Assembly (NCBI RefSeq): GCF_028617075.1
Contig: NZ_JAQKGV010000002.1
Coordinates: 1-64,000 of the forward strand
Direction of reading: 5' to 3'
Source of the DNA: Rubrobacter calidifluminis
Lineage (GTDB): Bacteria; Actinomycetota; Rubrobacteria; Rubrobacterales; Rubrobacteraceae
DNA: 64,000 nt
Below are positions 1 to 64,000 of this stretch, piece by piece. The notes under the pieces were generated by a model. The model made no database searches. It worked only from the letters and a program-made list of their open reading frames with translations, and was not told where the DNA came from. Every line of letters begins with the position of its first letter. Positions within the stretch are counted from its first letter, which is position 1. Made by a program: the position numbers and the translations under genes.

Positions 1-281
1 TCTCTAACTACGCCACGCTGCCCTACGACAGGGTAGAGAAAGACGGGCGGGTGGTAGGAGTCTCCACCTACACCGGCTACAGCTACAACGAGAGGTCGAT
101 GCTCTCTTTGGCGGTAGTAGAAGAAGAACAGGCAGAGCCCGGCACACAGCTCACCCTTCTGTGGGGAGAGGAGCCCAACAGCACCAAGCCCACGGTAGAG
201 GAGCACAGGCAAGTGGAGATAAGGGCCACCGTGCAGCCCGCTCCCCTGGTCGAGTACGCACGCACCGCCTACCGCAGATAA
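1..281 (+). CDS. LigM-like O-demethylase / aminomethyltransferase-family protein, 3' end only
   Basis: Only the last 92 codons are inside the window; the reading phase starts at base 3 and ends at TAA 279-281. The fragment has the C-terminal barrel of the GcvT/aminomethyltransferase fold: a VGVSTYTGYSYNERSMLSLA segment, a GT-LTLLWGEE strand and a VEIRATVQPAP strand. This pattern, with a Trp-Gly-Glu-Glu turn and an alternating VxIRATV strand, is that of tetrahydrofolate-dependent aryl O-demethylases such as LigM, which turn vanillate into protocatechuate. The assignment to that subfamily rests on the tail alone plus the downstream pobA and pca genes. A dimethylglycine- or glycine-cleavage-type relative cannot be excluded. 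Confidence 0.6.
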   Translation, partial: SNYATLPYDRVEKDGRVVGVSTYTGYSYNERSMLSLAVVEEEQAEPGTQLTLLWGEEPNSTKPTVEEHRQVEIRATVQPAPLVEYARTAYRR

Positions 282-429
282 TAAAAACGAAATCAGAGCG
301 GCGGACGGATCTTCGCAGAGGTTCCAGTATCTCTATACAGGCGCAGCCTGCCGTCTGCCTGGTTGTCTCTCTTCCCGGTCGTCTCTACCATGAAGAGGCA
401 GATGTCCGGCGGAACGGAAGGAGAACCGG

Positions 430-1206
430 TTGGCTGACGAGCTCGAGGCGGCGATCGAGACGGCGAGGGCGGCGGGAGAGGTGCTGCGCGCCGGCTTCGG
501 TAGGGGAGGGAAAGTCCGGTACAAGGGTGAGGTGGATCTGGTCACGGAGACAGACGAGGAGTCGGAGCGTCTGATCAAGGAGGCCCTTCTCGGCGCTTTC
601 CCCGCCTACGGCATGCTGGCCGAGGAGAGCGGCCAGACGGCCGGGGAGGATGAGGCGCGCTGGATCGTCGATCCTCTCGACGGGACGATCAACTTCGCCC
701 ACGACCTGCCCATCTTCGCCGTCTCCATCGCCCTGCAGAGGGGGGACGACCTCGTCCTCGGCGTCGTCTACGATCCTATGAGAGACGAGCTGTTCACCGC
801 CCGGCGTGGCGAAGGAGCCTTCCTGAACGGCAAACCCATCACGCCCACGAAGACCGGCGAGCTCATCCACGCCCTCCTGGCCACCGGTTTTCCCTACGAC
901 AGGAGCGAGCTGCCGGAGGCTCTGGAGTTCTTCGGGCGCTTCGCCTCGCGCACGCGCAGCATCAGGAGGCTGGGCTCCGCCGCCATAGACCTCTGCTACG
1001 TGGCCTGCGGCCGGCTCGACGGCTACTACGAGCGCGGCGTCTGGCCGTGGGACGTGGCGGCCGGGGCCCTGATCCTGGAGGAGGCCGGCGGGCGGGTGAC
1101 GGATTACCGCGGTGATCCACCGGACGTGGAGGACCGGGAGATACTCGCGAGCAACGGACCGCTGCACCAGGGGATGCTCGAGGTCATAGGCAACACCTCC
1201 GGATAA
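430..1206 (+). CDS. Inositol monophosphatase family protein
   Basis: A 258-residue Mg-dependent phosphomonoesterase of the IMPase/SuhB/CysQ superfamily, which usually hydrolyses inositol phosphates, histidinol phosphate or PAP. The metal site is visible: EES at 65-67, DPLDGTINF at 81-89 and the C-terminal WDVAAG motif at 207-212 followed by LEEAGG. Length is typical. The TTG start at 430 follows GGAAGGAG at about 413-420. It stands between the demethylase fragment and an MFS gene on the same strand, with gaps of about 150 and 215 bases. Substrate cannot be decided from sequence; in actinobacteria this family also includes histidinol-phosphatase HisN. Confidence 0.85.
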   Translation: MADELEAAIETARAAGEVLRAGFGRGGKVRYKGEVDLVTETDEESERLIKEALLGAFPAYGMLAEESGQTAGEDEARWIVDPLDGTINFAHDLPIFAVSIALQRGDDLVLGVVYDPMRDELFTARRGEGAFLNGKPITPTKTGELIHALLATGFPYDRSELPEALEFFGRFASRTRSIRRLGSAAIDLCYVACGRLDGYYERGVWPWDVAAGALILEEAGGRVTDYRGDPPDVEDREILASNGPLHQGMLEVIGNTSG

Positions 1207-1420
1207 CCCCAGCCGGCCCCCGGGCCAAAGCTGAAGCGGCCTCTCCTCCGGCGTCCCGTCTCTGGCATACCCGAAAGATATATCTGTAACATCGAACCGG
1301 TATTGGACCTTGGGTGCGTCGGTACCGCAGAATACGAACGTCGGGTGATGTGGGAGGCTCCGGTGTGTGCGCGGTATTCCGCGGGAGTGACGGATCTCAC
1401 CGGGGAGGAAGGAGGATCTC

Positions 1421-2908
1421 ATGGAGACGACCGGCGGACGAACCGCACCCTACCCCGGGTACCGGGGGCTCTGGGTCTGGCTCATGCTCGGGTGGGTGGC
1501 GAGCGGGCTCGACCGCACGATCACCGGCCCGGTCGTGAGCTACATGATCGACAACAAGGTTCCGCTCTTCCAGGGGGTGCAAAATCCCTACGCGCTCGGC
1601 GGGCTGGTCGGAAGCCTGCTCTTCGCCGGGTACGCCCTGATGCAGTTTCCCGGCGGGTATATCGGCGACAGGTTCGGGCACCGTACGGTGGTCGTCATAA
1701 GCATCGTGTGGACCGGGGTGGCCACCGTCCTGAGCGGGCTTGCGACTGCGATACTCGGTCTCGTCGCCCTGCGTGCGATCACCGGGCTCGGTACGGGGAT
1801 GTTCTACTCCAACGACCGCAGCATCATAACCACCCAGACCCCGTTCGAGAAACGCAGCCTCGGCATGGGCGTGGTGATAACAGGGCTCTCCATAGGCATA
1901 ACCCTTGCGTACCTCACCGTCTCTCCGCTGCTCGGCTTCGGATCTTCGGTGTTCGGGACGGGCGGGGCGTGGAGGATGCCATTCATCGTGCTCGGCGTGA
2001 TCGCGCTCCTCATCGGGCTCGGGATGCACCGCTTCTTCAGCGGGCAGGGAGAACCTCACCGCTTCTCCCCGGCATACCCCTCTGCCTTCGGGGCTCTGAT
2101 CGGTTACGCCGTAGCCTTCTTCGTCATCATAATAGCCACCTACTTCTTCGCCATCCGCGCCGGACTGCCGGACTGGGGGGTGGCCGTGATCATAACGGTC
2201 GTGGCCCTGGCCCTCGTGGCTCTGGTCTTCGTCCGGCTGGGCGGGCGGATAGGCCCCGTGCTCTACGACCGCTCGCTGTTCCTGATCTACCTCGCCTTCA
2301 TACCGATACTGTGGAACCTCTGGTTCTTCAGCTTCTGGTCGGTCTCGATCGTCTCGCAGGCGGCCGCCGGCTCCACGTTCCTGCAGGCTGCACTGACCGC
2401 GCTCTTCTTCGGTCTCGCCGGGATAATCGGCTACCCGGCCGGAGGCTGGCTCGCCGACTACACCAAGCGGCGGGGGTGGGGGCGCAAGGGGATGCTCATC
2501 GCCTTCACCTTCATCCAGGGGGTGCTCACCCTCGCCTTCTCCGTCTACGTGGCGAAGGGCGGCGGCGCACTCGCTGCGCTCGGCGCCCTGATCTTCTTCG
2601 CCAGCCTCTTCTTCAACGCCCTCCAGCCGATGGCCCAGGCGCTCGCCGCCGACCTGACGAACCCGGCCTACCTCGGCGCGATGTTCGGGATGATGAACCT
2701 GATCGGCGAGATGGGCGCCATACTCTCCCCGTCCATCAGCGGCGCACTCCGCGACGCCACGGGCAACTGGCACGCCGCCCTCTTCCTGGACACCGCGCTC
2801 ATCTTCTGCGGGTTCATCCTGCTGCTGTTCGTTCGCGAGACCCGCCGGACCCGCAGGGCACCCACGGAGGAGACCTCCAGGGTCTCCGGATACCGAACTC
2901 AGGGCTGA
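1421..2908 (+). CDS. MFS transporter
   Basis: A 495-residue major facilitator superfamily carrier with about twelve hydrophobic segments. The MFS loop 2-3 motif is seen as GYIGDRFGHRTVVV, and a related GGWLADYTKRR stands after the central loop. ATG at 1421 follows GGAGGAAGGAGG. It lies between the IMPase gene and the pobA region on the same strand, so import of an aromatic acid is a reasonable guess, but nothing in the sequence fixes the substrate. Just downstream begins the small conserved ORF at 2935. Confidence 0.85.
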   Translation: METTGGRTAPYPGYRGLWVWLMLGWVASGLDRTITGPVVSYMIDNKVPLFQGVQNPYALGGLVGSLLFAGYALMQFPGGYIGDRFGHRTVVVISIVWTGVATVLSGLATAILGLVALRAITGLGTGMFYSNDRSIITTQTPFEKRSLGMGVVITGLSIGITLAYLTVSPLLGFGSSVFGTGGAWRMPFIVLGVIALLIGLGMHRFFSGQGEPHRFSPAYPSAFGALIGYAVAFFVIIIATYFFAIRAGLPDWGVAVIITVVALALVALVFVRLGGRIGPVLYDRSLFLIYLAFIPILWNLWFFSFWSVSIVSQAAAGSTFLQAALTALFFGLAGIIGYPAGGWLADYTKRRGWGRKGMLIAFTFIQGVLTLAFSVYVAKGGGALAALGALIFFASLFFNALQPMAQALAADLTNPAYLGAMFGMMNLIGEMGAILSPSISGALRDATGNWHAALFLDTALIFCGFILLLFVRETRRTRRAPTEETSRVSGYRTQG

Positions 2909-2934
2909 ACGTCGCAAAGATATACGTCGGCGAT

Positions 2935-3009
2935 ATGGCCAGGTTATATGACAGGTATTTGCGCTATGACTCAGCCGGAGAGATACTGATGCCGAAAGGG
3001 GCGGAGTAG
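2935..3009 (+). CDS. Candidate small leaderless ORF upstream of pobA (24 aa)
   Basis: This ORF begins MARLYDRYLRYD and ends at TAG 3007-3009. A -10-like TATACG (2921-2926) lies exactly 8 bases before the ATG, so an mRNA from it would start at or next to the start codon. The same arrangement, with the same spacing and a related peptide MARTFIRYLCYG, stands upstream of pcaI at 11094. The two DNA stretches align without gaps over about 60 bases, and two arginine codons differ synonymously. It may be a regulatory small protein, a leader peptide, or just the transcribed part of a shared promoter. No known family was recognised. Confidence 0.35.
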   Translation: MARLYDRYLRYDSAGEILMPKGAE

Positions 3010-3170
3010 ACCCGCGCGCCCTGTCGGGCTACGGAAGGAGGAGGGCATGTCTCCCGGAGTCTGGCTCCCGGTCGGGTTGGTTCGCCCGCGGTTTTGAAGG
3101 TGTGTGATTGGGTGCTGCGGTCGAGGCTGGGTGTGGACCTGCGGATGCCGGGGGCACGCGGATACGGTGA

Positions 3171-4427
<1,257 letters not shown>

Positions 4428-4458
4428 ATTTGCCGCCGTTTAGAGGGAAAGGAGAGCG

Positions 4459-5712
4459 ATGATGGAAGAGCGGCAGAGGAGCACATTCTTCCGCTACGAG
4501 AACGCGGTAGTTTTGATGATGTTCTTCGTCTTCGGTTTCGTTTTTATGGAGCGTCTGAGCGTGGTCTACCTTTTCCCGTTCATCGCTCCGGATCTCAAGC
4601 TCAACAACACCGAGATAGGCCTCATCGTCTCTGTGCTGGCGGTCTGCTGGGCCATCTCGGGGTTTGTGTTTGGGTCTTTCTCGGATCTCATCGGCTCGAG
4701 GAAGAAGGTGCTTTTGCCGATCACGCTGGCGTTTTCGCTGTTCTCGTTCCTCTCGGGTCTCGCCAGGAGCTTCATCATGCTGATCGTGGTGAGAGGGCTC
4801 ATGGGCGTCTCCGAGGGGCCGGTGCTGCCGATAGCGCAGGCCAGCGTGATAGCCGAGTCCTCCGAAGAGAGGCGCGGGTTCAATCTGGGCTTCGTGCAGA
4901 GCTCCACGGGGCTCATCGGTTCCACCCTCACACCGATAATCGTCACGGCCATCGCCGTGCACTACTCCTGGCACTACGCGTTCTACCTGGTCGGGGTGCC
5001 GGGGCTGGTTATGTTCTTCGTCCTCTTGAAGTACATGCGCGAGCCCGCGAGGACGGCCGGAGTGGAGGAGCACGGCCGCATCCGAAGGAGCGACTTCGGG
5101 ATGGTCTTCAGAAACCGCAACGTGTGGTTCTGCGTTCTCATCTCGGCGTTCTTCATGACCTGGCTTTTCGCCTTCACCAGCTTCGCGCCGACGTTTCTCA
5201 CCGAAGGGGCGCACTACTCCCCGACGGACATGGGGCTCATCATGGGTGCTGTGGGCTTCGGGACTTTCGTCTGGGGTTTCGTGGGACCTGCTATCTCCGA
5301 CCGGGTGGGCCGGAAGCCCACGCTCATAGCCTTCGCCTTCATAACCACGCTCTCGCCCATATGCCTGGCGCTGATACACGCCCCGGTACAGGAGATGATG
5401 GTGATAGGCTTTCTGACGGCCCTCGGGCAGGGGGCGTTTCCCATCTTCATGGCGATAATCCCCGGTGAGTCGCTGCCCGCGGCCTACGTTGCGACGGCGG
5501 TGGGGCTCACGCAGCTCATAGGGGAGCTCGTGGGCGGGACGGTGGCTCCAACGTTGGCCGGTGTGGCTGCGGACCACTTCGGGATAGCCGCTCCTTTGTG
5601 GATAGCTGCGGGTGGTTCTTTCGTGTGTGCGCTTCTGGCCTTCGGGATAAAGGAGACCGCGCCGGTGCGGGTCGGGCGCCGGGAGGTCTCCGCCGGGAAG
5701 GTTGTGCATTGA
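4459..5712 (+). CDS. MFS transporter downstream of pobA
   Basis: A 417-residue major facilitator carrier with twelve predicted membrane spans. It has the loop 2-3 motif GSFSDLIGSRKKVLLP near residue 73 and a second copy, GPAISDRVGRKPTL, in the C-terminal half. Start ATG 4459 (or 4462) follows GGAAAGGAGAG. It is probably cotranscribed with pobA (31-base gap) and shares TTGA with the cysteine hydrolase after it. Uptake of an aromatic acid or related carboxylate is suggested by position only. Confidence 0.85.
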   Translation: MMEERQRSTFFRYENAVVLMMFFVFGFVFMERLSVVYLFPFIAPDLKLNNTEIGLIVSVLAVCWAISGFVFGSFSDLIGSRKKVLLPITLAFSLFSFLSGLARSFIMLIVVRGLMGVSEGPVLPIAQASVIAESSEERRGFNLGFVQSSTGLIGSTLTPIIVTAIAVHYSWHYAFYLVGVPGLVMFFVLLKYMREPARTAGVEEHGRIRRSDFGMVFRNRNVWFCVLISAFFMTWLFAFTSFAPTFLTEGAHYSPTDMGLIMGAVGFGTFVWGFVGPAISDRVGRKPTLIAFAFITTLSPICLALIHAPVQEMMVIGFLTALGQGAFPIFMAIIPGESLPAAYVATAVGLTQLIGELVGGTVAPTLAGVAADHFGIAAPLWIAAGGSFVCALLAFGIKETAPVRVGRREVSAGKVVH

Positions 5713-6356
5713 GCCGTGGCGTGAAGAGCTCTATCGGGAGCGGGGGACTAGACTGGACCGTGCGTCCGGGAAGCTCCGCCTTGCTCGTGATCGACATGCA
5801 GAACGACTTCGTGCGCGAGGGGGGCGTGATGGAGGTCCCCCTCGCCAGGAAGTGCCTGCCGAACATCCGCCGGTTGGTCGACGCCGCGCGCGACTCGGGC
5901 ATCCCGGTCGTCTTCACCCGGCACGTGCTCTACGACGCCTTCGACGTCTCGCCGCTCGAGGTCGCCCTCCAGCCCCGGCTCAGGAAGGAGGGCATGAGGG
6001 AGGGGAGCCGGGGGGCGCAGGTAGTCGAGGAGCTTCAACCCCGACCGGACGAGTTCGTGGTCAGCAAACACCGCTACGACGCCTTCTACAACACCGACCT
6101 TGAGACCATACTGCGCACCGCGTGGGGGCTGAACGCTGTAGACACCCTGATCATCACCGGCACCGTGACGAACATCTGCTGCGAGAGCACCGCCAGAAGC
6201 GCCTTCATGCGCGACTTCAAGGTCGTCTTCGCGAGCGACGCCAACGGCGGGCTGGACGAGCCCTCGCACGCCGCGACGCTCGAGAGCATCTCGCGCGCGT
6301 TCGGCCGGGTGGCCTCGACCCGGGAGATACTGCAGGAGATCGAATCCTGTATTTGA
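5709..6356 (+). CDS. Cysteine hydrolase, isochorismatase family
   Basis: A 215-residue protein with the isochorismatase/nicotinamidase fold. The triad is visible: Asp29 in LLVIDMQNDF, Lys120 in VVSKHRYDAF and Cys157 in TNICCESTARSA. The TTG start at 5709 overlaps the TGA stop of the MFS gene (TTGA), the junction type used throughout this window; GTG 5721 is an alternative. The TNxCxESTAR segment resembles amidohydrolases acting on carbamates and ureides (RutB, N-carbamoylsarcosine amidase) more than isochorismatase itself, but the substrate is unknown. Coupling to pobA and its carrier suggests an amide or carbamate of an aromatic acid, an inference only. Confidence 0.85.
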   Translation: MSRGVKSSIGSGGLDWTVRPGSSALLVIDMQNDFVREGGVMEVPLARKCLPNIRRLVDAARDSGIPVVFTRHVLYDAFDVSPLEVALQPRLRKEGMREGSRGAQVVEELQPRPDEFVVSKHRYDAFYNTDLETILRTAWGLNAVDTLIITGTVTNICCESTARSAFMRDFKVVFASDANGGLDEPSHAATLESISRAFGRVASTREILQEIESCI

Positions 6357-6901
6357 ACCCGTCTGAATGCCCGAAGCAGGGGGCGGTTGCTTGGTCATCG
6401 TTGTCCTCTGAAATAACGAACCGCGACTTTTATCCCCAAGACACCAACCGATGTGCCAGAGCGAATGAAAACACGCTGGTTGTCTTATTGAGTGCCGGTT
6501 CGCTCATGGTATAAGATAATATCGTTTCTAAATGCCTTCAGTGGAGCGTGGCTTCGTTGAGATAAAAGAACATGGTGGACGAGCGAAGAGATCCCGGGCT
6601 CTATGACTTGCATATACCAACAAAATATATCTAGTAGATGTATTTTGTATTTGACCTATAGCTATGGACCAGGCAGAATACCTGCCACAGTTAGAGCGAG
6701 AGGTAGAGGGGAAGTGGGGAAATCGAGAGGTTCATGAGAAATTCGGCGAAAACGTTTAGTGAGCTGTCTTTGTCACTTTCTAGGCGTGACGCTGGGCCGC
6801 TGAGTTCGTGAGGTTACATGACATTGTTGGGTTGTCTGCAGATGGGTCTTGATAATTCTTTGTAGGTGGACACAGATACGTCGGAGGAAGGAGGAGAAAA
6901 G
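6357..6901. other. 545-bp AT-richer intergenic region upstream of the MHS transporter
   Basis: No convincing gene is seen here. Two short frames, ATG 6571 (20 aa) and ATG 6664 (31 aa), show no family motif. The region is clearly richer in A and T than its surroundings and contains the inverted repeat at 6620-6648. It marks the left edge of a block (6.4-10.4 kb) whose third codon positions are less GC-rich than the pca genes. Confidence 0.5.
6620..6648. promoter_or_regulatory. 29-bp inverted repeat, possible operator
   Basis: The arms acaaaatatatcta and tagatgtattttgt are 14 bases each around a single central base, with one mismatch. It lies about 250 bases before the MHS transporter start. 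Size and symmetry fit a dimeric regulator of GntR, TetR or similar type; none is encoded beside it. Confidence 0.4.
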
Positions 6902-8248
6902 GTGGAGAGGATTGGCGGAGAGGTTGTTCATCCGCCGACGACGATTCGCAAGGTGGCTCTTGCGAGCTTCGTGGGATCCGTCATGGAATGGTACGACTTC
7001 TTCATTTACGGGACGGCTACTGCGCTGGTTCTCGGGAAGTTGTTTTTCCCCAATGCCAGCTCTCTCGTTGGAACGTTGGAGGCCTTTGCCACGTTTGGGG
7101 TAGGTTTTCTCTTCCGGCCTCTGGGAGGAGCGTTTTTCGGACACTTTGGTGACAAGGTGGGACGCAAGGCCATGCTGGTCATCACACTGGGAGTGATGGG
7201 GATTGCGACGGTACTTATCGGTTGTCTTCCGACGTACAGCTCAATAGGCATATGGGCTCCTGTCCTGCTTGTATTACTCCGGTGTTTGCAAGGCTTCTCC
7301 GTTGGAGGAGAGTGGGCTGGTGGAGCGCTGATGGTAATCGAGCACGCGCCCGTAGAACGTAGAGGGTTCTACGGGAGTTGGCCGCAGGTTGGGCCGTCTG
7401 CGGGAACGCTGCTTTCCACCGGTGTGTTTGCCATATTTTCAGGACTTCCTCAGGATCAGTTTCTGTCCTGGGGATGGCGAGTGCCATTCCTGCTGAGCGC
7501 TGTCGTGGTGGCGATCGGGCTCGTGATCCGGCTCAAGATCGCTGAGTCGCCGGTATTCGAGGAGATCAAAGAAGAACACCGTGAGCCGCGGACCCCTCTT
7601 CTGGAGCTTTTCCGTAGCGGTGAAGGCAGAAACGTGCTGCTCATCATGGGTATGCGACTGGCCATAAACACGACCTATTATGGGGCGACAGTCTTCGCAC
7701 TCTCCTATGCAACCGATCAGCTGGGCATCTCCAATACGACGATGCTTGCCTGCATCCTCGTAACCGCCGCGCTGGGATTCGTTAGCAAGCCGATATATGG
7801 GGCGATATCCGACCGTATCGGGCGGCGTCCGATATACCTTGCGGGGGCGGTTGTAGGAGCTCTGATCATTTTCCCCTTCTTCTGGGCGCTGCAGACACGT
7901 TCGGTGATCCTTATATTCCTGGCATTCTTTTTCATCATAAACATCTCCCACGACCTCAATGATGCCGTGGAGTCGTCTTTCTTCTCTGAACTCTTCGGCT
8001 CGAAGGATCGCTACAGCGGGGTTGCGATAGGGCATCAGTTGGGAGGCGCGATCACCGGCTTCACACCACTCATCGCGGGTGCCTTGACTGCTGCGGGGGG
8101 CTGGCCGCTCGCTGCCACATACTTCGTTTTTGCCTGTCTGATCTCTTGTATATGTATCTATGTGACCAGAGAGAATTTCCGTCGTGATCTTACGGAGGCG
8201 GCGGAGCACGAGTCGCGCGGGATCACAGCCAGGCCGAGAGTTCAGTGA
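6902..8248 (+). CDS. MHS-family MFS transporter (metabolite:H+ symporter)
   Basis: A 448-residue carrier of the metabolite:H+ symporter family, whose members import shikimate, alpha-ketoglutarate, citrate, proline/betaine and aromatic acids. Family hallmarks are present: SVMEWYDFFIYG near the N-terminus, FRPLGGAFFGHFGDKVGRK in loop 2-3, LRCLQGFSVGGEWAG in helix 4 and SDRIGRRP in the C-terminal half. GTG 6902 is chosen because AAGGAGGA stands 6 bases before it; the in-frame GTG at 6866 has no ribosome site. A perfect 28-base palindrome follows the stop. The neighbouring dehydrogenase and TIM-barrel genes suggest a shikimate- or quinate-like substrate. Confidence 0.88.
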   Translation: MERIGGEVVHPPTTIRKVALASFVGSVMEWYDFFIYGTATALVLGKLFFPNASSLVGTLEAFATFGVGFLFRPLGGAFFGHFGDKVGRKAMLVITLGVMGIATVLIGCLPTYSSIGIWAPVLLVLLRCLQGFSVGGEWAGGALMVIEHAPVERRGFYGSWPQVGPSAGTLLSTGVFAIFSGLPQDQFLSWGWRVPFLLSAVVVAIGLVIRLKIAESPVFEEIKEEHREPRTPLLELFRSGEGRNVLLIMGMRLAINTTYYGATVFALSYATDQLGISNTTMLACILVTAALGFVSKPIYGAISDRIGRRPIYLAGAVVGALIIFPFFWALQTRSVILIFLAFFFIINISHDLNDAVESSFFSELFGSKDRYSGVAIGHQLGGAITGFTPLIAGALTAAGGWPLAATYFVFACLISCICIYVTRENFRRDLTEAAEHESRGITARPRVQ

Positions 8249-8257
8249 GGAATACCT

Positions 8258-8285
8258 GGAGCGGCCGGAGGCCTCCGGCCGCTCC
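8258..8285 (+). terminator. Terminator-like 28-nt palindrome after the MHS gene
   Basis: A perfect palindrome with arms GGAGCGGCCGGAGG and CCTCCGGCCGCTCC begins 9 bases after the stop codon and is followed by TTCT. There is no long T run, so it may be a weak terminator or a 3'-end stabilising hairpin. Confidence 0.55.
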
Positions 8286-8433
8286 TTCTGACATCTCTCG
8301 GGAGGTCGCATTGATGAACAGTTGCGCCGCAGCTTGACGACATAAGGGAGGACTCCAGTTGTACGAGGCCATGTACTTGACGCTTGGTGGTTGAGGCTGT
8401 GGGTTATGTTCTGAAGAAGTCGAAGGTCAGCCG

Positions 8434-9462
8434 TTGAAGGCTTTCGTGAAGACCGGTCGCCTCTCGGGAGAGGCTGAGGTTACGGATAGACCGATACCCA
8501 CCCCGGGGGCTGGTGAGGTCTTGCTCCGGGTGGCAGCGTGTGGGATATGTGGAAGCGATCTGCACGCTTTCAGGTCTGATCCGGGGTTCGAATGGATCCA
8601 ACCTCCGGTGACGCTGGGCCATGAATTCTCGGGTACCGTTGAGGCGGTTGGGCAGGATGTGCATCTCGTAAGTCCGGGTGATCGAGTCGTTCCTATCGCG
8701 ATACAGGGCTGCGGTAGTTGTGACTTCTGTCGTTCCGGTGTCACGCAGCTCTGTCCGCAGCGCGAGCTCGTCGGACTATCCTGCGACGGGGGAATGGCCG
8801 AGTACGCCGTGGTGCCTGAGTGGCAGCTCGTACCCGTTCCTTCGGAACTCGACCTCGGTTTGGCCGCGCTCTGCGAGCCGCTGGCCGTGGCCGTCCATGC
8901 GGTGTTCACGCGAGCTTGTATAAAGCCGGGCCAGAAAGTGGTGGTGTCGGGACCTGGGCCCATCGGGGTGCTTTGCGGGATGTTGGCCGACCTCGGCGGG
9001 GCGGAGGTTCTTCTGACAGGGGTGGAGCGGGATTCAGCGTGGCGACTGCCTGCTGCAGAACGTGTGGGGCTGGAAACCGCAAACCTCAGCGAGGCGCCGC
9101 TGGAAGCATATTTGCGCGATGGTTTTGGAGGAAACGCTCCAGACTTCTGGATAGAAAGTTCCGGATCCGTCAGAGCGCTCGGCTCGGCGCTGGAATCTGT
9201 GCGGCCGGGAGGAAAGATAATAGTGGTCGGCCTCTATGCTGAGCAGATGTCCTTTTATCCGACTTCGGCGGTGCGCAGGGAGCTTGATGTCGTGTTCAGC
9301 TATAGTTGCAGCTATGCCGACTATCGTACCGCACTGTCTCTTTTGAGTAGTGGTGCCGTGGATCCTGGACCTCTGATCTCCAGATATCCGCTGCGGGATG
9401 CCCGGAAGGCTTTCGAGGTGACTGGTGGGGGACGGGTCGTCAAAGCGATGCTAGTTCCGTGA
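8434..9462 (+). CDS. Zinc-dependent medium-chain dehydrogenase
   Basis: A 342-residue alcohol/polyol dehydrogenase of the MDR superfamily. The catalytic zinc site is Cys39 in CGICGSD and His63-Glu64 in GHE; the structural zinc has Cys93, 96, 99 and 107 (CGSCDFC...C). The nucleotide site is GPGPIG near 174. The pattern resembles sorbitol, threonine and related polyol dehydrogenases. TTG at 8434 is the likely start. With the MHS carrier before it and a TIM-barrel isomerase/dehydratase-like gene after it, it probably oxidises a hydroxyl of an imported polyol or cyclic hydroxy acid. Base composition is less GC-rich than in the pca genes. Confidence 0.85.
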   Translation: MKAFVKTGRLSGEAEVTDRPIPTPGAGEVLLRVAACGICGSDLHAFRSDPGFEWIQPPVTLGHEFSGTVEAVGQDVHLVSPGDRVVPIAIQGCGSCDFCRSGVTQLCPQRELVGLSCDGGMAEYAVVPEWQLVPVPSELDLGLAALCEPLAVAVHAVFTRACIKPGQKVVVSGPGPIGVLCGMLADLGGAEVLLTGVERDSAWRLPAAERVGLETANLSEAPLEAYLRDGFGGNAPDFWIESSGSVRALGSALESVRPGGKIIVVGLYAEQMSFYPTSAVRRELDVVFSYSCSYADYRTALSLLSSGAVDPGPLISRYPLRDARKAFEVTGGGRVVKAMLVP

Positions 9463-9519
9463 TGCCCGATTTGTACGAGTGAACGCGGTGCGTACCGGTA
9501 TGGCACCTGGGAGGAACGA

Positions 9520-10383
9520 ATGAGGCCGAAGCGAGAGGTGGGCATGGACCATCTGACGATGCTGGATGTCTCGCCACCCGAACTTGTGGTCATCGCAGCA
9601 AAGGCCGGATTCGATTGTGTCGGTCTGCGTGTTTCTGCGGCGGGTCCGGAAGAGAAACCCTGGCCCATGAAGCAGGGGTCGCCCATGTTAGAAGAGACCC
9701 TACGTCTGCTGAAGGATACGGGCATCCGGGTTCTCGATGTCGAGGTGTTGCGTATCGGCCCCGAAACGACCCTTGACGACTACGAGCATATCCTTGAGAC
9801 AGGAGCCCTTCTCGGAGCTCGGTATCTCACCGTCAACAGCGACGATCCAGACCTTGAGCGAGCCTCCGAGACGTTCGCTGTCCTGAGTTCCAACGCACGT
9901 TCCTACGGCCTGCGTCCATTGATCGAGCCGATCCCCTACACCAGAGTCTCGAACCTCAAGGATGCAATACACATAGCACGGAGATCCGGAGGTGGAGGGA
10001 TACTGCTGGACTGTCTGCATTTCCAGCGCTACGGCGGCGACCTCGGAATGCTGCGTGCGCTGGATCCGCAGTTGTTCTCCTACCTGCAGTTGTGCGATGC
10101 TCCACTGTCTCCTCCCACCGGCTTGCCACGGCCTCAGAGACTTCCACGCGGACAGTCGACCGATGGTACCGATCTGCAACTTGAGAGTCGGGCTCTGCGT
10201 CTGTTGCCGGGGGAAGGTGAATTGCCATTGAGAGAGATCCTTGAGTCTCTACCTCCAGAGATGCCAGTCAGCGTCGAAGCCCCGAATATGGAGCTGCGGA
10301 AAACCTTGACCCCGGTGGAGTTCGCTCGCAGGGCATGGCAGGCAGTAGATGAGCTACTTCACCAAGGCCTGGATGTAGGTTGA
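9520..10383 (+). CDS. TIM-barrel sugar phosphate isomerase/epimerase-like protein
   Basis: A 287-residue protein of the xylose isomerase-like TIM barrel (AP endonuclease 2) superfamily. It has metal-ligand-type strands: LIEPIPY (Glu), GILLDCLHFQRYGGD (Asp and His), SYLQLCDAP (Asp) and PVSVEAPN (Glu) at the C-terminal ends of strands. Members include hydroxypyruvate isomerases, inosose dehydratases and 3-dehydroshikimate dehydratases. Because it follows an MHS carrier and a dehydrogenase and precedes the protocatechuate operon, a dehydroshikimate dehydratase making protocatechuate is an attractive guess; the sequence alone does not prove it. It ends 4 bases from the oppositely oriented gene at 10387. 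Confidence 0.8.
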   Translation: MRPKREVGMDHLTMLDVSPPELVVIAAKAGFDCVGLRVSAAGPEEKPWPMKQGSPMLEETLRLLKDTGIRVLDVEVLRIGPETTLDDYEHILETGALLGARYLTVNSDDPDLERASETFAVLSSNARSYGLRPLIEPIPYTRVSNLKDAIHIARRSGGGGILLDCLHFQRYGGDLGMLRALDPQLFSYLQLCDAPLSPPTGLPRPQRLPRGQSTDGTDLQLESRALRLLPGEGELPLREILESLPPEMPVSVEAPNMELRKTLTPVEFARRAWQAVDELLHQGLDVG

Positions 10384-10386
10384 CGC

Positions 10387-11022
10387 TTAGCGCTCTGCTT
10401 CGGGTCGATCTTTGCGGGAACGACTCTTCACGTATTCGAGGATCTGATCCCGTAATCCGGCCTCGAGGGCTTGCGTTAATTTCGGAGCAGACCCGCAGAT
10501 CACCATCCCCTCTGGAATCGCCACGGTGAGCATGGGGGTGCTGGTCTCCCCATGATACATGTACCCGGATCTGCCCCGGCCCTTCGTCGTGAGGATGTTG
10601 CCCAGGGAATCAGCAGACAGAGGGGTGGACCATTCGAACGGTATCACTCTCGCGAAGACCAGATATTCGGCAAAGGCGAAGTGTGCCGGCATCTCCACAC
10701 TCGGGTGCGCACTCTCCCGCTCGAAGAGCCCTTCAAACCGGCTCGTGAACTCCTCTACGTTTTCGGACACCAGGCAGGCCGCCAGGCTGTGCGTGACGCG
10801 GCCGAGTGGGATGTCCGCCAGCCACAGCAAACCCAGCCTTTCCGGGAGGGGATCAGGATCCTGGTAAAGATAAGAGTTTCCTCCGAGAGACCTGGAAGGC
10901 ACGACGATGAAATGCGCCGAGAGACCACTGCCATTGTCTGCAATCGTGGTCTCATATACCTGTGAGAGGTCGAGCGACGTTCCGAATCCGTACCAGTAAT
11001 CCATGTCCGACGAGTATGTCAT
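10387..11022 (-). CDS. Hypothetical protein between the TIM-barrel gene and the pca operon
   Basis: A 211-residue soluble-looking protein with no motif I recognise. It has Asp, Tyr and Gly near the start (MDYWYGFGTSLDL), a central acidic stretch and a basic tail (KSRSRKDRPEAER). The frame stays open upstream to ATG 11106, but that longer form would run through the pca promoter element on the other strand; ATG 11022 is preferred, with weak ribosome-site support. It is convergent with the TIM-barrel gene and divergent from pcaI. Composition matches the AT-richer block to its left. A regulator or small enzyme cannot be distinguished. Confidence 0.55.
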   Translation of the reverse strand: MTYSSDMDYWYGFGTSLDLSQVYETTIADNGSGLSAHFIVVPSRSLGGNSYLYQDPDPLPERLGLLWLADIPLGRVTHSLAACLVSENVEEFTSRFEGLFERESAHPSVEMPAHFAFAEYLVFARVIPFEWSTPLSADSLGNILTTKGRGRSGYMYHGETSTPMLTVAIPEGMVICGSAPKLTQALEAGLRDQILEYVKSRSRKDRPEAER

Positions 11023-11074
11023 ATTCCAGTCCCGCGTTTCAACGCTTTCTGTTCGTGGGGATGCGGATCTCGAT

Positions 11075-11130
11075 AAAGGTATACTCACAGCATATGGCCA
11101 GAACATTCATTCGGTATTTGTGTTATGGCT
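11075..11130 (+). promoter_or_regulatory. pca operon promoter element shared with the pobA region
   Basis: Blocks AAAGGTATAC (11075-11084), ATATGGCCAG (11092-11101) and GGTATTTG followed by TGTTATGGCT (11113-11130) match 2916-2925, 2933-2942 and 2954-2972 upstream of pobA in the same order and spacing, without gaps. TATACT at 11080-11085 is a good -10 hexamer. The conservation suggests joint control of the two transcription units. Confidence 0.55.
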
Positions 11131-11285
11131 TGTCGGCTGACAAAATGGTAAACAGAGGTGGAGAGTGGGATCTCGAAATCCACGCGAGTCGAGAGAACGA
11201 CCCCGTCAGGGGTTTCTGGCGCAAGGCTGGACAGGGGGATACGCCGGGCGATCTGATACAGCTGAAAGGCAGAAACAAGGAATAA
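11094..11285 (+). CDS. Candidate small leaderless ORF upstream of pcaI (63 aa)
   Basis: The frame begins MARTFIRYLCYG 8 bases after TATACT and ends at 11285, 20 bases before pcaI. Its first dozen codons match the small ORF at 2935 (MARLYDRYLRYD), with synonymous changes at two Arg codons and conserved Arg-Tyr-Leu-x-Tyr. The rest is charged and of no known family. It may encode a small regulatory protein or leader peptide of the pca operon; chance conservation of a promoter is the alternative. Confidence 0.35.
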   Translation: MARTFIRYLCYGLSADKMVNRGGEWDLEIHASRENDPVRGFWRKAGQGDTPGDLIQLKGRNKE

Positions 11286-11305
11286 TAGATTGATGGAGAT
11301 TCACG

Positions 11306-12166
11306 GTGGATAAGATAGCAGCTCTTGGTGAAGCCATCTCCTCCCTGATCTCGGACGGGGATTCGGTCGCGCTGGAGGGGTTCACGCACCTGATACCCTT
11401 CGCCGCCGCCCACGAGATCATCCGCCAGCAAAAGAAGGACCTCACCCTGATCAGGATGACCCCCGACCTCGTCTACGACCAGATGATCGGGATGGGGTGC
11501 GCGGGGAAGCTCATCTTCAGCTGGGGCGGCAACCCCGGGGTGGGCTCGCTGCACCGCTTCCGGGACGCGGTGGAGAATGGCTGGCCCTGCCCCCTGGAGA
11601 TAGAGGAGCACTCCCACGCGGGGATGGCGAACCGCTACGTGGCCGGCGCCTCCCGCCTTCCCTTCGCCGTTCTGCGGGGCTACAAGGGTACGGACCTCTC
11701 CCGGGTCACCGAGACGATAGCCCCCATAGAGTGTCCGTTCACCGGGGAAGAGCTCGTGGCGGTGCCGGCCATAAACCCGGACGTCGCCGTGATCCACGCC
11801 CAGCAGTCGGATAGAAAGGGCAACGTGGCCCTCTGGGGGATAGTCGGCATCCAGAAGGAGGCCGCGCTCTCGGCGGAGAGGGTGATCGTCACGGTGGAGG
11901 AGGTCGTCGACGAGATAGAGCCGCATCACTTCCAGACGGTGATCCCGCACGTTGCCGTAGACGCGGTGTGCGTGGTCCCGAGGGGGGCCTACCCATCCTA
12001 CGCCCACGGCTACTACGACCGCGACAACACCTTCTACGAGGCGTGGGACGGGATAAGCCGTGACAGGGAGACCTTCATGGAGTGGATGGAACGCCACGTG
12101 ATGGGGGTCGAAGACTACGCCTCCCACCTGAAGAGCATAGAAAAGGAGGGGATCGTCTCCCGATGA
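11306..12166 (+). CDS. pcaI: 3-Oxoadipate CoA-transferase, alpha subunit
   Basis: First gene of the pca operon. The 286-residue subunit belongs to CoA transferase family I and, with the next gene product, moves CoA from succinyl-CoA to 3-oxoadipate. It has the glycine-rich N-terminal segment GDSVALEGFTHLIPFAAAHEII and a conserved SWGGNPGVGSLHRF region. It is longer than the roughly 230-residue PcaI of pseudomonads and resembles the actinobacterial and glutaconate-CoA-transferase-like form. GTG 11306 is the start. The stop overlaps the ATG of the beta subunit (ATGA). A different short-chain acid substrate is possible, but the context makes 3-oxoadipate by far the likeliest. Confidence 0.88.
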   Translation: MDKIAALGEAISSLISDGDSVALEGFTHLIPFAAAHEIIRQQKKDLTLIRMTPDLVYDQMIGMGCAGKLIFSWGGNPGVGSLHRFRDAVENGWPCPLEIEEHSHAGMANRYVAGASRLPFAVLRGYKGTDLSRVTETIAPIECPFTGEELVAVPAINPDVAVIHAQQSDRKGNVALWGIVGIQKEAALSAERVIVTVEEVVDEIEPHHFQTVIPHVAVDAVCVVPRGAYPSYAHGYYDRDNTFYEAWDGISRDRETFMEWMERHVMGVEDYASHLKSIEKEGIVSR

Positions 12167-12969
12167 GAAGCCATCAGGAAGAAAAGTCCTCCCGGATGGA
12201 CTACGCGGCGGACGAGATGATGTCCATCGCCGCCGCGAGGGAGCTCAGAGATGGGGTGCTGTGCTTCGTCGGGATAGGGCTGCCCTCCGAGGCCGCGAAC
12301 CTGGCCAGGAAGACCCACGCCCCCAACTGCATGCTCATCTACGAGTCCGGGACCATAGGGGCAAAACCCGAGGTGTTGCCGCTCAGCATAGGAGACGGGG
12401 AGCTCGCCGAGCACGCGGACTCGGTGGTCACGGTGCCGGAGATCTTCAACTACTGGTTGCAGGGCGGTCGCATAGACGTGGGGTTCCTGGGCGCGGCCCA
12501 GATAGACCGCTACGCCAACATAAACACCACCGTCATAGGCGACTACCAGAAGCCCAAAGTGAGGCTGCCCGGGGCCGGGGGCGCACCCGAGATAGCCGCC
12601 TCGGCGAAAGAGGTGATCATAATCCTGAGGCACAAGAGGCGCGCCTTCGTCGAGAACCTGGACTTCCTCACCTCCGTCGGGCACTACAAGGGCGGGAAGT
12701 CCAGAGAAGGGCTCGGCTACACCGGGGCGGGCCCCACCATGGTCATAACCGACCTCGGCATCCTGAGGCCCCGGGAGGAGAGCAGGGAGCTCGAGCTCGT
12801 CGCCGTCCACCCCGGCGTGGAGGTCGATCAGGTGAGAGAGCAGACCGGCTGGGATCTCGCCGTCTCCGACGACCTGAAGACCACCGCTCCTCCCACCGAA
12901 GAGGAGCTTGGGGTCCTGCGCGAGCTCAGGAGGAAGACCGAGGCGGCGAGGAAAGAAGGAGCGGGATGA
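12163..12969 (+). CDS. pcaJ: 3-Oxoadipate CoA-transferase, beta subunit
   Basis: The 268-residue partner of PcaI. ATG 12163 overlaps the pcaI stop. The catalytic glutamate segment of family I CoA transferases is visible as LIYESGTIG (Glu in ESG), preceded by GIGLPSEAANLA. The following GGRIDVGFLGAAQID and GAGGAPEIA segments are also typical. It completes the heteromer that forms 3-oxoadipyl-CoA for the thiolase encoded next. The C-terminal 30 residues are a charged helix. Confidence 0.9.
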   Translation: MRSHQEEKSSRMDYAADEMMSIAAARELRDGVLCFVGIGLPSEAANLARKTHAPNCMLIYESGTIGAKPEVLPLSIGDGELAEHADSVVTVPEIFNYWLQGGRIDVGFLGAAQIDRYANINTTVIGDYQKPKVRLPGAGGAPEIAASAKEVIIILRHKRRAFVENLDFLTSVGHYKGGKSREGLGYTGAGPTMVITDLGILRPREESRELELVAVHPGVEVDQVREQTGWDLAVSDDLKTTAPPTEEELGVLRELRRKTEAARKEGAG

Positions 12970-12989
12970 GAGAGAGGAGCCTGTAGCGG

Positions 12990-14225
12990 ATGGCATACGG
13001 AGGAGCAAACGAAGCCTGGATCGTCGGGGCGGTGAGGACGCCCGTCGGCAGGCACGGCGGGGCCCTCTCCCCGGTACGCCCCGACGACCTCGGGGCCATA
13101 GCCCTCTCCGAGCTCATGCGGCGCACCGGCGTCCCGCCCTCCGAGGTCGAGGACGTCTACTTCGGGTGCGCCAACCAGGCCGGAGAGGACAACCGCAACG
13201 TCGCGAGGATGAGCCTGATCCTGGCGGGCTTTCCCCTGGAGGTGGCGGGGGCCACGGTGAACAGGCTGTGCGGCTCCGGGCTCGAGGCCGTGGCGCAGGC
13301 CGCCCGCGCCGTCATGCTCGGGGAGGCCGACGTCTACGTCGGCGGCGGGGTCGAGTCGATGAGCCGCGCGCCGTGGGTGATGCCGAAGCCCGAGAGGGCG
13401 TACCCCACCGGGCACACCACGATGTACGACACGACTCTGGGCTGGCGGCTCACCAACCCGAAGATGGAGGAGTGGGGCCACACCGACTCTCTGGGGATGA
13501 CCGCCGAGAACCTCGTCGAGGACCTCGCCGGGAAGTACGAGATCTCGCGCGAGAGGCAGGACCGATTCGCCCTCGGCAGCCACAGGAAGGCCATCGCCGC
13601 CCAGGACGAAAAGCGGCTGCGCGAGGAGATAGTCCCCGTCACGGTGAAGACCAGAAAAGAGGAGCGTCTCGTCGAGGCCGACGAGGGGCCGAGGCGCGAC
13701 ACCTCCCTGGAGAAACTCGCCAGACTGAAGCCCGTCTTCAAGCCGGGAGGGACGGTCACCGCCGGGAACTCCTCACCCCTCAACGACGGGGCGGCGGCGG
13801 TGCTCGTCGTCTCGAAGGAGTACGCGAAGGCTCACGGCCTCGAGCCCCTGGCGAGGATAAGGAGCATAGGCGTCGCCGGGGTGCCGCCGCGGGTGATGGG
13901 CATCGGGCCCGTTCCCGCGACGCGGAAGGCGCTCGAGCGGGCGGGCATAACGCTGGACGACATCGACCTCGTCGAGCTGAACGAAGCGTTCGCGGCGCAG
14001 GTCCTCGCCGTGCTCTACGAGTGGGGGATGGACCCCGAGGACGAGAGGCTCAACCCCAACGGCGGAGCGATCGCGCTCGGACACCCTTTGGGATGCTCCG
14101 GGGCGCGCCTCCTCACCACGCTCGTGCACGAGATGCGGCGCAGGGAGGACGCGACGCTGGGGCTCGCGACGATGTGCATCGGGGTGGGCCAGGGTATCGC
14201 CATGGTCCTCGAGAAGGTGGACTAG
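12990..14225 (+). CDS. pcaF: 3-Oxoadipyl-CoA thiolase / acetyl-CoA acyltransferase
   Basis: A 411-residue thiolase that splits 3-oxoadipyl-CoA into succinyl-CoA and acetyl-CoA, the last step of the pathway. The nucleophile Cys is in [11 protein letters not shown] near residue 93, and the C-terminal signatures [17 protein letters not shown] (active-site His) and [10 protein letters not shown] (Cys) are intact. The position between pcaJ and pcaH separates it from fatty-acid thiolases, which it resembles in sequence. Gaps to its neighbours are about 20 bases. Confidence 0.92.
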
Positions 14226-14244
14226 AGAGGAGGCCGGAAGGACG

Positions 14245-14979
14245 GTGCAGCATAAACCAGCGGAGAACCGGAGCAAGATCCTCGTCCCGCAGGAGGACGA
14301 GATCGAGCAGCCGCCATACCTCTATCCCGACTACGTCGGGACGCGGCTCCGGGCGCCGAAGGAGCCCCTGATCATCCTGCCCAAGACCCTCTCGGACGTC
14401 ACCGGTCCGGTCTACGGGCACCACAGGCCGGGCGAGCTCGACAACGACCTCACCCGCCAGCACGAGGGCGAGCCGCAGGGGCAGAAGATCATCGTGCACG
14501 GCCGGGTCCTCGACGGCGACGGGCGCCCGGTCAGGAACACCCTCGTCGAGATCTGGCAGGCCAACGCCGCCGGGCGCTACCGGCACAAAGTCGACCAGCA
14601 CCCGGCCCCGATAGACCCGAACTTCAGCGGGGCGGGAAGGACCCTGACCGACGATGACGGCTACTACCGCTTCGTCACCATAAAGCCCGGGGCCTACCCC
14701 TGGCAGAACCACTACAACGCCTGGCGCCCGGCGCACATCCACTTCTCGCTGTTCGGGCGGGCGTTCAGGAGCCGGCTCGTGACCCAGATGTACTTCCCCG
14801 GGGATCCGCTCTTCTACCAGGATCCGATCTTCAACTCCGTGCGCGACGAGAAGGCGCGGGAGCGCATGATCTCGACCTTCGACCTCGACGCGACCATCCC
14901 GGAGGAGGCGCTCGGCTTCCGCTTCGACATCGTGCTCGAGGGCCGCTACGCCACCCCGTTCGAGAGGCCGCACGCATGA
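14245..14979 (+). CDS. pcaH: Protocatechuate 3,4-dioxygenase, beta subunit
   Basis: The 244-residue iron-binding subunit of the intradiol ring-cleavage enzyme that converts protocatechuate to 3-carboxy-cis,cis-muconate. All four Fe(III) ligands are present by alignment to the family: Tyr112 (GRYRHK), Tyr151 (YPWQNHY), His164 and His166 (RPAHIHFS). The N-terminal helix and VHGRVLDGDGRPV strand are typical of the beta chain. The GTG start at 14245 lies 19 bases after pcaF, and the stop overlaps pcaG (ATGA). Confidence 0.95.
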   Translation: MQHKPAENRSKILVPQEDEIEQPPYLYPDYVGTRLRAPKEPLIILPKTLSDVTGPVYGHHRPGELDNDLTRQHEGEPQGQKIIVHGRVLDGDGRPVRNTLVEIWQANAAGRYRHKVDQHPAPIDPNFSGAGRTLTDDDGYYRFVTIKPGAYPWQNHYNAWRPAHIHFSLFGRAFRSRLVTQMYFPGDPLFYQDPIFNSVRDEKARERMISTFDLDATIPEEALGFRFDIVLEGRYATPFERPHA

Positions 14980-15569
14980 CGGAGGAGAAGGTGCAAAAGC
15001 TGCGTCTCACCCCCTCGCAGACGGTCGGCCCCTACCTGAGCCTGGGTCTGCTGCGCGAGGACTGGTCGGAGCTCGTCTCCCCGGATCATCCGCAGGCCAT
15101 AAGGATCGAGGGCACCCTCTACGACGGCGCGGGCGACCCCGTGACGGACGGGCTCGTCGAGATCTGGCAGGCCGCACCCTCCGGCCGCTACGACCACCCC
15201 ACAGACGACCGGGAGGATCTCCCGCTCGAAGAAGGCTTCCACGGCTTCGGCCGCTCAGGTACTGTGGATGGGGGGCGCTTCTCGTTCGTCACCCTCAAGC
15301 CCGGCCCCGTTCCCGGCCCCGAAGGGACGACCCAGGCGCCGCACATCATGGTCGCGGTCTTCGCCCGGGGGCTCCTGAAGCAGCTCATAACCCGCATCTA
15401 CTTCGAAGACGAGGCGGAGGCGAACGCCGGAGACCCCGTGCTCCGCTCGATAGCGGACGAGAGGATGAGGAACACCCTCATCGCCCACAGGGAGGGCGGG
15501 AACCTCTACCGCTTCGACATCCGCCTGCAGGGCGAGGGGCAGACGGCCTTCTTCAAGCTCTCCGAATGA
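14976..15569 (+). CDS. pcaG: Protocatechuate 3,4-dioxygenase, alpha subunit
   Basis: A 197-residue subunit homologous to PcaH but lacking the iron ligands, as expected for the alpha chain. It has TPSQTVGPYLSLGL near the start, VEIWQAAPSGRYDHP in the middle, and APHIMVAVFARGL where the beta chain carries its two His ligands (only one His remains here). It shapes the active site at the alpha-beta interface. ATG 14976 overlaps the pcaH stop, and TGA 15567-15569 overlaps the ATG of pcaB. Confidence 0.95.
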   Translation: MTEEKVQKLRLTPSQTVGPYLSLGLLREDWSELVSPDHPQAIRIEGTLYDGAGDPVTDGLVEIWQAAPSGRYDHPTDDREDLPLEEGFHGFGRSGTVDGGRFSFVTLKPGPVPGPEGTTQAPHIMVAVFARGLLKQLITRIYFEDEAEANAGDPVLRSIADERMRNTLIAHREGGNLYRFDIRLQGEGQTAFFKLSE

Positions 15570-16924
15570 GCGGGGAGCTCTTCGGGCCCATCTTCGTCCC
15601 CGAGCGCTTCCGCGAGGCCGTCTCCGACCGGGCGTGGCTGCAGGCGATGCTCGACGCGGAGGCGGCCCTCGCCCGCGCCGAGGCGGAGGCCGGGCTCATC
15701 GGCGAACGGGACGCCGGGGCCATAGCCGCCTGCTGCCGGGCCGAGCTCTACGACCCGCGGGTGATCGGGGAGAGGGCCGCTGCCGCCGGGAATCCCGTGC
15801 CGGCCCTGGTGAAGGAGCTCACCGCACGGGTCTCGGGGGTCTCGGAGGAGGCCGCCCGCCACGTCCACCGGGGCGCGACGAGCCAGGACATCACCGACAC
15901 GGCGGCGATGCTCCTCCTCCGGCGCACCCTCGACATGCTCCTGCCCGAGGTGGACGCCGTCTGCGCAGCGTGCGCCCGGCTCGCCGGGGAGCACCGGGAG
16001 ACCCTCATGCCCGCGAGGACGCTCCTGCAGCAGGCCCTCCCTACGACCTTCGGGCTCAAGGCCGCCGGCTGGCTCGCCGGGGTGCTCGAGGCGCGCCGGG
16101 CTCTGCTGGAGGTGCGCCGCACCGGGCTCGCGGCTCAGCTCGGGGGTGCGGCCGGGACGCTCGCCTCGCTCGGGGAAGCGGGGGGCGTGGTGCTCGAGAA
16201 CTTCGCCCGGCTGCTCGACCTTGCGGAGCCCGCGCTCCCCTGGCACGCCGAGCGCTCGCGCATCGCCCGCACCGGCGGGACGCTCTCCCTGCTCGCGGGC
16301 GCGCTGGAGAAGATCTCCCGAGATGTCATCCTCATGGCGCAGACCGAGGTGGGGGAGGTCGCTGAGCCCGCCGGAGAGGGGCGCGGGGGCTCCTCTACGC
16401 TCCCGCACAAGCGCAACCCCATCCTCTGCGTGACCGCCGCGGCGAGCTGCCGCCGGGTGCGGGCCTTCTGTAGTACCCTGCAGGAGGCGATGGCGACCGA
16501 GCACGAGCGGCCGGCCTTCGGTTCCTGGCACGCCGAGTGGGAGGCACTCGGCGGAGCGCTCGCCCACGCCGGCGGGGCCGTGTGCGCGGTGCGCGAGGTG
16601 GTGGAGGGGCTTGAGGTCCACCCGGAGAGGATGCGGCAGAACCTGGGCGCGACCGAGGGGCTAATCCTCGCCGAGCGGGTCGTCACGGCGGCCGCGGGGC
16701 GCATCGGGCGGCTCGCGGCGCACGAGGCCGTCGAGCGGGCGGCGCGCCGGACCGCCTCTGGGGGCGGGGCCTTCCGGGAGGAGCTTCTCGCCGAGGAGGC
16801 CATCGCCGGGGCGCTCTCCGGGGAGGAGCTCGATCGGGCTCTCGACCCGGCGGGGTATCTCGGGTCTGCGAGGGCTTTCGTGGACCGGGCTCTGGAGCTA
16901 TACCGCAAGGAGGTGCAGGGTTGA
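15566..16924 (+). CDS. pcaB: 3-Carboxy-cis,cis-muconate cycloisomerase
   Basis: A 452-residue member of the fumarase/aspartase superfamily that cyclises 3-carboxymuconate to 4-carboxymuconolactone. The superfamily signature loop is GGSSTLPHKRNPILC near 274-288, and VHRGATSQDITDTA near 100-113 carries the conserved His and Thr-Ser-Gln. Length matches PcaB from other bacteria. It is joined to pcaG and pcaD by 4-base overlaps (ATGA and TTGA). Adenylosuccinate lyases share the fold, but the operon position settles the role. Confidence 0.93.
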   Translation: MSGELFGPIFVPERFREAVSDRAWLQAMLDAEAALARAEAEAGLIGERDAGAIAACCRAELYDPRVIGERAAAAGNPVPALVKELTARVSGVSEEAARHVHRGATSQDITDTAAMLLLRRTLDMLLPEVDAVCAACARLAGEHRETLMPARTLLQQALPTTFGLKAAGWLAGVLEARRALLEVRRTGLAAQLGGAAGTLASLGEAGGVVLENFARLLDLAEPALPWHAERSRIARTGGTLSLLAGALEKISRDVILMAQTEVGEVAEPAGEGRGGSSTLPHKRNPILCVTAAASCRRVRAFCSTLQEAMATEHERPAFGSWHAEWEALGGALAHAGGAVCAVREVVEGLEVHPERMRQNLGATEGLILAERVVTAAAGRIGRLAAHEAVERAARRTASGGGAFREELLAEEAIAGALSGEELDRALDPAGYLGSARAFVDRALELYRKEVQG

Positions 16925-17685
16925 GCGTGGAGGTGCATTACGAGCTGGAGGGTCCCGAGGACGCGCCGGTACTGGTGCTGTCCAATTCCCTGGGCACGAC
17001 GCTCGAGATGTGGGACGATCAGGCGGAGGTGCTGCGGGAGCGCTTCCGCCTCGTGCGCTACGACTACCGGGGGCACGACGGCTCCCCGGTCCCGCCGGGA
17101 CCGTACACGATCGACGATCTGGGCGGGGACGTGCTCGCACTTCTGGACCGGCTCGGGATCGACCGGTTCTCCTTCTGCGGGCTCTCGATCGGGGGTATGG
17201 TCGGGATGTGGGTCGCGAGCGAGGTCCCCGGGCGCGTCGAGCGGCTCGTGCTCTGCTGCACCTCGGCGCTCCTCGGGCCGAAGGAGACCTGGACCGAGCG
17301 GGCCGAGACGGCCCGCGAGCACGGCGTCGCCGTGATGGAGGAGATGGTGCTCGAGCGCTGGTTCACCCCCCGCTTCCGCCGGGAGCACCCGGAGAAGGTC
17401 GAGAGGGTCGGTCGGATGCTGCGCGAGACCCCGGCCGAGGGGTACGCGGGCTGCTGCGAGGCGATCCGGGAGATGGATCTGCGCGGCCGCCTCGGCCGGA
17501 TAAAGGCCCCGACGCTCGTCATCGCCGCGGCCGACGACCCCTCGACCCCACCGGAGCACGGCGAGGCCATCCGGGACGCCATCCCCGACGCGCGGATGAT
17601 CGTGGTGGAGGATTCCGCGCACCTGGTGAACATCGAGCATCCCGAGGAGGTCACCCGGGCCATAATGGAGCACCTCACCTCGTGA
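16921..17685 (+). CDS. pcaD: 3-Oxoadipate enol-lactonase
   Basis: A 254-residue alpha/beta hydrolase that opens the enol-lactone to 3-oxoadipate. The nucleophile is Ser89 in GLSIGG, the acid is the Asp in AADDPSTPPEHG and the base is the His in EDSAHLVNIEHP. The oxyanion segment SNSLGTTLEMW is typical of PcaD. The TTG start at 16921 overlaps the pcaB stop. In many actinobacteria pcaD is fused to pcaC as pcaL; here the two are separate frames overlapping by GTGA. Confidence 0.93.
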   Translation: MSVEVHYELEGPEDAPVLVLSNSLGTTLEMWDDQAEVLRERFRLVRYDYRGHDGSPVPPGPYTIDDLGGDVLALLDRLGIDRFSFCGLSIGGMVGMWVASEVPGRVERLVLCCTSALLGPKETWTERAETAREHGVAVMEEMVLERWFTPRFRREHPEKVERVGRMLRETPAEGYAGCCEAIREMDLRGRLGRIKAPTLVIAAADDPSTPPEHGEAIRDAIPDARMIVVEDSAHLVNIEHPEEVTRAIMEHLTS

Positions 17686-18083
17686 GCGGAAGGGACTACG
17701 AGGAGGGGCTCAGGGTACGCCGGGAGGTGCTCGGGGACGAGCACGTCGACCGGGCGCTCGCGAGCGCGGACGACCTCACCGCGGACTTCCAGGAGTTCAT
17801 CACCCGTTACGCGTGGGGCGGGATCTGGACCCGCCCCGGCCTCGACCGCAAGACCCGCCGGTGCATGACCATCACCGCGCTCGTCGCGCTCGGGCACCTC
17901 GAGGAGCTGAAGATGCACATCCGGGCCGCGCTCGAGGACGGGATGAGCCTCGCGGAGATAAAGGAGGTCCTGCTGCAGAGCGCCGTCTACTGCGGGGTGC
18001 CCGCCGCCAACGCCGCCTTCGCCGCGGCGCGCGAGGTGGTCTCCGGGATGAGGGGTCCTGACGGGAGCGGACACGTAGGTTAA
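17682..18083 (+). CDS. pcaC: 4-Carboxymuconolactone decarboxylase
   Basis: A 133-residue CMD-family protein that decarboxylates 4-carboxymuconolactone to the enol-lactone used by PcaD. The family core is clear: GLRVRREVLGDEHVDRA, the ITRYAWGGIWTRPGLDRKTRR segment, HIRAALEDGMSLAEIKEVLL and YCGVPAANAAF. The GTG start at 17682 overlaps the pcaD stop. It is the last gene of the operon; tRNA-Ser follows 10 bases later. Confidence 0.93.
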   Translation: MSGRDYEEGLRVRREVLGDEHVDRALASADDLTADFQEFITRYAWGGIWTRPGLDRKTRRCMTITALVALGHLEELKMHIRAALEDGMSLAEIKEVLLQSAVYCGVPAANAAFAAAREVVSGMRGPDGSGHVG

Positions 18084-18093
18084 ACTCTCCCGC

Positions 18094-18183
18094 GGAGAGG
18101 TGGCAGAGCGGACTAATGCGGCGGTCTCGAAAACCGTAGCGCCGGTTATCCCGGCGCCGGGGGTTCGAATCCCCCCCTCTCCG
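18094..18183 (+). tRNA. tRNA-Ser (anticodon CGA)
   Basis: A 90-nucleotide cloverleaf with a long variable arm, as in class II tRNAs. The acceptor stem pairs GGAGAGG with CCTCTCC, with discriminator G. The anticodon loop CTCGAAA is closed by CGGT/ACCG, giving CGA (reads UCG). The variable arm is gcgccggttatcccggcgc and the T arm contains GGTTCGAATCC. CCA is not encoded. It starts 10 bases after pcaC. Confidence 0.95.
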
Positions 18184-18226
18184 CTTCGCTGAACGCCGCT
18201 TCTCTGGTGGCGTATGATTGCCCCGT

Positions 18227-19402
18227 ATGATCCGGTGCCAGAGGAAACCCGCAACCCTCCTCGATGCGCTGGTGCTCGCCGCCGCCGTGGCGGCGTTCGT
18301 GCTCGGCTCGTGGGTCAACGTGCACTCCGGGGGGATGACGCTCTCCCGGATCGCCACGACCTCCATGAAGGTCCACGTGGACTTCCAGACCTTCTGGCTC
18401 TCGGCTGAGGCGGTGTGGGGTGGGGGCGACATCTACCACACGGGCGCCACCCTCCCGAACCTGAACCCGCCGTTCTGGACCCTGGTGTTCTCCCCGCTCG
18501 GCCTGCTCGAGCCGCTCGATGCCTACCGCATCTTCGTCCTGCTGACGCTGCTTCTGTTCGTCTGCTACACGGCCTGGACGGCCCACGAGCTGCGCCTGGG
18601 CGGGGGATGGGCCTCCTTCGCCGCGGGGGCACTCTTTCTCTCCTCGCCGCTGCTCGCCACGCTCGCGCTGGGACAGATATACGCGGTCGTCACCCTCGCG
18701 CTCGTCGCTTCCTGGGTCGCCGACAGGCGCGGGCGCCGGGTCCTCTCCGGCGTCGCCCTCGGCCTTGCGGTGGCGGTGAAGCCCTCGCTCGCGCCGGCGT
18801 TGTTGTGGTACGTGATGCGCGGCCGGTGGGCCTCCTTCGGGTCGGCGGTGGCGGCCGGGGCGCTGGCGACGCTGGGTGCGGCCCTCTCCCTCGGGCCGCG
18901 GAGCACCATGGAGTGGCTGCGGGTGGCGTTCGGGAACTCGGTCGACCCTTACTGGGACAACGCCTCGCTCCCGGGGACCGCGGCGAGGCTCTTCACCAGG
19001 AATCCCTACTCCCGCGCGCTCGCCGAAGCGCCGGTGATGATCTACGTGGCGTACGCCGTCGCGATCCTGCTGCTCCTGTACACCTGCTACCGGGTGTGGA
19101 AGGGCTCGGAGGCGGGTTTGTGGGCCATGGTCGCAGCCTCGCTGCTCCTCTCCCCGATCTCCTGGAACAACTACCTGATGCTCCTCACCCCGGGCATCCT
19201 GGTGCTCCTCGCCCGCCGGCGCTACGCTCCGGCGCTGCTTCTGCTGGCGTTGCAGTACATCCCGCCCGAGTGGCCGCTGCTCTGGGCCGGGAAGGGCACG
19301 GTCGCGGCCGCGCTCGCGATGGGCCTCTACCTCTACAGCCTCCTCATCCACTGGGCGGCGTTCACCTTCTCCCCGCGGGCTGAGATGGAGAAGGGGGCCT
19401 GA
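18227..19402 (+). CDS. Polytopic membrane protein, glycosyltransferase 87 / DUF2029-like
   Basis: A 391-residue integral membrane protein with about ten hydrophobic segments. The outward loop after the first helix contains HVDFQTFWLSAEAVWGGGDI, like the Asp-Phe motif of GT-C family polyprenol-phosphate-dependent mannosyltransferases (GT87), followed by NPPFWTLVFSPLGLL. Later segments such as GVALGLAVAVKPSLA and SPISWNNYLMLL also fit the family. Such enzymes add mannose or arabinose to envelope lipids and glycans. ATG 18227 is preferred over TTG 18218. It stands alone and is convergent with the TPR gene at 19414. Confidence 0.75.
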   Translation: MIRCQRKPATLLDALVLAAAVAAFVLGSWVNVHSGGMTLSRIATTSMKVHVDFQTFWLSAEAVWGGGDIYHTGATLPNLNPPFWTLVFSPLGLLEPLDAYRIFVLLTLLLFVCYTAWTAHELRLGGGWASFAAGALFLSSPLLATLALGQIYAVVTLALVASWVADRRGRRVLSGVALGLAVAVKPSLAPALLWYVMRGRWASFGSAVAAGALATLGAALSLGPRSTMEWLRVAFGNSVDPYWDNASLPGTAARLFTRNPYSRALAEAPVMIYVAYAVAILLLLYTCYRVWKGSEAGLWAMVAASLLLSPISWNNYLMLLTPGILVLLARRRYAPALLLLALQYIPPEWPLLWAGKGTVAAALAMGLYLYSLLIHWAAFTFSPRAEMEKGA

Positions 19403-19413
19403 GCCGCCCGGGC

Positions 19414-20031
19414 CTACCTCCCTTCCAGGCCCTTCAGGGCGCGCTCGGCGGCGCGGCGCAGGCGGCGGTCCGAGTCGGCGTGGAAGACGGCGCGCAGGTC
19501 GCTTGTAGCGAGGTCTCTCTCGCCGAGCGCTGCGTGCGCCGAGGCCCGGTTGTAGTAGGCGATCCCGAGCTTCGGGTCGAGCTTCACCGCCCGGTCCGCG
19601 GCGTCCAGGGCGGCATGGTGGTTTCCGGCGGCGTCCAGGCAGGCGGCGAGCGCCGAGTAGTAGCGGGGCAGGGGCCTTTCCTTGAGCAGCTGTTCGTAGA
19701 TCGAAGCCGCCTTCTCGTACTCCTCCCGGCGGAAAGCCCGGGCCGCCCGGCGTTCCGCCGGAGAGACCCCGAGCGCCATGAGTGCGATGATCACGACGGA
19801 TCCCACCAGGTAGACGGCGAGCACCTGCATGTAGTTGGTGCCGGGGATGGCCTGCTGCATCACGAAGGGCAGGAGGACGAGGAGTACGCCCGTGGTGCAG
19901 AATGGGATGAGCCTCCAGACGAAGTCCATGTAGGCTCGGGCGCGCAGCAGGTCCCGGGACTGGCGGGCCGCGACGAGGGCGAGGAAAAACAGGATGACCA
20001 GCCCGCCGAGCGCCGGGTAGAGGAAGCTCAA
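19414..20031 (-). CDS. Membrane protein with TPR-like repeats (copy 2)
   Basis: A 205-residue protein with one N-terminal helix (LVILFFLALVAA), two more hydrophobic segments around 35-85, then about 110 cytoplasmic residues with tetratricopeptide-like pairs: EEYEKAASIYEQLLKERP, HHAALDAADRAVKLDP and IAYYNRASAHAALGERDLA. The TTG start at 20031 overlaps the TGA of the upstream gene. It is a diverged paralogue of that gene, with the same order of segments. No partner is known; the trio with the DUF1802 gene looks like one operon. Confidence 0.7.
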   Translation of the reverse strand: MSFLYPALGGLVILFFLALVAARQSRDLLRARAYMDFVWRLIPFCTTGVLLVLLPFVMQQAIPGTNYMQVLAVYLVGSVVIIALMALGVSPAERRAARAFRREEYEKAASIYEQLLKERPLPRYYSALAACLDAAGNHHAALDAADRAVKLDPKLGIAYYNRASAHAALGERDLATSDLRAVFHADSDRRLRRAAERALKGLEGR

Positions 20032-20636
20032 GAGGTCATCTCCTCCAGAACCGCGTGTACGTTTCCCTTGAAGCGGCGTGGGAGGTCGGCCTCCAGCGAG
20101 CGGCGGAGGTCCTTTATCGCGCGGCCCTTGTGCCCGAGCCGGCGCTCGACCATCGCCCGGTTGTAGTAGGCGAGCCCGTACTCGGGGTCGCGCCTTATCG
20201 CCTCGGTGGCCGCCTCGGCCGCCTCCTCGTAGCGTTCGGTCGCCGCGAGGGCGGCGGAGAGGAAGGTGTAGTGGCGGGCGAGGGGGGCGCTCTGGACCAG
20301 GAGCCGGTACTGCTCTGCGGCGTCCTCGTAGTCCTTGCGCCGGAAGGCCCGGCTCGCGCGTCTCTCGGCTGCCGGCGAGGAGAATATGTTCGACGCTATG
20401 ACCGCGACGGCGAAGACGCCGGCCCACGTCATGAGCGCCCACTGCTGCTGCACGGAGCGGATGAAGAAGAGGCTCAGCGCCATGAGGACCAGTATCGCGT
20501 AGGGGAGCAGTCTCCTCCCGAGGTAACCCCAGGCCCTGACCCGCACCAGGTCTTTGTTCGCCGTGTAGACGAGCTGCCAGCTCACGGCCAGGACGATGAG
20601 GAGGAGTATGATCGGGAGCGCCGCGCCCGAGCCCAT
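20028..20636 (-). CDS. Membrane protein with TPR-like repeats (copy 1)
   Basis: A 202-residue paralogue of the next gene. It has an N-terminal helix (LPIILLLIVLAVSW), a second pair of hydrophobic segments near 45-85, then helical repeats EDAAEQYRLLVQSAP, EEAAEAATEAIRRDPEYG and AYYNRAMVERRLGHKGRA. The ATG start follows a good GGAAGGAGA. The protein is probably anchored in the membrane with its repeats in the cytoplasm, where TPR units usually bind other proteins. It lies 15 bases after the DUF1802 gene. Confidence 0.7.
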   Translation of the reverse strand: MGSGAALPIILLLIVLAVSWQLVYTANKDLVRVRAWGYLGRRLLPYAILVLMALSLFFIRSVQQQWALMTWAGVFAVAVIASNIFSSPAAERRASRAFRRKDYEDAAEQYRLLVQSAPLARHYTFLSAALAATERYEEAAEAATEAIRRDPEYGLAYYNRAMVERRLGHKGRAIKDLRRSLEADLPRRFKGNVHAVLEEMTS

Positions 20637-20651
20637 GCTAATCTCCTTCCT

Positions 20652-21239
20652 CTACGAGGTGCCCACGGACGCGGGCTCGAGATCTTGCAGGACCTCGAGC
20701 GCCGGCGCCGCGAGTTCCTCGAAGTCACGCTCGTCGAGGGCGGGTGTGGCTCCTTCGATCGGGACCTGACTCTCCAGCTCCACCCAGCTCTTGCACCCGC
20801 CGTAGGATTCGCTGTAGGGGAGCTCCACCGGCTCGGGGAGCAGGTGGGTGCGCAGGACCAGCACGGTGAGCGGCTTCTTCGGGCGCCACCTGAAACGTTT
20901 CTCCGCGTACTCCCGGCTCCACATGTGGTGGGGCTCCAGCGCGGCGAGCGCTTCGGGTTCGGAGATCTCGTACGCCCCGACGACCTCGGCGAAGGAGGTG
21001 AGGACGATCGGCTCGTCGTCGCGTCGGGAGGGGCTGTCCCGCAACAGGTCGCGGTAGGCGAGTTTGAGAAGCTCGGGCCTCTGGTGCTCGTAGCTCTTGT
21101 AGAGCAAAAAGCGCGCCTCGGGGACGGCGAAGGACTTCTCCCGGATGCCGCCCTTGCGTATCAGGAGCGCCGTACGGCCCCGTTCGAGCGCCTCTATGGC
21201 CACCGCCCACTCCTTGAGCGCGTGCTTGAGGGAATCCAA
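20652..21239 (-). CDS. DUF1802 family protein
   Basis: A 195-residue protein whose N-terminus, LKHALKEWAVAIEALERGRTALLIRKGGIRE with small gaps, is the typical opening of DUF1802; further on come ARFLLYKSYEHQ and the R-F-x-W-R-P-K-K-P segment. The function of the family is not known; some members occur near restriction or stress genes. TTG 21239 is chosen because GGGAGG lies about 9 bases before it. It is the first gene of the set with the two TPR membrane proteins and is divergent from fumC, with about 90 bases between starts. Confidence 0.75.
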   Translation of the reverse strand: MDSLKHALKEWAVAIEALERGRTALLIRKGGIREKSFAVPEARFLLYKSYEHQRPELLKLAYRDLLRDSPSRRDDEPIVLTSFAEVVGAYEISEPEALAALEPHHMWSREYAEKRFRWRPKKPLTVLVLRTHLLPEPVELPYSESYGGCKSWVELESQVPIEGATPALDERDFEELAAPALEVLQDLEPASVGTS

Positions 21240-21331
21240 AGGGCTCACCTCCCTAATATAATGCGATGCGGTTGCCCAGCGCAATTATATGACGTAGAGG
21301 CCAACAGGCTCCGCTCTTACAGGAGGGATGT

Positions 21332-22729
21332 ATGTCGGATCAGGAGAGGGGATTCAGGATCGAGCGGGACTCGATGGGCGAGGTGAAGGTCCCGGAGGAC
21401 GCGCTCTACGGCGCGCAGACCCAGCGGGCGAAGGAGAACTTCCCGATAAGCGACCTGCGTTTCCCGCGACGTTTCATCCAGGCCCTCGGCGCGATAAAAC
21501 TCGAGGCGGCTAACGTCAACCACGAACTCGGGCTGCTCGACGGCAGGATCAAAGACGCGATAGTCGCCGCGGCGGAAGAGGTCGTCGAGGGCAGGCTCGA
21601 CGACCAGTTTGTCCTGGACGTCTTCCAGACCGGCAGCGGCACCTCGACCAACATGAACGCCAACGAGGTCATCTCCAACCGCGCGATAGAGATCCTCGGC
21701 GGCGAACGCGGCTCCAGGGACCCTGTGCACCCCAACGACCACGTCAACAAGGGCCAGTCCTCCAACGACGTGATCCCCACCGCTATCCACCTCTCCGCCC
21801 TCCTGGCCGTGAACGAGGATCTCATCCCGGCGCTCGAGGGGCTGCAGCGTGCGCTGGAGGAGAAAGCACGCGAGTTCGACGACGTGGTGAAGACCGGACG
21901 CACCCACCTGCAGGATGCCACCCCGATCCGGCTCGGCCAGGAGTTCCAGGGCTACGCCGGGCAGATAGAGCGCGGCATCGAGCGGGTGAGGAAGGCCGCC
22001 GAAGGTCTCTCGGAGGTCGCCCTCGGCGGGACCGCCGTCGGGACCGGCGTCAACACCCACCCCGAGTTCGCGAGCAGGGTCTGCGAGCGTCTCAGCCGGC
22101 GCTTCGGGATCGAGATCAGAGAGACCGGGAACCACTTCCAGGCGCAGAGCGCGATGGACGCGGCGGTGTTCGCGAGCGGGGCGATGAAGACGGTCGCGGC
22201 CTCCCTCATGAAGATCTCGAACGACATCCGCTGGATGGGATGCGGTCCGCGGGCGGGCTTCGCCGAGATAGCGCTCCCGGAGCTGCAGCCGGGCTCCTCG
22301 ATCATGCCGGGCAAGGTCAACCCGGTGATCGCCGAGAGCGTGACGATGGTCTGCGCGCAGGTCTACGGCGACGACGCCACGATAGCCCTCGCCGGACAGA
22401 GCGGCAACTTCGAGCTCAACGTCATGCTGCCGGTCATCGCCCACAACCTCCTCGAGGAGATCACGCTGCTCGCCAACGCCTCCGCGAACCTCACCACCCG
22501 CTGCGTGACCGGCATAAAGGCGACCGAACGCGGCCCCGAGCTCGTCGAGAAAGGGCTCATGCTCGCCACCGCCCTCGCCCCCGAGATCGGCTACGACAAG
22601 GCCGCCGAGATCGCCAAGGAGGCGTACAGGACCGGAAAGACCATCCGCGAGCTCGCCCGCGAGAAGACCGACCTCTCCGAAGAGAGGATCGCCGAGCTCC
22701 TCGACGCCCGCAGGATGACCGAGGTGTAG
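21332..22729 (+). CDS. fumC: Fumarate hydratase class II
   Basis: A 465-residue iron-independent fumarase of the citric acid cycle interconverting fumarate and L-malate. The signature GSSIMPGKVNP is near 324, the TGSGTSTNMNANEVI segment near 100 and HPNDHVNKGQSSND near 131 carry the known active-site residues, and length is normal. ATG 21332 follows AGGAGGG. It stands alone on the + strand between the divergent DUF1802 gene and an SDR gene. Confidence 0.95.
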   Translation: MSDQERGFRIERDSMGEVKVPEDALYGAQTQRAKENFPISDLRFPRRFIQALGAIKLEAANVNHELGLLDGRIKDAIVAAAEEVVEGRLDDQFVLDVFQTGSGTSTNMNANEVISNRAIEILGGERGSRDPVHPNDHVNKGQSSNDVIPTAIHLSALLAVNEDLIPALEGLQRALEEKAREFDDVVKTGRTHLQDATPIRLGQEFQGYAGQIERGIERVRKAAEGLSEVALGGTAVGTGVNTHPEFASRVCERLSRRFGIEIRETGNHFQAQSAMDAAVFASGAMKTVAASLMKISNDIRWMGCGPRAGFAEIALPELQPGSSIMPGKVNPVIAESVTMVCAQVYGDDATIALAGQSGNFELNVMLPVIAHNLLEEITLLANASANLTTRCVTGIKATERGPELVEKGLMLATALAPEIGYDKAAEIAKEAYRTGKTIRELAREKTDLSEERIAELLDARRMTEV

Positions 22730-22784
22730 GAAGACATTCCGAAGGAGGTCGCAGCCTCCGCACGGGGTGGAGTGGGGGGCTACG

Positions 22785-23618
22785 GTGCCAGCGGGCGTGA
22801 GCGAACTCTTCTCGCTGGATGGCAGGGTGGCGGTGGTCACCGGGGCGACCGGTGTCCTCGGCGGGGCGATGGCCCGCGGACTCGCCCGTGCCGGGGCGAA
22901 GGTGGCCATCCTGGGCAGGCGCGAGCAGCGGGCCCGCGAGGTCGCCTTCGGGATAGAGAAGGAAGAGGGCGAGGCGATTCCCCTCCCGGCGGACGTCCTC
23001 GACGGCTCGTCTCTCGAGCGGGCGAGGGAAGAGGTGCTGCGAGAGTGGGGGCGGGTGGACATCCTCGTAAACGCCGCCGGCGGCAACGCCCCCGAGGCCA
23101 TAACCTCCCCACGCAAGAGCTTCTTCGAGGTGGAGAAGGCGGCCATCGAGCAGGTCGTGGACCTCAACCTGATGGGGACGATCCTGCCCTCGAAGATCTT
23201 CGGGGAGGCGATGGTCCGCGCGGAGGAGCCCGAGGGTTCGATCGTCAATGTCTCCTCGATGGCCGCGCAGAGGCCGCTCAGCGGGGTCGCGGCCTACGCC
23301 GCGGCGAAGGCGGCGGTGGAGAACTTCACCCGCTGGCTCGCGGTGGAGCTCGCGCGCGCTTACGGGGAGGGGTTGAGGGTCAACGCGATAGCGCCCGGGT
23401 TCTTCGTCGGGGAGCAGAACAGAAGGCTGTTGCTCGACGAAGAGGGCAACCTCACCGCCAGGGGAGAGAAGATCATAGAGCACACCCCGGCGGGGCGCTT
23501 CGGGGAGCCGGATGATCTGGTCGGGACCGTGGTGTGGCTCTGCGGCCCCTCGGCCAGGTTCGTGAGCGGGGCCGTGATCCCGGTCGACGGTGGGTTCGGA
23601 GCCTTCGCGGGCGTCTGA
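22785..23618 (+). CDS. SDR family oxidoreductase
   Basis: A 277-residue classical short-chain dehydrogenase. It has the cofactor motif TGATGVLG, NAAGGN after strand 4, catalytic Ser in VNVSSMAA, Tyr-x-x-x-Lys as YAAAKAA, and PVDGGFGAF at the end. The stretch around GNAPEAIT and the long insertion before the active site resemble D-mannonate/fructuronate-type oxidoreductases of this family, but the substrate is uncertain. GTG 22785 follows a GGAGTGGGGGG run; GTG 22767 is an alternative. Same strand as fumC and msrA but with separate gaps of 55 and 71 bases. Confidence 0.85.
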   Translation: MPAGVSELFSLDGRVAVVTGATGVLGGAMARGLARAGAKVAILGRREQRAREVAFGIEKEEGEAIPLPADVLDGSSLERAREEVLREWGRVDILVNAAGGNAPEAITSPRKSFFEVEKAAIEQVVDLNLMGTILPSKIFGEAMVRAEEPEGSIVNVSSMAAQRPLSGVAAYAAAKAAVENFTRWLAVELARAYGEGLRVNAIAPGFFVGEQNRRLLLDEEGNLTARGEKIIEHTPAGRFGEPDDLVGTVVWLCGPSARFVSGAVIPVDGGFGAFAGV

Positions 23619-23689
23619 GCTCCGGCCGCGGCGGGATAGAATAAGGTGGAGAACGTGTTCTGTGCTCCCGGCGGCGAGGAGGTATCTGA

Positions 23690-24223
23690 ATGTCCGAGAA
23701 GGCTACGCTCGCGGGTGGGTGTTTCTGGTGTCTCGAGGCGGTCTTCGAGGAGCTGCGAGGCATCGAGAAGGTCGAATCCGGTTACTCCGGGGGGCACGTA
23801 CCGAACCCCACCTACGAGCAGGTGTGCACGGGGACCACGGGGCACGCCGAGGTGGTGCAGCTTACCTATGACCCGGGCGTGATCTCCTACCGGGAGATAC
23901 TGGAGGTCTTCTTCACCGTCCACGACCCGACCACGCTCAACCGCCAGGGACCGGACGTGGGGACCCAGTACCGCTCGGCGATCTTCTACCACGACGAGGA
24001 GCAGCGGCGCACCGCCGAGGAGGTCATCTCCGAGTTCGAGGAGAAGGGTGTCTGGGAGGACCCCATAGTGACCGAGGTCACGCCCTTCGAGGCGTTCTAC
24101 CCGGCTGAGGAGTACCACCGCGAATATTTCCGCAACCACCCGGACCAGCCGTACTGCCGGGTCGTGATCGCACCGAAGGTGGCCAAGTTCCGCAAGCAGT
24201 ACCTGGAGAGGCTCAAGGCGTAG
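23690..24223 (+). CDS. msrA: Peptide methionine-S-sulfoxide reductase
   Basis: A 177-residue enzyme that repairs the S epimer of methionine sulfoxide in proteins. The catalytic motif GGCFWCLEA is near residue 10, and the rest of the MsrA core is present: [26 protein letters not shown], the [23 protein letters not shown] segment (both in parts), and the pair of Tyr in [11 protein letters not shown] 23690 follows CGAGGAGG. A more distal resolving Cys may be that in QPYCRVVI. Confidence 0.95.
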
Positions 24224-24331
24224 GCTACCTGTAGCCGAAAATTTAGCTTCCCTTAACAGTACCTTAAGGTTTCGGAGGGGTGCGGGATGTAAGGTGAGGG
24301 GGGTCCGTAAAGGAGCCGGAAGGAGGCGAAA

Positions 24332-24580
24332 GTGGGACTCTTGCGCGCCGTTTTCGGGCTCATCGTCCTCGTCATCCTGGCACACCTCGCGCTGCTCTAC
24401 GTGGGGTATACAGCCCCGCAGAACGTGGTGGTCTCCGCGATCTACCGGCTCGGGCCGCTGTTCGAATCGCCGGCGCACCGCTTCGTGACGGCCGGGTTCT
24501 ACGAGACCGCCCTCGCCGCCGCCGGCGGATACTTCGTCGTCTACCTCCTGCTCGGGGCGCTGCGCCGCAGGATCTTCTAG
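24332..24580 (+). CDS. Small membrane protein (82 aa)
   Basis: Two hydrophobic segments, residues 3-26 (LLRAVFGLIVLVILAHLALL) and about 57-76, flank a short outside loop; the tail is basic (RRRIF). GTG 24332 follows AAGGAGG. It ends by overlapping the oppositely oriented peptidase gene by 4 bases. Family not recognised. Confidence 0.6.
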   Translation: MGLLRAVFGLIVLVILAHLALLYVGYTAPQNVVVSAIYRLGPLFESPAHRFVTAGFYETALAAAGGYFVVYLLLGALRRRIF

Positions 24581-25752
24581 GGGAGTATGGCGTCCTCCAG
24601 GCGCTTCGGGAAGCGCGTCAGGTTGCGGCATCCGTCGTCGGTGACGACCACGAGGTCCTCGATACGCACCCCGCCGAGCCGCGGGTCGTAGAGCCCCGGC
24701 TCGACGCTCACGACGTCGCCGGGCAAAAGCTCCTGGTCTGCGGTACCCATGCTCGGGGACTCGTGGATCTCGAGCCCCACCCCGTGTCCGGTGCCGTGGA
24801 AGAACCCTTCGGTCAGGGGCTCGCCCTCCCTGCGGTCGTGCAGCATGGTCCTGTAGCCGGCCTCGTGCAGCACCTCCGAGACCTTCGCGTGTACCTCGCG
24901 GCCGTTTATCCCGGCCCGGATCATGCCGAGCGCCTCCTCCTGTGCTGCAAGGACCGTCTCGTACATCCGGCGTAGCTCCTGTGCGGGTTCACCCTTGAAG
25001 AAGGTGCGGGTCATGTCCGCGTAGTAGCCGCTCGACTGATCCTTCGGGAAGATGTCCAGGACCACGGGTTCCCCCGCCCTCAGGGGGCCAGTGCCGCGCT
25101 CGTGCGGGTCGGCGGACTGCGAACCTCCGGCGACGATGGTCGTCCCGCCGGAGCTCGATCCATGGTGCAGGAGCTCTATCTCCATCTCCGAACGCAGGGT
25201 ATCGCTGGTGAGCGTCTCGCCGCGCCAGAGGAGCGTGCCGTCGTCCGCGACCCCGGCCTCGCACAGGATCTCGACCGCGCGGGCGCAGGCCGCCTCGGTA
25301 TCGCGCTGGGCCTTCTCGATGTGTGAGATCTCCTCCTCCGTCTTCTGCCGGCGGAGGGAGGCGAAGAGCCCGCCGTCGGGTTCCAGCTCCACTCCCCGGC
25401 GGCGCAGCTCGTCCGCGTGGACGACGCCCAGGTTTGGGGGGACGGCGACGGAGGAGGCTCCGAGCTTCTCGAGCAGCGCCGCTGCTGCGGCGCCGAGCGC
25501 GCTTCCTCCCTCGCCGAGTTCTCTGGCGAGTGAGGTCAACCCCAGCTCCTCGAAGGAGACGAGCTCGTCCACCCTGGCCTGTCGTTTGGCCCGGCCGTAC
25601 TCCAGCGCCGAGACGGCCAGGTACTTCCTGCCGGAGACGCGGGCAAGGATCACGGGGTCGGGGGCCAGAAAGCCCGAGAGATGGTAGGCGCTGGCGTCGT
25701 GCTCCGGGGCCGAGATGACGAGCAGGTCTCTCTCCTCAGCTGCGGACTGCAT
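24577..25752 (-). CDS. M24 family Xaa-Pro aminopeptidase-like metallopeptidase
   Basis: A 391-residue creatinase/prolidase-fold protein that probably removes N-terminal residues before proline. The C-terminal catalytic half shows the dinuclear metal ligands: Asp in VLDIFPKDQSS and YADMTRTFF, His in FFHGTGHGVGLEIHE, Glu in VSVEPGLYD and Glu in GVRIEDLVVVTDDG. The N-terminal half is the usual non-catalytic domain. ATG 25752 is preferred because AAGGAGG stands just before it; GTG 25755 is the longer form. It is divergent from the NifU-like gene. Confidence 0.88.
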   Translation of the reverse strand: MQSAAEERDLLVISAPEHDASAYHLSGFLAPDPVILARVSGRKYLAVSALEYGRAKRQARVDELVSFEELGLTSLARELGEGGSALGAAAAALLEKLGASSVAVPPNLGVVHADELRRRGVELEPDGGLFASLRRQKTEEEISHIEKAQRDTEAACARAVEILCEAGVADDGTLLWRGETLTSDTLRSEMEIELLHHGSSSGGTTIVAGGSQSADPHERGTGPLRAGEPVVLDIFPKDQSSGYYADMTRTFFKGEPAQELRRMYETVLAAQEEALGMIRAGINGREVHAKVSEVLHEAGYRTMLHDRREGEPLTEGFFHGTGHGVGLEIHESPSMGTADQELLPGDVVSVEPGLYDPRLGGVRIEDLVVVTDDGCRNLTRFPKRLEDAILP

Positions 25753-25815
25753 CACCCTCCTTCATCGACGACTGCTACGGGCGTGTGTGGGTCATTCTAC
25801 TACCCGGCGTTCCTA

Positions 25816-25821
25816 TATAAT
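25816..25821 (+). promoter_or_regulatory. -10 hexamer TATAAT of the NifU-like gene
   Basis: TATAAT ends 7 bases before ATG 25829, so transcription should begin at or near the A of the start codon (leaderless mRNA). Confidence 0.5.
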
Positions 25822-25828
25822 CGCGTTG

Positions 25829-26071
25829 ATGAGCGATCGGGGGGACATGCGTGAGAGAGTGGAGGCGGCGCTAGCCAAAGTGCGCCCGGCGATGCAGGCC
25901 GACGGGGGAGACGCCCGCGTCGTGGATTGCGACGAGGAGAGCGGGACCGTGAGCATAGAGATGATCGGCGCGTGCAGCGGGTGTCCGCTCTCCCAGCTCG
26001 ACTTCGTCTACGCCATAGAGACCTTCATCCGGCGCGAGGTGCCCGAGGTGAGGGAGATACTGGCGGTCTGA
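25829..26071 (+). CDS. NifU C-terminal domain protein (Fe-S carrier)
   Basis: An 80-residue stand-alone NifU-like domain. It has the helix RPAMQADGGDARVV and the cluster-binding Cys-x-x-Cys in GACSGCPLSQ near residues 51-54. Such proteins carry [4Fe-4S] clusters to target enzymes. ATG 25829 is supported by a TATAAT placed for leaderless transcription; ATG 25847 after GGGGGG is an alternative. It is convergent with the membrane protein gene at 26076. Confidence 0.88.
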   Translation: MSDRGDMRERVEAALAKVRPAMQADGGDARVVDCDEESGTVSIEMIGACSGCPLSQLDFVYAIETFIRREVPEVREILAV

Positions 26072-26075
26072 GGGG

Positions 26076-26591
26076 CTACTGCTGCTCCTGCCGCATCGCC
26101 CTGAGTGCACCCGGTGGAAGCCCGGCGCGGGCGGCGGCGAGCGCGTCGGTAGCACGCTTGCGGCACAGACGAAGCCTGAGGCGCCTCAGGAATCCTGCCT
26201 TCTGCAGTTCCTGGTTTATGAGGTGGGTGAGCGTGATCATGTCGTTCGCGCAGTTGCGGTAGCCGAGGGCACACATCTCGATCCGCACCTCCGAGGGGGA
26301 GCCTTCGAGTCCCCGACGTATCTCGGTGGCGCGCTCTACTATTGAGTTCGAGAGCTCTTCAGGCGAGATCTGCTCTCTACCCCTCTTCGAGGGCTTCGTT
26401 ATGTCCTGCGGCGAGATTCGGCCCAGCCGGATCGTCCTGTGTTTCCTGCGGTGTCCCAGGAGGAAGAACACCGGAACGAGTAGCGCGAGCGGCGCCACCA
26501 GGACCAGGGGCGAGCCTGGTATCAGGATCTGCAGGACCGAGATCACCGCTGTCTCGGCGAGAAGAACCGCGAGCAAGTACACCCTGAACAT
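26076..26591 (-). CDS. Hypothetical membrane protein (171 aa)
   Basis: Two hydrophobic segments in the first 47 residues (YLLAVLLAETAVISVLQILI and LVLVAPLALLVPVFFLLGH) are followed by about 120 charged cytoplasmic residues with Cys at 107 and 114 and a basic C-terminal helix. Nothing identifies a family. The start ATG follows GAGGTAGGG. Confidence 0.6.
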   Translation of the reverse strand: MFRVYLLAVLLAETAVISVLQILIPGSPLVLVAPLALLVPVFFLLGHRRKHRTIRLGRISPQDITKPSKRGREQISPEELSNSIVERATEIRRGLEGSPSEVRIEMCALGYRNCANDMITLTHLINQELQKAGFLRRLRLRLCRKRATDALAAARAGLPPGALRAMRQEQQ

Positions 26592-26687
26592 CCCTACCTC
26601 TGAGCCGTACGTGACTGAAAACTAATTTTACAGAACAATCGGCAGGGATAATCTACCCCATGTGTGGGCTGTATAATCCTCTTCCGT

Positions 26688-27278
26688 ATGAAAGGGCACA
26701 CACCTTCTCCGCAGTTCGATGCCGGCCGGCCGGTCACCGGGGCCCTGGAGGTGGTCAGGGAGGTTCTGTTCTCCCCCAGGGCATTTTACGAGGACTTCGA
26801 GGCCGGGGGGCCGCTCAGGGGGGCGGTCGTCTTCGTCTGGCTGGTGAGTCTGGTCGCCGCCGTCCTGAGTATGGCGCTCGCGGTGGTGCTGGACGTCGGC
26901 GGAGGGATAGACGTGTATCCGCTTCTCGTCCGGGCGGGCGAGGCCGCCGCCTTCGTGGTCCTCTCCCCCCTCGCGCTCGGCGTCGTGGCGGCGGTGTACA
27001 TGGTGCCGGTCAGGGTCTTCGTGGGCAAGGAGGCCAGGTTCCGCCACCTCTACAGGATGCTCGCGAGCGCCTACTCGGTCATGGTGTTGGGCTGGGTGCC
27101 GGTCCTGCAGTCCTTCGCTATCGTCTACGGCATGGTGGTCCTCATGGCGCTCGCGCTGCGCTCGGTCTACAGGGTGCCGGGGCTCATGGCTCTCGTGGTC
27201 TCCGTGATAAGCCTCATCCCGATCAGCGCGGGGGCGGTGTGGCTCATCCTCGAGGCGGCGCGCCTGGTCTCGGGCTGA
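26688..27278 (+). CDS. Yip1-like integral membrane protein
   Basis: A 196-residue protein with about five membrane segments. The opening, LEVVREVLFSPRAFYEDF, is typical of bacterial Yip1-domain proteins, in which a short amphipathic stretch with Pro-x-x-Phe-Y/F precedes the first helix. ATG 26688 stands 10 bases after TATAAT (26672-26677); the longer GTG start at 26664 would lie before that hexamer. Its last 35 bases overlap the convergent gene at 27244. Role unknown; eukaryotic Yip1 proteins act in vesicle traffic. Confidence 0.7.
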   Translation: MKGHTPSPQFDAGRPVTGALEVVREVLFSPRAFYEDFEAGGPLRGAVVFVWLVSLVAAVLSMALAVVLDVGGGIDVYPLLVRAGEAAAFVVLSPLALGVVAAVYMVPVRVFVGKEARFRHLYRMLASAYSVMVLGWVPVLQSFAIVYGMVVLMALALRSVYRVPGLMALVVSVISLIPISAGAVWLILEAARLVSG

Positions 27279-28071
27279 GAAGCTCGTATTCTTCCTGCTC
27301 TCGCGCGAGCCGTTGATGGATCTCCTCGGGTACAGAGGCGGCCCCTCCTTTCGAGAGCTCCTTCCTGCCGTAACGCCTGCCGGCGAGCTCGCGCGAGATC
27401 GTGAGGTACGCCCTGCGGGTGGCTGCCTCCGCAGCGGGGGTCATATTTCGGGGGAAGACGCCGTACGCGAGATCCTCCCTGAGGCCGAGGGCCGGGGGGG
27501 ACATCCCGTGCCGCCGCCGCATCTTTAGCCGGAGCTCCCACCTGCGGCGCAGCCGGGCCATCCGCGGTGTTTCGGGGGCCACGTCGAGCGGCCCGCACTC
27601 GAAGGGATCCTCAGGGGTGAACCCGAAGGAGTCGGCGAGCAGTCGGGCGGAGCGGCCGGCGCCGCGGAGGAGCAGAAACTCGTACTCCGAGCGCAGCAGG
27701 ATGAGCTGTGCGTCGTGGTAGGCGCCGAGTCCCGAGAGGGTGGGACGCCGGCCGTCGAGGCCGAGGCGCCCCAGCTCCCCCGATATGGCCCGGAATCGTC
27801 GCGCGGCCCCGGTGTATGAGAGGGCGAGGTGCCCGAGACCCAGGAGTAGACCAACGGCTACCGGTATGAGCGCGGCGAAGGGCCCGGCCCACGCGGTCCC
27901 GAAGACGGGTGCCGAGAGCAGGACCAGAGACCCCGAGACGAGCGCCGCCGTGAAGCCCGTGACCACGGCCCGGCCCTTTGCTTCCCCGGCCTTCGCGAAG
28001 GCTCTGCCGATGGCGTACCAGAGTTCTAGGGCCTCCTCTCCTCCGTGCGGCCCGTCGTTTCGTTCTTGCAT
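27244..28071 (-). CDS. Hypothetical membrane protein (275 aa)
   Basis: Two hydrophobic helices at about 35-80 (VTGFTAALVSGSLVLLSAPV and FAALIPVAVGLLLGLGHLAL) are followed by a long, strongly basic soluble domain with RRRWELRLKMRRRHG and a charged tail. TAGAAT lies exactly 7 bases before ATG 28071, so the mRNA may be leaderless. Its 3' end overlaps the Yip1-like gene by 35 bases tail to tail. No family recognised. Confidence 0.6.
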   Translation of the reverse strand: MQERNDGPHGGEEALELWYAIGRAFAKAGEAKGRAVVTGFTAALVSGSLVLLSAPVFGTAWAGPFAALIPVAVGLLLGLGHLALSYTGAARRFRAISGELGRLGLDGRRPTLSGLGAYHDAQLILLRSEYEFLLLRGAGRSARLLADSFGFTPEDPFECGPLDVAPETPRMARLRRRWELRLKMRRRHGMSPPALGLREDLAYGVFPRNMTPAAEAATRRAYLTISRELAGRRYGRKELSKGGAASVPEEIHQRLAREQEEYELLSPRPGAPPRG

Positions 28072-28093
28072 GTGCTAGATTCTACCCCCGACG

Positions 28094-28669
28094 ATGCCTC
28101 AGCTTCCCGCCAGGACCGACCCCGCTCTGCCAGCGATCTTCACCAACGTCCTGAACCCCTTCGTGGTCTTCAGCGTGCTCTACGCGCTGGTCGCGGTGGA
28201 GGCGGGGGCACCGCGCTTCGTAGCGGCGGAGCTGGCGGCCGCGGGTCTAGTCGCCGGGTTCGTGCTCGCGCTGCGGCGCGGTTCGCGGGTGGGGGATTTC
28301 TGGCTCTCGAGCCGGGCCGAGCGCCTGCTCCCGGCGGTGGTGCTGCTGGCGGCCTTCGTGGGGTTGCTCGTGGTGCTCCACCTGTTCGGCGCACCCGGTG
28401 AGCTCTCCGGGACGACGCTCTCGATGGGCGTCGCTGCCACGGTGGCCGCCGGGATCACCCTCTTCTGGAAGATAAGCGCACACTCCGCCGTCGCGGGGCA
28501 CGCGGCGGCGGCAGGGCTCCTGCTGCTCGGGGCCGGTGGGCTGCCGTTTCTGCTCGTATTGCCCCTGGTGCTCTGGGCCCGCGTGTCGGCCGGAGCGCAC
28601 ACCCCCTCCCAGGCCCTCGCCGGGGCCGGGCTCGGGGCCGTGTGCGCCGGGCTTTTTCTGGCGGGATGA
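28094..28669 (+). CDS. PAP2-like membrane phosphatase relative
   Basis: A 191-residue protein with about six membrane helices. The second half carries a SAHSAVAGHAAAAG segment and WARVSAGAHTPSQALAGAGLG, which correspond in order and spacing to PAP2 motifs II (PSGH) and III (SRxxxxxHxxxQ/D), with the His and the Arg-x-x-x-Gly-x-His pattern kept. The first motif (KxxxxxxRP) is not obvious, so activity is uncertain. PAP2 enzymes dephosphorylate undecaprenyl diphosphate or lipid phosphates. Divergent from the membrane protein at 27244, with 22 bases between starts. Confidence 0.7.
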   Translation: MPQLPARTDPALPAIFTNVLNPFVVFSVLYALVAVEAGAPRFVAAELAAAGLVAGFVLALRRGSRVGDFWLSSRAERLLPAVVLLAAFVGLLVVLHLFGAPGELSGTTLSMGVAATVAAGITLFWKISAHSAVAGHAAAAGLLLLGAGGLPFLLVLPLVLWARVSAGAHTPSQALAGAGLGAVCAGLFLAG

Positions 28670-28671
28670 GA

Positions 28672-28705
28672 GAGGCCCGCAGGAGGTGCGCCTCCTGCGG
28701 GCCTC
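28672..28705. terminator. Bidirectional terminator-like hairpin
   Basis: Arms GAGGCCCGCAGGAGG and CCTCCTGCGGGCCTC (15 perfect base pairs) surround the tetraloop TGCG. It lies between the converging PAP2-like gene and tRNA-Glu. Neither side has a U run. Confidence 0.6.
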
Positions 28706-28711
28706 CGCACG

Positions 28712-28784
28712 TGACCCCACCGGGATTCGAACCCGGGTTTTCGCCGTGAGAGGGCGATGTCCTTGGCCGCTAGACGATGGGGCC
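28712..28784 (-). tRNA. tRNA-Glu (anticodon CTC)
   Basis: A 73-nucleotide cloverleaf. The acceptor stem pairs GGCCCCA with TGGGGTC (one G-U), discriminator A. The anticodon loop is CCTCTCA with anticodon CTC (reads GAG), and the T arm contains GGTTCGAATCC. CCA is not encoded. It stands 43 bases downstream of gltX on the same strand, so the tRNA may be transcribed with its own synthetase. Confidence 0.95.
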
Positions 28785-28827
28785 AGATCCAGGCAGGGCA
28801 AGAGTTTAGCCCATTACGGCCGGTTCG

Positions 28828-30312
28828 TCAAAGCAGGTCGCGGGCGCGCAGCTTCTGCAGCACGTTGTCCATGCGCCGCAGGCAGCGCTCTCTGCCTATG
28901 AGCTCCATCGTCTCGAAGAGCCCGGCGCTCACGGTGCGACCGGTGGTGGCGAAGCGCAGCGGGTGGATCAGGTGCCGCGCCCCCTTCTCCTTCTCCGCCG
29001 CGAGCCCCCGGACGCAGCGCTCTATCTCGTCGGCGGTCCACTCCGTGAGCGCGGCGAGACGGTCTCGCAGCTCGGGCAGATTCTCCCGGACGAACTCCTT
29101 CCCGAACTGCTTCTCGAACTCGTCCGGTGCGTACTCCAGGGTGCCGCCGTAGAAGTAGCCGATGGCATCCGGGATCTCGGTGGTGAGGCTGATGCGCTCC
29201 CTGAGCAACTCCATGATCCTGGTGAGGCGCTCCATGTCGCGCTCGAGCTCCTCTTTTGTCGCCACGCCGCGTTCTGCGAGGAGGGGGGCGGCCATCATCG
29301 CCAGCTCCTCCGGGCTCTTGCGCCGGAGGTAGACGGCGTTTATCGCGGTGAGCTTCTGCACGTCGAAGATCGCCGGGTTGCCGCTCACCTTCTCCAGCCG
29401 GAAGCGCTCGGCGAGCTCCTGGGGTGAGAAGATCTCCTCGTCCGCGGCGTAGCCGGCCCCGAGGAGCGCCAGGTAGTTGAAGAGCGCTTCGGGGAGGTAG
29501 CCCTGCTCGGCGAAGTCCTCGACGCTCGCCGCCCCGTGGCGCTTGGACAGTTTCTTTCTGTCCGGCCCGAGGACCTGAGGGACGTGGGCGAAGGCCGGCA
29601 GCTCGTGCCCGAGCGCCCGGTAGATCAGGATCTGACGCGGCGTGTTGGAGAGGTGGTCGTCGCCCCTTATGACGTGGCTGATCTCCATCGCCGCGTCGTC
29701 TACCGCGGCCGCGAAGTTGTAGGTGGGCGTGCCGGTGGACTTCATGAGCACGAAGTCCTCGATGTTCTCGTTCTCGAAGGTTACCGGCCCGCGGATCACG
29801 TCCTCGACGATCGTCTGTCCCTCGCGCGGGGTCTTGAACCGGATCGTATGCGGCTCCCCGGAGCGTACCCTCCTCAAGGCCTCCTCGGGGTCCATCTCGC
29901 GGTACTCGCCGCCGGTGTAGATGGGGCTCCTGCCCTCGGCCCTGGCCCGCTCGCGGAAGCGGGCCAGCTCCTCGGTGGTCGCGAAGTCGTAGTAGGCCGC
30001 GCCCTTCTCAAGCAGCCGCTGCGCGGCTGCCCGGTAGACCTCCAGCCGCTCGGTCTGGCGGTAGGGACCGTAGGGGCCGCCGACCTCGGGCCCCTCGTCC
30101 CAGTCAAGCCCGATCCAGCGCAGCGAGCGCTCGAGCTGCTCGACCGACTCCTCGGTCGAGCGCTCGAGGTCGGTGTCCTCGATCCTGAGCACGAACGTAC
30201 CGCCGTGCTTGCGGGCGAAGAGCCAGTTGAAGAGCGCCGTCCTCACCCCGCCGACGTGGAGCTTCCCGGTGGGGCTCGGCGCGTAGCGTACCCTTACCTC
30301 TCTTTTCTCCAT
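28828..30312 (-). CDS. gltX: Glutamyl-tRNA synthetase
   Basis: A 494-residue class I synthetase that charges tRNA-Glu. The HIGH-type motif is PSPTGKLHVGG near residue 12, followed by RTALFNWLFARKHGG; the KMSKS-type motif is KKLSKRHGAA near 252. The zinc-knuckle region of some GluRS is replaced here by a sequence without a clear Cys set. Length and domain order are normal. It lies upstream of tRNA-Glu(CTC) and 36 bases downstream of lutC on the same strand. Confidence 0.95.
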   Translation of the reverse strand: MEKREVRVRYAPSPTGKLHVGGVRTALFNWLFARKHGGTFVLRIEDTDLERSTEESVEQLERSLRWIGLDWDEGPEVGGPYGPYRQTERLEVYRAAAQRLLEKGAAYYDFATTEELARFRERARAEGRSPIYTGGEYREMDPEEALRRVRSGEPHTIRFKTPREGQTIVEDVIRGPVTFENENIEDFVLMKSTGTPTYNFAAAVDDAAMEISHVIRGDDHLSNTPRQILIYRALGHELPAFAHVPQVLGPDRKKLSKRHGAASVEDFAEQGYLPEALFNYLALLGAGYAADEEIFSPQELAERFRLEKVSGNPAIFDVQKLTAINAVYLRRKSPEELAMMAAPLLAERGVATKEELERDMERLTRIMELLRERISLTTEIPDAIGYFYGGTLEYAPDEFEKQFGKEFVRENLPELRDRLAALTEWTADEIERCVRGLAAEKEKGARHLIHPLRFATTGRTVSAGLFETMELIGRERCLRRMDNVLQKLRARDLL

Positions 30313-30348
30313 GAACCTAAACTTAGCATACGGCCGGCGGCGCTGCCC

Positions 30349-31008
30349 CTACCGGCGGCAGACGAGTACCTCGAGCGTCCTGGGGCCGTGGACGCCCTCG
30401 ACCCGGTCGAGCTCGATGTCGGAGGTGGCCGAGGGCCCGGAGACGAAGACGATGGATCTCCCCTCCCGCACGCCCCCTTCGAGCCTCCTTACCGCCTCGG
30501 GGACGAGCTCCACTATCTGATCTTCGTAGATCACGCACAGGTGGTAGTCGGGGAGCAGCGTGAGCGCCCGCCTTCCCTGCATCCTGCCGCCGTCGAGGAC
30601 GACGGTGCCGCTCTGGGCTATCCCCAGGGCGCAGCCGGAGAGGACCCCGTCGCTCGCGTCGAGCTCCTCGCTCGTGAGCGGTCTTCCGCCCTCCCCGTCG
30701 CGCAGCGCCTCCACACCCTCCGGGATCCACCCATCCGGCACCCCCGGCGCGACGACGAGCCTCCGCGCGCCGCGTCGCGCGAGGGCCTCCCTTATCGCTT
30801 CCGGCAGCTCCTCCTCCCCGACCCGCCGCACGCTCGCCCGGTACTCGGAGACGTTCTCGACGAAGCGCCCCACGACCTCTTCGTGCGGAGAGACGCTCTC
30901 GACGCGGTAGCTCCTCTCGACGGAAACGTCCTCCGGGCTCTCCTCCTGCGGCACGTCGCGGGTGGCGAGGCGGATGCGGCGCAGGATCTCCTCCCTCGCC
31001 TGGCTCAT
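30349..31008 (-). CDS. lutC: Lactate utilization protein C (LUD domain)
   Basis: A 219-residue LUD-domain protein, the small subunit of the LutABC complex that oxidises L-lactate to pyruvate. LUD hallmarks are the ALGIAQSGTVVLDGG segment near 128-142 and LLPDYHLCVIYEDQIV soon after. ATG 31008 overlaps the lutB stop (ATGA). It is the last gene of the deoR-lutA-lutB-lutC set. Confidence 0.92.
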   Translation of the reverse strand: MSQAREEILRRIRLATRDVPQEESPEDVSVERSYRVESVSPHEEVVGRFVENVSEYRASVRRVGEEELPEAIREALARRGARRLVVAPGVPDGWIPEGVEALRDGEGGRPLTSEELDASDGVLSGCALGIAQSGTVVLDGGRMQGRRALTLLPDYHLCVIYEDQIVELVPEAVRRLEGGVREGRSIVFVSGPSATSDIELDRVEGVHGPRTLEVLVCRR

Positions 31009-32432
31009 CCGCGCTCCCTCCTCCACCACTCGCGGAAGGTCTTGCGCGGGACGGCCTCCAGGTCGCGCACGGCGGTCCACCCGGAGAGGGGGCCAGGGAG
31101 GCGGCGTATCCTCCCGCCCCGCGCGAGCGGCCACTGCCCGGCGCGGGCGAGCTTTTGCGCGGCCTCGTAGAGGCGGCGGTCGGCGAAGGTGCGCGCCAGA
31201 GTGCGCATCGCCGCGCCCTCCGGGTCGAGCTTCGCGGCCGGGGAGCCCGAGTCCTGGCGGTTTCTCACGACCCTTCCGCGCAGGTGGATCAGGACCTCCG
31301 GGATGTTTATCTTCACCGGGCAGACCTCGTAGCACGCCCCGCACAGCGACGAGGCGTAGGGGAGCGAATCCGGGCCCTTCCTCCCGAGCCCGGTGAGCTG
31401 GGGGGTTAAGATCGCGCCGATCGGACCCGGGTAGACCGAGCCGTAGGAGTGGCCTCCCACCCGCTCGTAGACCGGGCAGACGTTCAGGCACGCCGAGCAG
31501 CGGATGCACCTCAAGGCCTGTCTTCCCTTCGGGTCGGAGAGCGCCTGTGTCCTGCCGTTGTCGAGCAGCACCAGGTGGAACTCCCGCGGCCCCTCCCCGG
31601 AGGAGGTCCCGCTCCAGAACGAGGTGTAGGGGTTCATCCGCTCTGCGGTGGAGGAGCGTGGGAGGAGCTGCATGAAGACCTCGAGGTCACGCCAGGTCGG
31701 GACGACCTTCTCTATCCCCATCACCGTGACGAGAACCTCGGGGAGGGTCGTGCACATCCTGCCGTTCCCCTCCGACTCGACCACGCAGATGGTCCCCGTC
31801 TCGGCGACGGCGAAGTTGGCCCCGCTGATGCCGACCTTCGCCGCGAGGAACCGCTCGCGCAGGTAGCGCCGGGCGGTCTCGGTGAGGTCGCGCGGGTCGT
31901 CCGAGAGGTCCTTCGCGCCGAGCTTTTCGCGGAAGAGCTCCCGGATCTCGGCGCGGTTCTTGTGGATCGCCGGGACCAGGATGTGCGAAGACTCCTCGCC
32001 GGCGAGCTGGATGATGAGCTCTGCGAGGTCGGTCTCGACCGCCTCGATTCCTTCCTTCTCCAGGTGATCGTTGAGCCTGATCTCGTCTGTCGCTATCGAC
32101 TTGACCTTGACGACCTCGCGCGCCCCGTGCCCCTTTGCGATGCCCGCGACGATCCTGTTCGCCTCCCGCGCGTCGCGCGCCCAGTGGACCTCTCCTCCGG
32201 CCTTCGTTACGGACTCTTCGAGCCGCACCAGGTACTCGTCCAGGTGCCTCAAGGTGCGCTCTTTGATCGCCGCGCCCGCCTCCCGCAGCTCCTCCCAGTC
32301 CGGCAGCTCCGAGACGGCGGCCGCTCGCTTTTTGCGGATCGTCGCGGTCGCGTGCCCCAGGTTCCTCCTGAGCTGGCTGTCGGCGAGCGCCTCGCGCGCG
32401 AGCGCCTGGAACGGTCTCTCCGAAACCTTCAT
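31005..32432 (-). CDS. lutB: Lactate utilization protein B (iron-sulfur)
   Basis: A 475-residue protein with an N-terminal LUD-type domain (GISGANFAVAETGTI near 203) and a C-terminal ferredoxin-like part with two cluster motifs, CIRCSACLNVCP and CGACYEVCP, each completing a [4Fe-4S] site. LutB passes electrons from lactate toward the respiratory chain. ATG 32432 is chosen over longer open frames because the family N-terminus (KVSERPFQALAREAL) starts here, and it overlaps the lutA stop. Confidence 0.93.
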   Translation of the reverse strand: MKVSERPFQALAREALADSQLRRNLGHATATIRKKRAAAVSELPDWEELREAGAAIKERTLRHLDEYLVRLEESVTKAGGEVHWARDAREANRIVAGIAKGHGAREVVKVKSIATDEIRLNDHLEKEGIEAVETDLAELIIQLAGEESSHILVPAIHKNRAEIRELFREKLGAKDLSDDPRDLTETARRYLRERFLAAKVGISGANFAVAETGTICVVESEGNGRMCTTLPEVLVTVMGIEKVVPTWRDLEVFMQLLPRSSTAERMNPYTSFWSGTSSGEGPREFHLVLLDNGRTQALSDPKGRQALRCIRCSACLNVCPVYERVGGHSYGSVYPGPIGAILTPQLTGLGRKGPDSLPYASSLCGACYEVCPVKINIPEVLIHLRGRVVRNRQDSGSPAAKLDPEGAAMRTLARTFADRRLYEAAQKLARAGQWPLARGGRIRRLPGPLSGWTAVRDLEAVPRKTFREWWRRERG

Positions 32433-33166
32433 CTCTCCTCCTCGCTCGCCAGTATCTCGGCGAGGTGCACGGTCCTCACCCCGGTCCTCTGCCGCGAGAG
32501 CGCGCCCCCGATGTGCATCAGGCAGGAGTTGTCCGAGGCGCAGCAGACCTCCGCCCCACTCGAGAGGACGTTCGCGACCTTGTCCGCGAGCATCGCCGCC
32601 GAGGTGTCGGCGTTCTTGACTGCGAAGGTCCCCCCGAACCCGCAGCACTCCTCCGCCTCGGGGAGCTCGACGAGGTCGATGCCGCGCACCGCCTCGAGCA
32701 GCCTCAGCGGGGCGTCCCCGACCTTTATCATCCTCAGGGAGTGGCAGGTCGGGTGGTAGGTGACCCGGTGTGGGTAGTAGGCCCCGACGTCGGTGGTCCC
32801 GAGCTTCTTTACGAGAAACTCCGAGAGCTCGAAGACGCGAGGAGCCAGGGCCTCGACCTCGCGGGCGAGGGCGGCGTCCCCGGCGAGCCCGGCGGCCATC
32901 GGGTAGAGCTCCCTCACCATCCCGACGCACGAGCCGGAGGGTGCGACGATGACCTCGTAGGGGGAGAAGACCTCGACGAAGCGGCGCACCAGCGGGATCG
33001 CCTCGCGCTGGTAGCCGGTGTTGAAGTGCATCTGACCGCAGCAGGTCTGCTCCCGGGGAAAGTCGACCTCGACCCCGAGGCGCTCGAGGACCTTCACGGT
33101 CGCGATCCCGGTCTCCGGGAAGAGGGTGTCGTTGAAGCAGGTTATGAAGAGGGCCGCCCGCACCAC
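32429..33166 (-). CDS. lutA: Lactate utilization protein A (CCG-domain)
   Basis: A 245-residue protein with two cysteine-rich CCG domains, as in LutA and the GlpC/heterodisulfide reductase family: QTCCGQMHFNTGY with an earlier FITCFND, and EECCGFGGTFAVKN with YHPTCHSLR. These bind an iron-sulfur cluster. GTG 33166 is the start, 5 bases after the deoR stop, and the stop overlaps lutB. Glycolate oxidase iron-sulfur subunits are similar, but the lutB/lutC neighbours settle it. Confidence 0.92.
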   Translation of the reverse strand: MVRAALFITCFNDTLFPETGIATVKVLERLGVEVDFPREQTCCGQMHFNTGYQREAIPLVRRFVEVFSPYEVIVAPSGSCVGMVRELYPMAAGLAGDAALAREVEALAPRVFELSEFLVKKLGTTDVGAYYPHRVTYHPTCHSLRMIKVGDAPLRLLEAVRGIDLVELPEAEECCGFGGTFAVKNADTSAAMLADKVANVLSSGAEVCCASDNSCLMHIGGALSRQRTGVRTVHLAEILASEEER

Positions 33167-33171
33167 CGACC

Positions 33172-33969
33172 TCAGTTCGCCCGGGCGAGCTCGTCCTCGT
33201 CGGTCTCGGCCACGACGACCTCGACCCCGGCGAGCTCTATCTCGCGCAGCATCTCAGGGGAGGCTCCGGAGTCCGTGATCAGGACGTCCACCTCCTTGAG
33301 GGAGGCTATCTTCGCCAGAGCGACGACCCCGAGCTTGGTGTTGTCCGCGACGACGATGACCTTCTGCGCTGCCTCGACGAGGCAGCGGTCGGTCTCGGCC
33401 TCGGCGATGTTGGGGGTGGTGAGCCCGGCCTCGGGGTGGATGCCGTGCACCCCGAGAAAGAGGATGTCGGCGTTGAGCGTGCGCAGCGTCCGCTCGGCGA
33501 AGGGCCCTACCAACGCGTCGGAGGGGGTGCGGAAGATGCCGCCTGAGAGCACTATCTGCTCCCAGCCGTTCTCCTGCAGCGTGAGCGCGATGTTCGTCGA
33601 GTTGGTGATGAAGGTCAGCTCCCGGGAGGCCCGCCGCAGGAGGCTCGCGATGTGCCAGGTGGTGGTGCCGGCGCTCAGCGCGACGGTGTCCCCGTCCTCT
33701 ATCATCGGCAGTGCCGCCCGCGCGATGGCCGCCTTCTCCGCCCGGTTGAGCCTGCGTTTGTACTCGAAGTGCGGCTCCCTGGCCGTCTTGGGTACGGGGA
33801 CGGCCCCGCCGTGCACCTTCTTGAGGAGCCTCTTCTTCGAGAGCGCCTCGAGGTCTCGCCTTATGGTCATGTCCGAGACCCCGAGCTTCTCCGAGAGGTC
33901 CATCACCGAGACGCTGCCCCGCTCCTCGAGTTCTCTGAGTATCGCCTCCCGCCTCTGCTCCGCGAGCAT
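33172..33969 (-). CDS. DeoR/GlpR family transcriptional regulator
   Basis: A 265-residue regulator. The N-terminal DeoR helix-turn-helix is EERGSVSVMDLSEKLGVSDMTIRRDLEAL (in parts), followed by LLKKVHGGAV, the family hinge; the effector domain contains LSAGTTTWHIAS, LSGGIFR and ITDSGASPE, the sugar-phosphate isomerase-like fold. ATG 33969 follows AAGGTGG. It is the first gene of the operon with lutABC, only 5 bases from lutA, so it probably governs lactate use. FadR- or LutR-type GntR proteins are the more usual lut regulators, so a DeoR here is noteworthy. Confidence 0.88.
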   Translation of the reverse strand: MLAEQRREAILRELEERGSVSVMDLSEKLGVSDMTIRRDLEALSKKRLLKKVHGGAVPVPKTAREPHFEYKRRLNRAEKAAIARAALPMIEDGDTVALSAGTTTWHIASLLRRASRELTFITNSTNIALTLQENGWEQIVLSGGIFRTPSDALVGPFAERTLRTLNADILFLGVHGIHPEAGLTTPNIAEAETDRCLVEAAQKVIVVADNTKLGVVALAKIASLKEVDVLITDSGASPEMLREIELAGVEVVVAETDEDELARAN

Positions 33970-34093
33970 GTTATCTTCCACCTTTCGAGGACCCTCCGAC
34001 ACACCAGCACGCCAATAATATACGCCCGCTTCAAAATGCGGCAACGAGGCCGTACTTTATGGTTGGATTTTGTCTTCCACGAAGGAGGAGCGG

Positions 34094-34488
34094 ATGCCGG
34101 TCGGTCGCTGCAGGTGCAAAAGGATCCGGATAGAGACGGAAGGCGATCCGGGGGAGGTGATCTACTGCCACTGCCGGGACTGCCGGCGCTCGAGCGGGCC
34201 CCGGTCTCGCTGTTCTGCGGCTACAGGCGAGAGAGGGCGCGGGTGTACGGGGAGCCTGCCGCCTACGAATCCTCCCCGGGGGTCTACCACTCGTTCTGCG
34301 CGACCTGCGGCAGCCCCATCTCCTACGGGGACGAGAGGCTGCCGCAGATGGTCTACTTCCCGATAGGCGTCTTCGACGAGCCGGAGCGTCTCCCGCCCCG
34401 GGTGCACGAGTGGACCTCCCGGCGGCTGCCCTTCTTCGAGGTCGCGGACGACCTGCCGCGCCACGCGGAGGGCTGCGTCCCCCGCTGA
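34094..34488 (+). pseudogene. GFA/CENP-V family protein, frameshifted
   Basis: Two frames together give one glutathione-dependent formaldehyde-activating (GFA) fold protein of about 131 residues. The first frame, from ATG 34094 after GAAGGAGGAG, supplies MPVGRCRCKRIR and IYCHCRDCRRSSG; the second supplies APVSLFCGYRRERARVYG, FCATCGSPISYG and the tail to 34488. The break is at 34196-34202, GGGCCCC, where one extra G would restore a continuous frame. All expected zinc cysteines are present across the two parts. A recent frameshift, a sequencing error in the G/C run, or slippage are all possible. Confidence 0.75.
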
Positions 34489-34492
34489 CCCG

Positions 34493-36076
34493 CTACCGGG
34501 CGAACTTCGGGACCGAGGTGTCCACGGCGACGTCGACTAGGTACGGCCCCTCTGCTTCGAGCGCCCGTCCGAGAGCCCCTTCGAGGTCCTCGGGCCTCTC
34601 GACCGCCTCGCCGTCCGCGCCGAGCCCGCGGGCCACCTGCACCAGGTCTATCCCCGGCATGTCGAGCCCGGGCACGCTATCGGAGATCCCGAGCGCGTTC
34701 CGGTAGCTCTTGAGGATCGTGTAGCCGCGGTTGTTTATGACGATCGTGGGGATCGCGAGGCCGTTCCGGGCTGCGGTCCACAGCGACTGGATCGAGTACA
34801 TCGCAGACCCGTCCCCGATGACGCAGACCACCGGCCTTTCGGGCATCGCGAGCTTGAGCCCCACCGAGGCCGGCATGCAGAAGCCGAGACCACCGGCCGC
34901 CGAGGTGTGGTACCCGACCGGGTCGTTCGTCCTGACGTACCTGTGCAGGACGACCTTGCTCGAGGTGGACTCGTCGGCGACGACCGCGTCCTCCGGCAGC
35001 GCGCGGGCTATCTGCCACATCACGTAGTCCACGCTCATCGGCACCGTGGCCCCGGGCTCCGGCGGCTCCTCCCACGCCGGGGGGGCCGGACGGTCGGCCT
35101 CCGGCAGCAGCTCCGCGAGGCCCGCCGCGGCGAGCGCGACGTCGCCGAAGATGCTCCTCCCGAGCGGGGCGCGGGCGGCCTCCTCGGGATCGTCGGTGAT
35201 CTGGACGACCTCCGTCCCCTCGCGCACGACCTCCCCGGGGACGTACGGGTAGTAGGGGAAGACCGCGGAGCCCAGAACCAGCACGGCGTCGTGTGGAGCC
35301 AGGATCTCCGAGACCCCCTTCTGGGCGAGCGGCAAAAAGCCCATGAAAAGAGGATGCCCCTGCGGGAATCCGGCGAGGGCGACGATCCCTTCCTGCCACA
35401 CCGGCGCCTTGATCCTCTCGGCGAGCGCCACCACCTCGTCGAAGCTGCGCGAGCGGGCGACCCCGGGCCCGACCACGATCGCCGGGCTGTGTGCCCCGCG
35501 CAGGACTTCTGCCGCCCGCTCGATCGCCGCCGGGTCCGGCGCGACCCGGTGCGAGACCTCGTGGGAGTGGGGCATCTCGCACTCCGCGTCCCAGTCGTCC
35601 ATCGGCACCGAGACGAAGACGGGCCCGCGCGGCGGCTGCATCGCGGTGTGGTAGGCGCGCAGGATCTCGGAGGGCACCTCCTGCGGGCGCCGGGGCTCAT
35701 GGCTGCGTTTGACGTAAGGCCTCGCCAGCTCCACGAGCCTGCCGGTAAGGAGCGGCTCGAGGTTTATGTGCCTCCGGTCCTGCTGACCTGCGGTCACGAC
35801 GAGCGGGGTCCGGTTGTGCCAGGCGGTTACCAGCGCGCCCATCGCGTTCCCCAGACCCGGCGCGGTGTGCAGATTGACGAGCGCGGCGTTCCCGGTACCC
35901 TGCGCGTAGCCGGTCGCCATTCCGAGGGCGCTCGCCTCCTGCAGCGCGAGCACGTAGCGGAAGTCTTCCGGGAAGTCCTCGAGGAAGGTGAGCTCGGTCG
36001 AGCCCGGGTTGCCGAAGATGGTCGTCATCCCGAGCCTCCTCAGAAGCTCGTGCGTGACCTCGCGGACCGTCGCCAT
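34493..36076 (-). CDS. mdlC: Benzoylformate decarboxylase-like ThDP enzyme
   Basis: A 527-residue thiamine diphosphate enzyme of the benzoylformate/acetolactate decarboxylase family. It opens with VREVTHELLRRLGMTTIFGNPGSTE, has the ThDP-activating Glu in VLALQEASALGMA near 48, HTAPGLGNAMGAL near 72-84 typical of MdlC, and the cofactor motif IGDGSAMYSIQSLWTAA to INNRGY. MdlC converts benzoylformate to benzaldehyde in mandelate breakdown, consistent with an aromatic-degrading organism; oxalyl-CoA or other 2-oxo acid decarboxylases are less likely. ATG 36076 follows AAAGGGG. It converges with the GFA-type gene at a 4-base gap. Confidence 0.82.
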   Translation of the reverse strand: MATVREVTHELLRRLGMTTIFGNPGSTELTFLEDFPEDFRYVLALQEASALGMATGYAQGTGNAALVNLHTAPGLGNAMGALVTAWHNRTPLVVTAGQQDRRHINLEPLLTGRLVELARPYVKRSHEPRRPQEVPSEILRAYHTAMQPPRGPVFVSVPMDDWDAECEMPHSHEVSHRVAPDPAAIERAAEVLRGAHSPAIVVGPGVARSRSFDEVVALAERIKAPVWQEGIVALAGFPQGHPLFMGFLPLAQKGVSEILAPHDAVLVLGSAVFPYYPYVPGEVVREGTEVVQITDDPEEAARAPLGRSIFGDVALAAAGLAELLPEADRPAPPAWEEPPEPGATVPMSVDYVMWQIARALPEDAVVADESTSSKVVLHRYVRTNDPVGYHTSAAGGLGFCMPASVGLKLAMPERPVVCVIGDGSAMYSIQSLWTAARNGLAIPTIVINNRGYTILKSYRNALGISDSVPGLDMPGIDLVQVARGLGADGEAVERPEDLEGALGRALEAEGPYLVDVAVDTSVPKFAR

Positions 36077-36149
36077 CGCCCTACCCCTTTCGGAACGAAA
36101 CACCCTGTCCCGGCAAATATAGCAGAGCTTCCGCGGAGTCCGGACAGGC

Positions 36150-37095
36150 AGGACGGGCACCCGTGCCCGGGAGCCGGAGCTCCTGGCTGAGAGGTCGAAC
36201 GCCGGCTTGGGACTGTAGTCGTCGTGCAGGAGCCGGAACTGGTGGAAGATATCCGGGTTGGAGCTGTCGGCGTCGTGCAGGTCGAAGAGCTCGTAACGGG
36301 TGACGTTTGTAGTCGTCCCGGCACTCGTGGACAGTGCGGATTGTCTTCTCCAGCACCGCCGCCCGCTGCTTATAGGAGCGATCGCGGCCGGTAGGCCAGC
36401 CGTTCTCGTGATGTGGATGGGTACTGAAGCGGAGATGCCGGCCGTGGCATCCAGGACTCTCGCAGCGTCCGCAGCACGCTCGCGACCATGTCCTTCAGGT
36501 TCCCCGGCTGCCCGTCAGGCGCAACGGGCCGGAACACGCCGGGGAAAAGTCCAGCCCTACGTATTCCAGAGCCGCGATGAACTACCGTCCACCGAGCCTG
36601 CCTGTGGCGCTCCAGAAGGCGTCTTGCGGGCCGACGGTCGGCACCGCGTTGAAACCGATCTTGAGGTGGCCGTAGCCGAGACGGCACGCTTCATCCTTAG
36701 CGGGGATCACACCCCGCACCAGGGCCTCCCGCACGTTCGGGAACGCGCCGTCCAGGATGGGGAGGGTGGTAAGGTTCGGCTCCTGGGTGAGCCGGATGTC
36801 ATCCGGGAGCGCCCCGCAACGCCGCACCTGCTCCCGCACGAAGCTCACTTACCCGTCCACGTCGCCGCTTTTTGGAACAGCACAACCAGATCCAGCCGGC
36901 GGCCGTCTCCGGCGTACTGCTCGACGTCTTCGTGGGTGCTGGTAGTGACCGCCCCGTTCGCCGGCGAGTCGTGGAAGGGCACGTAGCTCCGGACGACAAA
37001 CTTCCTTCCCGCCCCGCAAGGTCAACGGGGGCGCGTCCCCGGACCCCACATCAGACGACCATCCCCCGGATGCCCTGCGCCACGCTTCTTTCATG
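36150..37095 (-). pseudogene. Decayed glycoside hydrolase (cellulase/GH39-like TIM barrel)
   Basis: Pieces of one protein lie in order on the minus strand but in changing frames. From 5' to 3' they are: VVRSYVPFHDSPANG and VVLFQKAATWTGK then a stop (about 37020-36852); SFVREQVRRCG, RLTQEPNLT and VIPAKDEACRLGYGHLKIGF (36848-36582); NLKDMVASVLRTLRESWMPR (about 36520-36430); ENGWPTGRDRSYKQ with VLEKTIRTVHECRDDYK (about 36410-36310); YELFDLHDADSSNPDIFHQF and LLHDDYSPKPAFDL (about 36300-36190). The NEV/NEP-like Glu and the ENGWP motif match secreted actinobacterial glycosyl hydrolases of the GH5/GH39 clan. At least four frame breaks are needed, so the gene is dead. Confidence 0.7.
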
Positions 37096-37831
37096 ATCCC
37101 CCCTGGCGGCCCGGCAACGGCGTGACTAGCCCCGCACAGATCCCGGCGATGGTCGCCGGACCGTGGATGTCGTGGAGGATCGCGAGCGAGAACTCGCCCA
37201 GCAGAACGATCACCCCCGTGTAAAGAGCGAGCTGACGCTCCGAACCTTTTCTTCTGAGGAGCACGCCGGTCGGAACTCCGAATAGCACGCAGATCCCGGC
37301 GGCGAGGCCGGGGCCACCGGCGGCGTAGCCAGCCACGGCTGCGACCCAGTACACGATGAACAACGAGGTGATCGGGGGAACCCGCGCTCCTCCCCGAAAG
37401 AGCAGCACGGACAAACCTCCCACGAGCCCGAAAACCGCGACGGAGTTGCCGGCGCCGTGCGGCTGCCAGGCGTAACCGGCGAGCTCACCCGCCATGCCGC
37501 CCGCTAGGTACAGAGCGAACCAGCGACGGCTGCCGAATAAACGCTCGGCCGCTCCGCCGACGACCACGAGGGCGACGCCGTTGGAGGCGAACTGCCACCA
37601 CCCGTCCGACTGGACCAGAAGCGGCGAAAGAAGCCGCCACCACTGACCCGCGAGGAGCGCTCCGGGGTCCCGGCGGAGTGTGTCCAGCACCACCGGGTAG
37701 AGGATGCCGATGATGCTCACTGCCGAGGTGATGACGAGCACCGATATCGTCGCTGCCGGCAAGCGTCGCCGGCTGACGCTTCCCGTCAGGGGCGTTACAG
37801 CCCTCTGCTTCCGATGCTCGTCGAGTTGCAT
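37091..37831 (-). CDS. Rhomboid family intramembrane serine protease
   Basis: A 246-residue protein with six or seven membrane helices. The opening loop has GQWWRLLSPLLVQSDGWWQFASNG, the rhomboid L1 signature (W-R-L-x-S/T-x-x-x-x-H/N), then a helix starting at ALVVVGGAAERLFGSRRW. The catalytic-serine motif appears as GNSVAVFGLVGG, in which the usual Gly after Ser is Val; the catalytic His is probably in DIHGPATIAGICAGL. ATG 37831 follows GGGAG. It is divergent from the TetR gene with shared AT-rich control sequence. The altered GxSG motif makes activity uncertain. Confidence 0.78.
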   Translation of the reverse strand: MQLDEHRKQRAVTPLTGSVSRRRLPAATISVLVITSAVSIIGILYPVVLDTLRRDPGALLAGQWWRLLSPLLVQSDGWWQFASNGVALVVVGGAAERLFGSRRWFALYLAGGMAGELAGYAWQPHGAGNSVAVFGLVGGLSVLLFRGGARVPPITSLFIVYWVAAVAGYAAGGPGLAAGICVLFGVPTGVLLRRKGSERQLALYTGVIVLLGEFSLAILHDIHGPATIAGICAGLVTPLPGRQGGS

Positions 37832-37880
37832 GCCGTCTCCCAGCCTCGCTTCCCTGCACCGCATCCAACGTTAACACAGT

Positions 37881-37924
37881 CAGTATAAATTTACAATCAC
37901 TATAAATTTAGAGTTGGTATACTG
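37881..37924. promoter_or_regulatory. Operator/promoter region between rhomboid and tetR genes
   Basis: The segment is bounded by CAGTATA (37881-37887) and its complement TATACTG (37918-37924). It contains two identical TATAAATTTA repeats at 37884-37893 and 37901-37910, 17 bases apart, each with the palindrome TAAATTTA. TATACT at 37918-37923 fits a -10 box for tetR, 9 bases before its ATG. This arrangement suits autoregulation by the TetR protein and control of the rhomboid gene. Confidence 0.55.
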
Positions 37925-37932
37925 AAGATGTC

Positions 37933-38583
37933 ATGAGCGTGGACAGGGAACCGGGTCTACGGGAACGCAAGAAGGAGAGGACACGGCGGGCTATCTCGGA
38001 CGTGGCGATGAGGTTGTTCGCCGATAGGGGTTTTGACAACGTGACGGTAGCGGAGGTGGCGGAGGCGGCGGAGGTCTCTCTGAGCACGGTCTTCAACTAC
38101 TTCCCCACGAAGGAGGATATCTTCTTCGATCGGCAGGAGGATGTCGAGCAGGAGTGGGGTGAGGTCGTGAGGGGGCGCAAGCCGGGGGAGTCTGCCGTGG
38201 CGGCGCTGCGACGCCACTACTTCGAAGCATTGGAGCGCCGCGAGCCGCGCTCCGGCATTGCTGAGGGTCTGGTCACCTTTCACCGTATGATCGAGGAGAG
38301 CCCGGCGCTGAGGGCGCGGGAGCGGGAGATAGGCGAGCGCGGCGTGGAGGCTCTGGCCCGCACCCTGGCGGAGGAAGCGGGCGCGGATCCGGACGACATA
38401 ACTCCCCGGGTGGTCGCGAACCAGGTGGCGGGCGTCTACGGCGCCCTGTATAACGAGGGCCGCCGGCGGCTTCTGGCGGGCCAGAGCGTCGAGGAGGCTT
38501 ACCCGTTCCTTCTGCGTGCCGCGCGGCGCGCGTTCGACCTGCTGGAAAACGGCGTCGGCGACTACTGCATCCGGCCTGGCTGA
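37933..38583 (+). CDS. TetR/AcrR family transcriptional regulator
   Basis: A 216-residue regulator. The N-terminal DNA-binding domain is textbook TetR: RKKERTRRAISDVAMRLFAD, FDNVTVAEVAEAAEVSLSTV and FNYFPTKEDIFF. The C-terminal helices are of the MftR-like type seen in actinobacteria. ATG 37933 is used; ATG 37928 is out of frame. Repeats in the 100-base divergent promoter region are likely its own operator. The quinone reductase gene follows on the same strand after 66 bases and may also be a target. Confidence 0.88.
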   Translation: MSVDREPGLRERKKERTRRAISDVAMRLFADRGFDNVTVAEVAEAAEVSLSTVFNYFPTKEDIFFDRQEDVEQEWGEVVRGRKPGESAVAALRRHYFEALERREPRSGIAEGLVTFHRMIEESPALRAREREIGERGVEALARTLAEEAGADPDDITPRVVANQVAGVYGALYNEGRRRLLAGQSVEEAYPFLLRAARRAFDLLENGVGDYCIRPG

Positions 38584-38649
38584 CCGGAACTCCCGCGGAT
38601 CGTTGCCGTACAATGTTTTGGTGGTTTCTCTGGAAGAGGGAGGGCGCAC

Positions 38650-39621
38650 TTGAAGGCTGTTAGGGTGAAGGAGCACGGCGGCCCGGAGATCCTTGGCTAC
38701 GAGGATGTTCCCGAGCCCGAGCCGAAAGCTGGCGAGGCGCTCGTGCGGGTCGCCGCCGCCGGGGTCAACTACATAGACACCTACCACCGCTCGGGTCTCT
38801 ACCCGACGGAACCCCCTTTCACCCTCGGGCTCGAGGGTGCGGGAGAGGTAGTCGCTGTCGGGGAGGGTGTGGAGGAGGTGAAGCCCGGCGACTACGTGGC
38901 CTGGGCGAGCGTTCCCGGCTCCTACGCCGAGTACGTCGCCGCCCCGGTGGATAAGCTCGTCCCGGTGAACGTGACGCTCGTCGAGGCGCGGGTCGCCGCC
39001 GCGGCGATGCTGCAGGGGATGACCGCCCACTACCTGACCCACAGCGCCTTCCCGCTCGAGGAGGGGCAGACCGCGCTCGTGCACGCCGCCGCGGGTGGCG
39101 TGGGGCTGCTCTTGGTGCAGATGGCGAAGATGCGCGGGGCGCGCGTCATCGGCACTGCCGGGACGGAGGAGAAGGCCAACCTCGCGAAGGGCTCCGGCGC
39201 GGACGAGGTCATCGTCTACACCAGGGAGGATTTCGTCGAGAGGACTAAAGAGCTGACCGGCGGCGAGGGGGTCCACGTCGTCTACGACGGGGTCGGGAAG
39301 GCCACCTTCGACGGGGACCTCGACGTGCTCAGGCTGCGGGGGTACCTGGTCCTCTTCGGTCAGTCGAGCGGGCCGGTGCCGCCGGTGGACCTGCAGGTTC
39401 TGAACCAGAAGGGCGGGCTCTTCGTCACCCGGCCCTCGCTCGCCCACTACACCGCGACCCGTGAGGAGCTTATGTGGCGGGCCGAGAGCGTCCTCTCCTG
39501 GATCGGGCAGAACAACCTCCAGGTGCGCATCGGCGCGACCTACCCGCTCGCCGAGGCGGCGCAGGCCCACCGCGACCTCGAAGGCCGCAGGACGACCGGC
39601 AAGCTCATCCTGGTGCCGTGA
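38650..39621 (+). CDS. NADPH:quinone oxidoreductase (zeta-crystallin-like)
   Basis: A 323-residue MDR superfamily enzyme without zinc ligands. It has the quinone reductase pattern AAGVNYIDTYHRSGLYP near 39-55, LGLEGAGEVVAVG, an AAAGGVGLLLVQMAK cofactor motif near 151-165, YDGVGKATFDG and the end TGKLILVP. It reduces quinones one or two electrons at a time with NADPH. The TTG start at 38650 follows GGGAGGG. The stop TGA overlaps the ATG of the LLM gene, so the two are translated as a pair. Confidence 0.88.
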   Translation: MKAVRVKEHGGPEILGYEDVPEPEPKAGEALVRVAAAGVNYIDTYHRSGLYPTEPPFTLGLEGAGEVVAVGEGVEEVKPGDYVAWASVPGSYAEYVAAPVDKLVPVNVTLVEARVAAAAMLQGMTAHYLTHSAFPLEEGQTALVHAAAGGVGLLLVQMAKMRGARVIGTAGTEEKANLAKGSGADEVIVYTREDFVERTKELTGGEGVHVVYDGVGKATFDGDLDVLRLRGYLVLFGQSSGPVPPVDLQVLNQKGGLFVTRPSLAHYTATREELMWRAESVLSWIGQNNLQVRIGATYPLAEAAQAHRDLEGRRTTGKLILVP

Positions 39622-40640
39622 TGAGGATGGATGCGAACCTCGGGGTGGAGGGAACCCCGCTGCGCGAGATGCAGAGGACGGCGGCCGCGGCCGAGGAGCT
39701 CGGATTCTCCGGGCTCTGGAGCACCGAGACCAAGCACGACGGGTTCCTGCCGCTCGCGCTCGCCGCCTCCGGGACCGAAAGGATAGAGCTCGGCAGCGCG
39801 GTCGCGATCGCCTTCTCCCGCTCGCCGATGGTCACCGCCCAGCTCGCCTGGGACATCCAGGCCCTCTCCGGAGGCCGCCTCATCCTCGGGCTCGGCACCC
39901 AGGTCAAGGCGCACGTCGAGAAGCGCTTTTCGATGCCCTGGAGCCGTCCGGCGGCGAGGATGCGCGAGTACGTCCTGGCGCTGCGTGCGATCTGGCACAC
40001 CTTCCAGACCGGAGACGAGCTGAACTTCCGCGGCGAGTTCTACCGCCACACGCTCATGACGCCCTTCTTCAACCCCGGCCCGATAGAGCACCCCGGGATT
40101 CCGGTCTACATCGCCGGGGTGAACACCCGCCTCGCCCGGGTGGCGGGAGAGGTCTGCGACGGCTTCCACGTCCACCCCTTCCACAGCCCCGAGTACGTCA
40201 GGAAGGTCGTCCTGCCCGCGATCTCCGAGGGCGCCCGCGCGGCGGGACGCGACCCCCGGGAGATAAAGCTCGCCACGAGTGCCTTCGTTATCACCGGACG
40301 CGACGAGGAGGAACGCTCCCGGAGGCGGGAGGAGATGCGCTCCCAGATCGCCTTCTACGCCTCGACCCCGACCTACCGCACCGTGTTCGAGGCCCACGGC
40401 TGGCAGGAGGTGGGGGAGGAGCTCTCGAGGCTCGCTCGCCGCAAACGGTGGGAGGAGATGCCGCGCCTCGTCACCGACGAGATGCTCTCCGCCTTCGCGC
40501 TCGAGGCCGCCCCGGACGAGGTCGGACCGGCACTGCGGGAGCGCTACGAAGGCCTCATAGACCGCGTCGCCCTCTACGCGCCCTTCGTACCCGGCGAACG
40601 AGACGACTTCTGGCGGAGACTCGCCGGTTCGGCCGGCTAG
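39621..40640 (+). CDS. LLM-class F420-dependent oxidoreductase
   Basis: A 339-residue luciferase-like monooxygenase-fold protein close to the TIGR03617 group of F420-dependent enzymes found in actinobacteria. It shows AEELGFSGLWSTETKHDGFLPLALAA in parts, the cis-peptide region IELGSAVAIAFSRSPMV, SGGRLILGLGTQVKAH and IPVYIAGVNTRLARVAGEVCDGF. The substrate is unknown. ATG 39621 shares its A with the stop of the quinone reductase gene; GTG 39618 is an alternative. A terminator hairpin follows at 40667. Confidence 0.85.
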   Translation: MRMDANLGVEGTPLREMQRTAAAAEELGFSGLWSTETKHDGFLPLALAASGTERIELGSAVAIAFSRSPMVTAQLAWDIQALSGGRLILGLGTQVKAHVEKRFSMPWSRPAARMREYVLALRAIWHTFQTGDELNFRGEFYRHTLMTPFFNPGPIEHPGIPVYIAGVNTRLARVAGEVCDGFHVHPFHSPEYVRKVVLPAISEGARAAGRDPREIKLATSAFVITGRDEEERSRRREEMRSQIAFYASTPTYRTVFEAHGWQEVGEELSRLARRKRWEEMPRLVTDEMLSAFALEAAPDEVGPALRERYEGLIDRVALYAPFVPGERDDFWRRLAGSAG

Positions 40641-40666
40641 ACCACACCACCCCGGTACTCCGTGAC

Positions 40667-40687
40667 GGAGCCCCTGACCGGGGCTCC
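40667..40687 (+). terminator. Rho-independent-type terminator after the LLM gene
   Basis: GGAGCCCC, loop TGACC, GGGGCTCC (8 perfect pairs), then ACATCTTTT. It lies 27 bases after the stop of the quinone reductase/LLM pair and before the PadR promoter. Confidence 0.7.
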
Positions 40688-40739
40688 ACATCTTTTCCCC
40701 CGCGTTCGTACGACATTCTGCTTGACGTTCGGGATATAA

Positions 40740-40769
40740 AGACATATCTTATAATGCAAAGATATGTCT
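40740..40769. promoter_or_regulatory. Perfect 11+11 bp PadR-type operator over the padR start codon
   Basis: The arms AGACATATCTT and AAGATATGTCT are perfectly complementary around an 8-base centre (ATAATGCA). TATAAT (40750-40755) sits in the middle and ATG 40764 in the right arm. A regulator bound here would cover both the promoter and the translation start, which fits autorepression. The ATGT/ACAT edges match known PadR sites. Confidence 0.7.
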
Positions 40770-41348
40770 ATGAATCAAGAGGAGAAAGCGATGGCTGCGA
40801 GGGGCATGCGTGGTGGCGGGGGATTCTTCCCTGGGCCGTTCGGGACCGGCGGAGGGGGTCCGTTCAGGGATTTTCCCGGGAGGATGTTCGAGGGTGGCCA
40901 CAGGAGGATGGGCCAGGGGGAGGTGAGGGCTGCGATCCTGGTGTTGCTGGAGGAGCGGCCGATGCACGGGTATCAGATCATCCGGGAGATCACAGAGCGT
41001 AGCGGGGGGATGTGGCGGCCGAGTCCGGGATCGGTATATCCGGCTCTGCAGCAGCTCGAGGATGAGGGGCTTGTCAGGATCGAACAGGAGGAGGGGCGAA
41101 AAGTCGTACATCTCACGGAGGAGGGGCGGAGGTATGTGGCCGGGCATCGAGAGGAGCTTGGTGCGCCTTGGGAGGCGGCGAGCAAGAACTTCAGCGAGGA
41201 GTTTCTTGAAATGCGCGGGCTCGTCGAGCAGGTGGCTGTGGCCGCGATGCAGGTGGTGCAGGCGGGCTCCGGTGAGCAGGTAGCCGAAGCACGACGTCTC
41301 CTGACGGAGACCCGTCGGCAGCTGTACCGGGTTCTGGCGGGCGAGTAG
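40764..41348 (+). CDS. PadR family transcriptional regulator
   Basis: A 194-residue PadR protein. After a Gly/Pro/Phe-rich N-terminal arm of about 45 residues comes the winged helix: GEVRAAILVLLEERPMHGYQII in parts, SPGSVYPALQQLEDEGLV and the wing with KVVHLTEEGRRY, then a helical C-terminal dimerisation part. ATG 40764 lies 8 bases after TATAAT and inside the operator, giving a leaderless message; ATG 40770 also fits. The usual partner, a membrane protein or exporter, is missing; the DUF3995-like gene downstream is broken. Confidence 0.88.
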   Translation: MSMNQEEKAMAARGMRGGGGFFPGPFGTGGGGPFRDFPGRMFEGGHRRMGQGEVRAAILVLLEERPMHGYQIIREITERSGGMWRPSPGSVYPALQQLEDEGLVRIEQEEGRKVVHLTEEGRRYVAGHREELGAPWEAASKNFSEEFLEMRGLVEQVAVAAMQVVQAGSGEQVAEARRLLTETRRQLYRVLAGE

Positions 41349-41526
41349 GAAGGTACGACGGGTGTTGAGGTGGTTTGCCGCCGGGATCGCCAGCTGCACC
41401 ACCTCCCCCCGGCTCACCACCTGCCACGCCCTTGTTGCCGGCGTGGGATGGTGGAGCGGACGGGTCCCGGTCCGGCTGGCGCCAAATAATCGTCGCTTGA
41501 TCAGGGTTCGTCATTTGCGCCGATAC

Positions 41527-42012
41527 CACGTTCCGCGGTCGAAACTGGCGGCGTATCCAGCCTGCACGGCGTGCGCGTGGGCACTCGTGTTCGCCGGCGC
41601 GAGCTTCTACTGGGCCCCCGGAGGGACCGCGGCCACAGGCACCTTGAGTCCCGGGATCGTGGCGTCCTCCGGCGCCCCGTACTTCACTGCGCTCGTGTGA
41701 GCGACCGGCGCCTTGAAGGCCCTCGCCGGGCTCGCCGTGCTGGCGCTCGTCCAGCCGTGGAGCCCGGCGAGGCTCCGCCGACCGCTGCTTGTCTTCACCT
41801 GGGTCGCGGGGGCGCTGCTCGCCCTCTACGGCGGCGCGAACCTGCTCGTCCGTGGGCTTATGGCCGCCAGCGTCATCGGCACACCCCCCTCCATGCACTC
41901 GCCAGCCGCCTTCTGACACCTGGTGCTCTGGGACCCGTGGTTCCTGCTCGGCGGAGTGCTCTTTCTGGCAGCGGCCTGGCAGGCCGGCCGCGGATCCGGG
42001 CAGCGGGGTTGA
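41527..42012 (+). pseudogene. DUF3995-like membrane protein with two in-frame TGA codons
   Basis: One uninterrupted frame reads LAAYPACTACAWALVFAGAS, FYWAPGGTA, then TGA at 41698, ATGALKALAGLAVLALVQPW, ALLALYGGANLLVRGL, TGA at 41914, HLVLWDPWFLLGGVLFLAAA and a final TGA at 42010. Four hydrophobic segments and the F-Y-W-A-x-G-G motif match DUF3995 membrane proteins. Both internal TGA codons fall where the family normally has tryptophan (W-A-T-G-x-L-K and W-H-L-x-L-W-D-P-W), so each is one G-to-A change from TGG. No good start codon is seen before 41527; the longer frame from 41362 looks non-coding. Treated as a pseudogene. Confidence 0.65.
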
Positions 42013-42046
42013 ATGCCGCACAACGTCAAACTATCATCTAGATGTC

Positions 42047-42805
42047 ATGTCCAGTACGGAGTACAGTGTACGGGTGGAGGTCGTCGAGGACTACGGGGCG
42101 ATGAGCCGGGCGGCGGCGCGGGTGGTGGCGGCGCGGCTGCGGGAGAATCCTGAGGCGGTGATGCTCCTTCCCACGGGTTCGACGCCGCTCGGGATGTACG
42201 GGGAACTGGTGAAGATGCATCGGGAGGAGGGGCTTTCGTTCGCGAGGGCGACGTTCTTCAACCTGGACGAGTATCTGGGGCTTCCGGCGGGGCATCCGGC
42301 GAGCTACCACGAGTACATGTGGAGGAACCTCTTCGGGCTGGTGGATGTGGATCCAGGGAGGGTGCACGTTCCGGACGGGACGGCGGGAGACCCGGAAGAT
42401 GAGTGCGAGCGGTACGAGGTGGGGATCCGGGAATCCGGGGGGGTGGATCTGTGTGTGCTCGGGATCGGACGCAACGGGCACATAGGGTTCAACGAGCCGG
42501 GTTCCTCTTTCGCCTCGCGCACCCGCGTCGTCGAGCTCTCCCGCTCCACCCGTCGGGCGAATGCGGGGGATTTCAGCGAGGGAGCGGTGCCAGAGCAGGC
42601 GATCACGGTCGGGATGCGCACGATCTTCGGGTCGAGGGAGATAGTGCTCCTCGCGTCCGGCAAGAACAAGGCCGGAGCGGTCGCGGAGGCGCTGAAGGGT
42701 CCGGTCACCGAGGAGGTTCCGGCCTCGATGCTGCAGAAGCACCCGCGGGCGCTCTTCCTGCTCGACCGCGAGGCCGCCTCTTCGTTGCGGAGAAGGGTCG
42801 CTTGA
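42047..42805 (+). CDS. nagB: Glucosamine-6-phosphate deaminase
   Basis: A 252-residue enzyme that turns glucosamine-6-phosphate into fructose-6-phosphate and ammonia. Family motifs are LLPTGSTPLGMYGEL, FNLDEYLGL, and GIGRNGHIGFNEPGSSF with the catalytic Asp/His/Glu region; the allosteric tail of the E. coli enzyme is shortened, as in many Gram-positive forms. ATG 42047 lies 9 bases after TATCAT (42032-42037) with no Shine-Dalgarno sequence. The stop overlaps nagA (TTGA). First gene of the amino-sugar cluster. Confidence 0.92.
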   Translation: MSSTEYSVRVEVVEDYGAMSRAAARVVAARLRENPEAVMLLPTGSTPLGMYGELVKMHREEGLSFARATFFNLDEYLGLPAGHPASYHEYMWRNLFGLVDVDPGRVHVPDGTAGDPEDECERYEVGIRESGGVDLCVLGIGRNGHIGFNEPGSSFASRTRVVELSRSTRRANAGDFSEGAVPEQAITVGMRTIFGSREIVLLASGKNKAGAVAEALKGPVTEEVPASMLQKHPRALFLLDREAASSLRRRVA

Positions 42806-43929
42806 GCACGCTGGCCCTCCGCGGGCGGGTCGTCTCCGGGAGGAAGGTGCTCGAGGACGCCTGGGCGCTCGTCGAGGGCGGCGTCATCCGGGCGTTGGGA
42901 GGAGGGCCGTTCGAGGCCGACGAGACGGTAGAGGTTCCCGATTGTTTTCTCGTGCCCGGCTTCGTGGACCTGCAGGTCAACGGTGCCTTCGGGGTGGACG
43001 TCGCGACAGAGCCGGAGAGGCTCGGGGAGCTCTCTGCGAAGCTCCTTCCCACCGGGACGACCTCCTACCTCCCGACGGTGGTCTCACGGCCGCTCGGGGA
43101 GTATGCCGCGCTCCTCTCCCGGCTCACCCTCGGGAGGGATGGGGCGGAGCCGCTCGGGGTGCACCTGGAAGGACCGTTTTTGAACCCGCAGAAGCGGGGG
43201 GCGCACCCGGAGGAGAACCTCTCGGCCCCCGATGCGGCGGCCCTCTCGGAGATGCTCGAGGCGGCCCCGGTGCGGCTGATCACGCTCGCACCGGAGCTTC
43301 CCGGGGCCGACGCTCTCGTGGAGCTCGCCGTGGAGCGTGGGGTTACGGTCTCTTTGGGGCACTCGGACGCGGACTACGAGACGGCCCGGAGGGCCTTCGA
43401 CCTCGGAGCGCGCGGTGCGACACACCTGTTCAACACGATGAGCCCGCTGCACCACCGGCGTCCCGGGCTGCCGGGGGCCGCAATCTCCAACGCGCGGGTG
43501 GTGTGCACCATCATCGCCGACGGGCGGCACGTCCACCCGGACGTTCTCGACCTCGTCTGCGCGAAGCTCGGTCCGCGGAGGATGGCGCTCATCACCGACG
43601 CCATCTCCGCCGCCGGGATGGGGGAGGGGGAGTACACCCTTGCGGGCCGGCGGGTCTACCTGCGCGACGGGGTGCCGGAGCTCGCGGACGGGACGCTTGC
43701 GGGGAGCGTGCTCACGATGGACGAGGCGCTCAGGAACATAATCACGTTCACCGGATGTACCCTCCCCGAGGCGGTAATGATGGCCTCCACCACCCCCGCC
43801 CGGCTCGTCGGCGCGCGCGGGAAAGGCGTGCTCTCTCCCGGAGCCGACGCGGACATCGTGGCTCTCTCGCCGGAGCTCGAGGTCGTCGCGGTCTGGAAGG
43901 GCGGCGCGCTGCGCTACGGCAGCCCCTGA
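42802..43929 (+). CDS. nagA: N-acetylglucosamine-6-phosphate deacetylase
   Basis: A 375-residue amidohydrolase that removes the acetyl group from GlcNAc-6-phosphate and supplies NagB. Metal and substrate motifs are HLEGPFLNPQKRGAH (Glu ligand), SLGHSDADY (His), ATHLFNTMSPLHHR (His) and LITDAISAAGM (catalytic Asp). The TTG start at 42802 overlaps the nagB stop. Its last 16 bases overlap the convergent serine hydrolase gene. Confidence 0.93.
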   Translation: MSTLALRGRVVSGRKVLEDAWALVEGGVIRALGGGPFEADETVEVPDCFLVPGFVDLQVNGAFGVDVATEPERLGELSAKLLPTGTTSYLPTVVSRPLGEYAALLSRLTLGRDGAEPLGVHLEGPFLNPQKRGAHPEENLSAPDAAALSEMLEAAPVRLITLAPELPGADALVELAVERGVTVSLGHSDADYETARRAFDLGARGATHLFNTMSPLHHRRPGLPGAAISNARVVCTIIADGRHVHPDVLDLVCAKLGPRRMALITDAISAAGMGEGEYTLAGRRVYLRDGVPELADGTLAGSVLTMDEALRNIITFTGCTLPEAVMMASTTPARLVGARGKGVLSPGADADIVALSPELEVVAVWKGGALRYGSP

Positions 43930-45032
43930 TCCACAGCCTCCAGCAGAGCCCGCGCCACCGCCCGCCGCTGCGGGTTGATGCTCTCCCCCTCACGGGTGGG
44001 ATGCACCCGGTTGGTGAGCAGGATGACGAACGCGCGGCGCCTCGGGTCGATGACGAGCGAGGTCCCGGTGAAGCCGGTGTGCCCCGCCGTCTGCGGGGAG
44101 GCGAGGTCGTCCATGTACCACTCCCGGTCGAGCTCGAACCCGAGCCCCTGGGCGCAGCCGGGGAGGTGCGGTGTCTGGTCGGAGAGCATCTCCCGCACCG
44201 AGCTCTCCTTCAGGATGCCTCCGCCGCCGTCGAGCAGAGACTGCGCCAGCGCCGCAAGGTCCCGGGCCGTGGAGAAGAGCCCGGCGTGCCCCGCCACGCC
44301 CCCGAGGGCGTGGGCGTTCTCGTCGTGCGCGATGCCGCGCACCATCCCGCGGTCCGGTTTGTACTCGGTGGCGGCGATGCGTGGGCGCATGCTCTCCGGT
44401 GGGTTATAGAAGGTGTCGGTCATGCCGAGCTGCGCGGTGATGTTCGCCCTGACGTAGTTATCGAGCGGCATCCCCGAGACGCGCTCGACGAGCCAGCCCG
44501 CCAGGATCATGTTCGGGTCCCCGTAGAGGTGGCGGGTGCCGGGCTTTGCGAGAAGCGGCACCCCGTAGACCGCGGATACCCGCTCTTCGTGGGTGGAAAG
44601 CTCCTCCAGGTCGACCAGCGCGGGAAGCCCGGAGGTGTGGGTGAGGAGGTGGCGCGGCGTGATCCTCTCCTTCCCCCTCCCGGAGAGGCGCGGGAGGTAT
44701 CCTGCCACCGGCTCGTCGAGGTCGAGGTGGCCGCGCTCGGCGAGCTGCACCGCGGCCATGGCGGTGAAGAGCTTGGTGAGGGAGGCGAGGTCGAAGATGG
44801 TGTCCTCCTGCATCGGGACGCGCTCATCCTCGGGGAGCAGCCTCCGCCGGTCGCGGTAGAGGACGGCGTGTCCGAAAGCGCGATGGATGAATATCAGGCC
44901 GTCTTTTGCAGCGAGCACCACCGCGCCGGGGTAGCGCGAGATCTCCACACCGCGCCTCGCCGCCCGGCATATCCCGGCCGCCGCGTCCGGTGCGACCCCG
45001 ACCTCCTCCGGCGCCGCGTGGCGGAGCCTCAG
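43914..45032 (-). CDS. Serine hydrolase, beta-lactamase/PBP4*-like (possible CTG start)
   Basis: A class C beta-lactamase-fold protein. The nucleophile is in DLASLTKLF (Ser-x-x-Lys), the Tyr motif in YGDPNMILAG (Y-x-N type), and GHTGFTGTS replaces the HxG/KTG motif. GTG 44948 would give 344 residues but omit a family-typical N-terminus (L-R-H-A-A-P-E-E-V-G-V) that lies in the same open frame; reading it requires CTG 45032, which overlaps the gntR stop as CTGA. In Bacillus subtilis a related hydrolase (YbbE) sits in the MurNAc recovery operon with NagZ and MurQ, as here. It may act on wall peptides. No clear signal peptide. Confidence 0.82.
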   Translation of the reverse strand: MRLRHAAPEEVGVAPDAAAGICRAARRGVEISRYPGAVVLAAKDGLIFIHRAFGHAVLYRDRRRLLPEDERVPMQEDTIFDLASLTKLFTAMAAVQLAERGHLDLDEPVAGYLPRLSGRGKERITPRHLLTHTSGLPALVDLEELSTHEERVSAVYGVPLLAKPGTRHLYGDPNMILAGWLVERVSGMPLDNYVRANITAQLGMTDTFYNPPESMRPRIAATEYKPDRGMVRGIAHDENAHALGGVAGHAGLFSTARDLAALAQSLLDGGGGILKESSVREMLSDQTPHLPGCAQGLGFELDREWYMDDLASPQTAGHTGFTGTSLVIDPRRRAFVILLTNRVHPTREGESINPQRRAVARALLEAVDQGLP

Positions 45033-45781
45033 TGCGGCGGCCTCCAGACCCTGTCTCCCGGGGTGAGGGTGGCGGTGATCCTGTAGCGGTCCCCCCGGTA
45101 GGTGCTCCTGACGTACTCGAAGGGCCTCCCTCCCGCATCGTAGGTGACCCTCTCGATCAGGAGCGCCGCACTCCCCGGTTCGACCCCGAGGAGGGCCGCC
45201 TCCTCCTCGCTCACCGGCACCGCCTCGTAGCTCTGCTCGGCGCGTGAGATCTCAACCCCCGCCGCGCTCAGCTCCTCGTAGAGCGAGCGCCCGGCGAGGT
45301 CCCTCCCCAGAACCCCCTTCGCAACCTCGTAGAGGAGGTGGCTCGTCTCGAGCGCCATCGGTTCTCCGTCGGCGAGCCTGAGCCTCCTGAGCCTTATGAC
45401 CCGCTCCCCCTCCTCCACCCCGAGCCTCCGTGCTGCCAGGGGCCCTGCTCCCTCCACCTCCACCTCCAACACCTCGCTTGAGGGCTCCATTCCTCTCTCG
45501 CGCATGTCCTGGGTGAAGCTCGTCAGCCTCGCCGTCGGCTGCTGCACCTTGCGCGCCGCCACGAACGTCCCGCGCCCCTGCTCCCGGTAGAGTACCCCCT
45601 CGTTGACCAGCTCCATCACCGCCTGACGCACGGTCATACGGCTGATCCCGAACCTCTCGCACAGCTCCCGCTCAGAGGGGATCATCTCCCCCTCCTTCAG
45701 CTCTTCCTGCTCCACCATCTCCCTTATGATCTCCTTGAGCTGATGGTACTTCGGGATCGGACTGCTCTTGTCTATCCTCAC
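45029..45781 (-). CDS. GntR/HutC family regulator, DasR/NagR-like
   Basis: A 250-residue regulator with an N-terminal winged helix (PSERELCERFGISRMTVRQA with LVNEGVLYREQGRGTFVA) and a C-terminal UTRA effector domain ending FEYVRSTYRGDRYRI, where the R-S-x-Y-R-G-D-R-Y signature is that of proteins sensing GlcNAc-6-P or GlcN-6-P. It is placed between nagBA and the PTS genes and divergent from the GH3 gene, whose promoter has a TGGTCTA site. GTG 45781 is preferred for ribosome-site spacing; GTG 45787 is two codons longer. Confidence 0.88.
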   Translation of the reverse strand: MRIDKSSPIPKYHQLKEIIREMVEQEELKEGEMIPSERELCERFGISRMTVRQAVMELVNEGVLYREQGRGTFVAARKVQQPTARLTSFTQDMRERGMEPSSEVLEVEVEGAGPLAARRLGVEEGERVIRLRRLRLADGEPMALETSHLLYEVAKGVLGRDLAGRSLYEELSAAGVEISRAEQSYEAVPVSEEEAALLGVEPGSAALLIERVTYDAGGRPFEYVRSTYRGDRYRITATLTPGDRVWRPPH

Positions 45782-45834
45782 CTCCACCTCCTCTTGCGGT
45801 ACGGACCATTGTACATGCGAACCACCTCCCGGTA

Positions 45835-45880
45835 TTGCTCGTGTACAGCCCCTTATCTATAATGTGGTCTATACATCATA
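45835..45880 (+). promoter_or_regulatory. Promoter of the GH3-PTS-murQ operon with DasR-like site
   Basis: TTGCTC (45835-45840), a 17-base spacer and TATAAT (45858-45863) form a good sigma-70 promoter. The transcription start region contains GTGGTCTATACATCA (from 45864), similar to the DasR/NagR consensus TGGTCTAGACCA. A second related sequence, GGTACGGACCA, at 45798-45808 lies in front of the gntR gene. Confidence 0.55.
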
Positions 45881-47716
45881 ATGAGAGTGGGGGTAGTTGA
45901 AGTGAGAGGAGTGGGGAGAAGGCTGGTCTACATATTCGCGGCGGCGCTCGTGGTGGCCTGCGGGTGTCTCGCGGGGCCGCTGGTGGCGTCTGGGAAGGAC
46001 TGGTCTGCCGGGGGTGAGAGGGCTCATCTGCGTCAGGTGGTGTCGGGGATGAGCCTGAGGGAGAAGGTGGGACAGCTGTTCGTCACCTACGTCTACGGGT
46101 CGAGCTCTAGGACGGAGGACCCGCAGGCGGTGCGGCAGAACCGCAAGCTCTACGGGGTGGACAACGGGGCGCAGCTCGTCCGGAGGTATCATCTCGGTGG
46201 GATCATCTACTTCAACTGGACCGACAACGAGAACAACCCGCGTCAGATCGCCCGCCTCTCCAACGGGTTGCAGCGGGCGGCGGTGGGTAGCGGAGCCCGC
46301 GTGCCGCTGCTCATCGGGACCGACCAGGAACAGGGGCTGGTAAGGCGGGTCGGGCCTCCGGCGACCCAGTTCCCGGGCAACATGGCGCTCGGAGCGACGC
46401 GCAGCGTCCGGGATGCGAGGGTGGCTGCGGCCATAACCGGCGAGGAGCTCCGGGCTATGGGGATAAACCAGGACTACGCGCCGGTGGTGGACGTCAACAC
46501 CAACCCTTTGAACCAGGCCGACGGGGTGCGCTCCTTCGGAGATCGGCCGGCGCTGGTCTCGCGGATGACCCGGGCGCAGGTCGCAGGGTACCAGGAGAAC
46601 GGAAGGGTCGCGGCGACCGCCAAGCACTTCCCCGGGCTCGGGGACACCACGATCAATACCGACAACGGTGTGGCGGTCACCCACCAGAGCCGGCGTCGGA
46701 TCTTCCGGACCGATCTGCCGCCCTTCCGTGCCGCTGTCAGCTCGGGGATAGACTCGATCATGGCGGCGCACATCATCGCCCCCGCGCTGGATGCGTCCCG
46801 CCTGCCGGCGAGCCTGAGCCGCCCCATCGTCACCGGCATCCTGCGTGAGAAGCTGGGATACGACGGCGTCGTCGTGACCGATGCCCTTAGCGCCGGGGCG
46901 CTCGCCGGCTACGACCAGTCGCGCATTCCCATCATGGCCATAAAGGCCGGAGACGACCAGCTCCTCATGCCCACGAATCTCAAAGAGGCGATCGACTCGG
47001 TAGTGAGCGCCGTAAAGAGGGGGAAGATCAGCGAGCAGAGGATAGACCGCTCCGTCCTCCGTATCCTGCTTCTCAAGTACAAACTCGGTCTCTTCAAAGA
47101 CCCCTACGTGAACGTGAACCGGGTGAGCGAGAAGGTCGGGACGCCGCAGCATCTCAGAGAAGCTGCGAGGATAGCGAACCGGACGATTACGCTGGTCAAG
47201 AACGAAAATAACCTGCTGCCGCTCGCGAAGAACAGCGGCGAGCGCACGTTCGTCGTCGGGTGGAGCGACCCGGCGACCGGGAGCCTCTCGACCCTCTCGC
47301 ATCAGGTCCGCGAGCGCGGCCTCAAGACCACGACGCTCGCCACGGGTTACGAGCCCACCGACGCCCAGATACAGAAGGCGAGGGCAGAGGCGAGAAAGAG
47401 CGACATTGTAATTGTAGCTACGAACAATGCGGAGTTCTACCCGCAGCAGCAGGAGCTCGTGAAAGCTCTCCTCGGGACGGGGAGGCCCGTCGTGGTCGCC
47501 GCTTTGGGCAATCCCTACGACATAGCGTACTTCAGGCGGGCTCCGGTCTACGTCGCTGCCTACGGCTACCGGGCGGTCTCCGAGAGTGCGCTCGTGCGGG
47601 TGCTCTTCGGCGAGATCGACCCCTCCGGGAGGCTCCCGGTGACGATAGGGTCGGCGAGCAAGCCTCACAGGGTTCTCTACCCCTTTGGCTGGGGGCTGCA
47701 CTATACGGGGAGATAG
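45881..47716 (+). CDS. nagZ: Exported GH3 family beta-N-acetylhexosaminidase
   Basis: A 611-residue family 3 glycoside hydrolase that probably releases GlcNAc from peptidoglycan fragments. The N-terminal 35 residues form a signal sequence with a lipobox-like VVAC ending at Cys27, so it may be a surface lipoprotein. The catalytic domain has LIGTDQEQGLVRR, TAKHFPGLGDT (the NagZ-type Lys-His-Phe-Pro-Gly loop supplying the His of the acid/base pair) and VVTDALSAGAL with the nucleophile Asp. Unlike E. coli NagZ it also has the second, C-terminal GH3 domain, as in Bacillus NagZ. First gene of the PTS operon. Confidence 0.88.
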   Translation: MRVGVVEVRGVGRRLVYIFAAALVVACGCLAGPLVASGKDWSAGGERAHLRQVVSGMSLREKVGQLFVTYVYGSSSRTEDPQAVRQNRKLYGVDNGAQLVRRYHLGGIIYFNWTDNENNPRQIARLSNGLQRAAVGSGARVPLLIGTDQEQGLVRRVGPPATQFPGNMALGATRSVRDARVAAAITGEELRAMGINQDYAPVVDVNTNPLNQADGVRSFGDRPALVSRMTRAQVAGYQENGRVAATAKHFPGLGDTTINTDNGVAVTHQSRRRIFRTDLPPFRAAVSSGIDSIMAAHIIAPALDASRLPASLSRPIVTGILREKLGYDGVVVTDALSAGALAGYDQSRIPIMAIKAGDDQLLMPTNLKEAIDSVVSAVKRGKISEQRIDRSVLRILLLKYKLGLFKDPYVNVNRVSEKVGTPQHLREAARIANRTITLVKNENNLLPLAKNSGERTFVVGWSDPATGSLSTLSHQVRERGLKTTTLATGYEPTDAQIQKARAEARKSDIVIVATNNAEFYPQQQELVKALLGTGRPVVVAALGNPYDIAYFRRAPVYVAAYGYRAVSESALVRVLFGEIDPSGRLPVTIGSASKPHRVLYPFGWGLHYTGR

Positions 47717-47762
47717 GGAGATGGCGAAGGAACGCGTCCGGCGAGGCGGAGGTTAGGAGGAG

Positions 47763-49352
47763 ATGGACGGCACCATAGTAATGGCGATAATCCTTGCGGC
47801 CTTCGGGTTCTTCAGCATCTGGGAGAACCTGAACCTGCTCTTCTTCCAGTTCGGCAGGCCGCTCATGACCGGGACCGTGACCGGCATCCTGGTCGGGGAT
47901 CTCAAGACCGGGCTCGCGATAGGGGCGACGCTCGAGCTTGCGGCCCTGGGAGTCTACACCTACGGGGGAGCTTCGATCCCGGACTACGCCTCCGGGGCCA
48001 TCCTGGGCACATATTTTGCGAGCCAGGCCAGTTTGAGCCCGCAGGCGGCGATCGGACTCGCCGTTCCGATAGCGCTGCTTCTGACCCAGCTGGACATCCT
48101 GGCGCGGATGGCGAACCTCTTCTTCCAGCACCGGGCCGACGCCTACGTGAAGAGCGTGGATCTCAGGCGCGTCGGGCTTATGAACATGCTCGGCACCCTC
48201 TCCTGGGGGCTGAGCCGGGCTATCCCGATCTTCTTCGGTGTCTGGCTCGGGTCCGGGCCGGTGAAGGCCGCGGTGAACGAGAGCCCGCAGTGGCTGCTCG
48301 ACGGGCTGCAGACGGCGGGCGGGATCCTTCCGGCTTTGGGTATCGCGATGCTCCTCCGGCTGCTCCCACTGCGGCAGTACTGGCCTTTTCTCGTCGTAGG
48401 GTTCATCGTCGCCGCCTACCTCAAGGTCAACCTGGTCGGCGTCGCGCTGCTCGGGCTCGCGATGGCCGCGCTCGTCTACCGGTACGCCGGTGGTGAGGAG
48501 GCGGCGAACGTGGCGGCCGCTGCGGAGGAAGAGCCCGCGGCGGAGGGCAGGATCACGCGGCGAGATCTGCGGCGGGTCTTCCTGAGATACCTGCTGTGGT
48601 TCCAGTCCGGGTGGAACTACGAGCGGATGCAGGGGCTCGGCTACGCGCACGTCATCTCCCCGGTCATGGAGAAGCTCTACCCCGATGAGGGGGTGCGCCG
48701 ACAGGCGCTCACCACCCACCTGCAGTTCTTCAACACCAACCCGCTCATGGCCGCTCCCATACTCGGGGCGAACATCGCGGTGGAAGAGAAGAACGAGGAG
48801 CCCGGGTTCCCCGAGCGGAGCGTGACCGGGCTCAAGACCGGCATGATGGGACCTTTCGCCGGGATCGGCGACTCGTTCTTCTTCGCGATCTGCAACACGA
48901 TCGTCTTCAGCGTCGGGGCCAGCCTGGCGCTCAAAGGGAGCATCGTCGGGCCGGTGATCGTGTTCCTGTACACGATCATCTTCTTCACCGCCTTCCGGTG
49001 GTGGAGCTTCGTCGCGGCCTACCGACGGGGGGTGCGGCTCGTGGGGCAGCTCGCCGGGGGCATGCTCCGCCGCCTCACCGACGCCGCCTCCATCCTGGGG
49101 CTCGCAGTCGTCGGCGGTCTGATCCCGACGATAATCAACACCAAAGTCGCCTACGTCTTCCACTCCGGGAGGGTCAAGCTCAACCTGCAGGACCAGCTCG
49201 ACAACATCCTCCCGGCGCTGGTCCCGGTGCTCATCGTCGCGCTGGTCTACTTCGCGCTCTCGCGCAGGGTCAGGCCGACGTGGGCGATACTCGGGCTCTT
49301 GGTGCTGGGGGTGGTGCTCTCGGTCGCTGGCATCCTGAAGTATCCTGGCTGA
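47763..49352 (+). CDS. Mannose-family PTS permease, fused IIC-IID
   Basis: A 529-residue membrane protein. Residues 1 to about 240 are a IIC domain (WENLNLLFFQFGRPLMTGTV, GDLKTGLAIGATLELAALGV, ASIPDYASG); residues from about 262 are a IID domain (ITRRDLRRVFLRYLLWFQSG, LQFFNTNPLMAAPILGANIA, GLKTGMMGPFAGIGDSFF). An Ala/Glu-rich linker of about 25 residues joins them. IIC and IID are normally separate proteins. Together they form the channel that brings in a sugar phosphorylated by IIB. ATG 47763 follows AGGAGG. Given nagBA and murQ, the substrate is likely GlcNAc, MurNAc or the disaccharide. Confidence 0.92.
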   Translation: MDGTIVMAIILAAFGFFSIWENLNLLFFQFGRPLMTGTVTGILVGDLKTGLAIGATLELAALGVYTYGGASIPDYASGAILGTYFASQASLSPQAAIGLAVPIALLLTQLDILARMANLFFQHRADAYVKSVDLRRVGLMNMLGTLSWGLSRAIPIFFGVWLGSGPVKAAVNESPQWLLDGLQTAGGILPALGIAMLLRLLPLRQYWPFLVVGFIVAAYLKVNLVGVALLGLAMAALVYRYAGGEEAANVAAAAEEEPAAEGRITRRDLRRVFLRYLLWFQSGWNYERMQGLGYAHVISPVMEKLYPDEGVRRQALTTHLQFFNTNPLMAAPILGANIAVEEKNEEPGFPERSVTGLKTGMMGPFAGIGDSFFFAICNTIVFSVGASLALKGSIVGPVIVFLYTIIFFTAFRWWSFVAAYRRGVRLVGQLAGGMLRRLTDAASILGLAVVGGLIPTIINTKVAYVFHSGRVKLNLQDQLDNILPALVPVLIVALVYFALSRRVRPTWAILGLLVLGVVLSVAGILKYPG

Positions 49353-49382
49353 GATGGCAGCGAAAGGGAGGCAGGAAGAAGT

Positions 49383-49871
49383 ATGCCCATAAGACACGTG
49401 CGCATCGACGAGCGTCTGATCCACGGTCAGGTGACCGTGCGCTGGACGCGGGAGGTGGGGGCCGACCTCATCCTGGTCGCCAACGACGAGGTCGCCGCCG
49501 ACGAGATGCAGAAGATGCTCCTCCCCCTCTCCGCCCCGAGCGGGGTGAAGACCGAGATCGTGACCGTGGAGGAGGCGGCGGAGTCCCTGAAGAACGGTGA
49601 GGCCTCGCGCAGACGCACCTTCCTCATCGTCAAACGTCCCGCGGACGTGATCCGGCTTCTGGACTCCGGGGTGCAGATCGAAGAGATCAACGTCGGCAAC
49701 ATGAGCCACCGCGAGGGCTCGAAGCAGGTCAAGCGCTCGGTCTCGGTCACCCCGGAGGATGTGGAGGCGTTCCGCGAGCTGGACCGCCGGGGCGTGCGGA
49801 TGACGGCCCGCATGATGCCCGAGGAGGGCTTCAAGAGCTTCATGGAGTACCTGCCGGGGGTCGCCGGCTGA
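49383..49871 (+). CDS. Mannose-family PTS IIB subunit
   Basis: A 162-residue IIB protein that takes phosphate from IIA and gives it to the sugar. The phosphorylated His14 lies in RIDERLIHGQVTVRW, the family signature, and NVGNMSHREGSKQV is also typical. ATG 49383 follows GGAGGCAGG. The stop TGA shares its A with the ATG of the SIS gene. The order IIC-IID, IIB, SIS, IIA, murQ indicates one transcript. Confidence 0.93.
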   Translation: MPIRHVRIDERLIHGQVTVRWTREVGADLILVANDEVAADEMQKMLLPLSAPSGVKTEIVTVEEAAESLKNGEASRRRTFLIVKRPADVIRLLDSGVQIEEINVGNMSHREGSKQVKRSVSVTPEDVEAFRELDRRGVRMTARMMPEEGFKSFMEYLPGVAG

Positions 49872-50638
49872 TGCATCCCGGAACCGGCATCGAGGCCTAC
49901 CTCTCCCGCGTGCGCCGGGCGCACCAGGAGATCGAATGCGAAAGACCCAGCCTCGTGCAGGCGGCCCGGCTCCTCGCGGACTCCCTGGAGGGGGAGCCGG
50001 ACCGCGTGATCCACGTCTTCGGAACCGGCCACTCGCACCTTCTGGTCGAGGAGGCCTTCTGGCGCGCCGGGGGTCTCGTCCCGGTAAACCCCATCCTGGA
50101 CCCCAACCTGACGGCCTTCGGCGGAAGCCGCGCCTCCGCGCTGGAGCGTCTGGAGGGCTACGCGGAGGTCCTGCTCTCGGGTGAGGAGGTGCGCGAGGGG
50201 GAGGCGATGGTCATCTTCTCCAACTCCGGGATAAACGCCGTGCCGGTCGAGATGGCGCTCGGCGCCCGCGAGCGGGGGCTCGGCATCGTCGCGATCACCT
50301 CGCTCGCCCACAGCCGGAGCGTGGAGAGCCGCCACCCCTCCGGACGCAAGCTCTTCGAGCTCGCCGACGTGACGATAGACACCCACGTCCCGCCCGGCGA
50401 CGCTGCCGTGGAGCTCTCCGGTGTGCTCGGCGACGGCGCCGACGGCCTGCGGGCCGGACCGCTCTCCACCGTGGTCGGGGCGGCGCTGCTGAACGCGCTC
50501 GCGGTCGAGGTGGCCTGCCTCAGGGCCGCCTCGGGGGCCGAGCCCCCGGTCTTCGTCTCGCAGAACCTCCCCGGCGTCGAGGAGCGCAACGAGACGCTCC
50601 TCGACCGCTACCGCCCGCGAAGCCGCTTCTACCGCTGA
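49871..50638 (+). CDS. SIS domain sugar isomerase-like protein (UPF0309 type)
   Basis: A 255-residue sugar isomerase domain protein. It has the phosphosugar-binding loop HVFGTGHSHLLVEEAFWRAGG, a second Ser-rich loop MVIFSNSGINAVPVEMA and a late GDGADGLRAGPLSTVVGAA. This is the UPF0309 pattern, which often lies in PTS operons for amino sugars. Location between IIB and IIA suggests it acts on the imported phosphosugar, perhaps as an isomerase or a sensor. Joined to both neighbours by 1-base overlaps. Confidence 0.85.
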   Translation: MHPGTGIEAYLSRVRRAHQEIECERPSLVQAARLLADSLEGEPDRVIHVFGTGHSHLLVEEAFWRAGGLVPVNPILDPNLTAFGGSRASALERLEGYAEVLLSGEEVREGEAMVIFSNSGINAVPVEMALGARERGLGIVAITSLAHSRSVESRHPSGRKLFELADVTIDTHVPPGDAAVELSGVLGDGADGLRAGPLSTVVGAALLNALAVEVACLRAASGAEPPVFVSQNLPGVEERNETLLDRYRPRSRFYR

Positions 50639-51039
50639 TGGTCGGTCTGGTAGTTGTGGCCCACGGAGGTCTCTCCGCCTCGCTGCTCGAGAGCGCCGCC
50701 CTGATCGCGGGCGAGCCCGAGCGCGCCGCGGCGGTGGGCTTCGGTATGGAGGAGGGCCCGGACGCGCTGCGCGAGAAGGTGCTTGCCGAGGTGGAGCGGC
50801 TCGGCGGGGAGGTGCTCTTTCTCGTCGACCTCCCCGGCGGGACACCCTCGAACGTCTGCGCCCGCATCGCCCTCGAACGCAACCTCCGGGTCGTCTCCGG
50901 GGTGAACCTGCCGATGCTCGTCGAGTTGCTCCTCGTCGAGGAAGGAGAGACGCTCGACGGCGCGGCGAGGGTGGCGCTCGAAGCCGGCCGGGATGGGGTG
51001 CTCGACGTAACGGACATGATCCGGGACCAGGGAGGCTGA
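50638..51039 (+). CDS. Mannose-family PTS IIA subunit
   Basis: A 133-residue IIA protein. The phosphorylation site is His9 in VVVAHGGLSASLLESA, and LVDLPGGTPSNVCARIA is the conserved dimer/active-site loop. It receives phosphate from HPr, which is not encoded in this window. ATG 50638 shares its base with the SIS stop. A 77-base gap separates it from murQ. Confidence 0.92.
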   Translation: MVGLVVVAHGGLSASLLESAALIAGEPERAAAVGFGMEEGPDALREKVLAEVERLGGEVLFLVDLPGGTPSNVCARIALERNLRVVSGVNLPMLVELLLVEEGETLDGAARVALEAGRDGVLDVTDMIRDQGG

Positions 51040-51116
51040 GTGTCGTCCGGGGCCGGATGTGCAAAGAGGGGCGTCCTCCTTTTCGGCCGGAGCCGGAATC
51101 CCGGAAGGGGAATGAT

Positions 51117-52019
51117 TTGAGCGATCTCCCCGAGACCGAGCGCCGCAACCCGGAGAGCACCCACCTCGACGCCCTCGACACCTCTGCCGTGCTGCGCCTG
51201 ATGAACGAAGCCGACCGCACGGTGCCCGGGGCGGTCGCGCGGGCGCTGCCCCAGATAGCACGGGCCGTGGAGCTTTTGGTCGGAAGCTGGCGGCGGGGCG
51301 GGCGCTGGGTCTACGTCGGGGCCGGGACGAGCGGACGCCTCGCCGCGCTCGACGCCGCCGAGCTCCCCCCGACCTTCGGGGTGGACCCGGAGCGTGTGGT
51401 GGCGCTCCTCGCAGGCGGGGAGCAGGCCCTGCTGCACCCCATCGAGGGCGCCGAGGACGATGTGGAGGCCGCCGGGCGGGACCTCGATGAGATCGGGCTT
51501 TCCAGGCGCGACGTCGTGGTCGGGGTGGCCGCGAGCGGGAGCACCCCCTACACGGTGGCCGCGGTGCGCCGGGCCGCGGAGGCCGGCTGCGCCACGGTGG
51601 GTATAAGCTGCGTCCCCGGCTCGGAGCTCGGCAGAGCCGCGGATGTTGGTATAGAGGTCGTGACCGGACCCGAGATCCTCACCGGCTCCACCCGCCTCAA
51701 GGCGGGTACGGCGCAGAAGATGGTCCTCAACATGCTCTCCACGGCCTCCTTCGTCAGGCTCGGGAGGGTGTATGAGAACCTGATGGTCGACGTGCAGGCG
51801 ACCAACGAAAAGCTGCGCCGCCGGGCCCGCAGGATCGTCGGAGAGGCCGCGGGCGTCTCAGACGAAGAGGCCGGAAGGCTCCTGCGCGAGGCGGACGGAT
51901 CGGCCAAGCTTGCCGTCGTGATGGCGCTCTGCGATGTCGGCCGGGAGGAGGCGGCTGCTCTCCTGCGGGAGTCCTGCGGGATGGTGCGGCGCGCCGTCGA
52001 GAGACACCGCACCTCCTGA
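51117..52019 (+). CDS. murQ: N-acetylmuramic acid 6-phosphate etherase
   Basis: A 300-residue SIS-fold enzyme that cleaves the lactyl ether of MurNAc-6-phosphate to give GlcNAc-6-phosphate and D-lactate. Family motifs are TERRNPESTHLDAL near the start, YVGAGTSGRLAALDAAELPPTFG with the catalytic Glu, the EDD acidic pair, GVAASGSTPYTVAA and TRLKAGTAQKMVLNMLSTA. TTG 51117 is preferred, with GGAAGGGG 6 bases before it, over the longer frame from 51057. Its product feeds NagA and NagB at 42-44 kb, and the D-lactate could feed central metabolism. Confidence 0.93.
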   Translation: MSDLPETERRNPESTHLDALDTSAVLRLMNEADRTVPGAVARALPQIARAVELLVGSWRRGGRWVYVGAGTSGRLAALDAAELPPTFGVDPERVVALLAGGEQALLHPIEGAEDDVEAAGRDLDEIGLSRRDVVVGVAASGSTPYTVAAVRRAAEAGCATVGISCVPGSELGRAADVGIEVVTGPEILTGSTRLKAGTAQKMVLNMLSTASFVRLGRVYENLMVDVQATNEKLRRRARRIVGEAAGVSDEEAGRLLREADGSAKLAVVMALCDVGREEAAALLRESCGMVRRAVERHRTS

Positions 52020-52020
52020 C

Positions 52021-52443
52021 TCACCCCTCGGAAGCGAGAAGCTCCCGCTCGATGCGCTCCCGGATCCTGTCCCGCACCTCCCGAAAGACCGCAAGCCTCT
52101 CCTCCTCACCACCCCGCGCCGCGGAAGGGTCCGGGAAGGACCAGTGCAGCAGCTTCCCGGCCCCCGGAAAGACCGGACACGCCTCGTTCGCCTGATCGCA
52201 GACGGTTATCACGTAGTCGAAGGGCTCTCCGAGATAGCGCTCCAGCGTCTTCGACTCCTGGCGCGAGATGTCCACCCCGACCTCCCGCATCACCTCCACC
52301 GCCTCCGGCCTCACCTCCGTGGCCTCCGTCCCCGCGCTCATGGCCTCGAACCTCTCCCCCGCCAGATGCCGTAGAAACCCCTCGGCCATCTGGCTGCGCG
52401 CCGAGTTGTGGGTGCACACGAACAGAGCTCGCTTCTTCTTCAT
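52021..52443 (-). CDS. arsC: Arsenate reductase, thioredoxin-coupled type
   Basis: A 140-residue low-molecular-weight phosphatase-fold ArsC that reduces arsenate to arsenite. It has the P-loop FVCTHNSARSQ (Cys10, Arg16) and the two redox cysteines in TVCDQANEACPVFPG, plus the catalytic Asp in HWSFPDPS. ATG 52443 follows AAGGAGG; the longer frame from 52542 is not needed. Divergent from arsR, with 84 bases between starts, so both are probably controlled by ArsR. Confidence 0.9.
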   Translation of the reverse strand: MKKKRALFVCTHNSARSQMAEGFLRHLAGERFEAMSAGTEATEVRPEAVEVMREVGVDISRQESKTLERYLGEPFDYVITVCDQANEACPVFPGAGKLLHWSFPDPSAARGGEEERLAVFREVRDRIRERIERELLASEG

Positions 52444-52482
52444 CGCTACCTCCTTGACACTCCCGGATGACGAGACTATAAA

Positions 52483-52509
52483 TTTCAAAGAAAATTGAAT
52501 CAACTGAAA
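52483..52509. promoter_or_regulatory. ArsR-type operator between arsC and arsR
   Basis: TTTCA (52483-52487) and TGAAA (52505-52509) frame TTGAATCAA (52495-52503), an odd-centred palindrome typical of ArsR/SmtB sites. It lies in the shared promoter of arsC and arsR. Confidence 0.55.
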
Positions 52510-52526
52510 ACGAAGTATATGGAAGG

Positions 52527-52898
52527 ATGGGGGAGATGACAACCGAGCCGGCTTCGCGGCGAGAGAGTCCGGAGGCCGTTGCCGCGTGGTTGAAGGTACT
52601 GGCCGATCCCAGGCGGTTGAGGATCTTCGACCTGTTGATGCAGGGTGTGCAGTGCAACTGCGAGATCGGGGATGCGCTGGAGATGGCGCCGAACCTCATC
52701 AGCCACCACCTCGGTGTCTTGCGCCGGGCGGGTCTGGTGGAGGTGGAGCGGGACCCCACCGATGCCCGCTGGGTCTACTACTCCGTGAACCGGGAGGCGC
52801 TCGAAGAGTTGAACGAGCTCTTCGGCAGCTTCTTCGACCCGCAGCGCATCCGACCCAGGCAGCCCAACTGCGGTCCCCACGCCGCCAGCGCCGGCTGA
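52527..52898 (+). CDS. arsR: ArsR family transcriptional repressor
   Basis: A 123-residue winged-helix repressor. The metal site is [12 protein letters not shown], corresponding to the ELCVCDL motif of arsenite-sensing ArsR proteins (Cys-x-Cys), followed by the recognition helix [16 protein letters not shown] and the wing ARWVYYSV. A further Cys near the C-terminus (PNCG) could be a third ligand. ATG 52527 or 52536 start; no clear ribosome site. It is followed by arsB on the same strand. Confidence 0.9.
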
Positions 52899-53010
52899 GC
52901 GGTACACGCAAGCAGGGGATGCTGCTCTTCCATACCCGATAGTTCAACGTAGATTGATCTTATTTGCAGGAGCGCGGCGCTCCGGCGTGTGTAGAAGAGA
53001 GGGGGTAGGT

Positions 53011-54300
53011 TTGTTTCTGGCGCTGATCATATTCATCGGGACGCTGGTGCTCGTCATCTGGCAACCGAGGGGGATCGGGATAGGATGGAGTGCCTCTGCG
53101 GGGGCGCTTGCGGCGCTGGCCACGGGGGTGGTCTCGCTCTCGGACGTACCCGAGGTGATCGGGATCGTCTGGAACGCCACGCTGGCGTTCGTGGCGGTGA
53201 TCCTGATAAGCCTCGTTCTGGATGAAGCCGGGTTCTTCGAGTGGGCTGCGCTGCACGTTGCGCGGTGGGGGAGGGGCAGCGGATACCGGCTGTTCGCCCT
53301 GATCGTCCTGCTCGGGGCGGCCATCGCCGCGCTCTTCGCCAACGATGGGGCTGCTCTGATCCTCACGCCGATCGTGATAGCGATGCTTCTGGCGTTGGGG
53401 TTCGGTGCTGGATCGACCCTGGCCTTCGTGATGGCGACCGGGTTCATCGCCGACACCGCGAGCCTTCCGTTGGTCGTCTCCAACCTGGTCAACATCGTCT
53501 CCGCCGACTTCTTCGACATCGGGTTCGGGCGGTATGCGAGCGTGATGGTGGTGGTGGACTTCGCCTCGATCCTGGCGAGCCTCGCGGTGCTCTTCCTCTT
53601 TTACCGCAGGGACGTGCCGGGGCGTTACGATGTGGAGCAACTCAGGCGTCCTGCGGAGGCGATAAGAGACCCGCTGACTTTCAGGGCTGGCTGGTGGGTT
53701 CTGGTTTTGCTGCTCCTCGGGTACTTCCTCGGGGATCCTCTGGGGGTGCCGGTGAGCGTGACGGCCGGGGCGGGAGCCATCGCTTTGCTCCTCATCGCCG
53801 AGCGCAAGAAGATCATCCCTACCCGCAGGGTGGTGCGCGAGGCCCCCTGGCAGATAGTCGTGTTCTCGCTGGGGATGTATATAGTGGTCTTCGGTCTCAA
53901 CGACGCCGGGCTCACCGGCTACCTCAAGAATCTCTTCTGGTTCTTCTCCGGAGGAGGGGTTTGGGCGACGGCTCTGGGGACCGGATTTACGACGGCTTTC
54001 CTCTCCTCGATCATGAACAACATGCCCACGGTGATGATAGGGGCTCTCTCGATAAACTCCGTCCCGGTGGCGGGCCTCGCGAAGGAGGCCATGGTCTACG
54101 CCAACGTCATCGGCTGCGACCTGGGACCCAAGATCACACCCATAGGCAGCCTCGCCACGCTCCTCTGGCTGCACGTTCTGCAGCGCAAAGGTGTGAAAGT
54201 GGGCTGGGGATACTACTTCAAGGTGGGGATCAGGATCACCCTGCCGGTCCTCTTCGTGACGCTCTCCGCCCTGGCGCTCTGGCTGAAACTCTTCACATGA
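53011..54300 (+). CDS. arsB: Arsenite efflux transporter ArsB
   Basis: A 429-residue integral membrane protein, the same length as E. coli ArsB, with about twelve helices. Family-typical segments are [40 protein letters not shown], the second-half [13 protein letters not shown] and [20 protein letters not shown]. It expels arsenite and antimonite using the proton gradient or together with ArsA. TTG 53011 after GAGGGGG is preferred over ATG 52954, which would add a non-membrane stretch not found in the family. Confidence 0.92.
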
Positions 54301-54319
54301 GAGGAGGTATGGGAAAGGG

Positions 54320-54661
54320 ATGAAGCAACGCAGAGATCTCGTTACGCCCGTGTGCGAGCGTACGGACGGCAAAGGCGGCTGCGCGGAGGCGGGGCCCTGT
54401 GCGATCGTCTTCGAGGCGGGCACCATCGAAGAGCTGGGACGTGCGGTCGCCCGGTGGGCCGGAGAGCATCCGGACCACTTCCTCGTGTCCTTCAGCCACA
54501 CCGCCGAGAGCAGGCTCGAGGCCACCCCGGGCCTCGCGGGACCGCGTGGGGGCAGAGTCTACACGGGATTGCTCCTGACCCACCGCGTGCGCTACGGGTC
54601 CGTTGGCGGCGCGGGTCTTCCCGGGCGTTTGGCTGGGGAGCAGACCGGGTCCCGTCCGTAG
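54320..54661 (+). CDS. Hypothetical protein downstream of arsB (113 aa)
   Basis: A small protein starting at ATG 54320, 19 bases after arsB, with GGAGG and GGGAAAGG before it. It has Cys at 12, 21 and 27 (PVCERTDGKGGCAEAGPC), an acidic helix IEELGRAVARWAGEHP and a basic tail. The three closely spaced N-terminal Cys beside an arsenite pump suggest thiol binding of As(III), but no family is recognised and this is only a guess. Confidence 0.55.
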   Translation: MKQRRDLVTPVCERTDGKGGCAEAGPCAIVFEAGTIEELGRAVARWAGEHPDHFLVSFSHTAESRLEATPGLAGPRGGRVYTGLLLTHRVRYGSVGGAGLPGRLAGEQTGSRP

Positions 54662-54756
54662 AACCGCAGCCTTCCCCGAGATTGAACGGAGGCAGCCGTC
54701 TACGGTATGATCCTTTGGCCTTACTTCCGTTAGAACCTGGAAGGAGTCGTGTCAGG

Positions 54757-55587
54757 TTGGCCGTCGCAAGAGATCCCCTGCCCTTCGACCTGGTGGCCTT
54801 CGATCTGGACGGAACCGTGCTCAGGCGGGACCTCGAGATCACGGACCGTACCGTCAGCGTCGTGGGCAGGTTGCGGGAGGCGGGGGTGAGGGTCATCGTC
54901 GCCACCGGGCGCCACTTCGAGGGGGCCAGCGAGCATGCGGCCAGGCTCGGTCTGGACGAGCACGAGCCTATCATCTGCTACGGTGGCTCGATGGTGCGGC
55001 GGATGGACGCCTCGGAGACCCTGCTTCTGCGCACTGTGCCCACCGGGTCTGCACTTGATGCCCTGAGGTGGGCAGCCGAAAGAGGTCTTCACGCCCGCGT
55101 CTTCCTCGACGGCAGGATCGTGACCGGCCCCGAGACCCCGGCCGTGGTGCGCTACATGCGCCGCCGCGACGAGCCGAACGTGGAGGTCGTCGAGGATCTC
55201 TCCTCCTGGCTCGTACAGAGTGGCGAGAGGCCGCTCAAGCTCGTCTTCGTCGACGGCCCGGAGGAGGTGGAGCGCTGGCTCGGAGAGGCGCGGGATGCGC
55301 TCTCCGGAGAGCTCTTCGTCACCCGCAGCCTGCCACACTACGTGGAGCTCGGCAACCCAGAGGGGACGAAGGCCGCGGCCCTCGGTTACCTCTGCCGGTG
55401 TTTCGGGATCGAGCCCTCGCGCGTCGCGGCTTTCGGGGACGCAGACAACGACGTGGACATGCTGCGCTTCGCCGGGCTCGGGGTCGCGGTCGGGGGGATG
55501 ACCGGGGAGGTCCGGGCGGCGGCCGACGTGGTGGTGCCCCCGGTCGGCGAGGACGGGGTCGCGCGTTTCCTGGAGGAGCTCATCTAG
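54757..55587 (+). CDS. HAD superfamily hydrolase, Cof type
   Basis: A 276-residue Cof/YidA-type phosphatase with the C2 cap. HAD motif I is VAFDLDGTVL (Asp 15 and 17), motif II VIVATGR, motif III Lys in PLKLVF and motif IV GDADNDVDMLRFAG. Such enzymes dephosphorylate sugar phosphates or flavin precursors. The TTG start at 54757 lies about 10 bases after GGAAGGAG. The TAG stop shares its G with the start of the Fpg-type gene (TAGTG), so the two are coupled. A TATGAT hexamer upstream near 54706 may be the -10. Confidence 0.88.
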   Translation: MAVARDPLPFDLVAFDLDGTVLRRDLEITDRTVSVVGRLREAGVRVIVATGRHFEGASEHAARLGLDEHEPIICYGGSMVRRMDASETLLLRTVPTGSALDALRWAAERGLHARVFLDGRIVTGPETPAVVRYMRRRDEPNVEVVEDLSSWLVQSGERPLKLVFVDGPEEVERWLGEARDALSGELFVTRSLPHYVELGNPEGTKAAALGYLCRCFGIEPSRVAAFGDADNDVDMLRFAGLGVAVGGMTGEVRAAADVVVPPVGEDGVARFLEELI

Positions 55588-56402
55588 TGCCCGAGCTGCC
55601 CGAGGTCACGGTCATCTCCGAGGACATCCGCACCCTCGCCGCCGGGAAGAGGGTCACGCGGGCGGCGGCCTTCAGGGACGACGTCACCAACGTCGGGGTG
55701 GAGAGGTTCGGAAAGGTGCTCGCCGGCAGGACGCTGCGTACGACCGGGCGGCGGGGGAAGATGATCCTTCTGGACTTCGGAGATCTCGTCGGGGTGGTGC
55801 ACCTGGTGATCTCCGGACGGGTGCTGCGGCTTCCAGGCTGGCGTGTCCCCGACAGGATCCATACCGCGGTGGTCGAGTTCGAGGGTGGTCCCGTGCTCGG
55901 GTTCACGAAGCTCTGGCTCGGGTACTTCGACCTCTACCCGCCGGAGGACGTGGAGCGTCACCCCCTCATCTCACGCCTCGGCCCCGACCCTTTCTCCGAA
56001 GGATTCACCCCGGAGTACCTGCAGGAGGCCCTCCGCCGACGCGCGACGGTCAAGAGCCTCCTGCTCGACCAGTCGGTCATCGCCGGGCTCGGCAACATCT
56101 ACGCCGACGAAGTGCTTTACGCCGCCGGCGTCCACCCCGCGCGCAAGGCGAACACGCTGGATCCCGGCGAGGTGCGCAAGATCTTCGAAGCCACCCGCAG
56201 GATACTCGCCCGCGCGATAGAGCTTCGGGGTACGACCTTCGACTCCTACCACGACGCCTTCGGGGAGAGCGGCCGCTACCAGCACGAGCTCAGGGTCTTC
56301 ACCCGGGTGGGCGAGGGCTGCTACGCGTGCGGCATGGAGATCGTGAAGCTCCGGGTCGCGGGAAGGGGCACCTACGTCTGCCCCTCCTGCCAGCCGCTAT
56401 GA
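55587..56402 (+). CDS. mutM: DNA-formamidopyrimidine glycosylase (Fpg/MutM family)
   Basis: A 271-residue base-excision repair enzyme that removes oxidised purines and cuts the strand. The mature N-terminus PELPEV carries the catalytic Pro2-Glu3; GRRGKMILLDF has the conserved Lys; the helix-two-turn-helix segment is SVIAGLGNIYADEVLYAAGVHP in parts; the C-terminal zinc finger is CYACG...CPSC. GTG 55587 starts the frame. Endonuclease VIII-like (Nei) glycosylases share the fold, and the FTKLWLGYFDL stretch is somewhat unusual, so the exact lesion range is uncertain. Confidence 0.9.
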   Translation: MPELPEVTVISEDIRTLAAGKRVTRAAAFRDDVTNVGVERFGKVLAGRTLRTTGRRGKMILLDFGDLVGVVHLVISGRVLRLPGWRVPDRIHTAVVEFEGGPVLGFTKLWLGYFDLYPPEDVERHPLISRLGPDPFSEGFTPEYLQEALRRRATVKSLLLDQSVIAGLGNIYADEVLYAAGVHPARKANTLDPGEVRKIFEATRRILARAIELRGTTFDSYHDAFGESGRYQHELRVFTRVGEGCYACGMEIVKLRVAGRGTYVCPSCQPL

Positions 56403-56433
56403 TGCGGTGGGATGGGGTATGTCGTGTGAGGCT

Positions 56434-57018
56434 TCACCTGATTCCGGCACGGCGGTTGGTGCCGCCCGGGATGAGACGGGGATGTGAGGCGGCGATCCTC
56501 TGTGCCCGATGGTAGAGGGTCCTCGCCCTGCGGTACTCGGCGTTGGCTCGCAAGACCAGCCTGAGCGCGCTCTCGCTATCCTTGCCGGAGCTCGTGTTCT
56601 TCTCGAGCATCCGGTAATATTTCGCCTCATCACCTTCCGCCCTGAGCTGCACGCCCGTTGCCCTCGCAAGCAGTGCTGCATAGTCCCTCACCGCCGGAGC
56701 CACATCCATCCCGCTCACCTGCTTCAGCTTGTCCCTCGCTTCCGAGAGCCTCCCCCGGGCCCTGAACACGAGGTGCCCGGCCTCCCGCAGCCTGCGTCGG
56801 GCGTCACCGGAGGAGGCCTTGCCGGCTTCGATCTCGCGCCGTGCCCGGCCGTAGGTCGCGTGGGCTCTGTCCAGGAGCCTGTTGTGCTCCTCTATGCTCG
56901 TGCTGGCCTGCGAGAGGATTCTACCGGCGCCTGAGGATGCGGCGCAGCCCGCGGCGAGCGTCGAGGTTGCAAGACAGATTACTCCCAGCAGGACGACAGA
57001 GTTTAATATACGTGCCAT
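56434..57018 (-). CDS. Putative lipoprotein (194 aa)
   Basis: The N-terminal 25 residues are a lipoprotein signal: positive start, hydrophobic core and lipobox LAAGC with Cys25. The rest is strongly helical and charged, with long Ala/Arg/Glu stretches (LLDRAHATYGRARREIEAGK) that suggest a coiled-coil or helical bundle outside the membrane. No family recognised. ATG 57018 shares the tetranucleotide CATG with a possible start of the divergent gene. Confidence 0.65.
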   Translation of the reverse strand: MARILNSVVLLGVICLATSTLAAGCAASSGAGRILSQASTSIEEHNRLLDRAHATYGRARREIEAGKASSGDARRRLREAGHLVFRARGRLSEARDKLKQVSGMDVAPAVRDYAALLARATGVQLRAEGDEAKYYRMLEKNTSSGKDSESALRLVLRANAEYRRARTLYHRAQRIAASHPRLIPGGTNRRAGIR

Positions 57019-57034
57019 GAGAAGAGAGAGCTTG

Positions 57035-57436
57035 ATGACCTTGCGCCGGTTCGGGGGAGCTTTCCCGTTCTCACCCGGTCCGCTCCTTCAAAGGTTGCAG
57101 CGTATCTTGCCGCGCAGATCCGGGGGCCCGGGAGCGGAGGTGTACGAAGAATACCGGGCCGGGGCGGAGCGTGTGATCCTCGAGTGCCACGAGAGGAACC
57201 CCGCCGTCTTCGAGCGTGCGCAACGTTTGAGCGAGAGAGCGGAGCGACTCTTTCGCTCCGGTACCCCCAGCGAGAGCGCCTCCAACCGCGCCGTCCGGGC
57301 CAGGGAAGACGCGCTGGAGGCGCTTTTCGAGCTGCGGGCCTCGTTCTCGGCCGGGATCCCGGAGAAAGCCCGCATCTTCGATGAAGAAGCCCGCAGGATC
57401 TATCCCTTCCTCGAGCTCCCCGGGTTTGGCCCCTGA
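57035..57436 (+). CDS. Hypothetical helical protein (133 aa)
   Basis: Basic N-terminal 30 residues are followed by an Arg/Glu/Ala-rich helical domain (AQRLSERAERLFRSG, AREDALEALFELRASF, KARIFDEEARRIYPFLELPG). ATG 57035 after GAGAGAG is preferred over ATG 57017. There is no signal peptide or membrane helix. Convergent with the next minus-strand gene at an 8-base gap. Function unknown; the helical composition resembles the neighbouring lipoprotein. Confidence 0.6.
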   Translation: MTLRRFGGAFPFSPGPLLQRLQRILPRRSGGPGAEVYEEYRAGAERVILECHERNPAVFERAQRLSERAERLFRSGTPSESASNRAVRAREDALEALFELRASFSAGIPEKARIFDEEARRIYPFLELPGFGP

Positions 57437-57443
57437 CCTCCCC

Positions 57444-57926
57444 TCAGCTGCGGGAGGCCAGTGAGGAGTATGCCTCCCGGGCGAACCGCCTCGCCGCGGG
57501 GCCGGTCTTGGGGTTGAGGAACAGCACGCCGGTCGCGGCGGCCAGGACGAAAAGGATCTTGCCGGAGGAACTCCCGCCGTCCCTCACCTTTTCCCCCCGT
57601 ATGCGGCGGCTTCCGGCCTCGGCTGCAGCCACGGCGGCCTCCACCTCCCGCCTGAGCTTGTCGTCGTCCCAGAGCCGCGAGACGACCTCGGTCGGGCTCT
57701 GCCCGGAGACCTCGTCGTAGATCCTGCGCCCGGAATCTATCAGGGTGCGGATATTGTTCCTGAGATCGTCGTCGTAGAGCAGCCTCTCGACGAACGGTCG
57801 GACCTCTTCGTAGAGGGACTCGAATGAGCCCAGCAGGTCGAAGGATGTGTCTTCGGCCTGGTTCTTGAGTTTCTCGATGCGGCTCGTCCTTCCGAACAAC
57901 GCAGGAACCTCCCTGTCTATCCTCAA
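57444..57926 (-). CDS. Hypothetical protein with C-terminal membrane anchor (160 aa)
   Basis: The first 100 residues are acidic and helical (LLGSFESLYEEVRPFVERLL, DDDLRNNIRTLIDSGRRIYD). A single membrane helix, ILFVLAAATGVLFLN, follows near residues 124-138, then a basic tail. This resembles YtxH- or DUF-type envelope-associated proteins but cannot be placed. It lies 26 bases downstream of ileS on the same strand and may share its transcript. Confidence 0.6.
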   Translation of the reverse strand: MRIDREVPALFGRTSRIEKLKNQAEDTSFDLLGSFESLYEEVRPFVERLLYDDDLRNNIRTLIDSGRRIYDEVSGQSPTEVVSRLWDDDKLRREVEAAVAAAEAGSRRIRGEKVRDGGSSSGKILFVLAAATGVLFLNPKTGPAARRFAREAYSSLASRS

Positions 57927-57952
57927 AGGGCCGGTCTATGCCACAGGACACA

Positions 57953-60900
57953 TCATACCCGTTTTGCCAGACTGGTATCTGCCTCCTCTCCTGACGGTTT
58001 CTGCAGCTCCACCCGGACCTCTTCGCCTTCGGCCACCAGGAGCTCTCCACCGTACTGCTCCTGCGGCAGCAGGTTGAGCTCCCGGGCGAGCACCTCGGAC
58101 TCGAAGTATTCCCGCCAGCGTCCCCCGAGCAGACCGAGCACCCGCGGGCTCCCGGAGAGGGTGACCGAGATCTGCTCCTCTATCTCAAAGCCCAGCTCCC
58201 TCCTCAGGTTCTGGACCTTGTGCACGAGCTCGCGCACCAGCCCCTCATCCTCGAGCTCTCTGTCGAGCCGGGTGGAGACGGCGACCGAGAGGCCTCTCTC
58301 CTGGGCCATCGAGTACCCTTCGCGCTCTTTGGGCTCGACGAGCAGCTCCTCGGGGTAGAGGGTGATCTCCTGTCCTCCGGCCCGTACGCTCACTTCCTCA
58401 CCGGCGGCCGCCCGCTCCCGCACCTCCGGCGGAGCCTCGTCCAACGCCCGCCTTATCTCCGGGACGAGCCGGCCGTATTTCGGCCCCACCACCGAGAGAT
58501 TCGGGCGCAGCTCGTAGGCGACGATCTCTTCGGACCGTCCGATGCGCAGTTCCTTCACGTTGAGCTCGTCGAGCACGATGTCTCCCAGGCTCTCGAGCGC
58601 CCGGCGCACCAGTTCTTCTTCGTCCCTTCCCGGCGCGACCACGACCTCGCGCAGCGGCTGTCGGGTCTTGATCGCGGCGGCGTTGCGCGCCGCCCGGCCG
58701 AGCGTGACGACCCGGCGCGCGGCGGCCATCCTCTCGGAGAGCCCCCGGTCTACGAGGGCCTCGTCCGCCTCCGGCCAGTCGGCGAGGTGCACGCTCTCCG
58801 GGGCCTCGTCGTCTACTCCGGCGACCAGGTTGCGGTAGATGGCCTCGGCCACGAACGGGGTGAACGGTGCGGTGAGCTTCGCCACGGTCACGAGACACTC
58901 GTAGAGGGTGGAGTGCGCGGCCTTCTTGTCCGTGTCGTCCTCCCCCTTCCAGAAGCGCCGCCGGCTGCGCCTGACGTACCAGTTCGAGAGCTCCTCGACG
59001 AAGTCCTGGATCGCCCGCCCGGCCGAGGTCGCGTCGTAGTCGTCGAGCCTCACGGTGACCCGCTCGACGGTGAGCTGCAGCTCGGAGAGCACCCAGCGGT
59101 CGAGCAGGCTCCTCTCGGAGGGGGCGACGCGGTCTCTTATCGGATCGAAGCCGTCGATGCGGGCGTAGGTGACGAAGAACGAGTAGGTGTTCCACAGCGT
59201 CAGCAGGTACTTCCTGACGGCCTCGTCCACCTGCTCCTCGGAGAAGCGCCGGGTGTTGCCGGGGGCGGAGGCGGTGTAGAGCGCCCACCTCAGGGCGTCG
59301 GCGCCCTGCTTCTCGAAGATCTCCCAGGGGTCTATCACGTTGCCGAGCGACTTGCTCATCTTGCGCCCCTGGGCGTCCAGGATTATCCCGAGCACCAGGC
59401 ACGTCCTGTACGAACTCCTCCCAAAGAGCATCGTCGAGATGGCGAGCAGCGAGTAGAACCAGCCCCGCGTCTGATCTACGGCCTCGCAGATGTAGTCCGC
59501 AGGGAAGAGCCGCCCGAACTCCTCCCGGCCGCTCTTCGGGTATCCCCACTGCGCGAAGGGCATCGAGCCCGAGTCGAACCACACGTCGAGTACCTCGGGA
59601 ACCCGGCGGGAGACCCCGCCGCACTGCGGGCACGTGATCTCCACCCGGTCTATGTACGGGCGGTGCAGGTCTTCCGGAACCTCATTCTTCGCCAGGGCGC
59701 GCAGCTCTTCCGTGCTCCCCACCACCGTCACGTGTTCTCGCTCACAGCGCCAGATCGGGAGCGGCGTCCCCCAGTAGCGCTCGCGGGAGAGCGCCCAGTC
59801 GACGTTGTTCTTGAGCCAGTCCCCGAAGCGGCCCCACTTTATGTGCTCGGGGACCCAGTTGATCTTCTCGTTCTCCGACAGGAGCTCGTCGAGCACGGCC
59901 GTAGTCTTCGCGTACCACGCCTTCTTGGCGTAGTAGAGGAGCGGCGAGCCGCACCTCCAGCAGTGCGGGTAGGCGTGCTCGTAGCGTCCGGAGCGGAAGA
60001 GCAGCTCCTTCTTCCGGAGCTCTTCGATGAGCCCCTCGTCGGCGTCCTTGACGAACTGCCCTGCAAACGGCCCGACCCTCTCGTCGAAGGTCCCGTCCGG
60101 CTTTACCGGGTGTATCGTCGGCAGCCCGTAGCGCTGCCCGGTGCGCGCGTCGTCCTCGCCGTACGCCGGGGCGGTGTGCACCAGCCCGGTTCCCTCGGTG
60201 GTGGTGACGTAATCCGCGAGTACGACGGTCCAGAGGTTCTCGCTCTCCTCGACCTCGACGTAGTCGAACGGCCTGGTGTAGCGCAGCCCCTCGAGCCTGC
60301 GGCCTTTCCTCGACTCGAGGACGGTGTAGGTGCCCTCGCCGAGCACCTCGTCGGCCAGCTCTTTCGCCAGGATGAGGCGTTCGCCCTCGCGCTCGGCAGT
60401 TATGTATTCGACGTCGGGGTGGGCGGCCACGGCGGCGTTCGAGACCAGCGTCCAGGGGGTGGTGGTCCAGACGAGGAGGCTAGTCCCCTCCTCGTCGGCG
60501 AGCGGCAGCCGGACGTAGACGCTCGGGTCCTCGACCGGATCCGGGTACTGCTGGTAGCCGAGCGCGACCTCGTGCGAGGAGAGCGAGACCTGATCCCGGG
60601 GGCAGTGCGGGGTGACCTTGTAACCCTCGTAGAGGAGTCCCTTCTCGTGCAACGTCTTCAGCGCCCACCACACGCTCTCGATGTACGAGCCGTCGAGCGT
60701 CTTGTAGGCGTTCTCCATGTCCACCCAGAAGCCCATCCGCGAGCTCATCTTCTGCCAGTCGTCGACGTAGCGGAAGACCGACTCGCGGCACAGACGGTTG
60801 AACTCCTCGACGCCGTACTCCTCTATCTGCGCTTTGCCCGAGATGCCGAGCTCCCTCTCGACCTGTATCTCCACCGGCAGACCGTGGCAGTCCCACCCCC

Positions 60901-61150
60901 CCTTCCGCTCGACCCTGTAACCCCGCATCGTCTTGTATCTGGGGATGAGATCCTTGAACGACCGGGCCAGCGTGTGGTGGAAGCCGGGCCTGCCGTTGGC
61001 CGTCGGTGGTCCCTCGTAGAAGACGAAGTTCCTGTCCTCGGGCCTCCTCTCGACGGACTTCTCGAACGTGCCGTCCTCCTCCCAGAACTCGAGGATCTCC
61101 CTCTCCAGCTCCGGGAATCTCACCTTCGGGTCTACCTTCTCGAAAGCCAT
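57953..61150 (-). CDS. ileS: Isoleucyl-tRNA synthetase
   Basis: A 1065-residue class I synthetase of the long, eukaryote-like clade found in actinobacteria. It has the HIGH-type motif PPTANGRPGFHHTLARS near residue 48, the GWDCHGLPVE segment, the CP1 editing domain with TTTPWTLVSNAAVA, the KMSKSLGNVIDP motif near 607 and a long C-terminal anticodon-binding part. ATG 61150 is the family start; the frame stays open upstream through the T-box leader. Expression is probably controlled by uncharged tRNA-Ile through that leader. Confidence 0.95.
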   Translation of the reverse strand: MAFEKVDPKVRFPELEREILEFWEEDGTFEKSVERRPEDRNFVFYEGPPTANGRPGFHHTLARSFKDLIPRYKTMRGYRVERKGGWDCHGLPVEIQVERELGISGKAQIEEYGVEEFNRLCRESVFRYVDDWQKMSSRMGFWVDMENAYKTLDGSYIESVWWALKTLHEKGLLYEGYKVTPHCPRDQVSLSSHEVALGYQQYPDPVEDPSVYVRLPLADEEGTSLLVWTTTPWTLVSNAAVAAHPDVEYITAEREGERLILAKELADEVLGEGTYTVLESRKGRRLEGLRYTRPFDYVEVEESENLWTVVLADYVTTTEGTGLVHTAPAYGEDDARTGQRYGLPTIHPVKPDGTFDERVGPFAGQFVKDADEGLIEELRKKELLFRSGRYEHAYPHCWRCGSPLLYYAKKAWYAKTTAVLDELLSENEKINWVPEHIKWGRFGDWLKNNVDWALSRERYWGTPLPIWRCEREHVTVVGSTEELRALAKNEVPEDLHRPYIDRVEITCPQCGGVSRRVPEVLDVWFDSGSMPFAQWGYPKSGREEFGRLFPADYICEAVDQTRGWFYSLLAISTMLFGRSSYRTCLVLGIILDAQGRKMSKSLGNVIDPWEIFEKQGADALRWALYTASAPGNTRRFSEEQVDEAVRKYLLTLWNTYSFFVTYARIDGFDPIRDRVAPSERSLLDRWVLSELQLTVERVTVRLDDYDATSAGRAIQDFVEELSNWYVRRSRRRFWKGEDDTDKKAAHSTLYECLVTVAKLTAPFTPFVAEAIYRNLVAGVDDEAPESVHLADWPEADEALVDRGLSERMAAARRVVTLGRAARNAAAIKTRQPLREVVVAPGRDEEELVRRALESLGDIVLDELNVKELRIGRSEEIVAYELRPNLSVVGPKYGRLVPEIRRALDEAPPEVRERAAAGEEVSVRAGGQEITLYPEELLVEPKEREGYSMAQERGLSVAVSTRLDRELEDEGLVRELVHKVQNLRRELGFEIEEQISVTLSGSPRVLGLLGGRWREYFESEVLARELNLLPQEQYGGELLVAEGEEVRVELQKPSGEEADTSLAKRV

Positions 61151-61495
61151 GGGTACCCCTCTTCTTCTCTCGAAGACGACCGGCTCCCGCCCCCGGCCGG
61201 AGCCTCCTCCACTCCGCCGCAGGGACGGGAGCCGCCCCGGAAGCGCGCTCTCGCGGTACCACCCTGCTTGTCGGCTGCCTTGCGGCACCCGACCTCTCTG
61301 CGGGTGCTTCCCACACCCTCCCGCTGTAACGGGCGGACCCGTCCGACCCTACTAACGCCTGGGACCATGCCCTTCGCTTTGGGGCCGGCGGCTCGGGGAG
61401 GATCTTCGGAACGCCTCCCGCGCCGGGCTCCCACCATCCCCGGCTCGCTCCTGCGGGACACGGCGGACCTACTCGTTCCCGTCGTCGCCTTTCGA
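61151..61495 (-). ncRNA. T-box riboswitch leader of ileS
   Basis: On the minus strand the leader contains the T-box AGGGTGGTACCGCG (61265-61252), which pairs with the free CCA end of uncharged tRNA, and the Stem I start GACGGGAACGAGTAGG (61483-61468). A specifier bulge CGAAGATCCTCC presents ATC (61403-61401), an isoleucine codon, followed by CCCGAGC, as expected. No terminator with a U run is evident before the start codon, so control is more likely at translation, as in known actinobacterial ileS T-boxes. Confidence 0.9.
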
Positions 61496-61501
61496 GGAAG
61501 T

Positions 61502-61530
61502 TTTGTAGCCTGCCGGAAAGTGTATGTCAA
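61502..61530 (-). promoter_or_regulatory. Promoter of the ileS T-box leader
   Basis: On the minus strand TTGACA (61530-61525), a 17-base spacer and TACAAA (61507-61502) form a sigma-70-type promoter that would start RNA at about 61495, just before Stem I of the T-box. Confidence 0.65.
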
Positions 61531-61617
61531 GCAGGAGCGGCGGGTGATCCGGAACACCGCCCCCTTTCGTTACCGCTGATAGAAATTCCGTAGTGCCTGC
61601 CCACCTCTGAGGAGCTG

Positions 61618-63243
61618 ATGAATCTGTCAGGTAATGCATCGAAGAGCGCGCTCGCCGGCGCCGCAAGTGGCGTGCTGGCCCTCGGCGTGACCGAGCTGGC
61701 GCACGGTCTCTCCCCGGCGGTGCCTTCGTTCGTCGTCTCGGTCGCCCAGCAGGTGGCCCGCCTCACCCCCGGCAGGGTGGTGACGGGGGCGATAGAGACG
61801 CTCGGCACCGCCGATGTGGCGTTCCTGATCGGGGCGACGGTGCTCCTCACGCTCGCCGTCTGCGCCCTGCTGGCGCACCTGAGCCGGAGCAACCCCCCGG
61901 TATCACTCGCCGGTGTGCTGCTCCTCGGGGCCGTGGGCGTGCTCTCGGCTTCTTCCGAACCGGGCTCTTCTTTTCTCGCGGTCGCCCTTACCGCCGCGGT
62001 GGCGCTCGCCGCCGGCTCCGCAGCGGCCCTCCTCATCCTGCGCAGTCCTCGCCGGGACCCCGGCGCGCTAACCGCCGCCCGGGAGCTCCCCGTCGGACGT
62101 AGCCGGCAGACGGGGGAGAGGGAGGTCTCGGTCGGACGGCGGGGTTTCCTCGCGGCGAGCGGGCTCGTCGTCGTGGCCGGACTCGCGCTGGCCGGCGCGG
62201 GACGCCTGCTCGGAGGCTCATCCTCCCTACGGACTCCCCGTCCCCGCAGGCTGAAGCTTCCCGCAGGAAACCCGAAAAAGGGTGCCGGCGACGTCCTCCA
62301 CGAGACGCTCCCGCCGCCTCCGAAGGCCGCCTCGATAGAGGTGAAGGGGATGCCGGAGCTCATCACCCCACCCAGGGACTTCTACCTGATAGACACGGAG
62401 CTCTCCTCCCCCCGGCTCGACGCCGATACCTGGAAGCTCAGCGTGAAGGGCGCGGTGGACAATCCCTTCGAGATCTCCTACAAAGAGCTGCTCGAGATGC
62501 CCACGATCGAGGCAGACATCACCCTCTGCTGTGTCTCGAACCCGGTCGGCGGCGGGCTCGTCTCGAACGGCCGCTGGACCGGCGTCCTCCTCTCCGACAT
62601 CCTCAAGGAAGCCGGCATGAGCCGGGATGAGATCACCCGTGCCTCGGAGCAGCTCGTCGGCCGCAGCGTGGACGGCTTCACGACGGGCTTCAGGACCGCC
62701 CTGGCCCTCGACGGCCGCAGGGCGCTCGTCGCTTTCGGCCTCGACGGAGACCAGCTCCCCGTAAAGCACGGCTACCCGGTGCGCCTCGTCGTCCCCGGCC
62801 TCTACGGCTACGTCTCCGCCACCAAGTGGCTCACCGAGATAGAACTCACAGGCTGGAGCTACGACGCTTACTGGGTCAGGCGTACCTGGTCCAAGCAGGG
62901 CCCCATCAAAACCCAGTCCCGGATAGACACAGTGAAGGACGGCCAGACCCTCGAAGCAGGAAAAGTTCCCATAGGCGGCGTCGCCTGGGCCCCACACCGC
63001 GGTATCTCGAAGGTCGAGGTCTCGACCGACGGCGGCAGAAGCTGGCATGCGGCGAAGCTCGCCCGCTCCCTGAGCCCCGACGCCTGGCGCCAGTATGTCT
63101 ACTACTGGAACGCTACCCCAGGCTCCCACACCCTCCAGGTGCGCGCCACCGACGGAACCGGAAAAACCCAGACACCCAGACAATCTCCTCCCCACCCATC
63201 CGGTGCAACCGGCTATCACACAATCCGTGTCTCCGTCTCATAG
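61618..63243 (+). CDS. Membrane-anchored sulfite-oxidase-type molybdopterin oxidoreductase
   Basis: A 541-residue protein. The N-terminal 160 residues have four or five membrane helices, then RRGFLAASGLVVVAGLALAG, a twin-Arg-like pair before a further helix. The C-terminal 330 residues are the sulfite oxidase-family molybdopterin domain: TLCCVSNPVGGGLVSNGRWTG with the catalytic Cys, KHGYPVRLVVPGLYGYVSATKW and a final immunoglobulin-like Mo-cofactor dimerisation domain (KVEVSTDGGRSW). The active site should be outside the cell. Substrate (sulfite, protein methionine sulfoxide or other) is unknown. ATG follows GAGGAG. Confidence 0.88.
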   Translation: MNLSGNASKSALAGAASGVLALGVTELAHGLSPAVPSFVVSVAQQVARLTPGRVVTGAIETLGTADVAFLIGATVLLTLAVCALLAHLSRSNPPVSLAGVLLLGAVGVLSASSEPGSSFLAVALTAAVALAAGSAAALLILRSPRRDPGALTAARELPVGRSRQTGEREVSVGRRGFLAASGLVVVAGLALAGAGRLLGGSSSLRTPRPRRLKLPAGNPKKGAGDVLHETLPPPPKAASIEVKGMPELITPPRDFYLIDTELSSPRLDADTWKLSVKGAVDNPFEISYKELLEMPTIEADITLCCVSNPVGGGLVSNGRWTGVLLSDILKEAGMSRDEITRASEQLVGRSVDGFTTGFRTALALDGRRALVAFGLDGDQLPVKHGYPVRLVVPGLYGYVSATKWLTEIELTGWSYDAYWVRRTWSKQGPIKTQSRIDTVKDGQTLEAGKVPIGGVAWAPHRGISKVEVSTDGGRSWHAAKLARSLSPDAWRQYVYYWNATPGSHTLQVRATDGTGKTQTPRQSPPHPSGATGYHTIRVSVS

Positions 63244-63495
63244 CCGGGGCTCTACCCGTATAACCCAAACCCTGTACTTCAGGTATAGTCTAAGAGATAT
63301 TCTTTGAGTTAAATATCTAACTATATGCTAAGTTTTGTATAACAAATTTTTGTTACGTAACTGAACTGTAACCTCTGCGAAAGCCAAACGCAACAAAGAA
63401 GCGGTATATTGGCAGTCGACCGGATTCCGGCCGCAGGATTTTTCATTTCCCCCCTCCAGATCCTGTGGCCGGATCGGTTTGCTCTGTGGGGTATC
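63244..63495. other. AT-rich intergenic region before endonuclease V
   Basis: The 252 bases contain an AT-rich stretch (about 63290-63360) with GTTACGTAAC, a 10-base palindrome at about 63352-63361, and possible -10 sequences such as TATAGT. The inverted repeat at 63427-63472 follows. No open frame of note is seen. Confidence 0.4.
63427..63472. terminator. 13-bp stem hairpin upstream of nfi
   Basis: CCGGCCGCAGGAT and ATCCTGTGGCCGG pair over 13 bases with one G-U, around a 20-base loop that contains TTTTTC. It may end transcription from the molybdoenzyme gene or act in the nfi leader. Confidence 0.4.
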
Positions 63496-64000
63496 ATGTC
63501 TCCGATGAGGGTTGGTGAGTTATACGGTTTCGATCTCTCACCGTCTGAGGCGCGGCGGCTGCAGGAGGATCTTGCGCCGCGGGTGGTGTGTAGGCCGCCG
63601 TTGGATCTCGGTTCTGTGCGGTATGTCGCCGGCGCGGACGTTTCCACGCAGGATGGGATGGCCTACGCCACGGTTGCCGTCCTGAGCTTCCCTGAGCTCG
63701 AGGTGGTGGAGGTCGAAGGGGAGGCCCGGCCGCTCGAGTTTCCGTACATCCCGGGGCTCCTGGCTTTCAGGGAGATCCCATCGGTCGCGGCGGCGCTGCG
63801 CAAGGTAGAGACGCCGCTCGATGTTGTCATCTTCGATGCCCAGGGTATCGCGCACCCCCGCAGGCTCGGGCTCGCCTCCAACCTCGGGCTCTACCTCGAC
63901 GTGCCGAGCGTTGGGTGCGCCAAGAGCCGCCTCGTCGGGACATACGAGGAGCCCGGGCCGCGCAGGGGCGAGAGTTCCCCCCTTGTGGACCGGGGAGAGG
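63496..64000 (+). CDS. nfi: Endonuclease V, 5' part (runs off the window)
   Basis: The first 168 codons of a deoxyinosine-specific endonuclease. Typical segments are AGADVSTQDG (first catalytic Asp), EFPYIPGLLAFREIP (Glu), VVIFDAQGIAHPRRLGLAS (second Asp; the usual D-G-Q-G is D-A-Q-G here) and VGCAKSRLVGTY. ATG 63496 is the first start; ATG 63505 is possible. The enzyme cuts near hypoxanthine in DNA to begin repair. The 3' end is beyond base 64000. Confidence 0.92.
   Translation, partial: MSPMRVGELYGFDLSPSEARRLQEDLAPRVVCRPPLDLGSVRYVAGADVSTQDGMAYATVAVLSFPELEVVEVEGEARPLEFPYIPGLLAFREIPSVAAALRKVETPLDVVIFDAQGIAHPRRLGLASNLGLYLDVPSVGCAKSRLVGTYEEPGPRRGESSPLVDRGE

Follow-up and report, generated by a model that had tools for sequence, protein, structure and literature searches.

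Operators read by LysR-type regulators (LTTRs) standardly combine a distal high-affinity site with a weaker proximal one (PMC5002191; PMC12609908). For CatM and BenM, which act in aromatic-acid catabolism at PbenA and PcatB of Acinetobacter baylyi, site 1 is ATAC-N7-GTAT, with T-N11-A within it, and is accompanied by weaker further sites (PMC6628147). Protocatechuate genes of rhizobia and Agrobacterium are likewise under LysR-type control, by PcaQ, whose site in S. meliloti is ATAaccgggggatTAT (PMC5002191) and which in A. tumefaciens does not control pcaIJ (PMC12285266). Several model bacteria place their pob/pca genes under IclR- or AraC-type regulators (PMC12285266). IclR-type PobR, PcaU and PcaR and an AraC-type PobR belong to other protein families and have other operators.

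We analyzed a window of 64,000 nucleotides from Rubrobacter calidifluminis (positions 1 to 64,000 of contig NZ_JAQKGV010000002.1), in which an earlier note, made from the letters alone, had aligned two stretches lying in front of pobA and pcaI. This ungapped match is real, with 34 of 53 positions identical between 2916-2968 and 11075-11127 (36/57 when the longer span 2916-2972 is compared with the pcaI copy), and its three conserved blocks, AAAGRTATAC, ATATGGCCAG and GGTATTTGYGYTATG, were found where they had been placed. When combined into one pattern, the blocks matched the window only at 2916 and 11075 and gave no match in shuffled sequences, and these two positions were also the only matches in the whole genome of about 3.1 Mb (3.09 Mb). 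The best of the remaining 53-mers of the window shared 28 of 53 positions. The repeat is above chance, and a blastn search of a plasmid collection returned no match.

Loci carrying pobA and pcaI-like genes were collected by protein searches from 39 Rubrobacteraceae genomes and aligned as a footprint anchored on GGTATTTGCGCTATGG. The two remaining genomes of the genus, G026 and G027, also have the aligned element in front of pobA; it recurs before pcaI in G016, G029 and G031, and G014, G015 and G028 have a weaker form. The footprint kept TATAY-N7-RTATR and, at a fixed distance from it, GTATTTG, with an AT-rich hexamer lying 17 bp beyond; the block ATATGGCCAG, which had been emphasized at first, was not conserved in the relatives (ATATATCT, GTATGCAT and others). 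Over the 39 genomes, the resulting grammar reads YATAY-N7-RTATR-N17-GTATTKG, with a sigma70-like -35 followed by N17-18 and a -10 CARAAT. A search with YATAY-N7-RTATR-N17-GTATTKG, allowing up to one mismatch and with the reversed pattern as control, yielded exactly five matches in the R. calidifluminis genome, all of them exact, versus none for the control, and 41 versus 4 in the 39 family genomes. Alignment of the 23 distinct exact sites revealed conservation outside the search pattern at positions 41 (A/C), 44-46 (TAT) and 61-66 (CARAAT). Since the -10 (positions 61-66) and the stretch just after the -35 had not been searched for, their conservation supports reading the element as an operator joined to a promoter.

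The sites, promoter hexamers, putative ORFs and downstream genes located below in the window lie on the plus strand. The recognition dyad of the pobA element, TATAC-N7-ATATG (YATAY-N7-RTATR), occupies 2921-2937 and is centred at about -65; it is followed by a second, degenerate site, TTAT-N7-GTAT (2944-2958), which emerged from the 23-site alignment and is likely an activation-binding site beside the -35. The promoter consists of a -35 TTGCGC (2959-2964) and, after a 17-bp spacer, a -10 GATACT (2982-2987) that is identical in G026 and G027, with a predicted start near 2994. In the pcaI element, the same dyad lies at 11080-11096, a second site ACAT-N7-GTAT, presumably of the same role, at 11103-11117, the -35 TTGTGT at 11118-11123 and the -10 CAAAAT, again with a 17-bp spacer, at 11141-11146 (predicted start near 11153). 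Two further copies in the window, as well as a fifth beside a LysR gene on another contig, were absent from the earlier note, as was the conserved -35/-10 pair immediately 3' of the stretch that it had marked. The third copy (1266-1333) comprises a CATAC-N7-ATATA dyad, GTATTGGACC and a -10 CAGAAT at 1328-1333, and is kept in G026 and G027; the fourth (6613-6679) comprises TATAC-N7-ATATA, GTATTTGACC and a -10 CAGAAT at 6674-6679. Promoters of the set carry TTGyGy, TTGGAC or TTGACC as -35 and CARAAT as -10, GATACT being the form at pobA.

An interrupted dyad with T-N11-A inside (ATAC-N7-GTAT), in the form YATAY-N7-RTATR, was found in all five sites of the genome and in the relatives. Its centre lies about 65 bp upstream of the predicted transcription start, and the second site closes with GTAT at the edge of the -35, a layout of LysR type. 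We also considered the GTATAC blocks as direct repeats with 13-bp spacing, and rejected this in favour of an inverted repeat, which agrees with a dyad of LysR type as well as with the TATAC-N7-GTATA-like, more symmetric dyads present at G014, G015 and L183.

These results also bear on what had been read as coding sequence. The TATAC block does lie eight bases 5' of an ATG that opens, at both copies, the peptides described, but it belongs to the LysR dyad, as its left half, and is not a -10 hexamer, the conserved -10 being located about 47 bp past the ATG. The putative ORFs MARLYDRYLRYDSAGEILMPKGAE (2935-3009) and MARTFIRYLCYG... (11094-11285) had raised the idea that the element is translated into leader peptides or conserved leaderless small proteins (MAR...RYL.Y). 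We consider this hardly credible and reject both ORFs as coding, even though three peptides, those of the two copies and of the G026 pobA element, resemble each other in frame and a 24-codon frame is common to the pobA copy and G026. At the position of the start codon, 17 of the 23 exact sites have ATA and six have ATG, and several frames are closed, so that homologous loci keep the DNA grammar and lose the start codon or frame, an outcome that the earlier note had itself named as refuting the peptides. Differences between the two copies are spread 4/4/4 over codon positions 1/2/3 in the first 12 codons, and those between the pobA elements of R. calidifluminis and G026 are 5/3/1 over 22 codons; neither comparison shows third-position bias. 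The residues RYLRY arise from GGTATTTGCGCTAT at a fixed distance, that is, from DNA whose conservation is set by spacing. Finally, the predicted transcription start comes about 59 bp after the ATG, and the conserved promoter would start transcripts 3' of that codon. Of the two interpretations put forward in the earlier note, the peptide one therefore fell, whereas an operator shared by 4-hydroxybenzoate and protocatechuate genes gained strong support and was widened to five sites with a candidate regulator.

A structured RNA leader was rejected as well, as a search of 1200-11400 against Rfam at gathering score gave no match and the leader folds were unremarkable (z of 0.30 for pobA and -1.69 for pcaI). 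As regards the pobA leader itself (2979-3090), its first 70 nt or so are near-identical in three genomes and include a small GC hairpin and AAGGAGGAG, which is strongly Shine-Dalgarno-like; a 16-codon ORF (MSPGVWLPVGLVRPRF / MSPGIWLSVRLVRPRF) is also present there in two of these genomes. The start codon of pobA appears to be ATA (3197-3199), and likewise in G026 (L078) and G027 (L072), because a TGA is found shortly before it and no in-frame ATG, GTG or TTG occurs ahead of the GxGxxG FAD motif. ATACGCAC at the pobA start is common to all three genomes, and L035, a relative from another genus, has GTG at this position.

The sites at 1266, 2921, 6613 and 11080 precede, respectively, an MFS transporter gene (1421-2908), pobA (3197-4427, with an inferred ATA start; 4-hydroxybenzoate 3-monooxygenase, NF006091, 558 bits against a cut-off of 351), a second MFS gene encoding a metabolite/H+ symporter (6866-8248) and a gene for a pcaI-like CoA-transferase subunit (11306-12166, PF01144), which heads a pcaI-J-F-H-G-B-D run. 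The fifth site, on contig G000:C24, is flanked by a LysR gene and, divergent from it, a benzoylformate-decarboxylase gene. For the 6866-8248 symporter, relatives in G005 and G014 have the site too, and the targets in related genomes are pcaI, pcaH, MFS genes, benzoylformate decarboxylase, a Peripla_BP_6 binding protein, TctC-type receptors and unclassified proteins.

Several side observations concern these surroundings. The pcaI/pcaJ-like subunits encoded at 11306-12969 score far under the cut-offs of the NCBIfam pcaI and pcaJ families (38 versus 128.5 and 51.5 versus 243.6 bits) and represent a divergent branch. Divergent from the pcaI element, on the minus strand, lies a gene (10387-11022) for a conserved protein of no known function, whose product has no Pfam or NCBIfam match; it may belong to the regulon, as it has homologues adjoining LysR sites in G002, G003 and G006. 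The block at 6360-11070, between an isochorismatase gene and pcaI, holds the MFS gene at 6866, a zinc-dependent dehydrogenase gene at 8434, a TIM-barrel gene at 9520 and the gene at 10387. G027 has pcaI directly after the isochorismatase gene and no clear LysR site at pcaI, which could there be read from the pobA promoter. An exact LysR site also precedes a large protein (MVTEPERLEGFPSPF...GWEEMYPPWALFDERRREHDENRLWFWNSMHFPVPM) at L146 and L147 (G014 and G015), the first 420 residues of which have no Pfam match.

The candidate LTTR is encoded at G000:C24:25440-26354 and belongs to the LysR family, its PF00126 (HTH_1, 96.2 bits) and PF03466 (LysR_substrate, 159.6 bits) domains both scoring above cut-off. 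Its relatives in the PDB include BenM, CatM and CbnR, BenM/CatM matching with E of about 1e-43. The best LysR matches of G016, G014 and G012 immediately adjoin the element, or the place it would occupy, and diverge from pcaI, and the orthologues form one family with 64-75% identity (98% within the genus). Next to the site, they diverge directly from pcaI in G016 and G012, from pcaH in G005 and G011, and from an MFS gene in G007, an arrangement matched by the LTTR/benzoylformate-decarboxylase pair on C24. As this genus shows no linkage between pob/pca and the LTTR gene, which has the same site in its own upstream region, its identity as the regulator rests on orthology and on this adjacent site. 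Counting the LTTR as present at about 400 bits or more and the site at no more than one mismatch, we found the site in 14 of 14 genomes bearing the LTTR versus 4 of 25 without it, several of these sites being weak (Fisher p = 2e-7, uncorrected for relatedness and shared ancestry). One genome with an exact site in which the LTTR was not found, G029, is 77% complete and in 710 contigs.

Outside the Rubrobacteraceae, the same site accompanies LTTR homologues, beside their own start, in Cyanobacteria, in Chloroflexi and in another actinobacterium. Among homologues of at least about 47% identity, nine of 17 had the site within one mismatch, compared with none for the reversed pattern and none on the other strand; discounting L185, whose site sequence is common with G005, leaves 8/16. 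The site was found in none of 60 more distant homologues.

These distributions help to judge whether the same operator-promoter might answer to another regulator, either an IclR-type protein like PobR, PcaU or PcaR or a different LTTR of the genome. IclR- or AraC-type regulators control pob/pca genes in several model bacteria, and the R. calidifluminis genome encodes seven IclR_C proteins; it also has six HTH_1 matches, and its other LTTRs could in principle read similar dyads. Nevertheless, the IclR genes are on other contigs and none was found linked to the element, whereas in several genomes it is the orthologous LTTR, and no IclR gene, that lies physically beside the site. Site presence moreover tracks this LTTR across genomes, the dyad is of the LTTR ATAC-N7-GTAT type, and the same site accompanies LTTR homologues in other phyla. 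Control by another regulator is accordingly quite improbable in our view.

We therefore favour, with a probability of roughly 0.88 on sequence grounds, the reading that each element is the operator-promoter for one LTTR of the CatM/BenM/AlsR branch, the one encoded on C24. One LTTR dimer would occupy the dyad YATAY-N7-RTATR, the RBS at about -65, while another would bind the ABS, the weaker site with the conserved GTAT at its end and its centre at about -43, giving presumed tetramer contacts at both. An aromatic effector, the putative inducer, would shift the second dimer and so recruit RNA polymerase to the weak TTGyGy-N17-CARAAT promoter. The expected outcome would be co-induction of two MFS genes for uptake, pobA for 4-hydroxybenzoate hydroxylation, pcaIJFHGB-D for the protocatechuate branch, and benzoylformate decarboxylase; the site beside the start codon of the LTTR would also provide for autoregulation. 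The direction of regulation could be the opposite, with the LTTR repressing these promoters and an aromatic ligand relieving repression. Some LTTRs do repress, and a site near the LTTR start codon in many genomes would fit autorepression. We nonetheless rate repression as unlikely, as an RBS centred at about -65, a GTAT beside a poor -35 and a weak promoter correspond to the architecture of catabolic LTTR activators.

Set against the described systems, the element would thus appear to work like a CatM/BenM-type operator without being the CatM, BenM or PcaQ system itself. Its targets are pob, pca, transporter and benzoylformate-decarboxylase genes and not ben/cat, and a characteristic GTATTKG lies at the -35. 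The LTTR scores far under the NCBIfam cut-offs for CatM/BenM (159.3 versus 580 and 150.4 versus 600) and passes none of the NCBIfam cut-offs shown. PcaQ is set apart by its TIGR02424 score (128.5 bits against a cut-off of 303.8) and by the control here of a run headed by pcaIJF, with pobA included; PobR, PcaU and PcaR differ in that the regulator linked here is of LysR type. The best NCBIfam score of the LTTR was to AlsR, the regulator of acetoin biosynthesis and hence of another pathway (295 bits, below the cut-off of 430).

The type of site is thus of a known kind, and the Rubrobacteraceae regulon seems to be undescribed; a literature search found no paper on LysR-type regulation of protocatechuate genes in Rubrobacter. 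What had been an odd repeat becomes a predicted regulon with a regulator gene, an operator grammar found at five places and a question as to its inducer, and it illustrates that an operator of fixed layout can pass for a conserved micropeptide. The site would also be a handle for aromatic-acid sensors in thermophiles. The close relative G026 has both the pobA element and the LTTR/decarboxylase element, and a Rubrobacter MAG, MB2.74, has been reported as 13C-enriched from labelled lignin (PMC9296663). It is an even chance, in our estimation, that one LTTR with a strict, phylum-crossing grammar (YATAY-N7-RTATR-N17-GTATTKG...CARAAT) serves many Rubrobacteraceae as the single master switch for catabolizing lignin-derived aromatic acids, from uptake through the peripheral to the central steps, in place of the separate PobR/PcaU/PcaR-type regulators of model bacteria, and that Cyanobacteria and Chloroflexi have put the same pair of regulator and site to use in other pathways.
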